A DNA stretch of 40,737 nucleotides from a virus. The notes under the pieces were generated by a model that worked only from the letters and a program-made list of their open reading frames with translations, did not search any database and was not told the DNA's origin. Within the stretch, counting starts at the first letter, position 1, and each line of letters starts with the position of its first letter. This document shows, in pieces, positions 1-40,737 of this stretch. The DNA lies in IMG/VR virus record IMGVR_UViG_3300035670_000519, positions 1-40,737 of that record. One strand, 5' to 3'. Made by a program: the position numbers and the translations under genes.

Positions 1-123
1 ATAAAATAGATTAGATGGAAAAAGGCTTATTACAAGCCTTTTTCTAATTTATATTTTATTTAAAAAGTAAATAGTATTTCATTTAAAAACCCCACAATCA
101 TTTGATAGAAACATTCGATCTGT
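1..123. repeat. Left copy of terminal duplicated block A
   Basis: This 123-bp block matches 40396-40518 (constant offset 40395) except inside the loop of a terminator hairpin at 29-33. It is followed by a divergent segment (124-205 here, 40519-40632 at the other end) and then by a second identical block (206-310 and 40633-40737). The arrangement is consistent with a circular genome whose ends meet here, or with two copies of a regulator locus. Confidence 0.9.
19..43 (+). terminator. Rho-independent terminator, loop ATTAC
   Basis: A 10-bp perfect stem AAAAAGGCTT/AAGCCTTTTT encloses the loop ATTAC and ends in a T-tract. The equivalent hairpin at 40414-40438 has an identical stem, but the loop is GTAAT, the exact reverse complement. 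On a circular map it would follow the gene at 40116-40352. The A-tract on the other side makes it potentially bidirectional. Confidence 0.8.
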
Positions 124-206
124 GACACATTTTGTAGCATATAGATTAATTCAAAAATCGATCCGTAATCTAGTGACTTTCGAACCCCATTTTTAGTATT
201 ATTATA
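117..206 (+). promoter_or_regulatory. Operator/promoter region of the RHH regulator, allele 1
   Basis: The region has GATCTGT at 117-123 and a related GATCCGT at 160-166. It also has TAGTATTATTATA at 194-206, which resembles the element upstream of the late genes and closely matches the variant upstream of terS. The ribosome binding site AAAGGTGGTGAT follows directly. It is 32 bp shorter than the corresponding region at 40519-40632 and largely unrelated to it except for the shared promoter-like CATTTTTAGTA core. I infer autoregulation by the downstream regulator. Confidence 0.5.
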
Positions 207-221
207 AAGGTGGTGATATTT

Positions 222-467
222 ATGGCTAATCCTTTCAAAACAGTAAGGTTATGGGATGAAGATATATGGTTAGAAATGTGGGATTTTAGAACAGAACATG
301 GCTATACAAGTATAGAACAAGTAATATATGTAGCCTGGGAAGCTTTCAAACAGCAATATAAAGAAGAAATTATCAGGGAAGAAATAGCAAAGATAATTAA
401 AGATGAAAATGATGCTGAAATATTAAGACAAAAAATAAGACAAAAATTATTAAAAGGCTTTTTATAA
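222..467 (+). CDS. Ribbon-helix-helix-like small DNA-binding regulator
   Basis: An 81-residue protein. I place the start at ATG 222, seven bases after the ribosome binding site AAGGTGGTGA. An in-frame GTG lies upstream at 210 but sits inside that site. The N-terminus has the ribbon-helix-helix layout: a short strand (KTVRL), an acidic-aromatic helix (residues about 12-27), a GYTS turn and a second helix (SIEQVIYVAWEAFKQQY), followed by a charged helical tail. RHH proteins bind DNA as dimers through the strand, usually at repeated operators. Repeated GATCTGT sites upstream fit autoregulation. The stop codon lies within the gene's own terminator hairpin. A second copy of its start appears at 40649. 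The family assignment is by pattern only. Confidence 0.6.
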   Translation: MANPFKTVRLWDEDIWLEMWDFRTEHGYTSIEQVIYVAWEAFKQQYKEEIIREEIAKIIKDENDAEILRQKIRQKLLKGFL

Positions 468-476
468 GCCTTTTTT
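452..476 (+). terminator. Terminator overlapping the RHH gene stop
   Basis: The stem AAAAGGCTT/AAGCCTTTT with loop TTTAT is followed by a T-tract. The stop codon TAA lies at the end of the loop and the start of the 3' arm. The stem is the same as in the terminators at 19-43 and 40414-40438, with a third loop sequence. Confidence 0.8.
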
Positions 477-481
477 AATTT

Positions 482-690
482 ATTAGTAAACTTATTTTAG
501 TAAACCCTTACTAAAGTAAGAAATTTATGTTCATGTCTTATATATTAATATAGGACATGAAAAAAAACATATACATTAGTAAACTTATTTTAGTAAACCC
601 TTACTAAAGTAAGAAATTTATGTTCATGTCTTATATATTAATATAGGACATGAAAAAAAACATATACATTAGTAAACTTATTTTAGTAAA
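482..690 (+). repeat. 93-bp tandem repeat, 2.25 copies, with hairpin
   Basis: Two identical 93-bp units (482-574 and 575-667) are followed by a 23-bp partial third (668-690). Each unit has TTAGTAAAC and TTTTAGTAAAC, a near-palindrome CTTACTAAAGTAAG, and an AT-rich hairpin with arms TTCATGTC and GACATGAA followed by eight A's. The array has no coding capacity and lies directly upstream of the MerR-like/PrimPol operon. A diverged copy with a 94-bp period lies at 26340-26472. It could be a regulatory array or a replication origin; the sequence does not decide which. Confidence 0.9.
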
Positions 691-698
691 GCTATAAT
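668..698 (+). promoter_or_regulatory. Probable promoter of the replication operon
   Basis: A consensus -10 TATAAT lies at 693-698, with no good -35. The upstream 25 bp are the partial third copy of the tandem unit, with TTAGTAAAC and TTTTAGTAAAG motifs abutting the -10. A factor bound to the repeated motif could therefore activate or block this promoter. Confidence 0.45.
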
Positions 699-764
699 AA
701 AAAGTTAATTTAGATCTATATATCTTATATAATAATAAAAAATAAATAAAAGGTGATGATTTTA

Positions 765-932
765 ATGTTAGTTAAAAGTATTAAAGAAGTAGCAAAAGAA
801 GTAGGATTTAGCGTTCAATCTATACGATATTGGATTCTAAAAGGAATCGTAAAACCACAAAAAATAGGATCAACATTCATATTTACAGAAGAAGATATTG
901 TTGAAATTAAAAACCACATAAATAGGGGGTAA
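765..932 (+). CDS. MerR-like helix-turn-helix mini-regulator
   Basis: A 55-residue protein (starts MLVKSIKEVAKEVGFS) with ATG at 765 after the strong site AAAGGTGATGAT. Residues 4-28 form a helix-turn-helix (IKEVAKEVGFSVQSIRYW), followed by a winged segment (GIVKPQKIGSTFIFTEEDI) as in the DNA-binding half of MerR/excisionase proteins. There is no effector domain. Its last codons, AGG GGG TAA, double as the ribosome binding site for the PrimPol-helicase starting at 941, so the two are translationally linked. It could control the operon through the repeats just upstream, or act as a replication initiator. It is too short to assign further. Confidence 0.75.
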   Translation: MLVKSIKEVAKEVGFSVQSIRYWILKGIVKPQKIGSTFIFTEEDIVEIKNHINRG

Positions 933-940
933 AATACGGA

Positions 941-3661
941 ATGGCTAAAACCTTTAAATGCAATATAATTCATCCAGGATTTAAAAATAAAAAACAAATT
1001 AAAACGGGATCAGTAGTAAATGCTTTATGGAAACCAGATGCACGAAACTTGGAAATAACACCAGAAGATTTTTGTGATTCAATATTAAATGGTGATGTAT
1101 TTATTCCATCAGTATGCAACACGCCTATTAAAACTGAAGATGGTAATAATTTAATTCTAACACCCCAAAATATCCCAATTTACAATCCATTATTTGAAAT
1201 ACACACTAAATGGGATGAAAAATTAAAAAAATCGATATTAAATGATGACTATTCCACATTTAATGAATTTTATAAGATAATATATCGTAAACAAGAAAAA
1301 TGTTGGACTGAACAATGGTTATTAGGATTAGATTTTGATTCACAAGAAGAAAAAATAGTGAATAATAAAATATATCCTGAAATAATAATTAATTTTAATA
1401 AAGTAGATAAAATTCTAAAAGATAATAATCTAACACCATTCTTTATTTATGAAACCATGGGCCACACGGTAGAATTGCCAAAAAGAAGATATGTATTTAA
1501 ATTAGAAAAACCTATTACAAGTTATCAAGAAGCTAAATGGTATCAATACCAATTGATGAATTTATTTCCTAAAGATACGGACATAGGATGTGATAAAAGC
1601 TGTAGTGATTTATGTAGGGTATTCTTTGGAACTAATAATCCTAATAAATTAGTATTCTTTGATGCCGATATTTATCAGGATTTATCCACTTTTGGCAAAC
1701 CACCAGCTTTCCAACATACAGATTTTCAAGTATTATATAATTCATATTATCATTTAATAACACCAATTAGAACAACACCAAGTAATTATTCCAACACTTA
1801 CAATGGTAAATGCCCTTTATTAGATAAATGGAATAATCAAGACTATTCTTTAGGCTTCTCAGATATGCAGATGTTAATGACCATTTATACTAACGTTGAA
1901 AACGGTAGAATAGAATGGGAAAAATTATTATATTTAAACCAAAAAGTTAATGGAACACAGGCTTATGACCCGGATATATGGTTAAATAATTTTGATACAA
2001 TGAAAAGCAAAGAATATAAATGTATTTCATGTAAAAAATGTAATCATTGTATTCGAAATAACAGAACACCTTTAGATTTCTTTCAAAAAAAACCTGTAAT
2101 CAATATAAAATATTTAGGTGAAAAAATATACAATGAAACTATTGATGATGCGAGCAAAGAACTAAATGATTTTATTATGAATAATTATCAAAATATGAAC
2201 TTTAAATATGCTATAAACGCACCAACGGGGGTAGGTAAGACAGAAATAATGATAAAAATAGCCAAACCAAATGATATATTATGCGCACCAACCCATGCTT
2301 TAATTGAAGAAATAGCCCAAAGATTTTTAAAAAATGGCAATAATAATTATATTATTTCTTTAAAAATTCCGCCGCTATTATCACAATCTGATGAAGATGA
2401 ATATATTTCTTTAGTAAATAAAGGAATGGTATGGGAAGCCAGTAATTTTTGGAAAAATATAGTTAATAAATATCCTAAACCTAATATTCATCAAGATTAT
2501 TTAAATAATCAAGAAATTATTAAAAAATGTAATGATAAAATAATCTTATGCACACATGCAAAATTAAACCATTTAATTAGAACCAGAAAAATAAATAATA
2601 TGGATATAGGGGTTATTTATATTGATGAAGATCCAACCGAAAATATATTTATTAAAGAAGAAACTATTTATTTAAGTGATTTAGAAAAATTAATAAATTT
2701 AATTATTCCAGGTGGATTTTATATCAAAGAACTGACTGATAAAATACAAAAAATTTATGAATTCATTTTAAGTGGTAAAAAAACTATTAATTGGATGGAA
2801 TATATTTCAGATTTTAATTTTAAAGAAATTAAAGAACTTAAAAATATATTCAGTAATTATTTCTATAAACAATATCCGGATATTCAATATCCTGTTCATC
2901 ATATATTCAGTGATAAAATATATGATGAAAAACCTAAAATAGAATTAGTAATTAACAAATTTAGGATGGAAGTAGATAAAAATAAAGCCGATGTAATAAG
3001 GATAATAAAGAAAAATATAATTGATCATAATCGTATATTTTTATTTTCAGCAACCATTAATAGCAAAATGGCTAAACACCTCGGATTTGATTTTAAAAAC
3101 ATTGACTATAATTACAGAAATGAAAATTTAATACAATATCCTTTATTGAATTTAAACAAAAGTGATTTAACATTAAAAAATAAAGATAATAGTGAATGTA
3201 TTAAAAAAGCCAAAAAAATTAATGATATTCTATTAAATGAAGATGTGATAATATTAACACATATGGGATTGGATAAAGGTAAAAATATATTTCAATATAT
3301 AAATAAACCAATACATCCACAAATTCATTTTTGGAATAGTGAAGGCTATGATATATTAAAAGGTAAAGATATAGCAATAATAGGAACACCCAGAAAACAC
3401 GATAACGCTATTTTTACTATAGCCGCAGGATTAGATATTCCAATTACAAATATTAAAAAAAATAAAATAAAACAAAAATTAAATGATTTTGATTTTATTT
3501 ATTATACTTTTTCAGACCCTAAATTAGCGGAAATAGAAACTTACCTAATAGATAAAGAACTAACACAACTTATAGGAAGATCCAGAACAACCAGAACTGA
3601 CGCCAAAGTATTTATTTTTAGTAATTATCCAACTAAAGGTATAAATTTAAAAGGGGAATAA
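941..3661 (+). CDS. PrimPol-like primase fused to SF2 helicase
   Basis: A 906-residue protein that is probably the central replication enzyme. The N-terminal half looks like an archaeo-eukaryotic primase: GLDFD with D131 and D133, then a strand ending in GH (H175) with the downstream KRRYVFKL stretch, then the D218/D223/R226 segment before VFFGTNN. A four-cysteine knuckle follows (C361, C364, C367, C370). The C-terminal half is a superfamily 2 helicase: Walker A APTGVGKT at 427-434, an Ia-like CAPTHALIEE, motif II DEDP at 562-565, motif III SAT at 703-705, and motif VI QLIGRSR at 876-882. With no DNA polymerase gene visible, this protein presumably primes, and perhaps extends, DNA at the fork. 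The helicase motifs are clear. The primase assignment rests on motif spacing. Confidence 0.75.
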   Translation: MAKTFKCNIIHPGFKNKKQIKTGSVVNALWKPDARNLEITPEDFCDSILNGDVFIPSVCNTPIKTEDGNNLILTPQNIPIYNPLFEIHTKWDEKLKKSILNDDYSTFNEFYKIIYRKQEKCWTEQWLLGLDFDSQEEKIVNNKIYPEIIINFNKVDKILKDNNLTPFFIYETMGHTVELPKRRYVFKLEKPITSYQEAKWYQYQLMNLFPKDTDIGCDKSCSDLCRVFFGTNNPNKLVFFDADIYQDLSTFGKPPAFQHTDFQVLYNSYYHLITPIRTTPSNYSNTYNGKCPLLDKWNNQDYSLGFSDMQMLMTIYTNVENGRIEWEKLLYLNQKVNGTQAYDPDIWLNNFDTMKSKEYKCISCKKCNHCIRNNRTPLDFFQKKPVINIKYLGEKIYNETIDDASKELNDFIMNNYQNMNFKYAINAPTGVGKTEIMIKIAKPNDILCAPTHALIEEIAQRFLKNGNNNYIISLKIPPLLSQSDEDEYISLVNKGMVWEASNFWKNIVNKYPKPNIHQDYLNNQEIIKKCNDKIILCTHAKLNHLIRTRKINNMDIGVIYIDEDPTENIFIKEETIYLSDLEKLINLIIPGGFYIKELTDKIQKIYEFILSGKKTINWMEYISDFNFKEIKELKNIFSNYFYKQYPDIQYPVHHIFSDKIYDEKPKIELVINKFRMEVDKNKADVIRIIKKNIIDHNRIFLFSATINSKMAKHLGFDFKNIDYNYRNENLIQYPLLNLNKSDLTLKNKDNSECIKKAKKINDILLNEDVIILTHMGLDKGKNIFQYINKPIHPQIHFWNSEGYDILKGKDIAIIGTPRKHDNAIFTIAAGLDIPITNIKKNKIKQKLNDFDFIYYTFSDPKLAEIETYLIDKELTQLIGRSRTTRTDAKVFIFSNYPTKGINLKGE

Positions 3662-3663
3662 AG

Positions 3664-4158
3664 ATGAATTTTAAAGATGAAGATTTAAAAATGGAATTCA
3701 AGAATTCGGTAAAAAATTCAATGCGTATGGAACTTAAAGAAAAGATAGAAAATGAATGTACAGGATGTAGAAAGGATAAAATTAAAAAAGATATTTGTAT
3801 TAATGAAAGAATTGATTTAATAATGAAAAATTATAGTGGTGGATACAAATGTAATTTTTGTAAAACATGTGATTTATGTAAATTAAAGAAAGAAAAAACT
3901 GAAATATTAGAAAATAAATTTAATAATATTAGAAAATTAGAAGAAAAATATTCACATCTTAGACCTATAAATTTTAATCTAAAAGAATTTTTAATAAATT
4001 GTTTTATGGATATAGCAAAAAATAAAAATGAAAAAGAAATGATAGAAAGATACTATGAATTTTTAGATTTAGAATTATATTTTACAGATAAACAAAAAGG
4101 TATAGATAATAGTGAAAAATTAATAAGTGAAATGATAATTGATAAATTAATAGAATAA
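3664..4158 (+). CDS. Cysteine-rich putative zinc-binding protein
   Basis: A 164-residue charged protein starting three bases after the PrimPol-helicase stop, with GGGGAATAAAG before its ATG. It has two cysteine groups: ENECTGCRKDK...DIC near residues 28-42 and CNFCKTCDLC near residues 57-66. The second resembles the CISCKKCNHC knuckle inside the PrimPol-helicase, so both may carry the same kind of metal-binding module. The rest is predicted helical. Position suggests a replication accessory role. Function is unknown. Confidence 0.6.
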   Translation: MNFKDEDLKMEFKNSVKNSMRMELKEKIENECTGCRKDKIKKDICINERIDLIMKNYSGGYKCNFCKTCDLCKLKKEKTEILENKFNNIRKLEEKYSHLRPINFNLKEFLINCFMDIAKNKNEKEMIERYYEFLDLELYFTDKQKGIDNSEKLISEMIIDKLIE

Positions 4159-4170
4159 AGGGGAATAATA

Positions 4171-4698
4171 ATGAAAAGTATAAATTATCCTAAAAGTGAA
4201 ACAGAATATTTAACTTTAAAAGAAGAACAAATGGAATTATTAAAAAAAATATTAAAAAACTACTTTACACCTTATAAAAATAAAAATAATATATCTAGTA
4301 AAACTTCATCTTATGGATGGAAACATACTTTTGAAAATATTTGTGGATTTTATATTAGTAATATTGATTTCAAAGAAGCTATGAAACAATTAGGGGAATA
4401 TAATTATGATATTTATAATAGTATTAATGTATATTACAATATAACTAAACATCAATCAGATTTATTACATAGCTTAGGTGATTTCTGTAAAGGTAATTCT
4501 GTATTTTATTTTTATCATTATAAACCCGGAAGTAAACATTATGAAGAAACTATTGATGCAATTAAACAAATTCAAAAAGAAGTAAAATTATATTGGGATA
4601 ATTATTTATCTGAAATAGATGATGAAGTGATTTTTAATCATATTAATAAAAAATGGATGTATAATGATAAAGACTTTTTAGATCAATATAATATATAA
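4171..4698 (+). CDS. Hypothetical early protein
   Basis: A 175-residue protein starting after the ribosome binding site AAAGGGGAATAATA, 12 bases downstream of its neighbour. It is rich in Tyr, Asn and Lys, predicted mostly helical and soluble, with no motif I recognise. It lies in the replication operon. Confidence 0.6.
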   Translation: MKSINYPKSETEYLTLKEEQMELLKKILKNYFTPYKNKNNISSKTSSYGWKHTFENICGFYISNIDFKEAMKQLGEYNYDIYNSINVYYNITKHQSDLLHSLGDFCKGNSVFYFYHYKPGSKHYEETIDAIKQIQKEVKLYWDNYLSEIDDEVIFNHINKKWMYNDKDFLDQYNI

Positions 4699-4732
4699 AT
4701 TGATTAACAATAAAGAAGGATGGTATGTATAA

Positions 4733-5050
4733 ATGTATATAGTTAAAAATAAAGAAGGAATATTATGTATGATAGAAAAAGAAGAAGAAGCTAAAAAATT
4801 ATGTTATTTAATGAATAAATATGATAGTGATAATGAATATAGTTATGTAAAATATTATAAGACTATATGTGAAGATGTTGAAAAATATTTTTATGATGTA
4901 ATATATTATCAAGAATTATTTAAAGTTGAAAACAGGGATAAATATAAAAGTATAGCTGAATTAAAAGAAAAAGTAGTTAATTATAAATATGATAAAATTA
5001 TGGCTGAATATACATTAGACATTTTAACAGGGGGTATAAATGATGTATAA
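4733..5050 (+). CDS. Hypothetical early protein
   Basis: A 105-residue protein with ATG at 4733 after GAAGGATGGTATGTATAA. It is strongly charged with many Tyr and Glu. Its last 11 bases overlap the next gene, showing translational coupling. No recognisable domain. Confidence 0.55.
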   Translation: MYIVKNKEGILCMIEKEEEAKKLCYLMNKYDSDNEYSYVKYYKTICEDVEKYFYDVIYYQELFKVENRDKYKSIAELKEKVVNYKYDKIMAEYTLDILTGGINDV

Positions 5051-5348
5051 TATAAATAGAAACCCAGGGGATGAAGTATTTTTATATTTACAAGAACATT
5101 TTAGTGAAACAGAAAATAAACGCAATATTTATCTAAGATATAGTAGTAATACAAAATTAATTATGACCCTAAAATATTTGAATAAACACTTTTTTAGTAA
5201 TTATTTAATAGGAAGATTTAATAGAAGTGATGCCATTAAAATATGTATTCAATTTAGGGACATTGAAGTAGAAGATTTTGGTAGGGCTTTAATATTAGTA
5301 GACGCTTTAATAGAACCTTACAAAATAATGGCTAAATTAATTGAATAA
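5040..5348 (+). CDS. Hypothetical early protein
   Basis: A 102-residue protein with ATG at 5040 or 5043, preceded by GGGGG in the end of the upstream gene. It has an alternating helix/strand profile with no recognised motif. It ends just before the promoter at 5352-5380, so it is probably the last gene of the first early operon. Confidence 0.55.
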   Translation: MMYNINRNPGDEVFLYLQEHFSETENKRNIYLRYSSNTKLIMTLKYLNKHFFSNYLIGRFNRSDAIKICIQFRDIEVEDFGRALILVDALIEPYKIMAKLIE

Positions 5349-5351
5349 TCA

Positions 5352-5380
5352 TTTACTTATTATAAAAAATATGGTATAGT
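5352..5380 (+). promoter_or_regulatory. Sigma-70/SigA-type promoter
   Basis: TTTACT (5352-5357), a 17-bp spacer and TATAGT (5375-5380) match a housekeeping promoter well. A 5' UTR of about 20-25 bases would lead to the AAAGGAAGTG site of the gene at 5410. It is one of the few sites here with a recognisable -35. Confidence 0.6.
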
Positions 5381-5409
5381 TATATTAAATAATAAAGGAA
5401 GTGACGAAC

Positions 5410-5727
5410 ATGAATAATTTAAAAACTTTAGTTAAACTATTAAATGAAAATGGAATATTTAATGAATTTATTGATGAAGGAACCGAAGATGAATGTGTTA
5501 AAATAAAGTATCAAGGTGAAATTTATAAGGTGACAATATCCAATATATTATTTGAACTTTGGCACCTAAATTTTGATGGAATGGGCTGGCATGAACAAGG
5601 ATATTACAAGAAAGCAGAATTGCTTATAGATTACGTAAAAAGACATTTACACGACAAAATAAAATATGGTAAAGCAGCTTTTTTTAAAAAAATAAAAAAA
5701 AATAATAAAAAGTGTTATAAAAAATAA
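5410..5727 (+). CDS. Hypothetical early protein, basic C-terminus
   Basis: A 105-residue protein. I choose ATG 5410 because the site AAAGGAAG lies 6-13 bases upstream; a GTG at 5401 would overlap it. The middle is aromatic (FELWHLNFDGMGWHEQGYY), and the last 20 residues are almost all Lys/Asn, which suggests nucleic-acid binding. No known family recognised. It is transcribed just ahead of the single-strand DNA-binding protein. Confidence 0.55.
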   Translation: MNNLKTLVKLLNENGIFNEFIDEGTEDECVKIKYQGEIYKVTISNILFELWHLNFDGMGWHEQGYYKKAELLIDYVKRHLHDKIKYGKAAFFKKIKKNNKKCYKK

Positions 5728-5792
5728 ACGTTCAACGTATTATATAAATGTAACTAAAAACTTTAAATTAATTAAAAGGATGGTAAAAGAAT

Positions 5793-6395
5793 ATGGGAAT
5801 GTTAAAAAATGTTAGGGTTAATTGGGTATCACTATTACAACCGAAAGAAAATCTACAGGGTGAACTAGAATATTCAACGCAAATTATTATCAGCAAAGAT
5901 AATAAAGAAGCTTTAGACGCTTTGAATACAATGTTCAAGATGACTTTGGATAAAGCAACACAAGATTTTGGGGCTAAAGAAACTAAAGGTATAAAACTAG
6001 ACAAACTTAAAGATGGTGATTTAGCTAAAGATGCCGATGGAAATCCTATTGAATGCCTTAAAAACTCGTATTACATGTCGGTAAAAAATAAAAAGGCACC
6101 CCAAGTAATTAAAGCTTATAAAAAAGAAGGTAAAATTATAAGATTGCCAGCTGAACCAAATGATATTTATTCAGGATGTTATGGTATGGTAGACTTAAAC
6201 CCTTATTTCTATAATGCTAAACTTAACAAAGGAATAACTTTTTATATCAATTCATTTATCAAAACACGAGATGGTGAAAACTTAGGTGGAAGTAAAACAG
6301 ATGTATATAGTATAGATATAGACGATGCAGCTTTGGAAGAAATGGAAGATTTTGCTGATTCATTAGAAGATAAAGATGGCTGGTCATCTATATAA
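5793..6395 (+). CDS. DUF2815-type phage single-stranded DNA-binding protein
   Basis: A 200-residue protein matching the DUF2815 pattern as I know it: an N-terminal VRVNWVSLLQPKENLQGE-like strand, the STQIIISKDNKEAL segment, then IYSGCYGMVDLNPYFYN followed by KGITFYINSFIKTRDGENLGG. These proteins have an OB-like fold related to T7 gp2.5 and coat single-stranded DNA during replication. The acidic C-terminus (DALEEMEDFADSLEDKDG-like) is typical of phage SSBs, where it recruits replication partners. It is separated from later genes by a strong terminator at 6433-6465 and so is probably expressed at higher level. The ribosome binding site is AAAGGATGG. Confidence 0.85.
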   Translation: MGMLKNVRVNWVSLLQPKENLQGELEYSTQIIISKDNKEALDALNTMFKMTLDKATQDFGAKETKGIKLDKLKDGDLAKDADGNPIECLKNSYYMSVKNKKAPQVIKAYKKEGKIIRLPAEPNDIYSGCYGMVDLNPYFYNAKLNKGITFYINSFIKTRDGENLGGSKTDVYSIDIDDAALEEMEDFADSLEDKDGWSSI

Positions 6396-6432
6396 TTCAA
6401 TTTAATTTATAACATTTAATTTAATAATAATT

Positions 6433-6465
6433 AGCCCGGATGATTAAAAATCCGGGCTTTTTTTT
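6433..6465 (+). terminator. Rho-independent terminator after SSB gene
   Basis: The GC-rich stem AGCCCGGAT/ATCCGGGCT encloses an 8-nt A-rich loop and is followed by a run of T's. It is one of the most stable hairpins in the window. Confidence 0.9.
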
Positions 6466-6552
6466 ATATAATAATATATATAAAAATTTTTTTTAAATTA
6501 TATAATAAAATATCTAAATTAATTTATTAATAGTTAAGGGGAAAATAACAAA

Positions 6553-6834
6553 ATGGGTAATAGGAATGAATATTTAATTTATAGTAAACAAGATGTAATT
6601 GAATTGTTAGAAGATGGCCGTGATTTATTATTTGAAGCTTTTTTAAAAAACAAACATAATATTATAGAAGATAATAAACACATCACCAGAATATCCTGGA
6701 ATGCTAATAGGGATGAATATAGATGGACATGCACTTATAACACAATTCAAGTAAATTATTTTTATTTATCTGTTAACAAAACTATTAATTTATTGTATCA
6801 ATTTAGAAAGATTTACAATAATTCTAATAAATAA
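6553..6834 (+). CDS. Hypothetical early protein
   Basis: A 93-residue protein with ATG at 6553 after AAGGGGAAAATAACAAA. It is first in a new early operon after the terminator. The 6466-6540 upstream stretch is almost pure A/T with several TATAAT-like hexamers, so its promoter cannot be placed exactly. No recognised domain. Confidence 0.55.
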   Translation: MGNRNEYLIYSKQDVIELLEDGRDLLFEAFLKNKHNIIEDNKHITRISWNANRDEYRWTCTYNTIQVNYFYLSVNKTINLLYQFRKIYNNSNK

Positions 6835-6857
6835 AAAGTAAAAGGAAGGTAATTTAT

Positions 6858-7340
6858 ATGGTAGAAAATTACAGAACACAAAGGGAATGGGCAGATTATT
6901 ACATTCAGGAACAGTTGAATATTTTAAAGTATATTTATCAGGTTGAAGATTTACATGAAGAAATAACAACAATACAACAAGATACTAAAGAATGTACAGA
7001 TATTATTATTAAAATTAATAATGAAGAAATAAAAATAGGATTAAGGGTAAGAAAACCAGATAAATTAAAGTATCAAGATATAACATTTAGATCTTACCGT
7101 GAAGGTTGTAAAACAGAATTAGATAAAATGGATCAATTCTTAGGTAATTATAATTTATATTGTTGGACAGATGAAACTAAAGAAATAGTAAGATTCGCTT
7201 ATATTCAGAATAGCCAAGAATTAGTAAATTTTTTAAGAAGTAAAAAAACAAAAATGAATAAAGACGGAATAACAGGATTTGTAAGATTAACATTTCCAGA
7301 AATTAAAAGATTTAAAGGAATAATAAAAGAAAAGAAATAA
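6858..7340 (+). CDS. Putative phage nuclease-like protein (tentative)
   Basis: A 160-residue protein with ATG at 6858 after AAAGGAAGG. The core reads TDIIIKINNEEIKIGLRVRKPD, then DITFRSYREG and KTELDKM, then a YNLYCWTDE segment and a late FVRLTFPEI strand. This D-x(n)-G-(I/A)-LRVR ... TELDKI arrangement resembles small phage proteins I associate with restriction-endonuclease-like folds. I cannot show catalytic residues with certainty. It could equally be a non-catalytic accessory protein. It lies upstream of RuvC in a recombination/replication context. Confidence 0.4.
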   Translation: MVENYRTQREWADYYIQEQLNILKYIYQVEDLHEEITTIQQDTKECTDIIIKINNEEIKIGLRVRKPDKLKYQDITFRSYREGCKTELDKMDQFLGNYNLYCWTDETKEIVRFAYIQNSQELVNFLRSKKTKMNKDGITGFVRLTFPEIKRFKGIIKEKK

Positions 7341-7384
7341 ATAACCTAAGTTAATGTATTACAAGTATAGGTGGTGATAATTAA

Positions 7385-7603
7385 ATGAATATATATTTAT
7401 TATATTATGGAAATATAATAAAACATGTATTCTTAAAAGAAAAAGATGCTTATGAAACTGTTAATATGTATAATTCTTCGGGCGGTAATGGTTGTTATAG
7501 GATTAAAGAATATGAAATAACCGATATTGAAGAATTATTAAAAGAACCTAAATTTGAAAAAAGATATAAAAAAGCAATAATGAATAAATTAGTAGGTGAT
7601 TAA
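7385..7603 (+). CDS. Hypothetical early protein
   Basis: A 72-residue protein with ATG at 7385 after the strong site AGGTGGTGATAATTAA. It is mixed alpha/beta with no recognised motif. Its end overlaps a possible GTG start of the next gene. Confidence 0.55.
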   Translation: MNIYLLYYGNIIKHVFLKEKDAYETVNMYNSSGGNGCYRIKEYEITDIEELLKEPKFEKRYKKAIMNKLVGD

Positions 7604-7793
7604 AATAGAAGAATCAAAAGAATTAAAAGGATTAGAAGCAATATTGTGGATTGACAATTTAATTCAAAGTTGTATTGAAAGAAATAATAATCAAACAATT
7701 TCCTTTCTTGAAAATCGAAAAAAAATATTACTTAACAATAAAGAATTAGAATCTGAATACATTATGTATAAATTAACAGAAAGCAGTGAATAA
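7596..7793 (+). CDS. Hypothetical helical protein, start uncertain
   Basis: A 65-residue reading if the GTG at 7596, overlapping the preceding stop, is used; it lacks a good ribosome binding site. A TTG at 7644 preceded by AAAAGGATTAG is the alternative. It is predicted helical and charged, with no family recognised. It ends two bases before the RuvC gene, so the frame is probably real. Confidence 0.5.
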   Translation: MIKIEESKELKGLEAILWIDNLIQSCIERNNNQTISFLENRKKILLNNKELESEYIMYKLTESSE

Positions 7794-7795
7794 AG

Positions 7796-8344
7796 ATGAT
7801 ATATATGGCTATAGATGCTAGTTCAGAAGGTTCTGGAATAGCTATTATTGAAACAAATATAAACAAAGAAAAGATATTAATACATAAAGAAACAATAAAA
7901 AGGATTAAAAATATATCAGAATTTGAACATTTGAAGAATTTGTATTTAAGATATATAGAAATAATTGAAAAATATCAACCTGATTTCTTTATTACTGAAG
8001 ACATTTATATAGGCAATAATGGTAAAACGGTTAAACTATTAGGCACAATTCGTGGCATAATACATTCTTTAGCTTTCAAATACAATTACAACTTAGAAAT
8101 AATACACACACTTACAATGAAAGCAACTATTAAAAAACTATTTCCACAATATGAACCTGAAATTAAAAATAAATTAATAACCCGTGGTAAAGATAAAGGA
8201 AAAGTAAAATGTGAAAAAGAAAAAGATAAAGATTTGGTATTCCGGATCTTAAAAGAAGAATATCATCTGAAAGACGTAGATAATAATGTGACTGATGCGA
8301 TTGCTTTAATACTTACATATTTAGTAAAAAATAATTTATATTAG
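7796..8344 (+). CDS. ruvC: RuvC-like Holliday junction resolvase
   Basis: A 182-residue protein with the RuvC/RNase H fold signature: the first catalytic Asp in YMAIDAS (D7), Glu in FITEDIYIG (E68) after the second strand-helix unit, and the C-terminal acidic pair in DNNVTDAIAL (D162, D167). The KLLGTIRGII helix after E68 also fits. RuvC enzymes cut four-way junctions. Phage versions resolve branched replication intermediates before packaging. Length is near that of bacterial RuvC (about 170-180). A Lys-rich insert at about 125-146 is unusual. It is translated in a tight early operon. Confidence 0.85.
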   Translation: MIYMAIDASSEGSGIAIIETNINKEKILIHKETIKRIKNISEFEHLKNLYLRYIEIIEKYQPDFFITEDIYIGNNGKTVKLLGTIRGIIHSLAFKYNYNLEIIHTLTMKATIKKLFPQYEPEIKNKLITRGKDKGKVKCEKEKDKDLVFRILKEEYHLKDVDNNVTDAIALILTYLVKNNLY

Positions 8345-8356
8345 GGGGAAAAATAA

Positions 8357-8569
8357 ATGAAAATGGTAAATCATGACAAAGTAATAGACCTTGAAAAAAA
8401 ATCAGAAGAATTAAAACAACAATTAGAACAAGTTAACAAAATCAGAATTGATACTTTAAATTATGCGGAAGAATTAAAACAACAAATGTTAAGATTACAA
8501 GGTGCTATACAAATATTAGAAGAATTACAGGAAGGTGATAGTAATGTTTCAAACGAAAACGAAAACTAA
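8357..8569 (+). CDS. Small coiled-coil protein
   Basis: A 70-residue protein with ATG at 8357 after TTAGGGGGAAAAATAA. Residues 9-60 form a heptad-rich coiled coil (KSEELKQQLEQVNKIR ... EELKQQMLRLQGAIQILEEL), and the tail is Asn/Glu-rich. The 3' end overlaps the next small gene in another frame. It probably oligomerises. Role unknown. Confidence 0.6.
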   Translation: MKMVNHDKVIDLEKKSEELKQQLEQVNKIRIDTLNYAEELKQQMLRLQGAIQILEELQEGDSNVSNENEN

Positions 8570-8702
8570 TTATGAAATAACAGCGGTTATTACTAGGGCT
8601 GATGGAACAGTAGAAAATTTAGGTAAAATAGCAGGTAATTTTAGCCTAAAAATAAAAATAAAATTATTTTTTAAACGTATCTTATCTTATTTTAGGGGGT
8701 AA
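8544..8702 (+). CDS. Small conserved-type phage protein
   Basis: A 52-residue protein read in a different frame from, and overlapping by 26 bases, the preceding gene. ATG 8544 follows the ribosome binding site GGAAGGTGATAGTA. It reads MFQTKTKTNYEITAVITRAD and then GTVENLGKIAGNF, with a basic hydrophobic C-terminus. Short phage proteins with an ITRADGTVE-L-G core are familiar to me, but their function is not known. Its final AGG GGG TAA serves as the ribosome binding site for the gene at 8708. Confidence 0.65.
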   Translation: MFQTKTKTNYEITAVITRADGTVENLGKIAGNFSLKIKIKLFFKRILSYFRG

Positions 8703-8707
8703 TCATT

Positions 8708-9307
8708 ATGGATCATTTAGAATCTTTAGTTAGGGAATTAAAAAAAGTAAGAAAAAGTAAAAACAATCCATTGTATTATGAAAAAAGGAATTTAATATTA
8801 GGTAAAATCTATAAAGAATATCCTGTTATAATGCAAGTATATGAAAAAATATACTATGATAAGAATTTTAATAACATGATATATTCCATAATTAAAGGTT
8901 CTAATGATTTAAATGAAAGTAAATCCAGAATATTTGAATTAATTATATTAGAATTACCAAAATTTAGTATGCCGATATCATGGGAAGAATTATTAGAAGT
9001 TATTGAAGATAAAACTAATATTCACAGAAATAAATTTTTTAAATATTTTTATACAATAATAAGACATAAATTAAATGTAAATTCAGATTATTGGGAAAAT
9101 TTAGGATATACTTGGAATATAGATGACCAATGGGAATTAGAAGCAAAAGATAATACATTGACTTTTGGTGAAATTAAAAAGTATTTACCATTATTAACAG
9201 AAGAACAAAAGAAATATATATTTAACATACTTAAAGGTGAAACCTTAGATACGAAAAGTAAAGAATTTTTAGAAATTAAAAAAATATTAACTAAGAAGGT
9301 GGAATAA
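8708..9307 (+). CDS. Hypothetical protein, possible sigma-factor-like
   Basis: A 199-residue helical protein with ATG at 8708 after TAGGGGGTAATCATT. The central part (YSIIKGSNDL ... RIFELIILELPKF ... FFKYFYTIIRHKL) loosely recalls sigma region 2 (a D-x-x-E-x(3)-L-x(3)-P-K-F helix, then the -YTIIRNKL- helix that contacts the -10). The C-terminal LTEEQKKYIFNILKGETL could stand in for region 4. A phage sigma would explain the repeated promoter-like motif in the late block. The similarity is weak and by eye only. An unrelated helical early protein is the alternative. Confidence 0.35.
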   Translation: MDHLESLVRELKKVRKSKNNPLYYEKRNLILGKIYKEYPVIMQVYEKIYYDKNFNNMIYSIIKGSNDLNESKSRIFELIILELPKFSMPISWEELLEVIEDKTNIHRNKFFKYFYTIIRHKLNVNSDYWENLGYTWNIDDQWELEAKDNTLTFGEIKKYLPLLTEEQKKYIFNILKGETLDTKSKEFLEIKKILTKKVE

Positions 9308-9308
9308 T

Positions 9309-9542
9309 ATGGAATATATTTTAATAATATTAGCCTTAATTTTTATTTTAATATTAAATTATTATCGTAATTTAAATAAAATATTAGAACAAAGCTTTAA
9401 AAAGTGTAGTAATAAAATATTGTTTTATTTAGATATGAAACAAATGGATAAAGCAGTCGAATTAATGGAAGTTATATTACCAAAAAAAATTGATAAAAAA
9501 ATAATAGAAACTTTTTTAAAAATTAAAAAGGATGGGGATTAA
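9309..9542 (+). CDS. Small membrane-anchored protein
   Basis: A 77-residue protein. An N-terminal transmembrane helix (residues about 3-18, ILIILALIFILIL) is followed by a charged cytoplasmic helical domain. The start is two bases after the upstream stop, with GAAGGTGG in the end of that gene as ribosome binding site. It could be a membrane-associated host-takeover or exclusion protein; no family recognised. Confidence 0.55.
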   Translation: MEYILIILALIFILILNYYRNLNKILEQSFKKCSNKILFYLDMKQMDKAVELMEVILPKKIDKKIIETFLKIKKDGD

Positions 9543-9767
9543 ATGATATTAGATGTTGAAAGATATTTTGACTTTAAAAAACAAGGATATGACTTTAATA
9601 TTTATTTTAATGGTAATCAATTAAATTTAAAAGAAGAACAAATATTTTATATTGATTCAGAAGAAGGAATAATTAAAAAATATACGGGTAAATTGATAGA
9701 TAATGAATTAGAAGTTGAAATTCTTACTGGTAAAGTAAATATAATTAAATTCTACAAAGGGGAATAA
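9543..9767 (+). CDS. Hypothetical small beta-rich protein
   Basis: A 74-residue protein starting directly after the previous stop (TAA ATG), with GGATGGGG as ribosome binding site inside the previous gene. It is predicted mainly beta (IYFNGNQLNL ... ELEVEILTGKVNIIKF). No family recognised. Confidence 0.55.
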   Translation: MILDVERYFDFKKQGYDFNIYFNGNQLNLKEEQIFYIDSEEGIIKKYTGKLIDNELEVEILTGKVNIIKFYKGE

Positions 9768-9770
9768 AAT

Positions 9771-10088
9771 ATGCTTAAAAAAATAAAGATATTTAATAAA
9801 ATATATGAAATACAATATTTAAAAGAAGACTTTAAAGATGAAAATGATACGACATTATTAGGACAAATAGATAAATTTACTAATATAATAAAAATCGATG
9901 CTAAACAACCTAAGGAAGAACAAGTGTCAACTTTATTACATGAAATATTGCACGGGATCACCTATTCATTACCTATAGAATTAGCAGAAAAAGAAGTTAT
10001 TTGTTTAGAATGTGCTTTAATGACTTTATTTAAAGACAATCCTAAATTATTAGAATTATTAACTAAATTAAATAAAGGGGAAGATTAA
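9771..10088 (+). CDS. HExxH zinc metalloprotease-like protein
   Basis: A 105-residue protein containing LLHEILHGI with H57, E58 and H61, the zincin active-site motif, on a helix that follows a strand (NIIKIDAKQP) as in ImmA/SprT-like small phage peptidases. A third ligand could be E75 or E80 in the following helix (EKEVICLECAL). It is small for a complete peptidase, yet all core elements appear present. Phage proteins of this type sit in early operons, and their substrates are generally unknown. The start ATG follows AAAGGGGAATAAAAT. Confidence 0.7.
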   Translation: MLKKIKIFNKIYEIQYLKEDFKDENDTTLLGQIDKFTNIIKIDAKQPKEEQVSTLLHEILHGITYSLPIELAEKEVICLECALMTLFKDNPKLLELLTKLNKGED

Positions 10089-10089
10089 A

Positions 10090-10473
10090 ATGTTTCCTAT
10101 AAAATTTGATATGGAAGTAAATGTAAATTGTGGTGATTTAAACTTTGAAGAATTTTCCAATAATATTGAAAAAATAACCAAAAATATAACTTTTGATGAC
10201 ATTATAGAAAAATTTAATAATGGAACTGAATTAGAATTATTAAAATTTGAAAATGAACATAAAAATTGTGATACAATTTTAATTAAACAAATAATACATT
10301 TTGAAAATTTAAAATCATGGATATTTTTTAAATTAAATCCAAAGATACAAAATTATATGATTAATTATTATAAAATAAAAATTAATAATGAAATGTATTT
10401 AATAAATAAAGCAAAAAATTATGAAGAATATGAATCATATTTAATAATGAATAAAATTCTGGGGGAAGAATAA
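10090..10473 (+). CDS. Hypothetical early protein
   Basis: A 127-residue protein after GGGGAAGATTAAA, one base past the previous stop codon. Asn/Glu/Lys-rich, mixed secondary structure, no recognised motif. It belongs to the chain of small genes spaced 1-3 bases apart (9309-11028). Confidence 0.55.
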   Translation: MFPIKFDMEVNVNCGDLNFEEFSNNIEKITKNITFDDIIEKFNNGTELELLKFENEHKNCDTILIKQIIHFENLKSWIFFKLNPKIQNYMINYYKIKINNEMYLINKAKNYEEYESYLIMNKILGEE

Positions 10474-10474
10474 A

Positions 10475-10672
10475 ATGGGAATTACATGGTTTATGGCTTT
10501 AGCAAGTTTTATGTTGGGTGGATTAGTAATAATATTACCACCTATTGGAATGTTAATAGGTGCACCTATTTATATTAAATATTTATTTGGTATGTTGTTT
10601 CTAATACTAAGCGAAATAATTTATAATAGACATCTATTAGAAGAAATTAATAAAAAATTAAAAGGGGAATAA
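10475..10672 (+). CDS. Small two-helix membrane protein
   Basis: A 65-residue protein with two transmembrane helices: residues about 4-29 (WFMALASFMLGGLVIILPPI) and about 33-49 (IYIKYLFGMLFLILSEII). It ends in a short charged tail. Size and topology resemble small phage holins or exclusion proteins, but it lies in the early block away from the amidase, so a lysis role is not assumed. Confidence 0.6.
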   Translation: MGITWFMALASFMLGGLVIILPPIGMLIGAPIYIKYLFGMLFLILSEIIYNRHLLEEINKKLKGE

Positions 10673-10674
10673 AG

Positions 10675-11028
10675 ATGGCACCAGATAGTATTAATAGTAA
10701 ACAAATAATAACTTTTAAATTTAAAGATGGATACAAAAGATTAGAATTTATGTATGGATATGAACCATTTCACGAAGGTGAATTAGAAAAACTAATTAAA
10801 CGAAAAAAATGGGATGAAATAGAATCAATCATAATGATGTGTAAATTAAATGATGAAATAGAAAGTTATTATGATGAATATGAACATGATAATATAGTAT
10901 TTTGTAGAAATAGTAAAAAAGGAATATATAGAACTAAAGAAAGTAAAAGTCAAATTTGGGGTTATAATTCTTTAGTTCACGTAATGAATACTGAAATAAC
11001 TGCAAAATTAATAATTACAGAAGAATAA
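10675..11028 (+). CDS. Hypothetical early protein
   Basis: A 117-residue protein with ATG at 10675 after AAAGGGGAATAAAG. The centre is acidic (DEIESYYDEYEHD) with a basic stretch after it. No family recognised. Confidence 0.55.
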   Translation: MAPDSINSKQIITFKFKDGYKRLEFMYGYEPFHEGELEKLIKRKKWDEIESIIMMCKLNDEIESYYDEYEHDNIVFCRNSKKGIYRTKESKSQIWGYNSLVHVMNTEITAKLIITEE

Positions 11029-11048
11029 AAAAAAGGTGAATAATTAAA

Positions 11049-11240
11049 ATGATTAATTTAGGGAAACCATGGGAAATACATAAACAAACGAGATTACTAA
11101 TATTATTTCAATTTATATCAAAAGATCCACAAGAAATAATGGAATATATAAATAATATACCAGATGAATATGTAGAACAAATTCTACAAGATTTAGAAAT
11201 ACTTGAAAGTCAAAAAATTATGAATAAATTAACAGAATAA
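11049..11240 (+). CDS. Hypothetical small protein, last rightward gene
   Basis: A 63-residue helical protein with ATG at 11049 after AAAAAAGGTGAATAATTAAA. It is the last gene before the bidirectional terminator. Its C-terminal NKLTE resembles the ends of other small proteins in this operon (KLIE, KLTESSE), perhaps only from composition. Confidence 0.55.
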   Translation: MINLGKPWEIHKQTRLLILFQFISKDPQEIMEYINNIPDEYVEQILQDLEILESQKIMNKLTE

Positions 11241-11248
11241 AAAAATAA

Positions 11249-11280
11249 AGGGGGTAGCGATTAAGCTACCCCCTTTTTTA
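11249..11280. terminator. Bidirectional terminator between early and late blocks
   Basis: The stem AGGGGGTAGC/GCTACCCCCT has a 6-nt loop, with T's on the right and A's on the left, so it can stop both rightward early and leftward late transcription. The stop codon of the leftward gene at 11261 is in the loop. Confidence 0.9.
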
Positions 11281-11446
11281 ATTTCTTACATATAATTCCA
11301 AAACCAGGCTTCCCGGTTTTCATTTTTTCAGTGTAAGCGATGTATTTATCACACTTATTTTCACAGCGTTCACATTCGCTACTAGATACGACTGGATTTA
11401 TTTCTTTAACTTTAACCTTGGTATTACTAGGTTTCTTTGCTGCCAT
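11261..11446 (-). CDS. Small cysteine-rich protein
   Basis: A 61-residue basic protein with a Lys-rich N-terminus and CERCENKC (C25, C28, C32) plus a later Cys (CKKLKKG), suggesting a zinc site. Its start overlaps the upstream gene by 20 bases, and its stop is inside the terminator loop, making it the last gene of the late transcript. Function unknown. Confidence 0.6.
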   Translation of the reverse strand: MAAKKPSNTKVKVKEINPVVSSSECERCENKCDKYIAYTEKMKTGKPGFGIICKKLKKGVA

Positions 11447-11690
11447 TATTTATCACCTTCTTTAAACTATTTAAATAATCCATAACTTCATTAGGTTCCA
11501 TTTCTTTAGTTAGTCTTCCATTTTTTATATCTTCATCAGCTTCTAATTCATCTTGTTCGAATTCTTTATTAATATATTCCAAATGTTCTTGCACCGTATT
11601 AAAATTATTATATACAATTTTAATATCTTCAATTTTTAAATTAGAATTTGTAAATTTATTGTATAATCTTAATATTTCTTCATTATCCAT
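11427..11690 (-). CDS. Hypothetical acidic protein
   Basis: An 87-residue acidic helical protein with ATG after GGAAGGTGATAGA. No recognised domain. It is located after the lysis genes. Confidence 0.6.
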   Translation of the reverse strand: MDNEEILRLYNKFTNSNLKIEDIKIVYNNFNTVQEHLEYINKEFEQDELEADEDIKNGRLTKEMEPNEVMDYLNSLKKVINNGSKET

Positions 11691-11702
11691 TCTATCACCT
11701 TC

Positions 11703-11822
11703 CTATTTTAGTTTTTGCATTATAATATAACTTTCAAAAAACTTCCATACTTCTTCTTTGGTTTCTAATGAAATACCTTCGTTCAGAAATAATAGAAATA
11801 GAAAATCCCAGATTTCATCCAT
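11703..11822 (-). CDS. Very small protein downstream of amidase
   Basis: A 39-residue reading frame (starts MDEIWDFLFLLFLNEGISLE) whose ATG overlaps the amidase stop by one base (TAATG) and is preceded by AGGAAATAA. Overlap and ribosome binding site support translation. It is acidic/aromatic with a hydrophobic core of about 8 residues, too short to be a confident membrane helix. Stop is TAG. Confidence 0.5.
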   Translation of the reverse strand: MDEIWDFLFLLFLNEGISLETKEEVWKFFESYIIMQKLK

Positions 11823-12481
11823 TATTTATTTCCTATTTTTTCTATAAGCGCTTTAAAAAACTTTAAATAATTAATATCTTCTAGATTAATTTTACCAGAT
11901 TCTAAATCAGTAATAATTTGTATCCATTTTTCTGGATTAGATAAACCACTTTCAGATAATATTTGTTTGTAATCTTTCATAAGTTCTTGCACCACCTTAT
12001 TTTTAAAATTATTCCATTCGTTATCTTTTTCTGGACTACCACAGTAGAATAATGGACAAAGTTTCCAATCACCACCACAATCATAATGTCTTTTTACTTT
12101 ATCTATTCCTAAATTTAATTCTTTCATTAAATATGCTGTTAATTCCATGGTATTTTTAATTGCTATTGATAAATCTGAATCCTGATTCACACAAATTTCT
12201 ATGGAAATACTATTATCATTAGTTATTCCTTGTTCACCTTTTCCATTTCCAACTGCCCAACTTCGATATAATTTGTAATCATTAATTTGTAAAATATTTT
12301 TATCATCGATAAAAAAATCGGCACTTGAACCACGATAAGCGTTATTAAAATAATCAAAATGGGTATATGCACCAGCCCCAGCACTATAATTCGCCGTATA
12401 ATGTATAACGATAAAATCAATTTTACGATTAAAAACCCTAGTTCTATTTTGTACTATTTGTTTTTTTACAATTGGTAACAC
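11822..12481 (-). CDS. N-acetylmuramoyl-L-alanine amidase (endolysin)
   Basis: A 219-residue protein with an amidase_2 (PGRP-like) catalytic domain over residues about 18-150. Zinc ligands are H27 (FIVIHYTAN), H132 (VKRHYDCGGDWKLCP) and C142, and SIEICVN contains the conserved E95. It cleaves the amide bond between MurNAc and the stem peptide to lyse the host. The C-terminal 60 residues are helical and end KFFKALIEKIGNK, perhaps a small wall-binding or dimerisation segment. The start is GTG, after GGTGATTTAA, directly following the upstream gene's stop. A lysis role is supported by the holin-like gene at 12811. Confidence 0.9.
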   Translation of the reverse strand: MLPIVKKQIVQNRTRVFNRKIDFIVIHYTANYSAGAGAYTHFDYFNNAYRGSSADFFIDDKNILQINDYKLYRSWAVGNGKGEQGITNDNSISIEICVNQDSDLSIAIKNTMELTAYLMKELNLGIDKVKRHYDCGGDWKLCPLFYCGSPEKDNEWNNFKNKVVQELMKDYKQILSESGLSNPEKWIQIITDLESGKINLEDINYLKFFKALIEKIGNK

Positions 12482-12640
12482 TTAAATCACCTTCCAATCA
12501 AATTTCTTATAATTATCTTTATCATTTTCTTCCCACTTAACTAGAACATACCAGGTTTGTAACCAGTGACATCCTGAAGCATCTTCTAATATAAAGTAAT
12601 AACTATTATCTTTATTCCATAAGATTCCCCAAAGTGTCAT
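12482..12640 (-). CDS. Small hypothetical protein upstream of amidase
   Basis: A 52-residue protein starting MTLWGILWNKDNSYYFILED, with ATG at 12640 preceded by AAGGGGGTTTGAACCAA. It is aromatic-rich with no transmembrane helix. It ends next to the amidase start, and its end (AAGGTGATTTAA) supplies the amidase ribosome binding site. Function unknown. Confidence 0.6.
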   Translation of the reverse strand: MTLWGILWNKDNSYYFILEDASGCHWLQTWYVLVKWEENDKDNYKKFDWKVI

Positions 12641-12655
12641 TTGGTTCAAACCCCC

Positions 12656-12802
12656 TTAATAATCTATGCCTAAAATAAAATTAAATTTTGCAGTTAATAT
12701 GGCTAACATTTGTTGATCACGAACGTCTTTACTATTTTTTAAACATTTAACCACTGATAAAGCTTGTTCTTTATTGAAACCTGTAAATATAATAACCAAC
12801 AC
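12656..12802 (-). CDS. Small protein in lysis module, start uncertain
   Basis: A reading frame of 48 residues (IIFTGFNKEQALSVVKCL ... FNFILGIDY). It has no ATG near the ribosome binding site AAAGGG; GTG 12802 or TTG 12799 are the possible starts and both sit unusually close to it. The (L/I)I-F-(S/T)GF-x-x-E-Q start resembles DUF3783-like short proteins sometimes found near phage lysis genes. Function unknown. Confidence 0.45.
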   Translation of the reverse strand: MLVIIFTGFNKEQALSVVKCLKNSKDVRDQQMLAILTAKFNFILGIDY

Positions 12803-12810
12803 CCTTTATT

Positions 12811-13212
12811 TTATAATCCTAATAGTTTTTTAATAACTTCAATTACTATTACACCAGCACCACCAGCTGAAAAAATTTTAACCCAAAAATCCCATTTTAT
12901 TTTTTTAATTTCTACCTTACCTTGGGTTTCTATTTTTTTATTTTCAACTTCACCGGTAGTTTCAATTTTTTTATTTTCAATCGTAGAATCAATTAATTTA
13001 TTAAGCAAATTATCCAATTTAGTATCTTGTTTGTTGTTAATTTCGATAATAGTTTGTGTATTTAATTCTATAGTATTTAATTTTACCTTCAAGTCATCCA
13101 CTTCCTTTATTAACTGACAAACTTCAATGTCTTTTTTATCCATCCTAGATTCTAAATCTTGTATTTTATTTCTTAATTCTTCTATTTCCTTAATTACGTC
13201 TTCCAGTTTCAT
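12811..13212 (-). CDS. Holin-like coiled-coil membrane protein (XhlA-type)
   Basis: A 133-residue protein: a long coiled coil (residues 1-75, heptads of I/L/V), then a hydrophilic linker with a short duplication (NKKIETTGEVE / NKKIETQGKVE), then a single C-terminal transmembrane helix (about 110-130, WVKIFSAGGAGVIVIEVIKKLL). This resembles XhlA/BhlA-type phage holin-associated proteins, which act with an amidase at the membrane. It is preceded by the late promoter-like element at 13235-13249. Confidence 0.65.
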   Translation of the reverse strand: MKLEDVIKEIEELRNKIQDLESRMDKKDIEVCQLIKEVDDLKVKLNTIELNTQTIIEINNKQDTKLDNLLNKLIDSTIENKKIETTGEVENKKIETQGKVEIKKIKWDFWVKIFSAGGAGVIVIEVIKKLLGL

Positions 13213-13234
13213 AATTACACCCCTTATTACTTTA

Positions 13235-13249
13235 TATATAATATTACTA
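13235..13249 (-). promoter_or_regulatory. Late promoter-like element
   Basis: Read leftward TAGTAATATTATATA, 22 bases before the holin-like start codon. It is one of nine such elements in the late block. Confidence 0.6.
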
Positions 13250-13253
13250 TATT

Positions 13254-15995
13254 TTACGCTATAGAATTTAAAGAATTACTTAAGGATAACCAATCAGCTG
13301 CCGCTATATTATTACCCGAACTTCTAGCACTTACAACAGTATTTCCGCCTGTAAAATAAGCAGATAAAGCATTTAAAGCTGTTCTAATTTCATTAAATTC
13401 TGAAGCATATATAATATTACCTACTATAGCATTATAAGCAAAATCATAATTACTAAGGCCTTTATAAACCCTGAATTCATTAATTTTACTTCTTAAATTA
13501 TTAACATCACTAGCTTTTAAATTTATAGCATTTCCGCTTACTGGTGTATTTACCCAAGTAAAATTAGTTGGTCTAGGATTTAAAACTACATTTATAGGAT
13601 AAGGTGTTGCTAAACGCCAAACTGAATAAGTTATCCATCCATTTACGTTTCGTTTTGATCTAGCCCTAAAATATTTATTACCTTCACTACCAACACCAAC
13701 GTTAGTCGAAGTTCCAAAAACTTCTATAATAGTCCAATTTACTTGGTCAGTTCCCCAACTTACTTCATAACTAGTAGCATAAATATTACTAGACCAACTT
13801 ACATCTACGGATAAACTATTACTAGGTTGACTTACCGGAACGTAATTAAATAATTCAGGATAAGTAAGATTTAAAGCTACTGTTGAAGACCAATCTGAAT
13901 ATAAAGTAGTTCCACTAACAGTTATTTGTGAACGAACCCTAAAATAAGGTAAAGTATAACTTCCCACATCAATATTATAACTACTACCACTTTGTGCTGA
14001 AAATTCTATAGAACCCCAATTTCCAGTATTATTAGTCCAATCTATATCAGTTGTGACAGTATAACCAGAATTTGAAATACCTTTAGTATAAGCAACATCA
14101 CAGGTATGGTTAACTTGTGGATTAACAGTTAATCCAGTAGGAACTGAAGGTAATGAAGTAGCTAATGAAGTATTACTATAAGCTGAAGAAGGCTTATTAT
14201 AATTACTGCCAGCTTTAACTTTAACATAATAAGTTTGTCCAGCTTTAAAATCTGAACCTATAGAAACTGAACTTAAATAATAAGTTGGATTACTTATATA
14301 TTCTATATATTTCCAAGTACTATTATCTAAACTATAAGCTAAAGTATACCAATCAGCGTTAGTTCCTGTCCAAGTAAAATCTAATCTAGTTTGTGTTCTA
14401 CTACTTAAAACTGGTGCTGAAGTCATAGTTGGATAATTAATTGGTGTGAATGTTTGACTATAAGAAGGAACTACAGAATAATAATTACTACTATTAGCTT
14501 GCCAAACCCTTAAATTATAACTTATACTAGGTAACATCCAATAAGCATCTGTAGTAGTTGTATTAGTCCAAGTAAAACCATTACTAGGATTCATCTGAAC
14601 TGCAAGGTCTTCAGAATCAGTTCCAACACATATATAAATATCACTATTATATAAAAAATTTTGAATATGTGAATCTATAGTATTAAATCCACCATTACTT
14701 TTTCCATGCCAACTAAAATCAGTGTTAATACAATCTGCCCTAGTAGTTAAATCACCACCACAACCGCAAGCTTCTGTTAATTCTTCAGTAAATATAGCTT
14801 CTACATTTGTCCAAATATCATCATAATAAGAAGTTTCATAATTAATTCTTATATAAGCGTGATAAATCCAACCATTAGCATTTGTACTATTTTCCCATAA
14901 ACCACCATAAATATAACCAGAAGGTGCACCCATGTCCGCATTACTTTTAGTTTCTACTAAAATATCAGGGTTAGAATCACTATCATCCCTATAAAAACTA
15001 ATACCACTTCCGCTAATAGCAGAATTCATAATTGAAATCCAATTATTTAAAGCATTACTAAATCTAGTTCTAGTTCCAGAAGGGTGTGCAGAAGCATAAG
15101 TTAATTTAACAGAATAAGAACCTATATCCCATAAAGTAAAGTCAAAAGCTTGTTGTGTTTGTCCATAATATATTCCCCATTCATGGTCACGAACAGCACA
15201 GTTATAACATATATCAGTTTCTTCAGATGTTAAATAAGATGAATAAGGTGTATAAGAAGGTCTATTAAATTCTACACATCTTGCTGTACTAGAACTAGCA
15301 CCACTTATAGTAAAATCATTAGTTGTTTGATTAAAACTTACAGAAGGTGCTGATAAAGTACTTAAATAAATTTGTCCAGACCAATTTTTCCAAGTTGCTT
15401 TATAACTTTGTCCGTATATATTATTTATATTATTAGTAAAACTTACTTTAGTCAGCATTTGATATTGATAATTGTTAGCACAAACTGGTGTATTATGAAC
15501 GTAAGTACCAACACCAACTGAAGAAGAATAAGAAGTAGTCCAATTAGAATCACTACCATAAACGGTACCTACAGTAGTACCAGAAACCCAAGCAGAATCA
15601 AAACTTGCATCATCATAAACAGTTGAAGTGACCATTCTAGATTCATAATAAGTTATATATTGATAAGTTTCTGAAATACCATTATTCCAATCACCAACTG
15701 GGTAAGAACAAATTGCATTAAAAGTATCAAAACCAATTTGTGTTGGTTTTAAATAAATAGCACTAGTAATAAAAGCATTAACAGACCAAACAGAACCACT
15801 GGAATTAACTAATCCACCAGTATCTAATATAGAACTACATGAAGCAGAACTACTAGAACCACTAGAACCATTTCTTTTTTTATTACCTTTATTTACTTTT
15901 TTACCTTTTTTTTCTAAATATTCTAAATATTCTTTACGTTTTATATCACGTTCTTGTTTTTTTAATAACTGTTCTTTATTTAAAGGTAATGGCAT
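13254..15995 (-). CDS. Tail fibre / receptor-binding protein with FN3 and metzincin-like domains
   Basis: A 913-residue virion protein. It begins with a basic segment (residues 1-42) and a Gly/Ser-rich linker. Residues about 290-470 resemble a matrixin/DUF2927-like fold (SGISFYRDDSDSNPDILVE ... AIFTEELTEACGCGGD), but the zinc motif HExxHxxGxxH reads EELTEACGCGG (E404-G414), so both His positions are Glu and the third is Gly. Three fibronectin-III-like beta domains follow (about 535-620, 621-715, 718-800). The C-terminal 100 residues contain repeated G-N-x-I-x-A-(S/A)-(D/E)-(F/V/W)-N motifs, typical of surface-binding phage proteins. It sits at the end of the tail module before lysis. The protease-like fold is inferred. 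Confidence 0.7.
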   Translation of the reverse strand: MPLPLNKEQLLKKQERDIKRKEYLEYLEKKGKKVNKGNKKRNGSSGSSSSASCSSILDTGGLVNSSGSVWSVNAFITSAIYLKPTQIGFDTFNAICSYPVGDWNNGISETYQYITYYESRMVTSTVYDDASFDSAWVSGTTVGTVYGSDSNWTTSYSSSVGVGTYVHNTPVCANNYQYQMLTKVSFTNNINNIYGQSYKATWKNWSGQIYLSTLSAPSVSFNQTTNDFTISGASSSTARCVEFNRPSYTPYSSYLTSEETDICYNCAVRDHEWGIYYGQTQQAFDFTLWDIGSYSVKLTYASAHPSGTRTRFSNALNNWISIMNSAISGSGISFYRDDSDSNPDILVETKSNADMGAPSGYIYGGLWENSTNANGWIYHAYIRINYETSYYDDIWTNVEAIFTEELTEACGCGGDLTTRADCINTDFSWHGKSNGGFNTIDSHIQNFLYNSDIYICVGTDSEDLAVQMNPSNGFTWTNTTTTDAYWMLPSISYNLRVWQANSSNYYSVVPSYSQTFTPINYPTMTSAPVLSSRTQTRLDFTWTGTNADWYTLAYSLDNSTWKYIEYISNPTYYLSSVSIGSDFKAGQTYYVKVKAGSNYNKPSSAYSNTSLATSLPSVPTGLTVNPQVNHTCDVAYTKGISNSGYTVTTDIDWTNNTGNWGSIEFSAQSGSSYNIDVGSYTLPYFRVRSQITVSGTTLYSDWSSTVALNLTYPELFNYVPVSQPSNSLSVDVSWSSNIYATSYEVSWGTDQVNWTIIEVFGTSTNVGVGSEGNKYFRARSKRNVNGWITYSVWRLATPYPINVVLNPRPTNFTWVNTPVSGNAINLKASDVNNLRSKINEFRVYKGLSNYDFAYNAIVGNIIYASEFNEIRTALNALSAYFTGGNTVVSARSSGNNIAAADWLSLSNSLNSIA

Positions 15996-16006
15996 TTTAA
16001 CACCCC

Positions 16007-16603
16007 TTATACATCTATAGCTTCTGAAAATTCTGATTGTAATTTAAGGTAGTTATTTTTAATTCTATCATAAACCTTTTGTCCAAAACCAAAATCTTCT
16101 TTAAATTTTTTAATTGATCTATTTTGTTTTACGTGTTCTACCATTTCTTCTGTTATTTTAATTTTATTTGGTGGTTCTTTACCTATATGTGCTAATCCAA
16201 TTTTAATTTTAGATTCTTCTGAATGATATTTACCTTTCATATAAGATTCCTTTCCATAGTTAGGATGTTTTTCACCTTGCATTTTAGGGTTAGGAATGCC
16301 AGTTTTAGCTTCAGATAATTTTTTTTTAGTTTCTTCTGTATGTTTTCTGCCTTTTGCAGCTTCAGATAATTTTTTTTTAGTTTCTTCTGTATGTTTTTTA
16401 CCAATATTCCAACTTGATTTATCAAAAGCACGATGAATTTTATTATGTTCGGCACGTGTTAACATTTCTAGATTTTCTGGATTATTATTATCATGATTAA
16501 AATCTTTATGATGTATAACATAACCTTCTGGTATTTCTAATATTTCTGGATGATTCTGTAAATAAATTTGATGATAAATTAAACGATAACTTGATTTTGA
16601 CAT
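16007..16603 (-). CDS. HNH homing endonuclease with NUMOD3 repeats
   Basis: A 198-residue free-standing homing endonuclease. The HNH nuclease motif is IHHKDFNHDNNNPENLEML ... RAEHNKIH (residues about 30-57). It is followed by DNA-binding NUMOD3-type repeats GKKHTEETKKKLSEA and GRKHTEETKKKLSEA plus weaker copies (KHPNYGKE, YHSEESKIKI), and a C-terminal helix-turn-helix-like part. Two repeats are encoded by identical 40-bp DNA (16307-16346 and 16358-16397). The last 14-16 residues (NNYLKLQSEFSEAIDV) match the end of the small tail proteins at 16637 and 30988, suggesting insertion into a copy of that gene. No intron is evident. Confidence 0.85.
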   Translation of the reverse strand: MSKSSYRLIYHQIYLQNHPEILEIPEGYVIHHKDFNHDNNNPENLEMLTRAEHNKIHRAFDKSSWNIGKKHTEETKKKLSEAAKGRKHTEETKKKLSEAKTGIPNPKMQGEKHPNYGKESYMKGKYHSEESKIKIGLAHIGKEPPNKIKITEEMVEHVKQNRSIKKFKEDFGFGQKVYDRIKNNYLKLQSEFSEAIDV

Positions 16604-16636
16604 TTTAAAATCCCCCTAGTGTTTTTAAATATTATA

Positions 16637-16918
16637 TTAACAATCTATAGAATTTTTAAATTCATCAATTTCATTTTTTAAATAATTATACATTTGTTGC
16701 CACATATTTAATTCTGAATTTAAATCTGGTGTAAAATAATACATCTTACTAATAAATAAATAGTTTTCATTATTAATGTCCAAATCAGCTGCTGTTTTAG
16801 AAACATAATATTCTACATTAAACCCTATATTATTTTTATTTCCATCTACATGTACAATTTTTATATAAGTATTATCAATATTTAATCCTTTGTATGATAT
16901 ATTTTGTTGCAAAGCCAT
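16637..16918 (-). CDS. Small tail-associated protein (paralogue of 30988 gene)
   Basis: A 93-residue, mostly beta protein starting MALQQNISYKGLNIDNTYIK and ending YNYLKNEIDEFKNSIDC. It has the same plan as the 89-residue protein at 30988: N-terminal strands, then a W-x-Q-(I/M)-Y helix, then an acidic (F)-x-x-(S/A)-ID ending. Such proteins follow fibre genes in many Firmicutes phages and presumably serve as fibre or baseplate accessories. It lies between a fibre gene and the homing endonuclease. Confidence 0.65.
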   Translation of the reverse strand: MALQQNISYKGLNIDNTYIKIVHVDGNKNNIGFNVEYYVSKTAADLDINNENYLFISKMYYFTPDLNSELNMWQQMYNYLKNEIDEFKNSIDC

Positions 16919-16935
16919 TTTAAAACCCCCTTAAA

Positions 16936-18387
16936 TTAACCATACCGTGCAGTCACAGATAAATTACTAACTGTAGCACCAGTAAAATTCCAGTTTCCAG
17001 TAGGATAAAAAGTAGTTGAACTACCATATCCTATTCTATTATTAGCTATATATGCTGAATAAGTTCCATCTACGTTATTATAAATTTTAAAAACTTCATT
17101 GCCATTATAATATAAAATTAAATCTGAATAAGTAGGATCACAATATAACCCATTATTTTGCCCACTGGAATTTTTACTTATTAAAGTATCTGATAATTCT
17201 ATACGTTTCCCAGATAATCCTACCCCAAAATTCCCTGAAGTATTCATTTTTTGAAGTTTATTAATGAAAGTAGAACCATCCGCTAAATAAGTTGAAGCTA
17301 AAGCTGTATTTAATTTTAATTCAGAAGTACAATAAATTCCATCTGCTTTAATAGATATACCTTGTGCTGAATTAGTATCTGATATATAATACATATTGAA
17401 AGCATCGGCAGTTTTAGTTATATAACCTTTAGCAACTGAAGAATCATTACCGGCACCAGCCCCATAAATAGTTATAGGTACATTAGTTCCTGTATGGTCG
17501 GGTAAGAAACCTTGTGCCATTTTAATTAAAGAACTTTCTTTATATTTCATCATTTGTTTCGACATTTCAATATAATAATTAGTTCCACCAGTAAAATTAT
17601 ATGTACTTAAAGTAGAACCTATTATATAATCAGCATATATACCATTAGAATTTAATACAGTATTACCAGAACCATTTTGAATTTGTATTGCACCATTATA
17701 TACATACAACCCACGATAATCTAATTGGGCATAACTAGTGCCACCTGTGGCTGTTGCCCTTATACCGAATGAACCCATAGTAATATCAGTTGGTAAGGCT
17801 GCACTTTTACCTAAATCAGTATTAATTAAATTATAATAACTTAAAGCCAAACCATTTTGTGAACCACCAGCATCCCAATATGCTACATCTGTTCCTTTAA
17901 GATTAGCTTTTGGTATTTCATAATTATTATTACCATCTTCAAGTTGTGCTTTTGTTACTTTTGCATTCCAATTTGTAGCATCTACTATAAATTCATCCAC
18001 TAAATTGGCATTTACAACTAATTTATGCGTACATTCTATTTTATCTTTATAAATAGCAATACCAGCAACTTCACCCGCAGATAATAAACCAGTATAATAT
18101 AGATTTAATGAATTAGTATCTTTAGTTATATAACCACGGTTACCACCATTTCCATCACCAGCACCAAATCCTAAACCAAATTCATACCAAGAATTAGTTA
18201 CATCTTTAACCCAACCTATTTCGCCAACTTTTCCAGCTGGATTTCCTAAATTATAAAAAGTAATAACATTAGCATCAGGTGTCAAATTAACTGATATTCT
18301 TTCATTAATCCATTTTTTACTTTTTATATCATAAGCACCTAATTTTCTAGTCATTATATCTTCAAGTTGATTATTAAAAGTTTTCAT
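16936..18387 (-). CDS. Tail fibre/appendage protein with internal duplication
   Basis: A 483-residue Gly/Asn/Ser/Thr-rich beta protein with the look of a trimeric phage fibre. A module is duplicated: GAGDGN...RGYITKDTNSLNLYY...GIAIYKDKIECTHKL at about residues 75-115 and GAGAGN...KGYITKTADAFNMYY...GISIKADGIYCTSEL at about 307-350. The end (ATVSNLSVTARYG) is short. The N-terminus (MKTFNNQLEDIMTRKLGAY) may attach it to the hub protein encoded just upstream. The ribosome binding site AAGGTGGTGG directly abuts the promoter-like element at 18401. Confidence 0.7.
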   Translation of the reverse strand: MKTFNNQLEDIMTRKLGAYDIKSKKWINERISVNLTPDANVITFYNLGNPAGKVGEIGWVKDVTNSWYEFGLGFGAGDGNGGNRGYITKDTNSLNLYYTGLLSAGEVAGIAIYKDKIECTHKLVVNANLVDEFIVDATNWNAKVTKAQLEDGNNNYEIPKANLKGTDVAYWDAGGSQNGLALSYYNLINTDLGKSAALPTDITMGSFGIRATATGGTSYAQLDYRGLYVYNGAIQIQNGSGNTVLNSNGIYADYIIGSTLSTYNFTGGTNYYIEMSKQMMKYKESSLIKMAQGFLPDHTGTNVPITIYGAGAGNDSSVAKGYITKTADAFNMYYISDTNSAQGISIKADGIYCTSELKLNTALASTYLADGSTFINKLQKMNTSGNFGVGLSGKRIELSDTLISKNSSGQNNGLYCDPTYSDLILYYNGNEVFKIYNNVDGTYSAYIANNRIGYGSSTTFYPTGNWNFTGATVSNLSVTARYG

Positions 18388-18400
18388 TTATCCACCACCT

Positions 18401-18414
18401 TATATAATATTACT
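18401..18414 (-). promoter_or_regulatory. Late promoter-like element
   Basis: Read leftward AGTAATATTATATA. It touches the ribosome binding site AAGGTGGTGG, so a transcript starting from it would have an extremely short leader. Confidence 0.55.
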
Positions 18415-18417
18415 TAA

Positions 18418-19890
18418 TTAATGTTGGGCATAACTGTAATGATGACATGTGATTGTTTGTTTTAAAGATTGATTTCCAGCATCAAAAGTAAAATTTTGTC
18501 CTGTTATAATATATGCTTCACCTATTAACCCATAAACAACTACTTGTATAACATCTTTCATTTGTAATGCTGGTACAGGAATAACTTCAGCATTAACTGT
18601 TATATATTTTTCTTTCATATCCCTAACTAATCTTTGTGCCATAATAGTGCAAGCTTCTTCATCTAATAAATTTTCATTTGTTACTGAAAACATTTTATAT
18701 GGTGATATTTGACTACCATCCCATAATTTAAAATCATTAGATAGATTTTCAATGGCATAAACACCACCATCACCAATAACTTTAATTCTGCCATATACTT
18801 TTTCATCTGACATTCCTAATGGTATTCTAATTATATTTTGTCCATTTTTAAATAACCAATCAACCGCTGTATAGTCTACTTCAACCCATTCATCTACAGC
18901 AATTGCACCATCTTCTAATCTAATTATACTATTAGTTTCACCATCCCATTCCCAATCTATACCGCGTATATAATGTGTCTGTTCACCAGTAATTCTAACT
19001 TTCATATTTTCAGGTGAAGCAAAAGGTTTAGAAAGTGGTTGCCATTCAGGTGGAACACCAAACATACAAACAGCTTCACCAACTACATCTATAACCCTAT
19101 TAGTAGGATATTTAAACATCGCTTTTCCATCTTCATTTATCCAAAAATCAAATATTGCTAAATCTTTAATTTCATTAATACAAGCATCCCATGTCATATT
19201 TTCCCATTCAAAAAAACCGTTAACTGTATCGCTTAATCTAATGCCGGTTGAATCTGTTATTATATCACTATCTGAAAATCCAGCACGCATGCATATATCC
19301 CTAACTATATCTTCTAGGTAAGGGTCAGTATCAGCTGAAGTCAGATGATAACCTGTAATTACAACTGAAGTATCGATAGGATAAATAATAGACCAAGTTA
19401 ATTGTGGATCATTCGCAGTATCAACACAATAAACTGATTGTTCCATTAAAATTTTACCCATATCGTTGCAATCAATTACCATTTCACTACCATCAGAAAA
19501 AATATCAGGTGTAACTGAATTTATTAAACCAGTAAATTGACAATATAATTCATCATTCCAACCTGCATATATCTTTATTTTTTTATTAATCACTAATACA
19601 CCTAACCAATCATTAGATGGTTTATTATGCGTGGAATCATTTCTATGTGGCGTATAATATCCAAAATCTTTCAAATTATCTGGGTTAACATTACACATAG
19701 TAAAACTAGCAGTATTAGAAAAATTAGCTTCTGAACTATTCCAAGTAACATTTTTAACATTAGGAATAGTATGTTCAAAAGTTCCTATACCAGGTATATC
19801 TTCAACCCATACTACTTTACAAGTATAAGGATAATCACTAAAGTCTTTATTATCAAAAGCATTTCTTACTTCATTAGATACACTGCGCAT
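18418..19890 (-). CDS. Tail hub/baseplate-type protein
   Basis: A 490-residue protein. I take ATG 19890, 8 bases after AGGTGAATA; a GTG nine bases further upstream sits on that site. The N-terminal half has the tail-hub pattern (NKKIKIYAGWNDELYCQFTG, then LINSVTPDIFSDGSEMVIDCND), as in gp27/gpD-like proteins that cap the tube. Later parts (WENMTWDACINEIKDLAIFDFWINEDGKAMFKYP, ...VGLIGEAYIITGQNFTFDAG) fit the second hub domain. No lysozyme or peptidase motif is visible. It follows the distal-tail-like gene, as in siphophages. Confidence 0.7.
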   Translation of the reverse strand: MRSVSNEVRNAFDNKDFSDYPYTCKVVWVEDIPGIGTFEHTIPNVKNVTWNSSEANFSNTASFTMCNVNPDNLKDFGYYTPHRNDSTHNKPSNDWLGVLVINKKIKIYAGWNDELYCQFTGLINSVTPDIFSDGSEMVIDCNDMGKILMEQSVYCVDTANDPQLTWSIIYPIDTSVVITGYHLTSADTDPYLEDIVRDICMRAGFSDSDIITDSTGIRLSDTVNGFFEWENMTWDACINEIKDLAIFDFWINEDGKAMFKYPTNRVIDVVGEAVCMFGVPPEWQPLSKPFASPENMKVRITGEQTHYIRGIDWEWDGETNSIIRLEDGAIAVDEWVEVDYTAVDWLFKNGQNIIRIPLGMSDEKVYGRIKVIGDGGVYAIENLSNDFKLWDGSQISPYKMFSVTNENLLDEEACTIMAQRLVRDMKEKYITVNAEVIPVPALQMKDVIQVVVYGLIGEAYIITGQNFTFDAGNQSLKQTITCHHYSYAQH

Positions 19891-19891
19891 A

Positions 19892-20251
19892 TTATTCACC
19901 TATCCATGAAATTTCTATTTTAACTAACCCATCAGCAGCATCTGTATTATATTTTAAAGATTCTATTCTACAATCACCAGAATATAACATAGTACCACGA
20001 ATATAAACATCTAATTGTTGTAATGTTTTTGTTTTATAAGCTGATATTATATTTCCTAATTCTGTAATAGAACAAAAACCACTAGAATTATATTTACTAT
20101 TAGAATAACCTGTACTTTCTAAAACAGTATTATTAGTATCAGGTGTTGTTGGATCAGCTATTATTTTTGTTTCAGTAATGGTAATTGGTGTAGGTGTTGC
20201 ATTGAAAGTTCTAATATGCATATTTATAGTTCCCCATACACTTTGTGACAT
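19892..20251 (-). CDS. Distal tail-like small protein
   Basis: A 119-residue, all-beta protein encoded between the tape measure and hub genes, the usual place of a distal tail (Dit-like) protein, although it is shorter than typical Dit (about 200+). It is Thr/Asn/Ser-rich and ends LVKIEISWIGE. The assignment is by position. Its stop codon ends two bases before the hub start (TAATATG). Confidence 0.5.
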   Translation of the reverse strand: MSQSVWGTINMHIRTFNATPTPITITETKIIADPTTPDTNNTVLESTGYSNSKYNSSGFCSITELGNIISAYKTKTLQQLDVYIRGTMLYSGDCRIESLKYNTDAADGLVKIEISWIGE

Positions 20252-20275
20252 TTTTAAAACCCCCTTATAATAAAA

Positions 20276-20293
20276 AGGGGATATATATCCCCT
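20276..20293 (-). terminator. Hairpin after tape measure gene
   Basis: Read leftward AGGGGATATATATCCCCT followed by TTTTTATT, a good terminator for the tape measure transcript. It overlaps the end of a promoter-like element (20293-20307) and could instead form a 5' hairpin on the next mRNA. Confidence 0.65.
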
Positions 20294-20307
20294 ATATTAT
20301 ATTACTA
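20293..20307 (-). promoter_or_regulatory. Late promoter-like element (variant)
   Basis: Read leftward TAGTAATATAATATA. It lies immediately before the hairpin 20276-20293 and about 40 bases before the 20251 start codon. Confidence 0.5.
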
Positions 20308-20310
20308 TTT

Positions 20311-22878
20311 TTATTTAAATGCATTTATAGTTGGTTGTAGTAATGAATTAGAACGTTTTTCTTTGATTAAATCTTTAGCTAAATAATCTATTACTACTTT
20401 TAATTCACCAGCAGAATTTATACCTAATATTTTGATTTCACCAGTGTGTTGCATGATTACTTGCCCAACTGCTGAAGTTCTAGCTTGACCCTTAACTTGT
20501 GAATACATAGATTGTAAAGCGGCTAATTGTTCTGGGGAAGCTTTATTCCAAGCTTTAGTCATTCCTATTCCAGCTAAACCTTGTTCTTGAAGTTGTGCTA
20601 TAACATCTGAAGATACACCTTTAGATTCTAATTCTTTAAGATTTTGATTCCAATTAGTTAGTTCTTTAAGGTATCTATTCATTCTAGCTTTCAATTTAGA
20701 TGGGCTAAAGTTTTCATATTGCATTTTACCAAAAACAGTATCAAATCCAACTAATTTAGATAAAGCAGAATCAATTTGTTTAGCAACGTCATCCCAAGCA
20801 TCAGCTAATTTTTTAGCAGCAGCGGCAGCATCTTTAGTATCATCTGATATGGCATTTGTAACATCAAATTGATGTCTTTTGTCATCTTCATCTTTTTTCT
20901 TTGGTTTAGGTTTAATTTCGGATAATTTATTGATAACATCTTGTGAACCTTTACCAACTAAATTTTCAAAAGCATTATTAGTAATTCCAGCAAATAATGA
21001 AGTCATTTTAAATGTAGCACTATCACCTATTTCTTTTGCAGCATCATTCATTATTTTTTCATTTGTTTTAATGGTTTCTTGTAATAAATCCCACGAACTA
21101 TTTTTAAAATCACCTGGATCTTTTTCATCAAATCTAGTTTCTATAGTCCAATTGGAAATTCCAAGATGTTCAGCCATTTTGCTTTTCATCATTTTATTCC
21201 ATTCTTCAGATAATTTATTAAAAACTACTGAAAAATAGTGTGCTACTTTATCTACTGCCCATTCAACCATACCAGCAACGCCAAATACTACTATTTGTAT
21301 AGCGGCCATAAATGAAGTTGTAAACATTAATAAAATATTATCAGTATTTGCTATTATAGTTGCTATTGTAGAAAGTCCAGTTGCAAAGACACCAAACGTG
21401 GCAACAGCAATATTACCTACTGTCATCAAAGTATCTATAGATACAGCTAATACTTCTATCCACATAACTGTATTATCTACTAAACCTTGAATTCCATCTT
21501 CACTATCAGCTAATCCTGTAAGATTTAATAATTGATTAAATGCATCTTCAATAGCCGGTGCTAATTTATCATCAAAAGCTTCAACAATAGGATCCATTTT
21601 ACTTACTAAATCATCTAAAATATTTATTACATCATCTAATAAGAATTTATATCTTTCAAATATTTTAGCGGTAGTTTCACCACGGAATGATTCAAACTTA
21701 TCTAAGATAGTTGCCCATTTGCCACTTGCTGTTTGTGCCATTTTTTCTTGCATTTTATAGAAAGTACCACCTTTTTCAGTGGCTAATTGAAATGCTAAAA
21801 TAACTTTATCTATTCCAATTTTTTTATCTTCCATATCTTTCTGAAGTCCTGGCATATATTGTTCTGCTGTTCCACCTTTAGTTTTAGCTTCTAATTTAGC
21901 CAATTCCATTAATGGATTAAATCCACCTTCACGGAACTGTCTTAAATTATCACCTGTTAATCTACCGGCTGTTATGGATTGTGCAATAGCATAAGATTGT
22001 GCTTTAAATTTTTCAGGGTCACCACGTGAAGTATCACCTAATAATTTAATCATAGGTAATGTATCTTTTTCTTTCATACCATATGTCATTAATTTTTGTC
22101 CAGCTTCCATAACATTTGGTATTGTAAAAGTAGAATAAGTTGCATAATCTTTTAAACTTTTCATTAATTTATCAGCACGTTCTAAAGATGTGTTCCAACT
22201 TTCTTGTTGTCCAGTTACTTTATCTATTTCACTACCTAAAACAGAAAAACCTATTCTATAATTTTCTAATACAGTATTATATTTAACACCTTCTTGAATC
22301 CAATCAGAAGTTAAATCAATACCTTGTTTAAACAGTACAATCATACCGGTTAAAGTTAATCCTAAAACAGTAGCAGCACCCAATCCTGCTAGATTTCTTC
22401 CAATTCCTAAAATATTTTCTTTTAAACCTTCAGCAGCATCTTCAGCATTTCTAAAACTTTTTTCAAATTTTTGAATTTCATTTACTATATTAGAATATGC
22501 TTTTCTATCTTCTGTATTATTACCAAGTCTTCCAATAGAATTAAGTAATTCATTTGAAGCTAATCTAGAAGTATTCATTATATTTTGTTGTTGAATTAAT
22601 TGTGAATTTAATCCACCTAAACGATTGGAAAAATTCAATATACTTGAACCCAATAATGAAAAACTACTAGCTGTGGAAGCTAACATACTATTTGTATTTA
22701 AATTTATGTTTTGGATATCACTATTTAATTGTGAAAAATTATTTCCCATATTAATATTTACAGGTGTTCTAGAAATATTAACTAAGGCATTTTGAACATT
22801 TTGAAGTTGTTGTATTGTTTGTTGTGTGCCGGTGCTGGTAACATTAACGTTTACATTTGAAATATTACCATTATTCAT
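20311..22878 (-). CDS. Tape measure protein
   Basis: An 855-residue protein setting tail length. I choose ATG 22878, six bases after AAGGGGG; an in-frame TTG at 22884 is nearer. Residues about 240-330 carry the conserved tape-measure N-terminal signature (ATYSTFTIPNVMEAGQKLMTYG, then RGDPEKFKAQSYAIAQ and GRLTGDNLRQFREGGFNPL). Two hydrophobic regions (about 165-190 and about 475-560) are the usual membrane-active segments. The N-terminus is Asn/Gln-rich and the C-terminal part is helical. It follows the G/GT chaperone genes as expected. Confidence 0.92.
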   Translation of the reverse strand: MNNGNISNVNVNVTSTGTQQTIQQLQNVQNALVNISRTPVNINMGNNFSQLNSDIQNINLNTNSMLASTASSFSLLGSSILNFSNRLGGLNSQLIQQQNIMNTSRLASNELLNSIGRLGNNTEDRKAYSNIVNEIQKFEKSFRNAEDAAEGLKENILGIGRNLAGLGAATVLGLTLTGMIVLFKQGIDLTSDWIQEGVKYNTVLENYRIGFSVLGSEIDKVTGQQESWNTSLERADKLMKSLKDYATYSTFTIPNVMEAGQKLMTYGMKEKDTLPMIKLLGDTSRGDPEKFKAQSYAIAQSITAGRLTGDNLRQFREGGFNPLMELAKLEAKTKGGTAEQYMPGLQKDMEDKKIGIDKVILAFQLATEKGGTFYKMQEKMAQTASGKWATILDKFESFRGETTAKIFERYKFLLDDVINILDDLVSKMDPIVEAFDDKLAPAIEDAFNQLLNLTGLADSEDGIQGLVDNTVMWIEVLAVSIDTLMTVGNIAVATFGVFATGLSTIATIIANTDNILLMFTTSFMAAIQIVVFGVAGMVEWAVDKVAHYFSVVFNKLSEEWNKMMKSKMAEHLGISNWTIETRFDEKDPGDFKNSSWDLLQETIKTNEKIMNDAAKEIGDSATFKMTSLFAGITNNAFENLVGKGSQDVINKLSEIKPKPKKKDEDDKRHQFDVTNAISDDTKDAAAAAKKLADAWDDVAKQIDSALSKLVGFDTVFGKMQYENFSPSKLKARMNRYLKELTNWNQNLKELESKGVSSDVIAQLQEQGLAGIGMTKAWNKASPEQLAALQSMYSQVKGQARTSAVGQVIMQHTGEIKILGINSAGELKVVIDYLAKDLIKEKRSNSLLQPTINAFK

Positions 22879-22902
22879 ATTCAACCCCCTTATCTTATAA
22901 AA

Positions 22903-22933
22903 ATAGGAATAGAAGTTAATCTTCTACCCCTAT
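22903..22933 (-). terminator. Terminator-like hairpin at end of GT gene
   Basis: Read leftward ATAGGGGTAGAAG, loop, CTTCTATTCCTAT and then TTTTATAAG. The stem has a 2-nt mismatch. It overlaps the last codons of the GT reading frame. Confidence 0.55.
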
Positions 22934-23682
22934 ATCTGAATCTTGTATAGTAATTAAATTATCACCTATTTTATTTTTAATACCATCTAATATTCTTATT
23001 AATTTTTCTTCATTAGCAATATCACTTTCTTCTTCTACGGAATCAAGTACAGAAGGTTTATTCATTATTTTGTTGATATCAGGAAGTTTCTTTCCACCTT
23101 CCCATATGCTAATAGAACAAAAGTTTGCAATTTGCCATGCTAGTAAGGTATTTTGTTTTAATTCCATTTCACCTTTTCTTATTTTAGCACGTCTTAATTG
23201 TTCTAGTTCATTTCTGGTATATTTTAAAGTTTGTTCTGGTAATAGATTAAAATTACAATAGGCCCATTCTATAAGTTTATTATAGTCTAGCCCTTCTTCA
23301 GGGCTACTTAGTTTGGGTCTTCGTTATTTACTTCTGTTTCATTACTATTTAATTCATCTAAAGTTTTACCTGTTAATTCTGGCATTGCATTTGCTGCTAA
23401 TTGTAAAACCATTGTAAAAGCTTCCATTTTATTTGAATATTCTTTAATTAAGTCACCAACTTTAATTGGTGTCAATGATTTATCTTCATCAACCATACAT
23501 GCCCATAAAATAACACATATTTTATAGAATGGTATTGATAAATCTGCCATAGTTTGTTTAACACCGATTAGTAAATTACTTAATATAATCCCTTTTTCTT
23601 CAATTAAAAATTCAGCTTCAGTACTTAATTTTGCTTTTCTTTCTTTATCCAATTTGTAAGTAATAAATGGTGTATTCTTCAT
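22916..23682 (-). CDS. Tail assembly chaperone fusion GT, -1 frameshift product
   Basis: The product of the upstream frame (23682-23311, 124 residues) joined by a -1 frameshift to the downstream frame (23311-22919, 131 residues), giving about 255 residues. The slippery heptamer C CCA AAC lies at 23317-23311, right before the stop of the short protein, and a perfect 7-bp hairpin follows four bases later (23306-23288). The downstream frame is open from the slip site through MELKQNTLLAWQIANF to the stop and has no good start of its own. This is the standard G/GT arrangement between the tail tube and tape measure genes. The fusion recruits tape measure protein during tail assembly. Confidence 0.85.
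23288..23317 (-). promoter_or_regulatory. Programmed -1 frameshift signal (CCCAAAC + hairpin)
   Basis: Read leftward: slippery CCCAAAC (23317-23311), spacer TAAG, then TAGCCCT-GAAGA-AGGGCTA (23306-23288). Slipping from CCA-AAC to CCC-AAA puts the ribosome into the frame that stays open to 22916. The stop of the unshifted frame, TAA, follows the slippery site immediately. Confidence 0.88.
23308..23682 (-). CDS. Tail assembly chaperone G (unshifted product)
   Basis: A 124-residue protein encoded directly after the tail tube gene. ATG 23682 follows AGGGGGAAGAATTAAA. It begins MKNTPFITYKLDKERKAKLS and ends in an acidic Asn/Glu-rich tail (LDELNSNETEVNNEDPN) that spans the frameshift site. It binds unfolded tape measure protein together with the GT fusion. 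Family recognised by gene order and frameshift architecture rather than sequence. Confidence 0.8.
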   Translation of the reverse strand: MKNTPFITYKLDKERKAKLSTEAEFLIEEKGIILSNLLIGVKQTMADLSIPFYKICVILWACMVDEDKSLTPIKVGDLIKEYSNKMEAFTMVLQLAANAMPELTGKTLDELNSNETEVNNEDPN

Positions 23683-23717
23683 TTTAATTCTTCCCCCTGA
23701 TTTAATTTAAATTTAAT

Positions 23718-23752
23718 AGGGAAGAAGGCAGTATTTCTACCACCTTATCCCT
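23718..23752 (-). terminator. Imperfect hairpin between tail tube and chaperone genes
   Basis: Read leftward AGGGATAAGGTGGTA-GAAA-TACTGCCTTCTTCCCT, with one or two mismatches. It may attenuate transcription so that the tube protein is made in excess over the chaperones. The T-tract is weak. Confidence 0.5.
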
Positions 23753-23760
23753 AATAATTA

Positions 23761-24444
23761 CTAAGCTAAGTCACCAGCACTGATTGTATACGTTGATATT
23801 CCGCCATTTTTAGCAACTGTAATAACTATAGGTGTAACTGCACCTTGTGTTAAAGTAATAGCTGAAGAAGCAACACCAGAAGCAACTACTTGACTAACAC
23901 CATTTGCTGTAATAGTTATAACTGCATCTGCTAAAGTAGGTGTGATTGTCATTGAAGCTGCAGTAGTAATAGCAACATAATTGTATTTTGTAGCACTAAA
24001 TGCTGGTGTTAATGTTCCATCACTAATAGTTAATGCTGATAAATCTGCTGCTAATGAACTAGGTTCTGAAGTTATTCTTAAGGTTGCTGTGAATGAAATA
24101 GGATCTTTAGGTGAAGCTTCACCGAATTTAAATGATTTTACCCAAGCATAAAATTGAACTTTTTTGCCAAGATTAACCAAATTAATTTCAACTTCCCTAG
24201 TAATACCAGATTTAGCATCAGCTTCCATTGCTATTTGTCCTGCAGTTGCAGTATAGAAGCCTTCGATATCAATTGTGCCATAATCTTTAAGACCAGAAAT
24301 AGTTTCAACAACTAAAGAATCTAAATCAGTTACGTCTACTTCAGTGTTTTCTAATGGAATACTGCCTATTTTTTTAACGTCATTAACTTTAATATTATTC
24401 CATGTAAAGGTTGAACCCTTTCCAAGTTTTGCATTTTGTGACAT
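23761..24444 (-). CDS. Major tail tube protein with cadherin-like C-terminal domain
   Basis: A 227-residue protein. The N-terminal domain (about 1-130) has the tail tube fold pattern (GSTFTWNNIKVNDVKKIGSI, ...VDVTDLDS..., FKFGEASPKDPISFTATLRIT). Residues about 135-225 form an added beta domain with the cadherin-like/Ig-like signature LSALTISDGTLTPAFSATKY...TITPTLADAVITITANG. Such domains decorate tail tubes and probably bind sugars or host surfaces weakly. Its codon choice is less AT-rich than the early genes, consistent with high expression. Confidence 0.88.
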   Translation of the reverse strand: MSQNAKLGKGSTFTWNNIKVNDVKKIGSIPLENTEVDVTDLDSLVVETISGLKDYGTIDIEGFYTATAGQIAMEADAKSGITREVEINLVNLGKKVQFYAWVKSFKFGEASPKDPISFTATLRITSEPSSLAADLSALTISDGTLTPAFSATKYNYVAITTAASMTITPTLADAVITITANGVSQVVASGVASSAITLTQGAVTPIVITVAKNGGISTYTISAGDLA

Positions 24445-24469
24445 GTTTAATTCCCCCTATAAAAATTAT

Positions 24470-24829
24470 TTATTGTGTTATTACTGAAAATATACAAAAT
24501 ATTTCACTTCTGTATTTTTCATCATTTCCTAACGATAATATATCACTTTCCATATTTACTTTTGCTATAACCACTTCATTATTTATATTATGTAATAAAG
24601 TTATTATTGATTCCATTCTTAAAATAGCATTATCGTAATCTAAATCACGAATATATATTTTAATTGATGGATTTCTAAAAATTATATTTTCTAAATCTTC
24701 AATAGGTGGTCTACCATCAATAGATGATATAAGACAAACATTATCTACAGCGTTTTGTGGAAGATTAGTAGTATAAGTATTTGGTTCTATATCTAATATT
24801 AAATCCCTTATATCATGTAATAATGACAT
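24470..24829 (-). CDS. Tail terminator-like protein
   Basis: A 119-residue alpha/beta protein encoded between the gp10-like and tail tube genes, where siphophages place the tail terminator. MSLLHDIRDLILDIEP, then a strand and the helix ILRMESIITLLHNI, match the minor-capsid/terminator fold layout. It would close the tail at the head-proximal end. Confidence 0.65.
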   Translation of the reverse strand: MSLLHDIRDLILDIEPNTYTTNLPQNAVDNVCLISSIDGRPPIEDLENIIFRNPSIKIYIRDLDYDNAILRMESIITLLHNINNEVVIAKVNMESDILSLGNDEKYRSEIFCIFSVITQ

Positions 24830-24832
24830 CTT

Positions 24833-25141
24833 TTAACCCCCTAAGAAAAAGTTTATTCTGTTAGCAATTTCTGTTGGCAATTTCTGTTCCCATTTTAATA
24901 CTATTGGTCTGAAGAAATTTCGTCTATATTCAACCCAGATTGCGTATCTAATATCATAACCTACTTTTCTACCACCAAAGATTGGTAAATTATAACCACT
25001 AGCTTTCAACGCACCTGTTATAACTGGACATGCCTGTTGTGTATCGTTGTAGATACCTTCAGCACATTTGTTAATTTCTTCATTAATAATACTTTGTAAA
25101 AAGTCAATAAATTGTGGAATTCTAGAATCTAAGTCATTCAT
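24833..25141 (-). CDS. HK97 gp10-like neck protein
   Basis: A 102-residue protein with the gp10-like pattern: an N-terminal helix, then ACPVITGALKASGYNLPI (the P-x-x-TG-x-L-x-x-S motif), then YAIWVEYRRNFFRPIVLKW (the Y-x-x-(W/Y)-VE-(Y/F) core, usually followed by R-P). These proteins sit at the head-tail interface. Start ATG after AGGGGTGATAA. Confidence 0.8.
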   Translation of the reverse strand: MNDLDSRIPQFIDFLQSIINEEINKCAEGIYNDTQQACPVITGALKASGYNLPIFGGRKVGYDIRYAIWVEYRRNFFRPIVLKWEQKLPTEIANRINFFLGG

Positions 25142-25178
25142 GTTATCACCCCTAATAATTAACCACCACGATAATTAT

Positions 25179-25193
25179 TATATAATATTACTA
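25179..25193 (-). promoter_or_regulatory. Late promoter-like element
   Basis: Read leftward TAGTAATATTATATA, about 37 bases before the start of the gp10-like gene. Confidence 0.6.
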
Positions 25194-25198
25194 AATAA

Positions 25199-25492
25199 TC
25201 ACAAATAATAAGTAGTATCTATAATTTTACCATCAATTAACGTATTTTCTTCAAACCAAAGTATTTTATATTCTTTATCTTCTATGATAAATATATCACC
25301 AGGATTACATTTAAAAATAGTTGTAAAGTTTAGATTAGATTGAAAAACATCATTATCAGCACTATATTTTATATTTGAACCATTAATTATTTTACCTTTA
25401 ATGATAATCATATTATAAATAGGTTTACCATCTTTATCCCAATCTAATACTTGTTTTAAAAAAATCTTATCTTTTTTAAACATATTATACAT
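25199..25492 (-). CDS. Head-tail stopper-like protein
   Basis: A 97-residue beta protein encoded between the adaptor and gp10-like genes, where head-closure (stopper) proteins are found. It ends GDIFIIEDKEYKILWFEENTLIDG, a strand-turn-strand typical of that fold. The assignment rests mainly on gene order. Confidence 0.6.
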   Translation of the reverse strand: MYNMFKKDKIFLKQVLDWDKDGKPIYNMIIIKGKIINGSNIKYSADNDVFQSNLNFTTIFKCNPGDIFIIEDKEYKILWFEENTLIDGKIIDTTYYL

Positions 25493-25505
25493 TATGGTTC
25501 ACCCC

Positions 25506-26291
25506 TTAAGCTTCACTATTTAAAGAAGTTAATAAATAAGTCCTTAAAATTCTTTGTGCTTCAACTGAATATAATTTGTATTCTGAACCAGGAAAATATA
25601 TTTCCCTATTTTTATTTATTTCAATTTCTTTTAATCCATAATGTTTTAAATCACTTCTTATTTTAGCATCACCATTCAATATGGCAATAGCTTCATGAAC
25701 ACAAGCTAATTTAACTAAATCAGTATCAGAAGTATTTATGTTATAATCCCATTCTGAAATTGGAAGGTATCTAGGGAATTGTAATTTTTGTGTTAATACC
25801 ATTTTATATCCTTGCCACATTTCACTATCAATATGTATAGTAGCTTGAATTAAAGAACGTATTCTATCATCAGTTGATGCCTGGTACCACGATTCAGCAT
25901 TCATTATTTGGGCTGCTAAAATATTAGCATCATCTATTTCTATGTATGTATTAACATCCTGTGTATGTTCTGGCATTAATCCAACATTAGTATTATCAAA
26001 ACTAAAAACAGTTTCTAAAGTTTCACGTCTTAAATCTGGATCACCGTTATTTATTGCTGATATTTCTAAATAAATATAAGGTGTTTTATTAGGTACAGTA
26101 TACCAAAATATATAAGTTCCAACATCAGTTCTATATCCAGATAAATCTAAATCTGTTCCTATTTGTACCATTTTATAATCATAAACCCTAAATACCGGAT
26201 TAGTTACATCTATAGGTGTTATGCCATCTGTTTTTGAAACAAAAGTATAAATTTTTTCTATAGATTGTCCTATCAAAGCTTTTTCAACCAT
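25506..26291 (-). CDS. Head-tail adaptor with extra N-terminal beta domain
   Basis: A 261-residue protein. The C-terminal part (about 115-261) matches phage head-tail adaptors: NAESWYQASTDDRIRSLIQATIHIDSEMWQGYK, ...LQFPR, then the KLACVHEAIAIL helix. The first ~110 residues form a beta domain (FVSKTDGITPIDVTNPVFRVYDY), not present in the minimal adaptor. They may decorate the neck. It is the first gene downstream of the 94-bp repeat element and of the promoter-like element at 26312. Confidence 0.75.
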   Translation of the reverse strand: MVEKALIGQSIEKIYTFVSKTDGITPIDVTNPVFRVYDYKMVQIGTDLDLSGYRTDVGTYIFWYTVPNKTPYIYLEISAINNGDPDLRRETLETVFSFDNTNVGLMPEHTQDVNTYIEIDDANILAAQIMNAESWYQASTDDRIRSLIQATIHIDSEMWQGYKMVLTQKLQFPRYLPISEWDYNINTSDTDLVKLACVHEAIAILNGDAKIRSDLKHYGLKEIEINKNREIYFPGSEYKLYSVEAQRILRTYLLTSLNSEA

Positions 26292-26311
26292 TTTATCACC
26301 ATCCTTTTTAT

Positions 26312-26326
26312 TATATAATATTACTA
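26312..26326 (-). promoter_or_regulatory. Late promoter-like element
   Basis: Read leftward TAGTAATATTATATA. It lies just after the 94-bp repeat element in the direction of transcription and about 20 bases before the adaptor start. Confidence 0.62.
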
Positions 26327-26339
26327 ATTTTTCTAGCTA

Positions 26340-26472
26340 TTTAGTAAAGGTTTATTAGAATAAGTTTAATCAGGTAAGGCTTTTTTTTCATGTTCTATTA
26401 TATATATATAGAACATGAAATCAAATTTCTTACCTTAGTAAGGGTTTATTAGAATAAGTTTTACTAATAAAT
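26340..26472 (-). repeat. Diverged copy of the early 93-bp element
   Basis: Read leftward this carries TTAGTAAAACTTATTCTAAT, then AAACCCTTACTAAGGTAAG, then an AT-rich hairpin with arms TTCATGTTC and GAACATGAA followed by A's. A second GATTAAACTTATTCTAATAA copy lies 94 bp further on. The early array at 482-690 has the same order, orientation relative to downstream genes, and a 93-bp period. The hairpin arms differ (GTTC/GAAC here, GTC/GAC there) yet remain complementary. Confidence 0.85.
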
Positions 26473-26475
26473 TAA

Positions 26476-26498
26476 AAAAGGGATATATATCCCCTTTA
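26476..26498 (-). terminator. Terminator after the 1492-residue virion gene
   Basis: Read leftward AAAGGGGATATATATCCC followed by TTTTTTAATT. It overlaps the stop codon. It resembles the hairpin at 20276-20293. Confidence 0.75.
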
Positions 26499-29400
26499 AT
26501 AATTTGTTCTACTATCATTATCTTTTCTATTAGTTCTTGAATTAATATCTGATTTTTCTGTTCTACTTTCAGGTCCTTTACTTTTTATTCTAGACATTAT
26601 TTCATTTCTAATTCTTCCTGACTTATTAATTAATCTAGCGATATAATTATTAAATATTTTAAATCTACTTATAATATTCTTTGAAATCAAAACACTTTTT
26701 TGATTAAAAACACTTAAATTATTTACAATTAATTTCCTAAATATATTAGTATAATTCAACAAATTATTAATATTTAAATTGTTGTTAATAAATTTATTCA
26801 TGTAAATAGTTTTTATTTTAATTAATTTAATATTATTAAATATTATTTTATCTATGTAAATAGTTTTTATTTTAATTAATTTAATATTTGTATTTACATA
26901 TTTGAATAAATTAATAGTTTTAGAATTACTTAAACTTAAATTATTAGTTAAATTTTTAATCCTGTTAATAAATTTAAATAATACATAACTTAAATTAATA
27001 TTATTTTGAATTTTTTTAAATATTTCTGAAGTTTTAAAATGTGCAAAATTTAAATTTATAATTGTGTTTTTGTAAATATTTTTAATATAATTATTTAATA
27101 CTTTAATATCTAAATTAATAGTTTTACCAGTTATTTTTTGAATAAAGTTATCTTGTTTTAAATAAAGTACAAATAATTTATGTAAAGTTTTTAATGCTTG
27201 TAATTCATTATGTATTTGTAAATCTGTACTAATATTTTTCAATATATTAACGATTTTAAAACCTTCTAAATTAATTGTATTAATAATACTTTTGTTTATA
27301 CTTTTAATCAAATTATTTGAATTGATTATCTGAATATTCAGGTATTTATTTGTAGCTTTAGTTAAGTTATTAAATAATTTTAAATTAACATTTATAGTTT
27401 TAATTAAGTTAATAGTTTTTAAATTTAATAATTTAATATTATCTGTAATTTTTTTATCTACTAATCTTAAAATATTTGAAGATAAATTTAATGAATTTGA
27501 TATTAATTTAGTAAAAACATTAAAGAAGCTTATATTATTTAGTAATTTTATATTTGTAAGTATATTTTTAGTCAAGTTAATAGTTTTTAAATTTAATATT
27601 TTAATATTATTTGAAATAAATTTATTTAAATTCTTTGTATAAGTTGAATAATTATTCAATTTTATGTCATTTATCAAAGTCTTTAAAATATTCATACTAA
27701 AACTAAATAAATTAAATATTTTAAAATTACTAATTATTTTTTTAGATATATTGACTATTTTAATATTATTTAGATTCACTAAATTATTAACTTTTTTATT
27801 AATACTATTTATTTTACTATTTGTGATTTTAATAGTATTTGTAATTAATTTACTAAGTATTTTAGTATAATTCACTAAATTATTTATACTAAACATTTTA
27901 CTAATAAATTTACTAGTATTTTTTATTAAATTAATAGATTTAGCAGTGTTCACTATTTTAGAATAAGTAGTAGTATCATTAACTTCATAACTAATATAAT
28001 AATCTGGATTTAATTCAACTGAATTATTTATTGTCACTGTATTTATTTCTTCAAATAAATTTCTATTAGATTGTATAGAATTATTATTATTTAAAATACA
28101 TTCTTTAATCTTTTTATCTTCATAAGTACTATAAATTAATCTTAGATTATTAGAATCAATTTTATTTAAAGAAGTATACCATTTATTAACTGAAGTAGAA
28201 TCGACAGTTGTTGTTGATGTTACTGATAAAGTTCCACTATTATTATTAACTAATATAGTTTTTAAATTATAAGTTCCACTTTGATTATAACAAACTATTG
28301 CATTATTAGTAGTAGTATCTATTGAAGATATACCTGTTAAAGATACACCATCTATAGTAATTGATTTTACATTTTCAGCTGATAATTCTTGTCTATTAGT
28401 TATATTTAAAGTGTTTCCATCAATAGTCAATATTCTTCCGTATAATTTACCAAAAGGACAAATCACTAAATATTTATCAGTATCTAATTTAGTTAAACTA
28501 ACAACAGAAGAATCTAAACCAGTAGTATTAGTAGTTTTTGTTATAGTAGTTCCACTTACATCACAAAGGAATATTTGTGGTTGATAATAATCATCTACTA
28601 CTAAAAATCTGGAATCAGAAATTCTAATTTGTTCTGATATTCCATAAGAAGAACCAGTTTTAAAAGTTTGTGATCCACCCCAACTTATAATATCATTACT
28701 AATAGTTAATATTCTAGCACTTGAAACAGCTTGATAATTATAACCTATAACTACTTTATTATCAGATAATTTAGTTAGGTTTAATCTATTTAAATTTGAA
28801 ATATTATTAGTACTGAATAAAGTTTGTTCATTACCCCAAGTTATATCATTACCATTATAAGTTCCTATTTTACCATATAAAACCCTAGTATAAGTTGGTG
28901 AACCACTATAACCTTTATCATATACTTCTAATATTTTATTATTGGCAAAAACTACAGTTGCCCTATAATCTTCATCAGTTGTATTTATAGTAGAACTTAA
29001 TTTTTTATATCCAGGTGTAAAATTTAATGAAGTTGTAAGTGTTTTAATTATAGTGCCACCAGATATTTTTGTTATTAAATCGCTAATACTTAAATTATTT
29101 ACTAAATTTTTAAATCTTCCAATATTTTTATTAGCACTTAATTTTAAATTAGCAGTTAAATTTTTAAAATATTCTTGGAAACTAACAGTTTGTCCCCATT
29201 TAGTTCCATCACCCCATTTAAGTCCAGTTCCCCATTTTACGGCAACTTTACCTTTAATAGCTTGTCCTAATGTTTTAAAACTGTTTACTATATTTTTAGA
29301 ATATGCAGTTCTAATACCAAAATTCCAAGTAGTTTTATCTGAAATACCAGGAAAGTTTATAAAAGCTGTAGCATCAATTTTTATATAATAATCATTACCC

Positions 29401-30974
29401 ACAACAAAATTATTATGTGAAATTGTAACTTCAGAACCATTCACAGTTACATTCCCACTATTAGCTGCTATAGTTTGAAATATAGTATCATCAGAACTAT
29501 TATAAATAATAATATTGCCGGTACCAGCAGTTACTGAAGCTGAAAAATTTATAACTAGATTAGTATTATTGGTAAATATATAAGAATTATCTAAAGGTGA
29601 AACTGAAGTTATAATGGAAGCAATATTTTCAGTTAAAGTATTTAATATAACTTGTGAATTATTAGTGCCATTACCTAATAAAGCTAAAACATCAGTATTA
29701 TTATAAACTAATTCTGAAGTAGGTACATTGGGTATTATTCTTACACCGGCATTTACCCTAAAATCATCTATGTAAGAATCTAATAATGGATAACTTGATA
29801 AATCACCTACGTCATAACCTATTCTAAATGGTTCAGATGAATGATAAACTTCAAAATTACCAGCACCAGCATTATAAGTTCTTGAATCATTTATCCATAT
29901 AGAATGATAATGGTCATTTTTTTCTACTGTTATAAAATACCAAGTGTCAGTGTTTAATGAACTAGCATCTTTAGTAAATTCTGAATAAACACCATCGCCA
30001 GTTGCATTATAGACTTTAAGCCTTAATAATTTTGTTCCGCTATTATTTTCATAATTTAAAACCATAGTATTATTTGTAGATCCATTAGCCCTATGTGAAA
30101 ATAATACCTGTTTATCAGTAACATTACCTGGACGCCACCAAAAACTTATAGTATAAAACCAAAAATTTTCATTTGTAACTGCTTTTAATACATATCTTGG
30201 TATATTTGGTATATAACATCCATTATTATTAAAATATAATGAACCGGTTCCAAATTTATATTGTGTAGTTGAATTTATAACACCATTACTAGTAACTAAT
30301 GGATAATCATTTACCGAATTTAAAAAGAAAGTAGAATTATTTGTACCTTCAAAATGAAATAAAAATTTGTCATAAGAATCTTTAGTATATTTTTCAGTTG
30401 GTAAAGTAAAACTAGCACCAGTATATCTAGCTATTCCTATAGAAAACCTTAATTCAGCTAAATAACCTTCATAATTATTAGAATCTGTGTTATTATAATG
30501 TCTAGCTATTCTAAGAAATGTAAATGGTCTAATAGTTTTTGTTCCTATAGTAGTATTATCATCAACCCTGATTCCATTTACATAAGTATATATGTGTGTT
30601 CCACTTCTTACAACAGCATAATGTGTCCAAGAATTAGTTACAGGTGCACCAGATTTATAACGCCATGAAACAGTGGTACCATCAGTACATCTAAAATAAT
30701 GATTAGTATAAATAGTACTTTCAGGATAATTTAATATAAAATTATAATTTGAAGAATCATAAAACCCAGTCATCGTTGATTCAGCATCAGCAACACCAGT
30801 TCTATATTCCCACCATTCTATAGTCCAATCATAATTATTAAGGTCCAATTCAGTAACCGGACCTATTTCTAAATAATCACCATTACCATCAAAATAAATT
30901 GATGAACTACCAAATTTATATTGTGCTGTGCTTATTTTAGTATTCCCATAAGGATAAGCATAAACATTAGCCAA
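26496..30974 (-). CDS. Giant fibre/decoration protein with LamG domains and K/N/I repeat region
   Basis: A 1492-residue protein, the largest in the window. The start is TTG 30974 after GGTGGTGGAATAA; no in-frame ATG is near. Residues about 5-200 and about 203-430 are two LamG/concanavalin-like domains (STAQYKFGSSSIYFDGNGDYL ... WTIEWWEYR ... YVNGIRVDD; and STTQYKFGTGSLYFNNNG). About 458-546 is a SbsA-type Ig-like domain (ITSVSPLDNSYIFTNNTNLV). A WGTGLKWGDGTKWG motif follows at about 578-593. About 640-1000 is beta-rich, possibly a propeller. About 1009-1455 holds some 23 imperfect 17-21-residue repeats of F-x-K-x-I-x-x-N-I-K-L-x-x-x-K-T-I-x-L. The end is basic with three SRT motifs. It is probably a virion surface protein; LamG domains bind glycans. 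Confidence 0.75.
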   Translation of the reverse strand: MANVYAYPYGNTKISTAQYKFGSSSIYFDGNGDYLEIGPVTELDLNNYDWTIEWWEYRTGVADAESTMTGFYDSSNYNFILNYPESTIYTNHYFRCTDGTTVSWRYKSGAPVTNSWTHYAVVRSGTHIYTYVNGIRVDDNTTIGTKTIRPFTFLRIARHYNNTDSNNYEGYLAELRFSIGIARYTGASFTLPTEKYTKDSYDKFLFHFEGTNNSTFFLNSVNDYPLVTSNGVINSTTQYKFGTGSLYFNNNGCYIPNIPRYVLKAVTNENFWFYTISFWWRPGNVTDKQVLFSHRANGSTNNTMVLNYENNSGTKLLRLKVYNATGDGVYSEFTKDASSLNTDTWYFITVEKNDHYHSIWINDSRTYNAGAGNFEVYHSSEPFRIGYDVGDLSSYPLLDSYIDDFRVNAGVRIIPNVPTSELVYNNTDVLALLGNGTNNSQVILNTLTENIASIITSVSPLDNSYIFTNNTNLVINFSASVTAGTGNIIIYNSSDDTIFQTIAANSGNVTVNGSEVTISHNNFVVGNDYYIKIDATAFINFPGISDKTTWNFGIRTAYSKNIVNSFKTLGQAIKGKVAVKWGTGLKWGDGTKWGQTVSFQEYFKNLTANLKLSANKNIGRFKNLVNNLSISDLITKISGGTIIKTLTTSLNFTPGYKKLSSTINTTDEDYRATVVFANNKILEVYDKGYSGSPTYTRVLYGKIGTYNGNDITWGNEQTLFSTNNISNLNRLNLTKLSDNKVVIGYNYQAVSSARILTISNDIISWGGSQTFKTGSSYGISEQIRISDSRFLVVDDYYQPQIFLCDVSGTTITKTTNTTGLDSSVVSLTKLDTDKYLVICPFGKLYGRILTIDGNTLNITNRQELSAENVKSITIDGVSLTGISSIDTTTNNAIVCYNQSGTYNLKTILVNNNSGTLSVTSTTTVDSTSVNKWYTSLNKIDSNNLRLIYSTYEDKKIKECILNNNNSIQSNRNLFEEINTVTINNSVELNPDYYISYEVNDTTTYSKIVNTAKSINLIKNTSKFISKMFSINNLVNYTKILSKLITNTIKITNSKINSINKKVNNLVNLNNIKIVNISKKIISNFKIFNLFSFSMNILKTLINDIKLNNYSTYTKNLNKFISNNIKILNLKTINLTKNILTNIKLLNNISFFNVFTKLISNSLNLSSNILRLVDKKITDNIKLLNLKTINLIKTINVNLKLFNNLTKATNKYLNIQIINSNNLIKSINKSIINTINLEGFKIVNILKNISTDLQIHNELQALKTLHKLFVLYLKQDNFIQKITGKTINLDIKVLNNYIKNIYKNTIINLNFAHFKTSEIFKKIQNNINLSYVLFKFINRIKNLTNNLSLSNSKTINLFKYVNTNIKLIKIKTIYIDKIIFNNIKLIKIKTIYMNKFINNNLNINNLLNYTNIFRKLIVNNLSVFNQKSVLISKNIISRFKIFNNYIARLINKSGRIRNEIMSRIKSKGPESRTEKSDINSRTNRKDNDSRTNY
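26600..27945 (-). repeat. K/N/I-rich protein repeat region
   Basis: This is the DNA encoding about 23 imperfect 17-21-residue repeats at residues about 1009-1455 of the giant protein. Adjacent units such as NIKLIKIKTIYIDK and NIKLIKIKTIYMNK are nearly identical also in DNA, whereas others retain only the pattern. Confidence 0.75.
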
Positions 30975-30987
30975 TTATTCCACCACC

Positions 30988-31257
30988 TTATATTATATCT
31001 ATAGCATCTTGAAATTCAGGTAATATCTTTAATCCAGTATAAATTTGTGACCAGATATTTCCGGCAACATCTAATCTATTAAAAGAATTAGAATAATATT
31101 TAAAAGGTGATTTTTCACCAACATCACTTTGTGATTTATAAAAACCTAATAAAACATAAAAACTATCTTTATTTGTGTCTATTCTTTCTATTCTTATATA
31201 AGGATTAATTACATCATAACCTTGTTCATCTTGTGTTAATGAAATTTGCATTCCCAT
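30988..31257 (-). CDS. Small fibre-associated protein (paralogue of 16637 gene)
   Basis: An 89-residue protein with N-terminal strands (ISLTQDEQGYDVINPYIRIERID) and the ending NIWSQIYTGLKILPEFQDAIDII. It parallels the 93-residue protein at 16637. Located between two fibre genes, it probably belongs to the fibre assembly. Confidence 0.65.
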   Translation of the reverse strand: MGMQISLTQDEQGYDVINPYIRIERIDTNKDSFYVLLGFYKSQSDVGEKSPFKYYSNSFNRLDVAGNIWSQIYTGLKILPEFQDAIDII

Positions 31258-31274
31258 ATTTAAATCCCCCTTAA

Positions 31275-32720
31275 TTAAAATCTTACTTCACTAGTGATTG
31301 CATGTATATTCCATCTTATAGTCTTACCAGCAGCACCAGTTACTGTTACTTTTAAAGCTTCATTAGTATCATCTGCAGTTACAGTTACATCCCAGGCAGC
31401 GCCAGCAACGTCAAATGATGTTTGTGTTTTAGATACTGAACCTATTAATGAAGTATTATTTGAAGCATCCCTTTTTATTCCACCCATAATATTCCAAGTT
31501 GATCCTACATTATCAGTAACATTATAAGCAATAACAGTAAATTTAAACATAAAAGCTGAAGAAGCTAAAACCGTTGCCCTTTGATTACTAGTTCCACCTA
31601 AAAATATTTCTGTTTCCGTAACATCTGTTGTTACACCATGCCAATTTAAATTACCATTACCATATTTATTAGTTGAAGCACCATCAGAACATTTCCATTC
31701 TTCATTCCATCTTTCACATTTACTATAAAAACCTTTAGCAATTGCATAATTTTTACTATTAGTATTTGTTCTAGCACCTAATCCAACACCATATCCAGTA
31801 GCTAAAGAATAATGTCCTAAAGCAACACCTGTTGAAGTACCATTTGCATTTGAACCTATACTAACACCAGGATCACCAGAACCAGAATCAGCGCCAGAAT
31901 AAGCACCCAAAGAAACACCACCACCAACAGTAGCATAACTACTAGTATTATTAGCATTTCCACCTTTAGCATTATAACCTATAGCAGTTCCGCCATAATT
32001 ATTATAATTAGATTTACTAGTATAACCAATAGCAATACCATATGAATTTATAGTAGCTGAATAACCGATTCCTATTTGTCCATATGTTTGTCCTGAAGCT
32101 TGTGCATTTATACTTTCACCTATTGCGACAGTTCTATCATTAGCAGATGAATTTTTACCTATAGCAACACCAGTTCCACCAGGAACAACTGTTCCATCAC
32201 CTATAGCTACACCACTTCCAATAGCATAACTAGAATTACCTAAATTAACTGTTGTATTAAACCCAGTTGCTATCCAGGTAGTTCCATTCCATACCATACA
32301 AACAATTGAACTATTATACCTAACTGTTATTAAAGTTGTAGAACTATATTTAATTACTAAATTAAAGTCAGTAGCACCTGTATTTTTAAAATAAAATTTA
32401 AAACATGAAGCAGAACCAGTTGGTAAATTTATATCCCTACTTGCACCATTTGGATTTAAAAATTGCCACGTAGCATCTGTTGCAACTAAAGTTTTTGTAG
32501 TTGATAAAGTTTCTACATTAGTTGATTCAGATACAACATTTTGCCAAGTAGGAACACCGGAACTTATACCTAAGAATTTTCCATCATCACCTTCACGTAA
32601 TTTAGTTTCTATTGCAGTTACTTCATCATATAAAGTATTTATTTGTGAACCTAACATATCTGTTACTGTATCCACAACTGGTGTCCATGTTTTTAAACTA
32701 TTTGGAAAACTTGCTGCCAT
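31275..32720 (-). CDS. Fibre protein with YadA-like head repeats
   Basis: A 481-residue protein. The N-terminal part has a helical stretch (VTDMLGSQINTLYDEVTAIETKL), probably a trimeric coiled coil. Residues about 155-330 contain repeated AIG-x-(G/N)-(S/A)-x-A units (GVAIGDG, GVAIGKNSSAN, TVAIGES, GIAIGYTSKS, TAIGYNAKG, GVSLGAYSG, GVALGHYSLA, GVGLGARTN), as in YadA-type trimeric adhesin heads. The C-terminal ~110 residues are a beta domain (ATVLASSAFMFKFTVIAYN ... AGKTIRWNIHAI). It is likely a trimeric surface fibre. It follows a promoter-like element and lies downstream of the capsid genes. Confidence 0.8.
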   Translation of the reverse strand: MAASFPNSLKTWTPVVDTVTDMLGSQINTLYDEVTAIETKLREGDDGKFLGISSGVPTWQNVVSESTNVETLSTTKTLVATDATWQFLNPNGASRDINLPTGSASCFKFYFKNTGATDFNLVIKYSSTTLITVRYNSSIVCMVWNGTTWIATGFNTTVNLGNSSYAIGSGVAIGDGTVVPGGTGVAIGKNSSANDRTVAIGESINAQASGQTYGQIGIGYSATINSYGIAIGYTSKSNYNNYGGTAIGYNAKGGNANNTSSYATVGGGVSLGAYSGADSGSGDPGVSIGSNANGTSTGVALGHYSLATGYGVGLGARTNTNSKNYAIAKGFYSKCERWNEEWKCSDGASTNKYGNGNLNWHGVTTDVTETEIFLGGTSNQRATVLASSAFMFKFTVIAYNVTDNVGSTWNIMGGIKRDASNNTSLIGSVSKTQTSFDVAGAAWDVTVTADDTNEALKVTVTGAAGKTIRWNIHAITSEVRF

Positions 32721-32739
32721 TTTATCACCCCTTTTAATA

Positions 32740-32754
32740 TATATAATATTACTA
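32740..32754 (-). promoter_or_regulatory. Late promoter-like element
   Basis: Read leftward TAGTAATATTATATA, about 20 bases before the YadA-like fibre gene. It follows the terminator of the capsid operon, so it likely restarts transcription. Confidence 0.62.
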
Positions 32755-32770
32755 ATTTTTAAGCAATAAA

Positions 32771-32797
32771 AAAGCTTAGGAAATGTTCCTAAGCTTT
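32771..32797 (-). terminator. Terminator after the capsid operon
   Basis: A perfect 12-bp stem AAAGCTTAGGAA/TTCCTAAGCTTT with a 3-nt loop is followed leftward by TTTTATT. It separates the head genes from the fibre cassette. Confidence 0.88.
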
Positions 32798-32811
32798 TAT
32801 TAAATTATTTA

Positions 32812-33192
32812 TTATACAGATTGATCAACTACAGATTTTATCGTGAAGGAAACTGAATCCCCTACATTAACGTTTATAGCATCAAAAGTAGCACGCATAA
32901 TAGCTGTACCATTACTAGCAGCATCAAATATAGCAACTTCAGTTATAGCTTTACTAGAACCAGTACAAGTTATAGTTCCAACTACTTGGTAAGTATCATT
33001 TGTAGTGTTAGTTGTTACTAATGATTGTGTGCCAGCTGTTCTATCTTCAGCACCTGGTGTTTCTAAACCAGTATCGGCTTCAGTTGCCGCTGTAGTTCCT
33101 GTACCCCATGCTATATATTTCATTGAAGAACTATTTAACAATCCAGCAACGTAAGCTAATCCAGCATTTAAAGTCTTAATTACGTCAGGCAT
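32812..33192 (-). CDS. Capsid-associated structural protein (decoration candidate)
   Basis: A 126-residue Thr/Ala-rich beta protein starting MPDVIKTLNAGLAYVAGLLN and containing YIAWGTGTTAATEADTGLETP, followed by KAITEVAIFDAASNGTAIMRATF. Proteins with this AWGTGTT...T-x-L-E...EVAIFDA pattern occur as phage structural proteins. Placement two genes after the major capsid protein suggests capsid decoration or fibre base. Composition is richer in GC than the early genes. Confidence 0.6.
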   Translation of the reverse strand: MPDVIKTLNAGLAYVAGLLNSSSMKYIAWGTGTTAATEADTGLETPGAEDRTAGTQSLVTTNTTNDTYQVVGTITCTGSSKAITEVAIFDAASNGTAIMRATFDAINVNVGDSVSFTIKSVVDQSV

Positions 33193-33216
33193 CTAAATTA
33201 CCCCCTTATTTTAAAA

Positions 33217-33492
33217 TTAAGTTCCGTGTTCAGTAGCTATATGTACAGACATTGCAGTACTTACAGCTGATTCTATAGCTAAATCCCTTAAAGATACTTC
33301 AGTAGAAATAGCCAAATCCCTATTAACAACTTCAGTACTTATAGCTGAATTTATAGCAACATTTCTGTTAGATACTTCAGTAGATATTGCACCACTTAGT
33401 TCTGAAGCTACTACTATTCCAGAAGATATATCACCATCTATTAGATTTTCTATATTTTCACGAACGTTAGGATCAAATATATTCATTTCCAT
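33217..33492 (-). CDS. Small repetitive coiled-coil virion protein
   Basis: A 91-residue protein. Residues about 25-80 repeat AISTEVSNRNVAINS / AISTEVVNRDLAI / STEVSLRDLAIES / AVSTAM with hydrophobics at heptad spacing, as in trimeric coiled-coil stalks. Directly after the major capsid gene, it could form a head-attached stalk or link the decoration protein. Confidence 0.6.
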   Translation of the reverse strand: MEMNIFDPNVRENIENLIDGDISSGIVVASELSGAISTEVSNRNVAINSAISTEVVNRDLAISTEVSLRDLAIESAVSTAMSVHIATEHGT

Positions 33493-33519
33493 TAACTTTT
33501 CCCCCTTATTAAAAATTAA

Positions 33520-33539
33520 GGGTAGGATATATCCTACCC
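33520..33539 (-). terminator. Terminator-like hairpin after major capsid gene
   Basis: The stem GGGTAGGAT/ATCCTACCC with a 2-nt loop is followed leftward by TTAATTTTTAAT. It would limit read-through and favour capsid protein production. Confidence 0.7.
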
Positions 33540-33554
33540 CCTATTTTACTTAAC

Positions 33555-34484
33555 TTAAGAATTCTTTAATCCGGATATTGAACCGTGGAATGATTCGTGT
33601 ACGTAGTCTATTCCCATGATACCGAAGATTTGACCCTTCATTGAAGCACCAACTTGTGCAAGGTCTTCTGCAAATAGTAAACCTTTGTTAGGTACTGGGC
33701 AGAATACAGGGAACAAGTAGTTAATATCAACAAATAATACTGCAGTTGTAGGCATATTAGGCACATACATGATTTGTAGTGGTGCGAAGTCAGTTTCAAT
33801 AACTTGGATGTTTAATCCACCTTGATTTACTGACATTGGTTGGTAACCATATAAAGCTGTAATAGCTTGTTTTTGGAAACTGTTAACACACATTACGATG
33901 TTTTCAAGCGGTGCACCATTATCAGCCATAGATTTAACAACTGAATTAATCATTGCTTTTGATATAGCAGCATTTGCAGCAGCTAAAGTATTAGTAGTAA
34001 CAGCAGTTAAAACACCTTTCATTTTAGCAGCAACGTCATGTGCAGAACCTAATTGGTATACACCGTTGATTAAACTGTATTCATAATCTACTGCGATTTG
34101 TTTCAAAGCCATCATTTTTTGAAATGCTTTTTCATCTTTAACTGGGTTAACACCTTCTTGATTTAAACCAGAAAGTTCACCAAAAGTTGCTTGTTTAGCG
34201 TAAGATACTTCAAAATCTTTCTTAAAAATTTGGCAAGTATTAAATACTTGTGATTTTGAATAAGTTACTGCAGTACCAGCAGCTACAGAAGCATCTTCAG
34301 TAATAGCTGGTTGTGAAGCTGGTGCCAAAGATACTGGTTGTGACATTGGGTGTGTAAAGCTATTAGTAATTCTTGCGTTATTACCATTTATTCCACCAAT
34401 TGCGTTAAGTAATGGTGTTTTGTTTTGTCCTACGATATATAATTCGCCAATGTAATTATTATCATCCCTACCTGTGTAAGCCAT
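33555..34484 (-). CDS. Major capsid protein (HK97 fold, DUF5309/SU10-like)
   Basis: A 309-residue protein starting MAYTGRDDNNYIGELYIVGQ and then NKTPLLNAIGG, the pattern of SU10/DUF5309-type capsid proteins (short N-terminus, then D-K-T-P-(F/L)-L). Later parts (VNQGGLNIQVIETDFAPLQI, then PVPNKGLLFAEDLAQVGASMKG) fit the HK97 A-domain and spine. It has no long N-terminal delta domain, and a separate scaffold gene lies upstream. Codons are clearly less AT-rich than in neighbours, consistent with very high expression. Confidence 0.9.
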   Translation of the reverse strand: MAYTGRDDNNYIGELYIVGQNKTPLLNAIGGINGNNARITNSFTHPMSQPVSLAPASQPAITEDASVAAGTAVTYSKSQVFNTCQIFKKDFEVSYAKQATFGELSGLNQEGVNPVKDEKAFQKMMALKQIAVDYEYSLINGVYQLGSAHDVAAKMKGVLTAVTTNTLAAANAAISKAMINSVVKSMADNGAPLENIVMCVNSFQKQAITALYGYQPMSVNQGGLNIQVIETDFAPLQIMYVPNMPTTAVLFVDINYLFPVFCPVPNKGLLFAEDLAQVGASMKGQIFGIMGIDYVHESFHGSISGLKNS

Positions 34485-34511
34485 AATATTTACCCCCTAT
34501 AAAATTTAAAT

Positions 34512-35102
34512 TTAGTCTTTTTCCCTTGCTAAAAAGATATTTTTGATATCTTGGTTAGTTTTAATTTTGTTATTTTTTACTTTATCCATAGCTTCTTGAT
34601 GTTCTGTTCTTGATGAATTAACTTGACTTGGATTTAAGTTTTGTCCTGTTGCTTCTGGTTTCTTTAATATTTCTGGAAATTCAGTTTCTAGTTCTTTAAT
34701 ATGTTCTTCTAAACCCTTAATTTCTAAATTTTCAAAACTTATTTTACTTTTATCAAGTACAGCATTTAGTAACTTAGTATTATATTTTTCACTTAATAAC
34801 TTAAGTTCAGTGTCTAATAATTTTTGTTCTACAGCTTTTTGCTGTGCTTCTAAAATATTAAGTTTATCCAATTTTTCTTTAACTGTTCCCAAAGAATCAA
34901 AGTCTACGCCTAAAGTTTCCTTCAATACTTTTTCATTTTCATCTAATTTTAGTCTTCTGTTTATTGATTCATCTTTCAGTCTTTTAACATAGTCTTCATC
35001 ATAAACTTTAACTTCTTTAGTAGTTGTGGTGGATTTTATTGGTTCGTTATTACTGGGTTGTGTACTAGTTGAATTTACATTTTCTTGATTAAGTTCTTCC
35101 AT
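34512..35102 (-). CDS. Capsid scaffolding protein
   Basis: A 196-residue helical, charged protein directly upstream of the capsid gene. I choose ATG 35102, nine bases after AGGGGG; GTG and ATG codons at 35132 and 35129 lie before that site. It has an Asn/Ser/Thr/Pro-rich start, a central coiled coil (LKDESINRRLKLDENEKVLK ... KLDKLNILEAQQKAVEQKLL), and a basic C-terminal helix (KVKNNKIKTNQDIKNIFLAR) that would bind the capsid protein. No protease motif. Confidence 0.8.
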   Translation of the reverse strand: MEELNQENVNSTSTQPSNNEPIKSTTTTKEVKVYDEDYVKRLKDESINRRLKLDENEKVLKETLGVDFDSLGTVKEKLDKLNILEAQQKAVEQKLLDTELKLLSEKYNTKLLNAVLDKSKISFENLEIKGLEEHIKELETEFPEILKKPEATGQNLNPSQVNSSRTEHQEAMDKVKNNKIKTNQDIKNIFLAREKD

Positions 35103-35139
35103 CCCGGAAAACCCCCTATTTTTAGACATCACGTCTTTT

Positions 35140-35154
35140 TATATAATATTACCA
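35140..35154 (-). promoter_or_regulatory. Late promoter-like element
   Basis: Read leftward TGGTAATATTATATA, upstream of the scaffold gene. The fifth base position is G rather than the A of most copies, shared with the 36484 copy. Confidence 0.6.
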
Positions 35155-35159
35155 AAAAA

Positions 35160-36452
35160 TTAGATTTCTATTTCCTTTGTATTATCACTATTTTTATTTT
35201 CATTTAATATTTCTTGATAAATGATATTAGCTTCATCAAAAGTACAATTTTCTAAAATCATTATAGCACGAACTTTAGATATAGTTCCAGTTTCTAATCT
35301 GGATTTCATTCTTTCCATTGTTTCTTTTTCTGTGTCTGTAAATAAATCTTCCCATTCTACTTCAAATTCTTCACCAGTAATAGTTTCTAATATTTTTTTA
35401 AGTTGTACTTTATAAATAGTTCTAAAATTATTTATTTTAGTAATAGCTATTTTATTAAATTCACGTAAAGTATCACTACTAATATTAGCAACAGTTATAG
35501 CATCACTACCCATAATACTGGCGCCTAAAGTTTTAGCATAATATTGTTTAAAATAAAATTCTAACATTTTTTCACTATTTTCTAATTTACCATCCCAAGT
35601 AATAAATTCAGGTTGTGGATCAGTATTATTTTTACGCAATAATATATTAGTCATTTTAAAAAACCAACTACCATCACGTCTAGGTGTAGCGGCAGATTCA
35701 GGTACGGACAATATAGGACAAGCATGTTTATCTAATATAAAACTTGTTTGACTTAATCTAACAAATATTTCAATCATAGAATCGTTTAAATCTTCATATT
35801 CACTTCTACCATAAATATCATTAGTATTAGAAATAGAATAAACATCCCAATCTTTTATATCCACTTGTTTAGTAAGTTCTTCTATTTCAGCACCAATATA
35901 ATCATATTTAAGTAATTTAGTTTTATAAACTATTTCATTTTTACTGTGTATTTCTATTTTTAATACATCTTTACCTTTATAAACAGATGGATAAGCTATT
36001 ACATGATATTTAATGTTTTTAATATTATCTATTTCTACCACTGGAAACCATAATTGTGGTTTAATAATATTTAAATCCCAATTACCATCAACATTAATAA
36101 ATTTATTAATAACAGTACAACCGTATCTAATAATATCACGTTGACTTTCTTTCCATTTTTCTATTAATATATCCCAATTGTTACTATCAATAGAATTAAA
36201 TTCTACATTATTCCAAGTAAGATTAACTGCTTTTTCAGTATAATCCCTAGCTAAAGGTAAAGTAATTATTTTTACTTTATTTTTAGGATCCATATAATCT
36301 TTAATTCTTTTAAAATTTTCTTTATAATCATCTACTTTTTCCCATTCACAGTTATAAATATTAGTATTTTCTTCGTATTCTTCAAGTCTTTCATTTTCAC
36401 TTCTTGGTGGCCATATTTCACCAGTATTTAAAAAATCTAAATTAAATAACAT
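35160..36452 (-). CDS. Portal protein
   Basis: A 430-residue protein with siphophage portal features: an N-terminal region with KVKIITLPLARDYTEKAVNLTW, the DIIRYGCTVINKF helix, DWDVYSISNTNDIYGRSEYEDL (the wing-to-stem segment), and the long helix SQTSFILDKHA. C-terminal helices follow (FRTIYKVQLKKILETI). It forms the dodecameric DNA gate between head and tail. Gene order TerL-portal-scaffold-capsid supports it. Confidence 0.88.
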   Translation of the reverse strand: MLFNLDFLNTGEIWPPRSENERLEEYEENTNIYNCEWEKVDDYKENFKRIKDYMDPKNKVKIITLPLARDYTEKAVNLTWNNVEFNSIDSNNWDILIEKWKESQRDIIRYGCTVINKFINVDGNWDLNIIKPQLWFPVVEIDNIKNIKYHVIAYPSVYKGKDVLKIEIHSKNEIVYKTKLLKYDYIGAEIEELTKQVDIKDWDVYSISNTNDIYGRSEYEDLNDSMIEIFVRLSQTSFILDKHACPILSVPESAATPRRDGSWFFKMTNILLRKNNTDPQPEFITWDGKLENSEKMLEFYFKQYYAKTLGASIMGSDAITVANISSDTLREFNKIAITKINNFRTIYKVQLKKILETITGEEFEVEWEDLFTDTEKETMERMKSRLETGTISKVRAIMILENCTFDEANIIYQEILNENKNSDNTKEIEI

Positions 36453-36483
36453 ATTATACCCCCTATTTTTTATTAAACCTTTT

Positions 36484-36498
36484 CATATAATATTACCA
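36484..36498 (-). promoter_or_regulatory. Late promoter-like element (variant)
   Basis: Read leftward TGGTAATATTATATG, overlapping the end of the terL gene and 32 bases before the portal start codon. Confidence 0.55.
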
Positions 36499-37938
36499 AA
36501 GTTCAACGAATTTAGCACCTATACTACCATCAAGTCTTTCAGCTAACAAAGATATAGTATCAGCAGCATCGTCGTGTTTATTTTTACCCATTTTTTGATA
36601 ACCTTGTATTTCACGATAAAAACTTTTCCATTTATTCCAATCATAGGGTACAAATATACTTTTATTAACGATAGATGAAGCTGTTAATATTCTAGTGGTT
36701 TTGTTGCTACTTTGGAAAAAAGTTTCGATATTAATATTCCATATCATTTTTTCTTGTAATCTTCTGCTTATATTTTTAGCAAATAAACCACCAGCAGAAT
36801 TACTTTCAATAATACATTCATCTACTTCATTTTTAATTAAAGCATCTACTAACATTATTTCACTTTTTTCAGTATCTTCTTGGGTATGTATAACATCTGT
36901 TATCCAAGCTTGACCATTACAAACCCTAGCAATAATAGCACACAAATAATCATTACCACTAGTAGCTACGTCAACTAAACAAACAGTTTTATCACATTCT
37001 TTAGGTAACAAATCATAAGTTTTTAAATCATATAGCCTACCTTGGAAATCTACTGTTTCTTGATGATAATTAGCCCTAAATATTAAAGGATCCATTTCAG
37101 CTTCTAAAGCTTTATAAGATTCATAACTTAATATACTAGGTGGACATTGCATTTCACCATTGATACAGGCTTCTATTGAATATAAATACCAAGAATCACC
37201 GGTAGGTCCATTTAGTATCTTACCTATTAAATCTTCATTACGCCATCTAGTAAAATTAACTATTTTAATACCATTATTTTCAACTACTTGAAGTACAGAA
37301 CCAGTCCAGAACTTATAATGGTCTTCTAAAGCTTGGTCATTATAAGCTTCTTTAGCATTTCTAATTAAATCATCTACTACTAATATAGTAGCACCTTTAC
37401 CTGTCAAAGTACCATCTACCCCAGTACCTAAGTAATTGTTTCTAGGTGAACCATCTAAACGCCACTTTAGAACACTTTTACTACCTTTAGCCATTTTGGT
37501 CATTGGAAATATATCAGAATAAATAATTTTACTAGGGTCATCACATTCTTCAAGTATTTTATTACGTACAGCAACAGAAAAGTCAGTAGCAAGTTCAGCA
37601 TTATAGGAAATAGTAATCAGAAGTTCTAATGGGTTTTGTCCTAAACACCAAGCTTCAAACAAAGTATAGGTAAATGATTTACCCCATCTACGTGGTAAAC
37701 AAGTAATTAAATTTCTACAAACTTGCCCAGTTTTAGGGTTTATTAAAGTACCACGGTATAATTTTTCTAGGATATCACATAAACGATATAAATATTCGTG
37801 TTTAGGGGTATCTTTATAAAATTCTGGATGTAATAATTTACAGAATTCCCAGAATGAACGTCTAGCCCTTAGAATTGCTGCTTGCCTTAATAATAATAAT
37901 CTATCACCTGTAATTTCCTGTTTACCAGGATTCAACAT
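36493..37938 (-). CDS. terL: Terminase large subunit
   Basis: A 481-residue packaging motor. I choose ATG 37938, eight bases after AAGG; GTG/ATG codons at 37947 and 37944 sit on that site. Walker A LPRRWGKS is at about 81-88 and Walker B ILVVDD at about 185-190. The C-terminal RNase H-like nuclease has VCLVDVATSGNDY (D323), CIIESNS (E378) and KHDDAADTISLL (D456/D457/D460). It cuts concatemers and pumps DNA into proheads with the small subunit, whose gene overlaps its start by 17 bases. Confidence 0.95.
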   Translation of the reverse strand: MLNPGKQEITGDRLLLLRQAAILRARRSFWEFCKLLHPEFYKDTPKHEYLYRLCDILEKLYRGTLINPKTGQVCRNLITCLPRRWGKSFTYTLFEAWCLGQNPLELLITISYNAELATDFSVAVRNKILEECDDPSKIIYSDIFPMTKMAKGSKSVLKWRLDGSPRNNYLGTGVDGTLTGKGATILVVDDLIRNAKEAYNDQALEDHYKFWTGSVLQVVENNGIKIVNFTRWRNEDLIGKILNGPTGDSWYLYSIEACINGEMQCPPSILSYESYKALEAEMDPLIFRANYHQETVDFQGRLYDLKTYDLLPKECDKTVCLVDVATSGNDYLCAIIARVCNGQAWITDVIHTQEDTEKSEIMLVDALIKNEVDECIIESNSAGGLFAKNISRRLQEKMIWNINIETFFQSSNKTTRILTASSIVNKSIFVPYDWNKWKSFYREIQGYQKMGKNKHDDAADTISLLAERLDGSIGAKFVELW

Positions 37939-38422
37939 CTTCATCACCTTCTATTATTTCAGCTTCGAAAATATCAGTGGGTATAGTATCTTCCCTAACT
38001 GGTATACTTTCCAAACGTTTTAATTCTTTTTCTATATCTTCTTCAGACCAATTTTGATATGGATTTTGATTTACTACTATGGTTTTTTGGTCATTCCACA
38101 TATTTTTATAACGTCCTAGCATTTCTAAAGCTTTTAATCTAGTATTAGTGTTTTCTTTTTTAGAAAAGGCTATTTTTTTTAATTCATTTACTATTTCACC
38201 TATTGTTACATCTAAATAACCCATTTTTTTATCTAATAAATCACTTAAATATAATTGTACATGTGGTAAACTTAATAAATTATTGCCAATATGTTTAGCA
38301 CGCTTAGCATCAAAACCAGCATAAATGGCAGATTCTTTTTCATCTAAAGTTTCTATATATTTATAAGCAAATGTTTGTTCTTGTATTGTTAATTGTGTCA
38401 TAGATTTATTTGTATTTTTCAT
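37922..38422 (-). CDS. terS: Terminase small subunit
   Basis: A 166-residue protein with the terminase_2-type N-terminus: LTIQEQTFAYKYIETLDEKESAIYAGF (the K-Q-x-x-F-x-x-x-Y ... A-x-x-AGY/F motif), then LLSLPHVQLYLSDLLDKK. It binds the packaging site and loads TerL. C-terminal residues are acidic. It starts after AGGTGGTGGTAAATA. The non-coding 38467-38860 region with direct repeats directly upstream is a good candidate for its binding site. Confidence 0.9.
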   Translation of the reverse strand: MKNTNKSMTQLTIQEQTFAYKYIETLDEKESAIYAGFDAKRAKHIGNNLLSLPHVQLYLSDLLDKKMGYLDVTIGEIVNELKKIAFSKKENTNTRLKALEMLGRYKNMWNDQKTIVVNQNPYQNWSEEDIEKELKRLESIPVREDTIPTDIFEAEIIEGDEDVESW

Positions 38423-38451
38423 TATTTACCACCACCTGAATTAATTAACGT

Positions 38452-38466
38452 TATATAATAATACTA
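38452..38466 (-). promoter_or_regulatory. Late promoter-like element upstream of terS
   Basis: Read leftward TAGTATTATTATATA, 30 bases before the terS start. It is nearly identical to the element upstream of the RHH regulator at 194-206. It probably starts the main late transcript. Confidence 0.62.
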
Positions 38467-38530
38467 AATAATAAAGAATAATACTAAAATGAAATACTGA
38501 AGGTCCAGAAACTGTGAAATTTTGGATTTT

Positions 38531-38561
38531 TGGATTTTTGGTGAAATTTTGGGGAAAGAAA
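38531..38561. repeat. 31-bp direct repeat, copy 1
   Basis: Begins TGGATTTTTGGTGAAATTTT and ends GGGGAAAGAAA. Identical to 38601-38631. Confidence 0.92.
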
Positions 38562-38600
38562 GTTCTATAACACTAAAGTAAATACTAAGTTATTTAAAAC

Positions 38601-38631
38601 TGGATTTTTGGTGAAATTTTGGGGAAAGAAA
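38601..38631. repeat. 31-bp direct repeat, copy 2
   Basis: Identical to 38531-38561, exactly 70 bp away. A candidate terminase-binding or other protein-binding site. Confidence 0.92.
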
Positions 38632-38858
38632 CCACCCACCTATCCTATAACTTTTGGGGGCTAATCATAATAGTTAATCATAATAACTAATATAACATAT
38701 CACAACCATCATCACATCATCCACAACACATAGAATTACTTAACTTAATATCTTATCATCCCATAATATTAATCTTATTCTGGAACCAGGAAAACCAGGA
38801 TATATTAACCCGAACCCGAATAGAATATCATTTTATTTCTAATAGATTATCTTAACAT

Positions 38859-38884
38859 AAAAAAAGACGATAATTATATCGCCT
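38859..38884 (-). terminator. Terminator of the 38900 gene
   Basis: Read leftward AGGCGATA-TAAT-TATCGTCT followed by seven T's. The stem core GATAATTATATCGC recurs at 39379-39392 in the divergent control region. Confidence 0.85.
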
Positions 38885-38899
38885 TTCCTTATTCCATTC

Positions 38900-39181
38900 C
38901 TAAATATCTTTGTTTTCTAATCTTTTTGAACGCATATTTTGTGCTTTAGATTGTGCCTTTATTCTTTCTTCTTCAGTTAATTTACGTGGTATCCTTATCT
39001 TAATATATTTCTTCGGGATTTCATATGTATATCCACCAAACCCATCTGATTCTATAGGTTGTATTCCTTCTTTCAACATCTTATTTATTATCTTCTTATC
39101 ATATGTATAAATGTTGGCTATTGTTTCACCTTCGTTGTAGTTAATAATCGTTTCCTTTTCTAATCCTGTTAATTTTTCCAT
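38900..39181 (-). CDS. Conserved-type phage protein of unknown function
   Basis: A 93-residue protein: GLEKETIINYNEGETIANIYTYDKK, then GGYTYEIPKKYIKIRIPRKLTEEERIKAQSKAQNMRSKR. This (E-K-E-T-x-I-x-(F/Y)-N-E ... A-x-(V/I)-YT ... Y-x-(V/I)-PK-x-(W/Y)-(V/I)-K-(V/I)-R-x-PRK) pattern is familiar from many Firmicutes phages and conjugative elements, but its role is not known to me. The basic C-terminus suggests nucleic-acid binding. It is a lone leftward gene with its own terminator, so regulated separately. Start ATG after AAAGGGGATCGAACG. Confidence 0.7.
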   Translation of the reverse strand: MEKLTGLEKETIINYNEGETIANIYTYDKKIINKMLKEGIQPIESDGFGGYTYEIPKKYIKIRIPRKLTEEERIKAQSKAQNMRSKRLENKDI

Positions 39182-39247
39182 CGTTCGATCCCCTTTATTT
39201 TATTTATATATATAATACATATCAGAACGTATTTTATTCACTTTATT

Positions 39248-39272
39248 TTCTTTAAAAACAAAGAATATTTTT
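39248..39272. repeat. 25-bp direct repeat with internal dyad, copy 1
   Basis: TTCTTTAAAAACAAAGAA plus TATTTTT. Identical to 39416-39440, 168 bp apart. The dyad TTCTTT/AAAGAA suggests a dimer-binding operator. Confidence 0.85.
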
Positions 39273-39415
39273 CTTTCTAATTAAATAGCCGATATATTAT
39301 ATCCTTTAAAAATATTTTTACTTATTTCTAATAAAATATAATAAAACAAAGAAAATAATGTATAATAATTATGTAGATGATAATTATATCGCTAAATTAA
39401 ATTAAACATTCTAAA

Positions 39416-39440
39416 TTCTTTAAAAACAAAGAATATTTTT
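39416..39440. repeat. 25-bp direct repeat with internal dyad, copy 2
   Basis: Identical to 39248-39272. It is followed by AGTAAAAACAGTATAC and lies about 80 bp upstream of the rightward gene. Confidence 0.85.
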
Positions 39441-39521
39441 AGTAAAAACAGTATACAAACGCAATCAGATTTAGTATAATAATATTAGATAAACTAATTA
39501 AATTAATTTAAAAGGATGGTA

Positions 39522-39833
39522 ATGAATATGAAAATAACAATATTGGATACAATTTATACATTAAATGGAATTTATAGTGATGAAAAGATAGGATATAATT
39601 TAGTAAAAGAAGGAACAAAACTAACTATAAAAAGCTTTAATAAAACTGGATATTTAAATGGTGAATACAAAGAACAAAATATGGATTTACAAAAGAAATT
39701 AGATTCTTTATTTAGACCAAGATATGATGATAATATTGATGAAGAAACAAGAATAAAATACATGAATATGACAATTAGACAACAATGGAATTTAGGATTA
39801 TCTATAGCAGTATTAGAAAATATATGTGTATGA
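39522..39833 (+). CDS. Hypothetical small protein
   Basis: A 103-residue protein. I choose ATG 39522, five bases after AAAGGA; ATG codons at 39516 and 39528 are alternatives. It has beta strands at the N-terminus (MKITILDTIYTLNGIY) and a helical C-terminus (MTIRQQWNLGLSIAVLENI). No family recognised. It stops at TGA, rare among genes here. Confidence 0.6.
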   Translation: MNMKITILDTIYTLNGIYSDEKIGYNLVKEGTKLTIKSFNKTGYLNGEYKEQNMDLQKKLDSLFRPRYDDNIDEETRIKYMNMTIRQQWNLGLSIAVLENICV

Positions 39834-39892
39834 TATCAGCTTATTAAATTAGAACGAACCTGGATTAATTTGGATGAAAAGGGGATATGATT

Positions 39893-40111
39893 ATGGTTGT
39901 ATGTTATAATGGAATATGGAAAAATGATAATGATAGTGATTTATTCGGTAAAGATCTAAAGGCTGAATGTGATTTGGTATTCTTAGGAACAGAAGAACAG
40001 GAAAAGTTAATATTGGATTTGGAAAAGATTATTCGGGATTTATGGAAATTGGGATATATAGATACAATAGAAGTTGTTAATGAAATAATATTAGAAATAA
40101 TAGGAAGGTAA
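39893..40111 (+). CDS. Hypothetical small protein
   Basis: A 72-residue protein. ATG 39893 is eight bases after AAAAGGGG; another ATG at 39887 is too close to the site. Mostly helical (EEQEKLILDLEKIIRDLWKL), acidic, no family recognised. In an operon with its neighbours. Confidence 0.6.
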   Translation: MVVCYNGIWKNDNDSDLFGKDLKAECDLVFLGTEEQEKLILDLEKIIRDLWKLGYIDTIEVVNEIILEIIGR

Positions 40112-40115
40112 ATAG

Positions 40116-40352
40116 ATGCGTAGATTTGATGGAAAGTATGTTAAAGTTAATGAATTGACAAAAGAAATTGTTATAATGACAGATGAAGAAGTTAGAATTT
40201 ATGGTTATAAATCGGCTGAATCGGTATTAGAAGCTATGGGATATGTTATTAAGGATAATAGAATTAAAATAAACCAGGGATTTTATAAAGTGGATAAATT
40301 TACATTAAAAAATGGAATATTTTTTCGAATTTTATTAAAATTAGATAGTTAG
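40116..40352 (+). CDS. Hypothetical small protein
   Basis: A 78-residue protein with ATG at 40116 after AGGAAGGTAAATAG, four bases past the previous stop. Mixed alpha/beta (YVKVNELTKEIVIMTDEE ... GYKSAESVLEAMGY). Ends at TAG. No family recognised. Confidence 0.6.
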   Translation: MRRFDGKYVKVNELTKEIVIMTDEEVRIYGYKSAESVLEAMGYVIKDNRIKINQGFYKVDKFTLKNGIFFRILLKLDS

Positions 40353-40395
40353 AAGATAGTTATAGATTGGAAAAGTAAGAAAGTTAAAAAACTGG

Positions 40396-40518
40396 ATAAA
40401 ATAGATTAGATGGAAAAAGGCTTGTAATAAGCCTTTTTCTAATTTATATTTTATTTAAAAAGTAAATAGTATTTCATTTAAAAACCCCACAATCATTTGA
40501 TAGAAACATTCGATCTGT
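40396..40518. repeat. Right copy of terminal duplicated block A
   Basis: Identical to 1-123 apart from the terminator loop (40424-40428 GTAAT versus ATTAC). The upstream sequence (after the gene at 40352) is unique to this copy. Confidence 0.9.
40414..40438 (+). terminator. Rho-independent terminator, loop GTAAT
   Basis: The same 10-bp stem as at 19-43, with the loop in inverted orientation. It terminates the small operon 39522-40352. Confidence 0.85.
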
Positions 40519-40604
40519 TATATTTATATGTATTTTTAAAACGGATCTGTGAACTAGTAGCTTCTGGCTATTAAAACAGATCACATTTTTAGTAATACTA
40601 TATA
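40512..40604 (+). promoter_or_regulatory. Operator/promoter region of the RHH regulator, allele 2
   Basis: Three GATCTGT half-sites (40512-40518, 40544-40550 and, inverted, 40576-40582) are spaced exactly 32 bp apart, about three helical turns. They are followed by TAGTAATACTATATA (40590-40604), the promoter-like element. It differs from the left copy in sequence and number of sites. An extra ~30 bp separates the promoter element from the ribosome binding site. Confidence 0.55.
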
Positions 40605-40632
40605 ACGTTCGTAATAACATTTGTATTAATTA

Positions 40633-40737
40633 AAAGGTGGTGATATTTATGGCTAATCCTTTCAAAACAGTAAGGTTATGGGATGAAGATATATGGTTAG
40701 AAATGTGGGATTTTAGAACAGAACATGGCTATACAAG
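40633..40737. repeat. Right copy of terminal duplicated block C
   Basis: These 105 bp are identical to 206-310 and run off the window end. They include the ribosome binding site and first 29 codons of the RHH regulator. Confidence 0.92.
40649..40737 (+). CDS. RHH-like regulator, second copy, truncated by window end
   Basis: Starts at ATG 40649 with the same AAAGGTGGTGATATTT leader as the gene at 222. The visible 29 codons are identical to it. The remainder lies beyond the window. Either this is the same gene seen again across a circular junction, or a true second copy. Confidence 0.7.
   Translation, partial: MANPFKTVRLWDEDIWLEMWDFRTEHGYT

Follow-up and report, generated by a model that had tools for sequence, protein, structure and literature searches.

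A hairpin element present in diverged early and late copies in a metagenomic phage, a candidate paired replication origin

Known origins of comparable design

Tailed phages with two replication origins are, to our knowledge, known in detail mainly from one model, SPP1, and as far as we know the role of its late origin in the switch from theta to sigma replication is still a proposal. In this Bacillus subtilis phage oriL and oriR are similarly organised, with direct repeats and an AT-rich region, and are separated by ~13 kb of the circular genome. The late genes are interrupted by oriR, which sits between transcription signals; according to a proposal, forks stall at initiator bound to oriR and concatemer synthesis begins (PMC6316719, PMC3485210). 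Plasmid pRN1 has a stem-loop origin beside its primase-helicase gene, in which pairing is conserved rather than sequence (PMC4234260, PMC3869888), and a pRN1-like stem-loop origin has been proposed for Bordetella phage BIP-1 (PMC4234260). The cch2/CCPol-MP system of SCCmec has one origin, downstream of the operon, whose AAGTG iterons are bound by Cch2 (PMC7581432).

The phage considered here exists as metagenome DNA only. The window, by which we mean the whole stretch analysed, is an IMG/VR virus record (IMGVR_UViG_3300035670_000519) of 40,737 nucleotides with 26% GC. Early genes are on the plus strand, running from 39.5 kb across the joined ends to 11.2 kb; the virion genes are on the minus strand. 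Because its ends overlap, we treat the window as a circle of ~40.4 kb, an unproven assumption; the overlap is imperfect, with 1-310 resembling 40396-40737 and nearly identical in the flanking parts. The two ends differ over ~100 bp before the gene at 222, reflecting either two population alleles at the closing point of the circle or a real duplication. A perfect 31-bp direct repeat (38531-38561 and 38601-38631) upstream of the small terminase gene is a candidate packaging site.

The early and late elements

A 93-bp tandem unit upstream of the replication operon had been described from the sequence alone, and Tandem Repeats Finder bears this out, with period 93, 2.2 copies and a 100% match at 482-690. 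The early region contains the following features.

222..467, plus strand: gene preceding the early element; its 81-aa product looks ribbon-helix-helix-like by eye, with a low-confidence single-sequence model
452..474, plus strand: intrinsic terminator directly before the early element
482..574, plus strand: early element, copy 1, 93 bp (tandem repeat search and self-comparison)
492..519, plus strand: two iteron-like dyads, TTATTTTAGTAA and TTACTAAAGTAA, centres 16 bp apart (sequence); both recur at 585-612 and the first again at 678-689
530..561, plus strand: AT-rich hairpin, TTCATGTC...GACATGAA followed by A8, with a second copy at 623-654 (folding)
575..667, plus strand: early element, copy 2, identical to copy 1 (tandem repeat search)
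668..690, plus strand: partial third copy, 23 bp, the dyad part only (tandem repeat search)
753..932, plus strand: gene for a 59-aa MerR/excisionase-like HTH protein, immediately after the early element; an ATG start is possible at 765
941..3661, plus strand: gene for a 906-aa replication protein, an SF2 (DEAD/ResIII) helicase whose N-terminal part has a set of primase-polymerase-like motifs

Each unit consists of two TTAYTnnARTAA dyads with centres 16 bp apart, followed by an AT-rich hairpin and a run of eight A. The early dyads are predicted to be able to pair with each other in a 13-bp stem. The array lies between the 81-aa gene with its terminator and the operon of the 59-aa HTH and 906-aa proteins; genes for an Enc34-type SSB and a RuvC-like resolvase lie further down.

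The second version was found where the sequence-only reading had placed it, in the late block, diverged and with a 94-bp period (26340-26468, 80-82% identity). Its surroundings are as follows.

25506..26291, minus strand: head-tail adaptor gene, the next gene after the late element
26309..26328, minus strand: late promoter-like motif ATTAGTAATATTATATAATA between the late element and the gene at 25506-26291
26341..26367, minus strand: late element, partial second copy (ACTTATTCTAATAAACC) at a 94-bp offset (self-comparison)
26375..26468, minus strand: late element, full copy, 94 bp (self-comparison)
26387..26419, minus strand: late hairpin, TTCATGTTC...GAACATGAA followed by A8, with one compensatory pair relative to the early hairpin (folding)
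26476..26497, minus strand: intrinsic terminator directly before the late element
26711..27000, minus strand: most AT-rich stretch of the window (7-11% GC per 120 bp), inside a 1492-aa ORF
13232-13251, 18398-18417, 25176-25195, 32737-32756, 35137-35156 and 38449-38468, minus strand: other sites of the late promoter-like motif
40588-40607, plus strand: further site of this motif

Self-comparison aligned the late version (26340-26505, minus strand) to the early element at 82% identity over 167 bp (E 1.4e-38) and to the second early copy at 80% over 135 bp (E 4.3e-26); within the late version 26435-26461 matches 26341-26367 at 96%. The CCTTACTAARGTAAGAAATTT core occurs exactly three times, where none would be expected by chance. 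In pairwise alignment the similarity begins at the terminator T-tract (CCTTTTTTAATTTATTAGT) and runs past the hairpin towards the next gene. Both terminators are followed by TTTTTTAATTTATTAGTAAA, and the spacing from terminator to TTAGTAAA is equal in the early and late copies. The homology covers nearly the whole intergenic region, terminator tail included. The copies are mutually inverted and both point at the next gene, so that the orientation relative to downstream genes is the same, as had been claimed. TTAGTAAAC-type repeats had been ascribed to both versions; this is clear for the early array, with six occurrences of TTAGTAAA, and weaker for the late copy, with one in repeat orientation.

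The late copy lies inside the late block, 14.6 kb from the early copy on the presumed circle. The 1492-aa ORF and its terminator precede it, and the head-tail adaptor gene follows. The AT-rich stretch at 26711-27000 is 250-550 bp away. The C-terminal part of the 1492-aa ORF (26500-28500) is encoded by DNA of ~15% GC with many internal repeats and is rich in Asn, Ile and Lys. In GC content the elements rank only moderately low within this genome, at the 13th and 24th percentile. Of 97 comparison loci of at least 20 kb each, most of them partial genomes, that were run through the same pipeline, two had a comparable dispersed noncoding pair (E 1e-10 or better). The element is real, well above chance, and probably functional as DNA.

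A 20-mer around TTAGTAATATTATATAA occurs upstream of late genes, with eight sites above 15 bits against 0.28 expected, a count that is partly circular as the matrix was built from sites spotted by eye. All eight sites are intergenic and in gene direction, and the exact 13-mer TAATATTATATAA has four occurrences, all of them on the minus strand. No -35 box is evident at these sites. The motif is possibly a phage-specific late promoter. It precedes other late genes that have no element, so the element would be unnecessary for promoter function; and since it lies downstream of the element, the late hairpin would be absent from a transcript that starts there. TTAGTAAA resembles part of the motif and was considered as such, but at 8 bits the early copies do not rise above background.

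Hairpin pairing and counterparts in other genomes

The hairpin arms read CATGTC/GACATG in the early and CATGTTC/GAACATG in the late element. Three substitutions fall in 24 arm positions and all 12 pairs stay canonical (simulated p 0.013); the changes comprise one compensatory pair (C-G to T-A) and one wobble-to-Watson-Crick change (T.G to C-G). The preserved pairing is modest evidence, as it comes from one pair of paralogues in which a single compensatory pair would on its own be weak. Folding energy is far below that of shuffled sequences in both copies (z -7.1 and -4.4), and DNA folding is comparably strong on both strands. The first stem, 13 bp in the early element, has two mismatches in the late one, for which a 5-bp stem is predicted. 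Since this stem is broken, the dyads look more like protein-binding sites than like a conserved stem. Selection on structure, argued earlier from arms that differ and remain complementary, is modestly supported for the hairpin, whereas the extended 13-bp first stem is lost in the late copy.

The element core has no exact match in IMG/VR in element context, only chance matches in unrelated contexts; the hairpin has no exact match in IMG/VR, and blastn of the element DNA against phage and plasmid records returned none. A covariance model of the three copies, run over 68 loci, found nothing outside the window. Its best other match (L276, E 0.2) was judged on folding to be due to chance; a different hairpin-plus-iteron array lies near that match. 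Terminase, adaptor and replication-protein peptides have no close relatives in IMG/VR. Major capsid protein (MCP) and TerL profiles reached distant phages only; in the 22 genomes or records searched next, the replication protein was found in G020 only.

G020 (IMGVR_UViG_3300005831_000025; 31,880 bases), reached via the major-capsid profile, is probably complete because it carries a 120-base end repeat. Its MCP is 48% identical to that of the window, and its 951-aa replication-protein homologue about 28%. Upstream of the replication gene are two 67-nt hairpins. Their gapless alignment shows 14 differences, and in three pairs both bases have been exchanged to give a different Watson-Crick pair (simulated p 0.005). 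A separate family, a ~115-bp stem-loop element with 73-75% identity between copies, occurs in three places, directly 3' of the replication gene and twice in the late block. Also in the late block, a noncoding stretch at 22954-23347 (L272 6954-7347) holds seventeen CTAAGTGA repeats.

G321, a Bacillota contig, encodes a related 990-aa ORF, and upstream of this ORF lies a 64-nt inverted repeat that is nearly perfect. All five TGTATACA iterons in its 20 kb lie within 174 bp, where 0.33 would be expected per 20 kb. This repeat and iteron region (L288 2926-3194, contig 50), ~310 bp before the ORF, is a candidate origin in its own right. The hairpins of G020 and G321 differ from those of the window and are located just upstream of the related primase-like/helicase gene. 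The prophage G329, which has a replication-protein homologue, shows no clear hairpin pair at that gene; a dispersed repeat in it (47.5 versus 30.0 kb) was set aside as it may be a host repeat. Layout, not sequence, thus recurs at three of the four loci whose flanks were read, the window included. On conservation in relatives, whose absence the sequence-only reading had named as counting against it, the searches give a partial answer: the element was present at no other locus searched, but analogous hairpins with compensatory changes occur in the one distant phage relative at the same gene position.

The N-terminal half of the 906-aa protein has a motif order that we take to resemble that of archaeo-eukaryotic primases (AEP). 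This order, GLDFD...YET...R...D..R.FFG, is conserved in its relatives. The domain has no Pfam or PDB match, and a fold search was ambiguous, placing the S-2L PrimPol AEP domain at Z 4.6 among unrelated entries; that other such domains were missing there was not taken as evidence against the assignment. As these searches gave no confirmation, we call the protein only primase-like. In a G296 protein (L275) the same primase-like N-terminal motifs are joined to a CHC2-type zinc finger, not an SF2 helicase.

A candidate paired origin and its rivals

Like SPP1, the window has two distant elements of shared organisation, one with the replication genes (482-690) and one interrupting the late block between transcription signals (26340-26468). 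Dyads and AT-rich DNA are present, but as the GC content of the elements is only moderately low, an unwinding region like that of SPP1 is no more than putative. The spacing is similar, ~13 kb in SPP1 and ~14.6 kb here if the circle is assumed, and both phages encode an SSB and a Holliday-junction resolvase. The replication proteins differ: SPP1 uses gp38, gp39 and gp40 (a DnaB-type helicase) with host primase, whereas the window encodes the primase-like/SF2-helicase protein. In addition, oriL lies inside gene 38, whereas the early candidate is intergenic and has conserved hairpins.

The likeness to pRN1 lies in a helicase protein that contains a primase domain (putative in the window), in the adjacent gene for a small DNA-binding protein, and in stem-loop pairing kept despite sequence change, as seen in the window and in G020. 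The G020 stem-loop directly 3' of the gene is also placed as in pRN1. However, pRN1 combines a confirmed primase-polymerase domain with an SF3 helicase, and the window helicase matches DEAD/ResIII (SF2) models, with no SF3 helicase; pRN1 also has one large stem-loop and no iterons, whereas the window hairpin is shorter, is accompanied by dyads and has a second distant copy. By analogy, then, the window combines features of SPP1 and pRN1; membership of the pRN1 type is not claimed, because the helicase is not SF3 and the AEP domain is unconfirmed. SCCmec shares short direct and inverted repeats adjoining a primase-polymerase/helicase operon, and differs in its single origin, downstream of the operon, with AAGTG iterons. 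The idea itself has precedents in the two related origins of SPP1 (PMC6316719) and the stem-loop origin of pRN1-type replicons (PMC4234260).

We propose, as a reading that we place just on the probable side, that the element is a replication-origin module in two diverged copies, similar to oriL/oriR of SPP1 and resembling the stem-loop origin of pRN1. This is favoured by (i) dyads and a hairpin directly before the HTH/helicase operon; (ii) the diverged copy in the late block; (iii) similar layouts at related genes. Origin activity, initiator binding and an early/late division of labour are what we infer from this arrangement. A phage initiator would recognise the TTAYTnnARTAA dyads, load the helicase at the AT-rich hairpin and prime synthesis; the candidates are the 59-aa HTH protein, the primase-like/helicase protein or both. 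Since none of the genes scanned was recognised as encoding a DNA polymerase, extension would fall to that of the host. The early copy, with two units and a partial one, would be the main origin. The single late copy follows a terminator among the virion genes and would act as a weaker, secondary origin or as a barrier to forks; its role would parallel that proposed for oriR, a switch to concatemer (sigma) replication. No DnaA-box cluster was found in the window, consistent with a phage-encoded initiator. GC skew over the window shows no sign change tied to 26.4 kb; its extremes coincide with changes of gene direction, and since the skew follows gene direction it cannot decide on an origin.

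Three roles had been suggested for the element, a paired origin, a regulatory switch shared by early and late transcription, and a small RNA; the first fits best. The second survives as a serious though rather unlikely rival, an operator array in which the 81-aa (222-467) or the HTH (753-932) protein binds the dyads and couples transcription of the replication and tail operons, the hairpin and A-tract shaping the complex. Operators are expected at operon junctions, and both copies do lie between a terminator and a co-directional gene; the 16-bp dyad spacing, the two candidate DNA-binding proteins that flank the early copy and the promoter-like motif directly after the late copy would all suit such an array. 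However, other late-block terminators (e.g. at 33.5, 32.8, 22.9 and 20.3 kb) precede genes without the element, the promoter-like motif occurs elsewhere without it, and an operator would leave unexplained both the kept hairpin pairing and the hairpins at the G020 and G321 replication genes.

Copied or mobile noncoding sequence, or a site for site-specific recombination or partition, with no role in origin firing and the late copy a mere duplicate, is an improbable explanation. Inverted copies with near-complete intergenic homology down to the terminator tail are what a segmental duplication would leave, but divergence with hairpin pairing and spacing kept suggests constraint, no transposase or recombinase was recognised among the annotated genes, and recombination between inverted copies would flip 26 kb of mixed early and late genes. 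Slightly less probable still is a function at the RNA level, with a structured leader or a small RNA in the 5' regions of the two operons. The low folding energy of both copies would fit it, as would the one-sided T.G to C-G change, of a kind that RNA tolerates. Against this, mismatches disrupt the extended first stem in the late copy, a transcript from the late promoter-like motif would start beyond the hairpin and lack it, there is no Rfam match at gathering score, and the DNA folds comparably on both strands. The position of the promoter and the broken stem rule out an RNA leader as the main reading.

Returning to the paired origin, a broader and doubtful extension would cover a whole lineage of phages with the primase-like/SF2-helicase protein. 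These phages would maintain hairpin origins of conserved structure both early and late; the late one would be programmed as a second origin, or as a fork barrier, to turn theta into concatemer replication, and sequences would change so fast that relatives share only layout and pairing. If true, an independent lineage with a different replication protein would let the switch model be tested by comparison, and the idea put forward from plasmid pRN1, that phages have hairpin origins conserved in structure, would be supported. With an element whose function is putative, the window offers a second system in which the question of early and late origins may be addressed.
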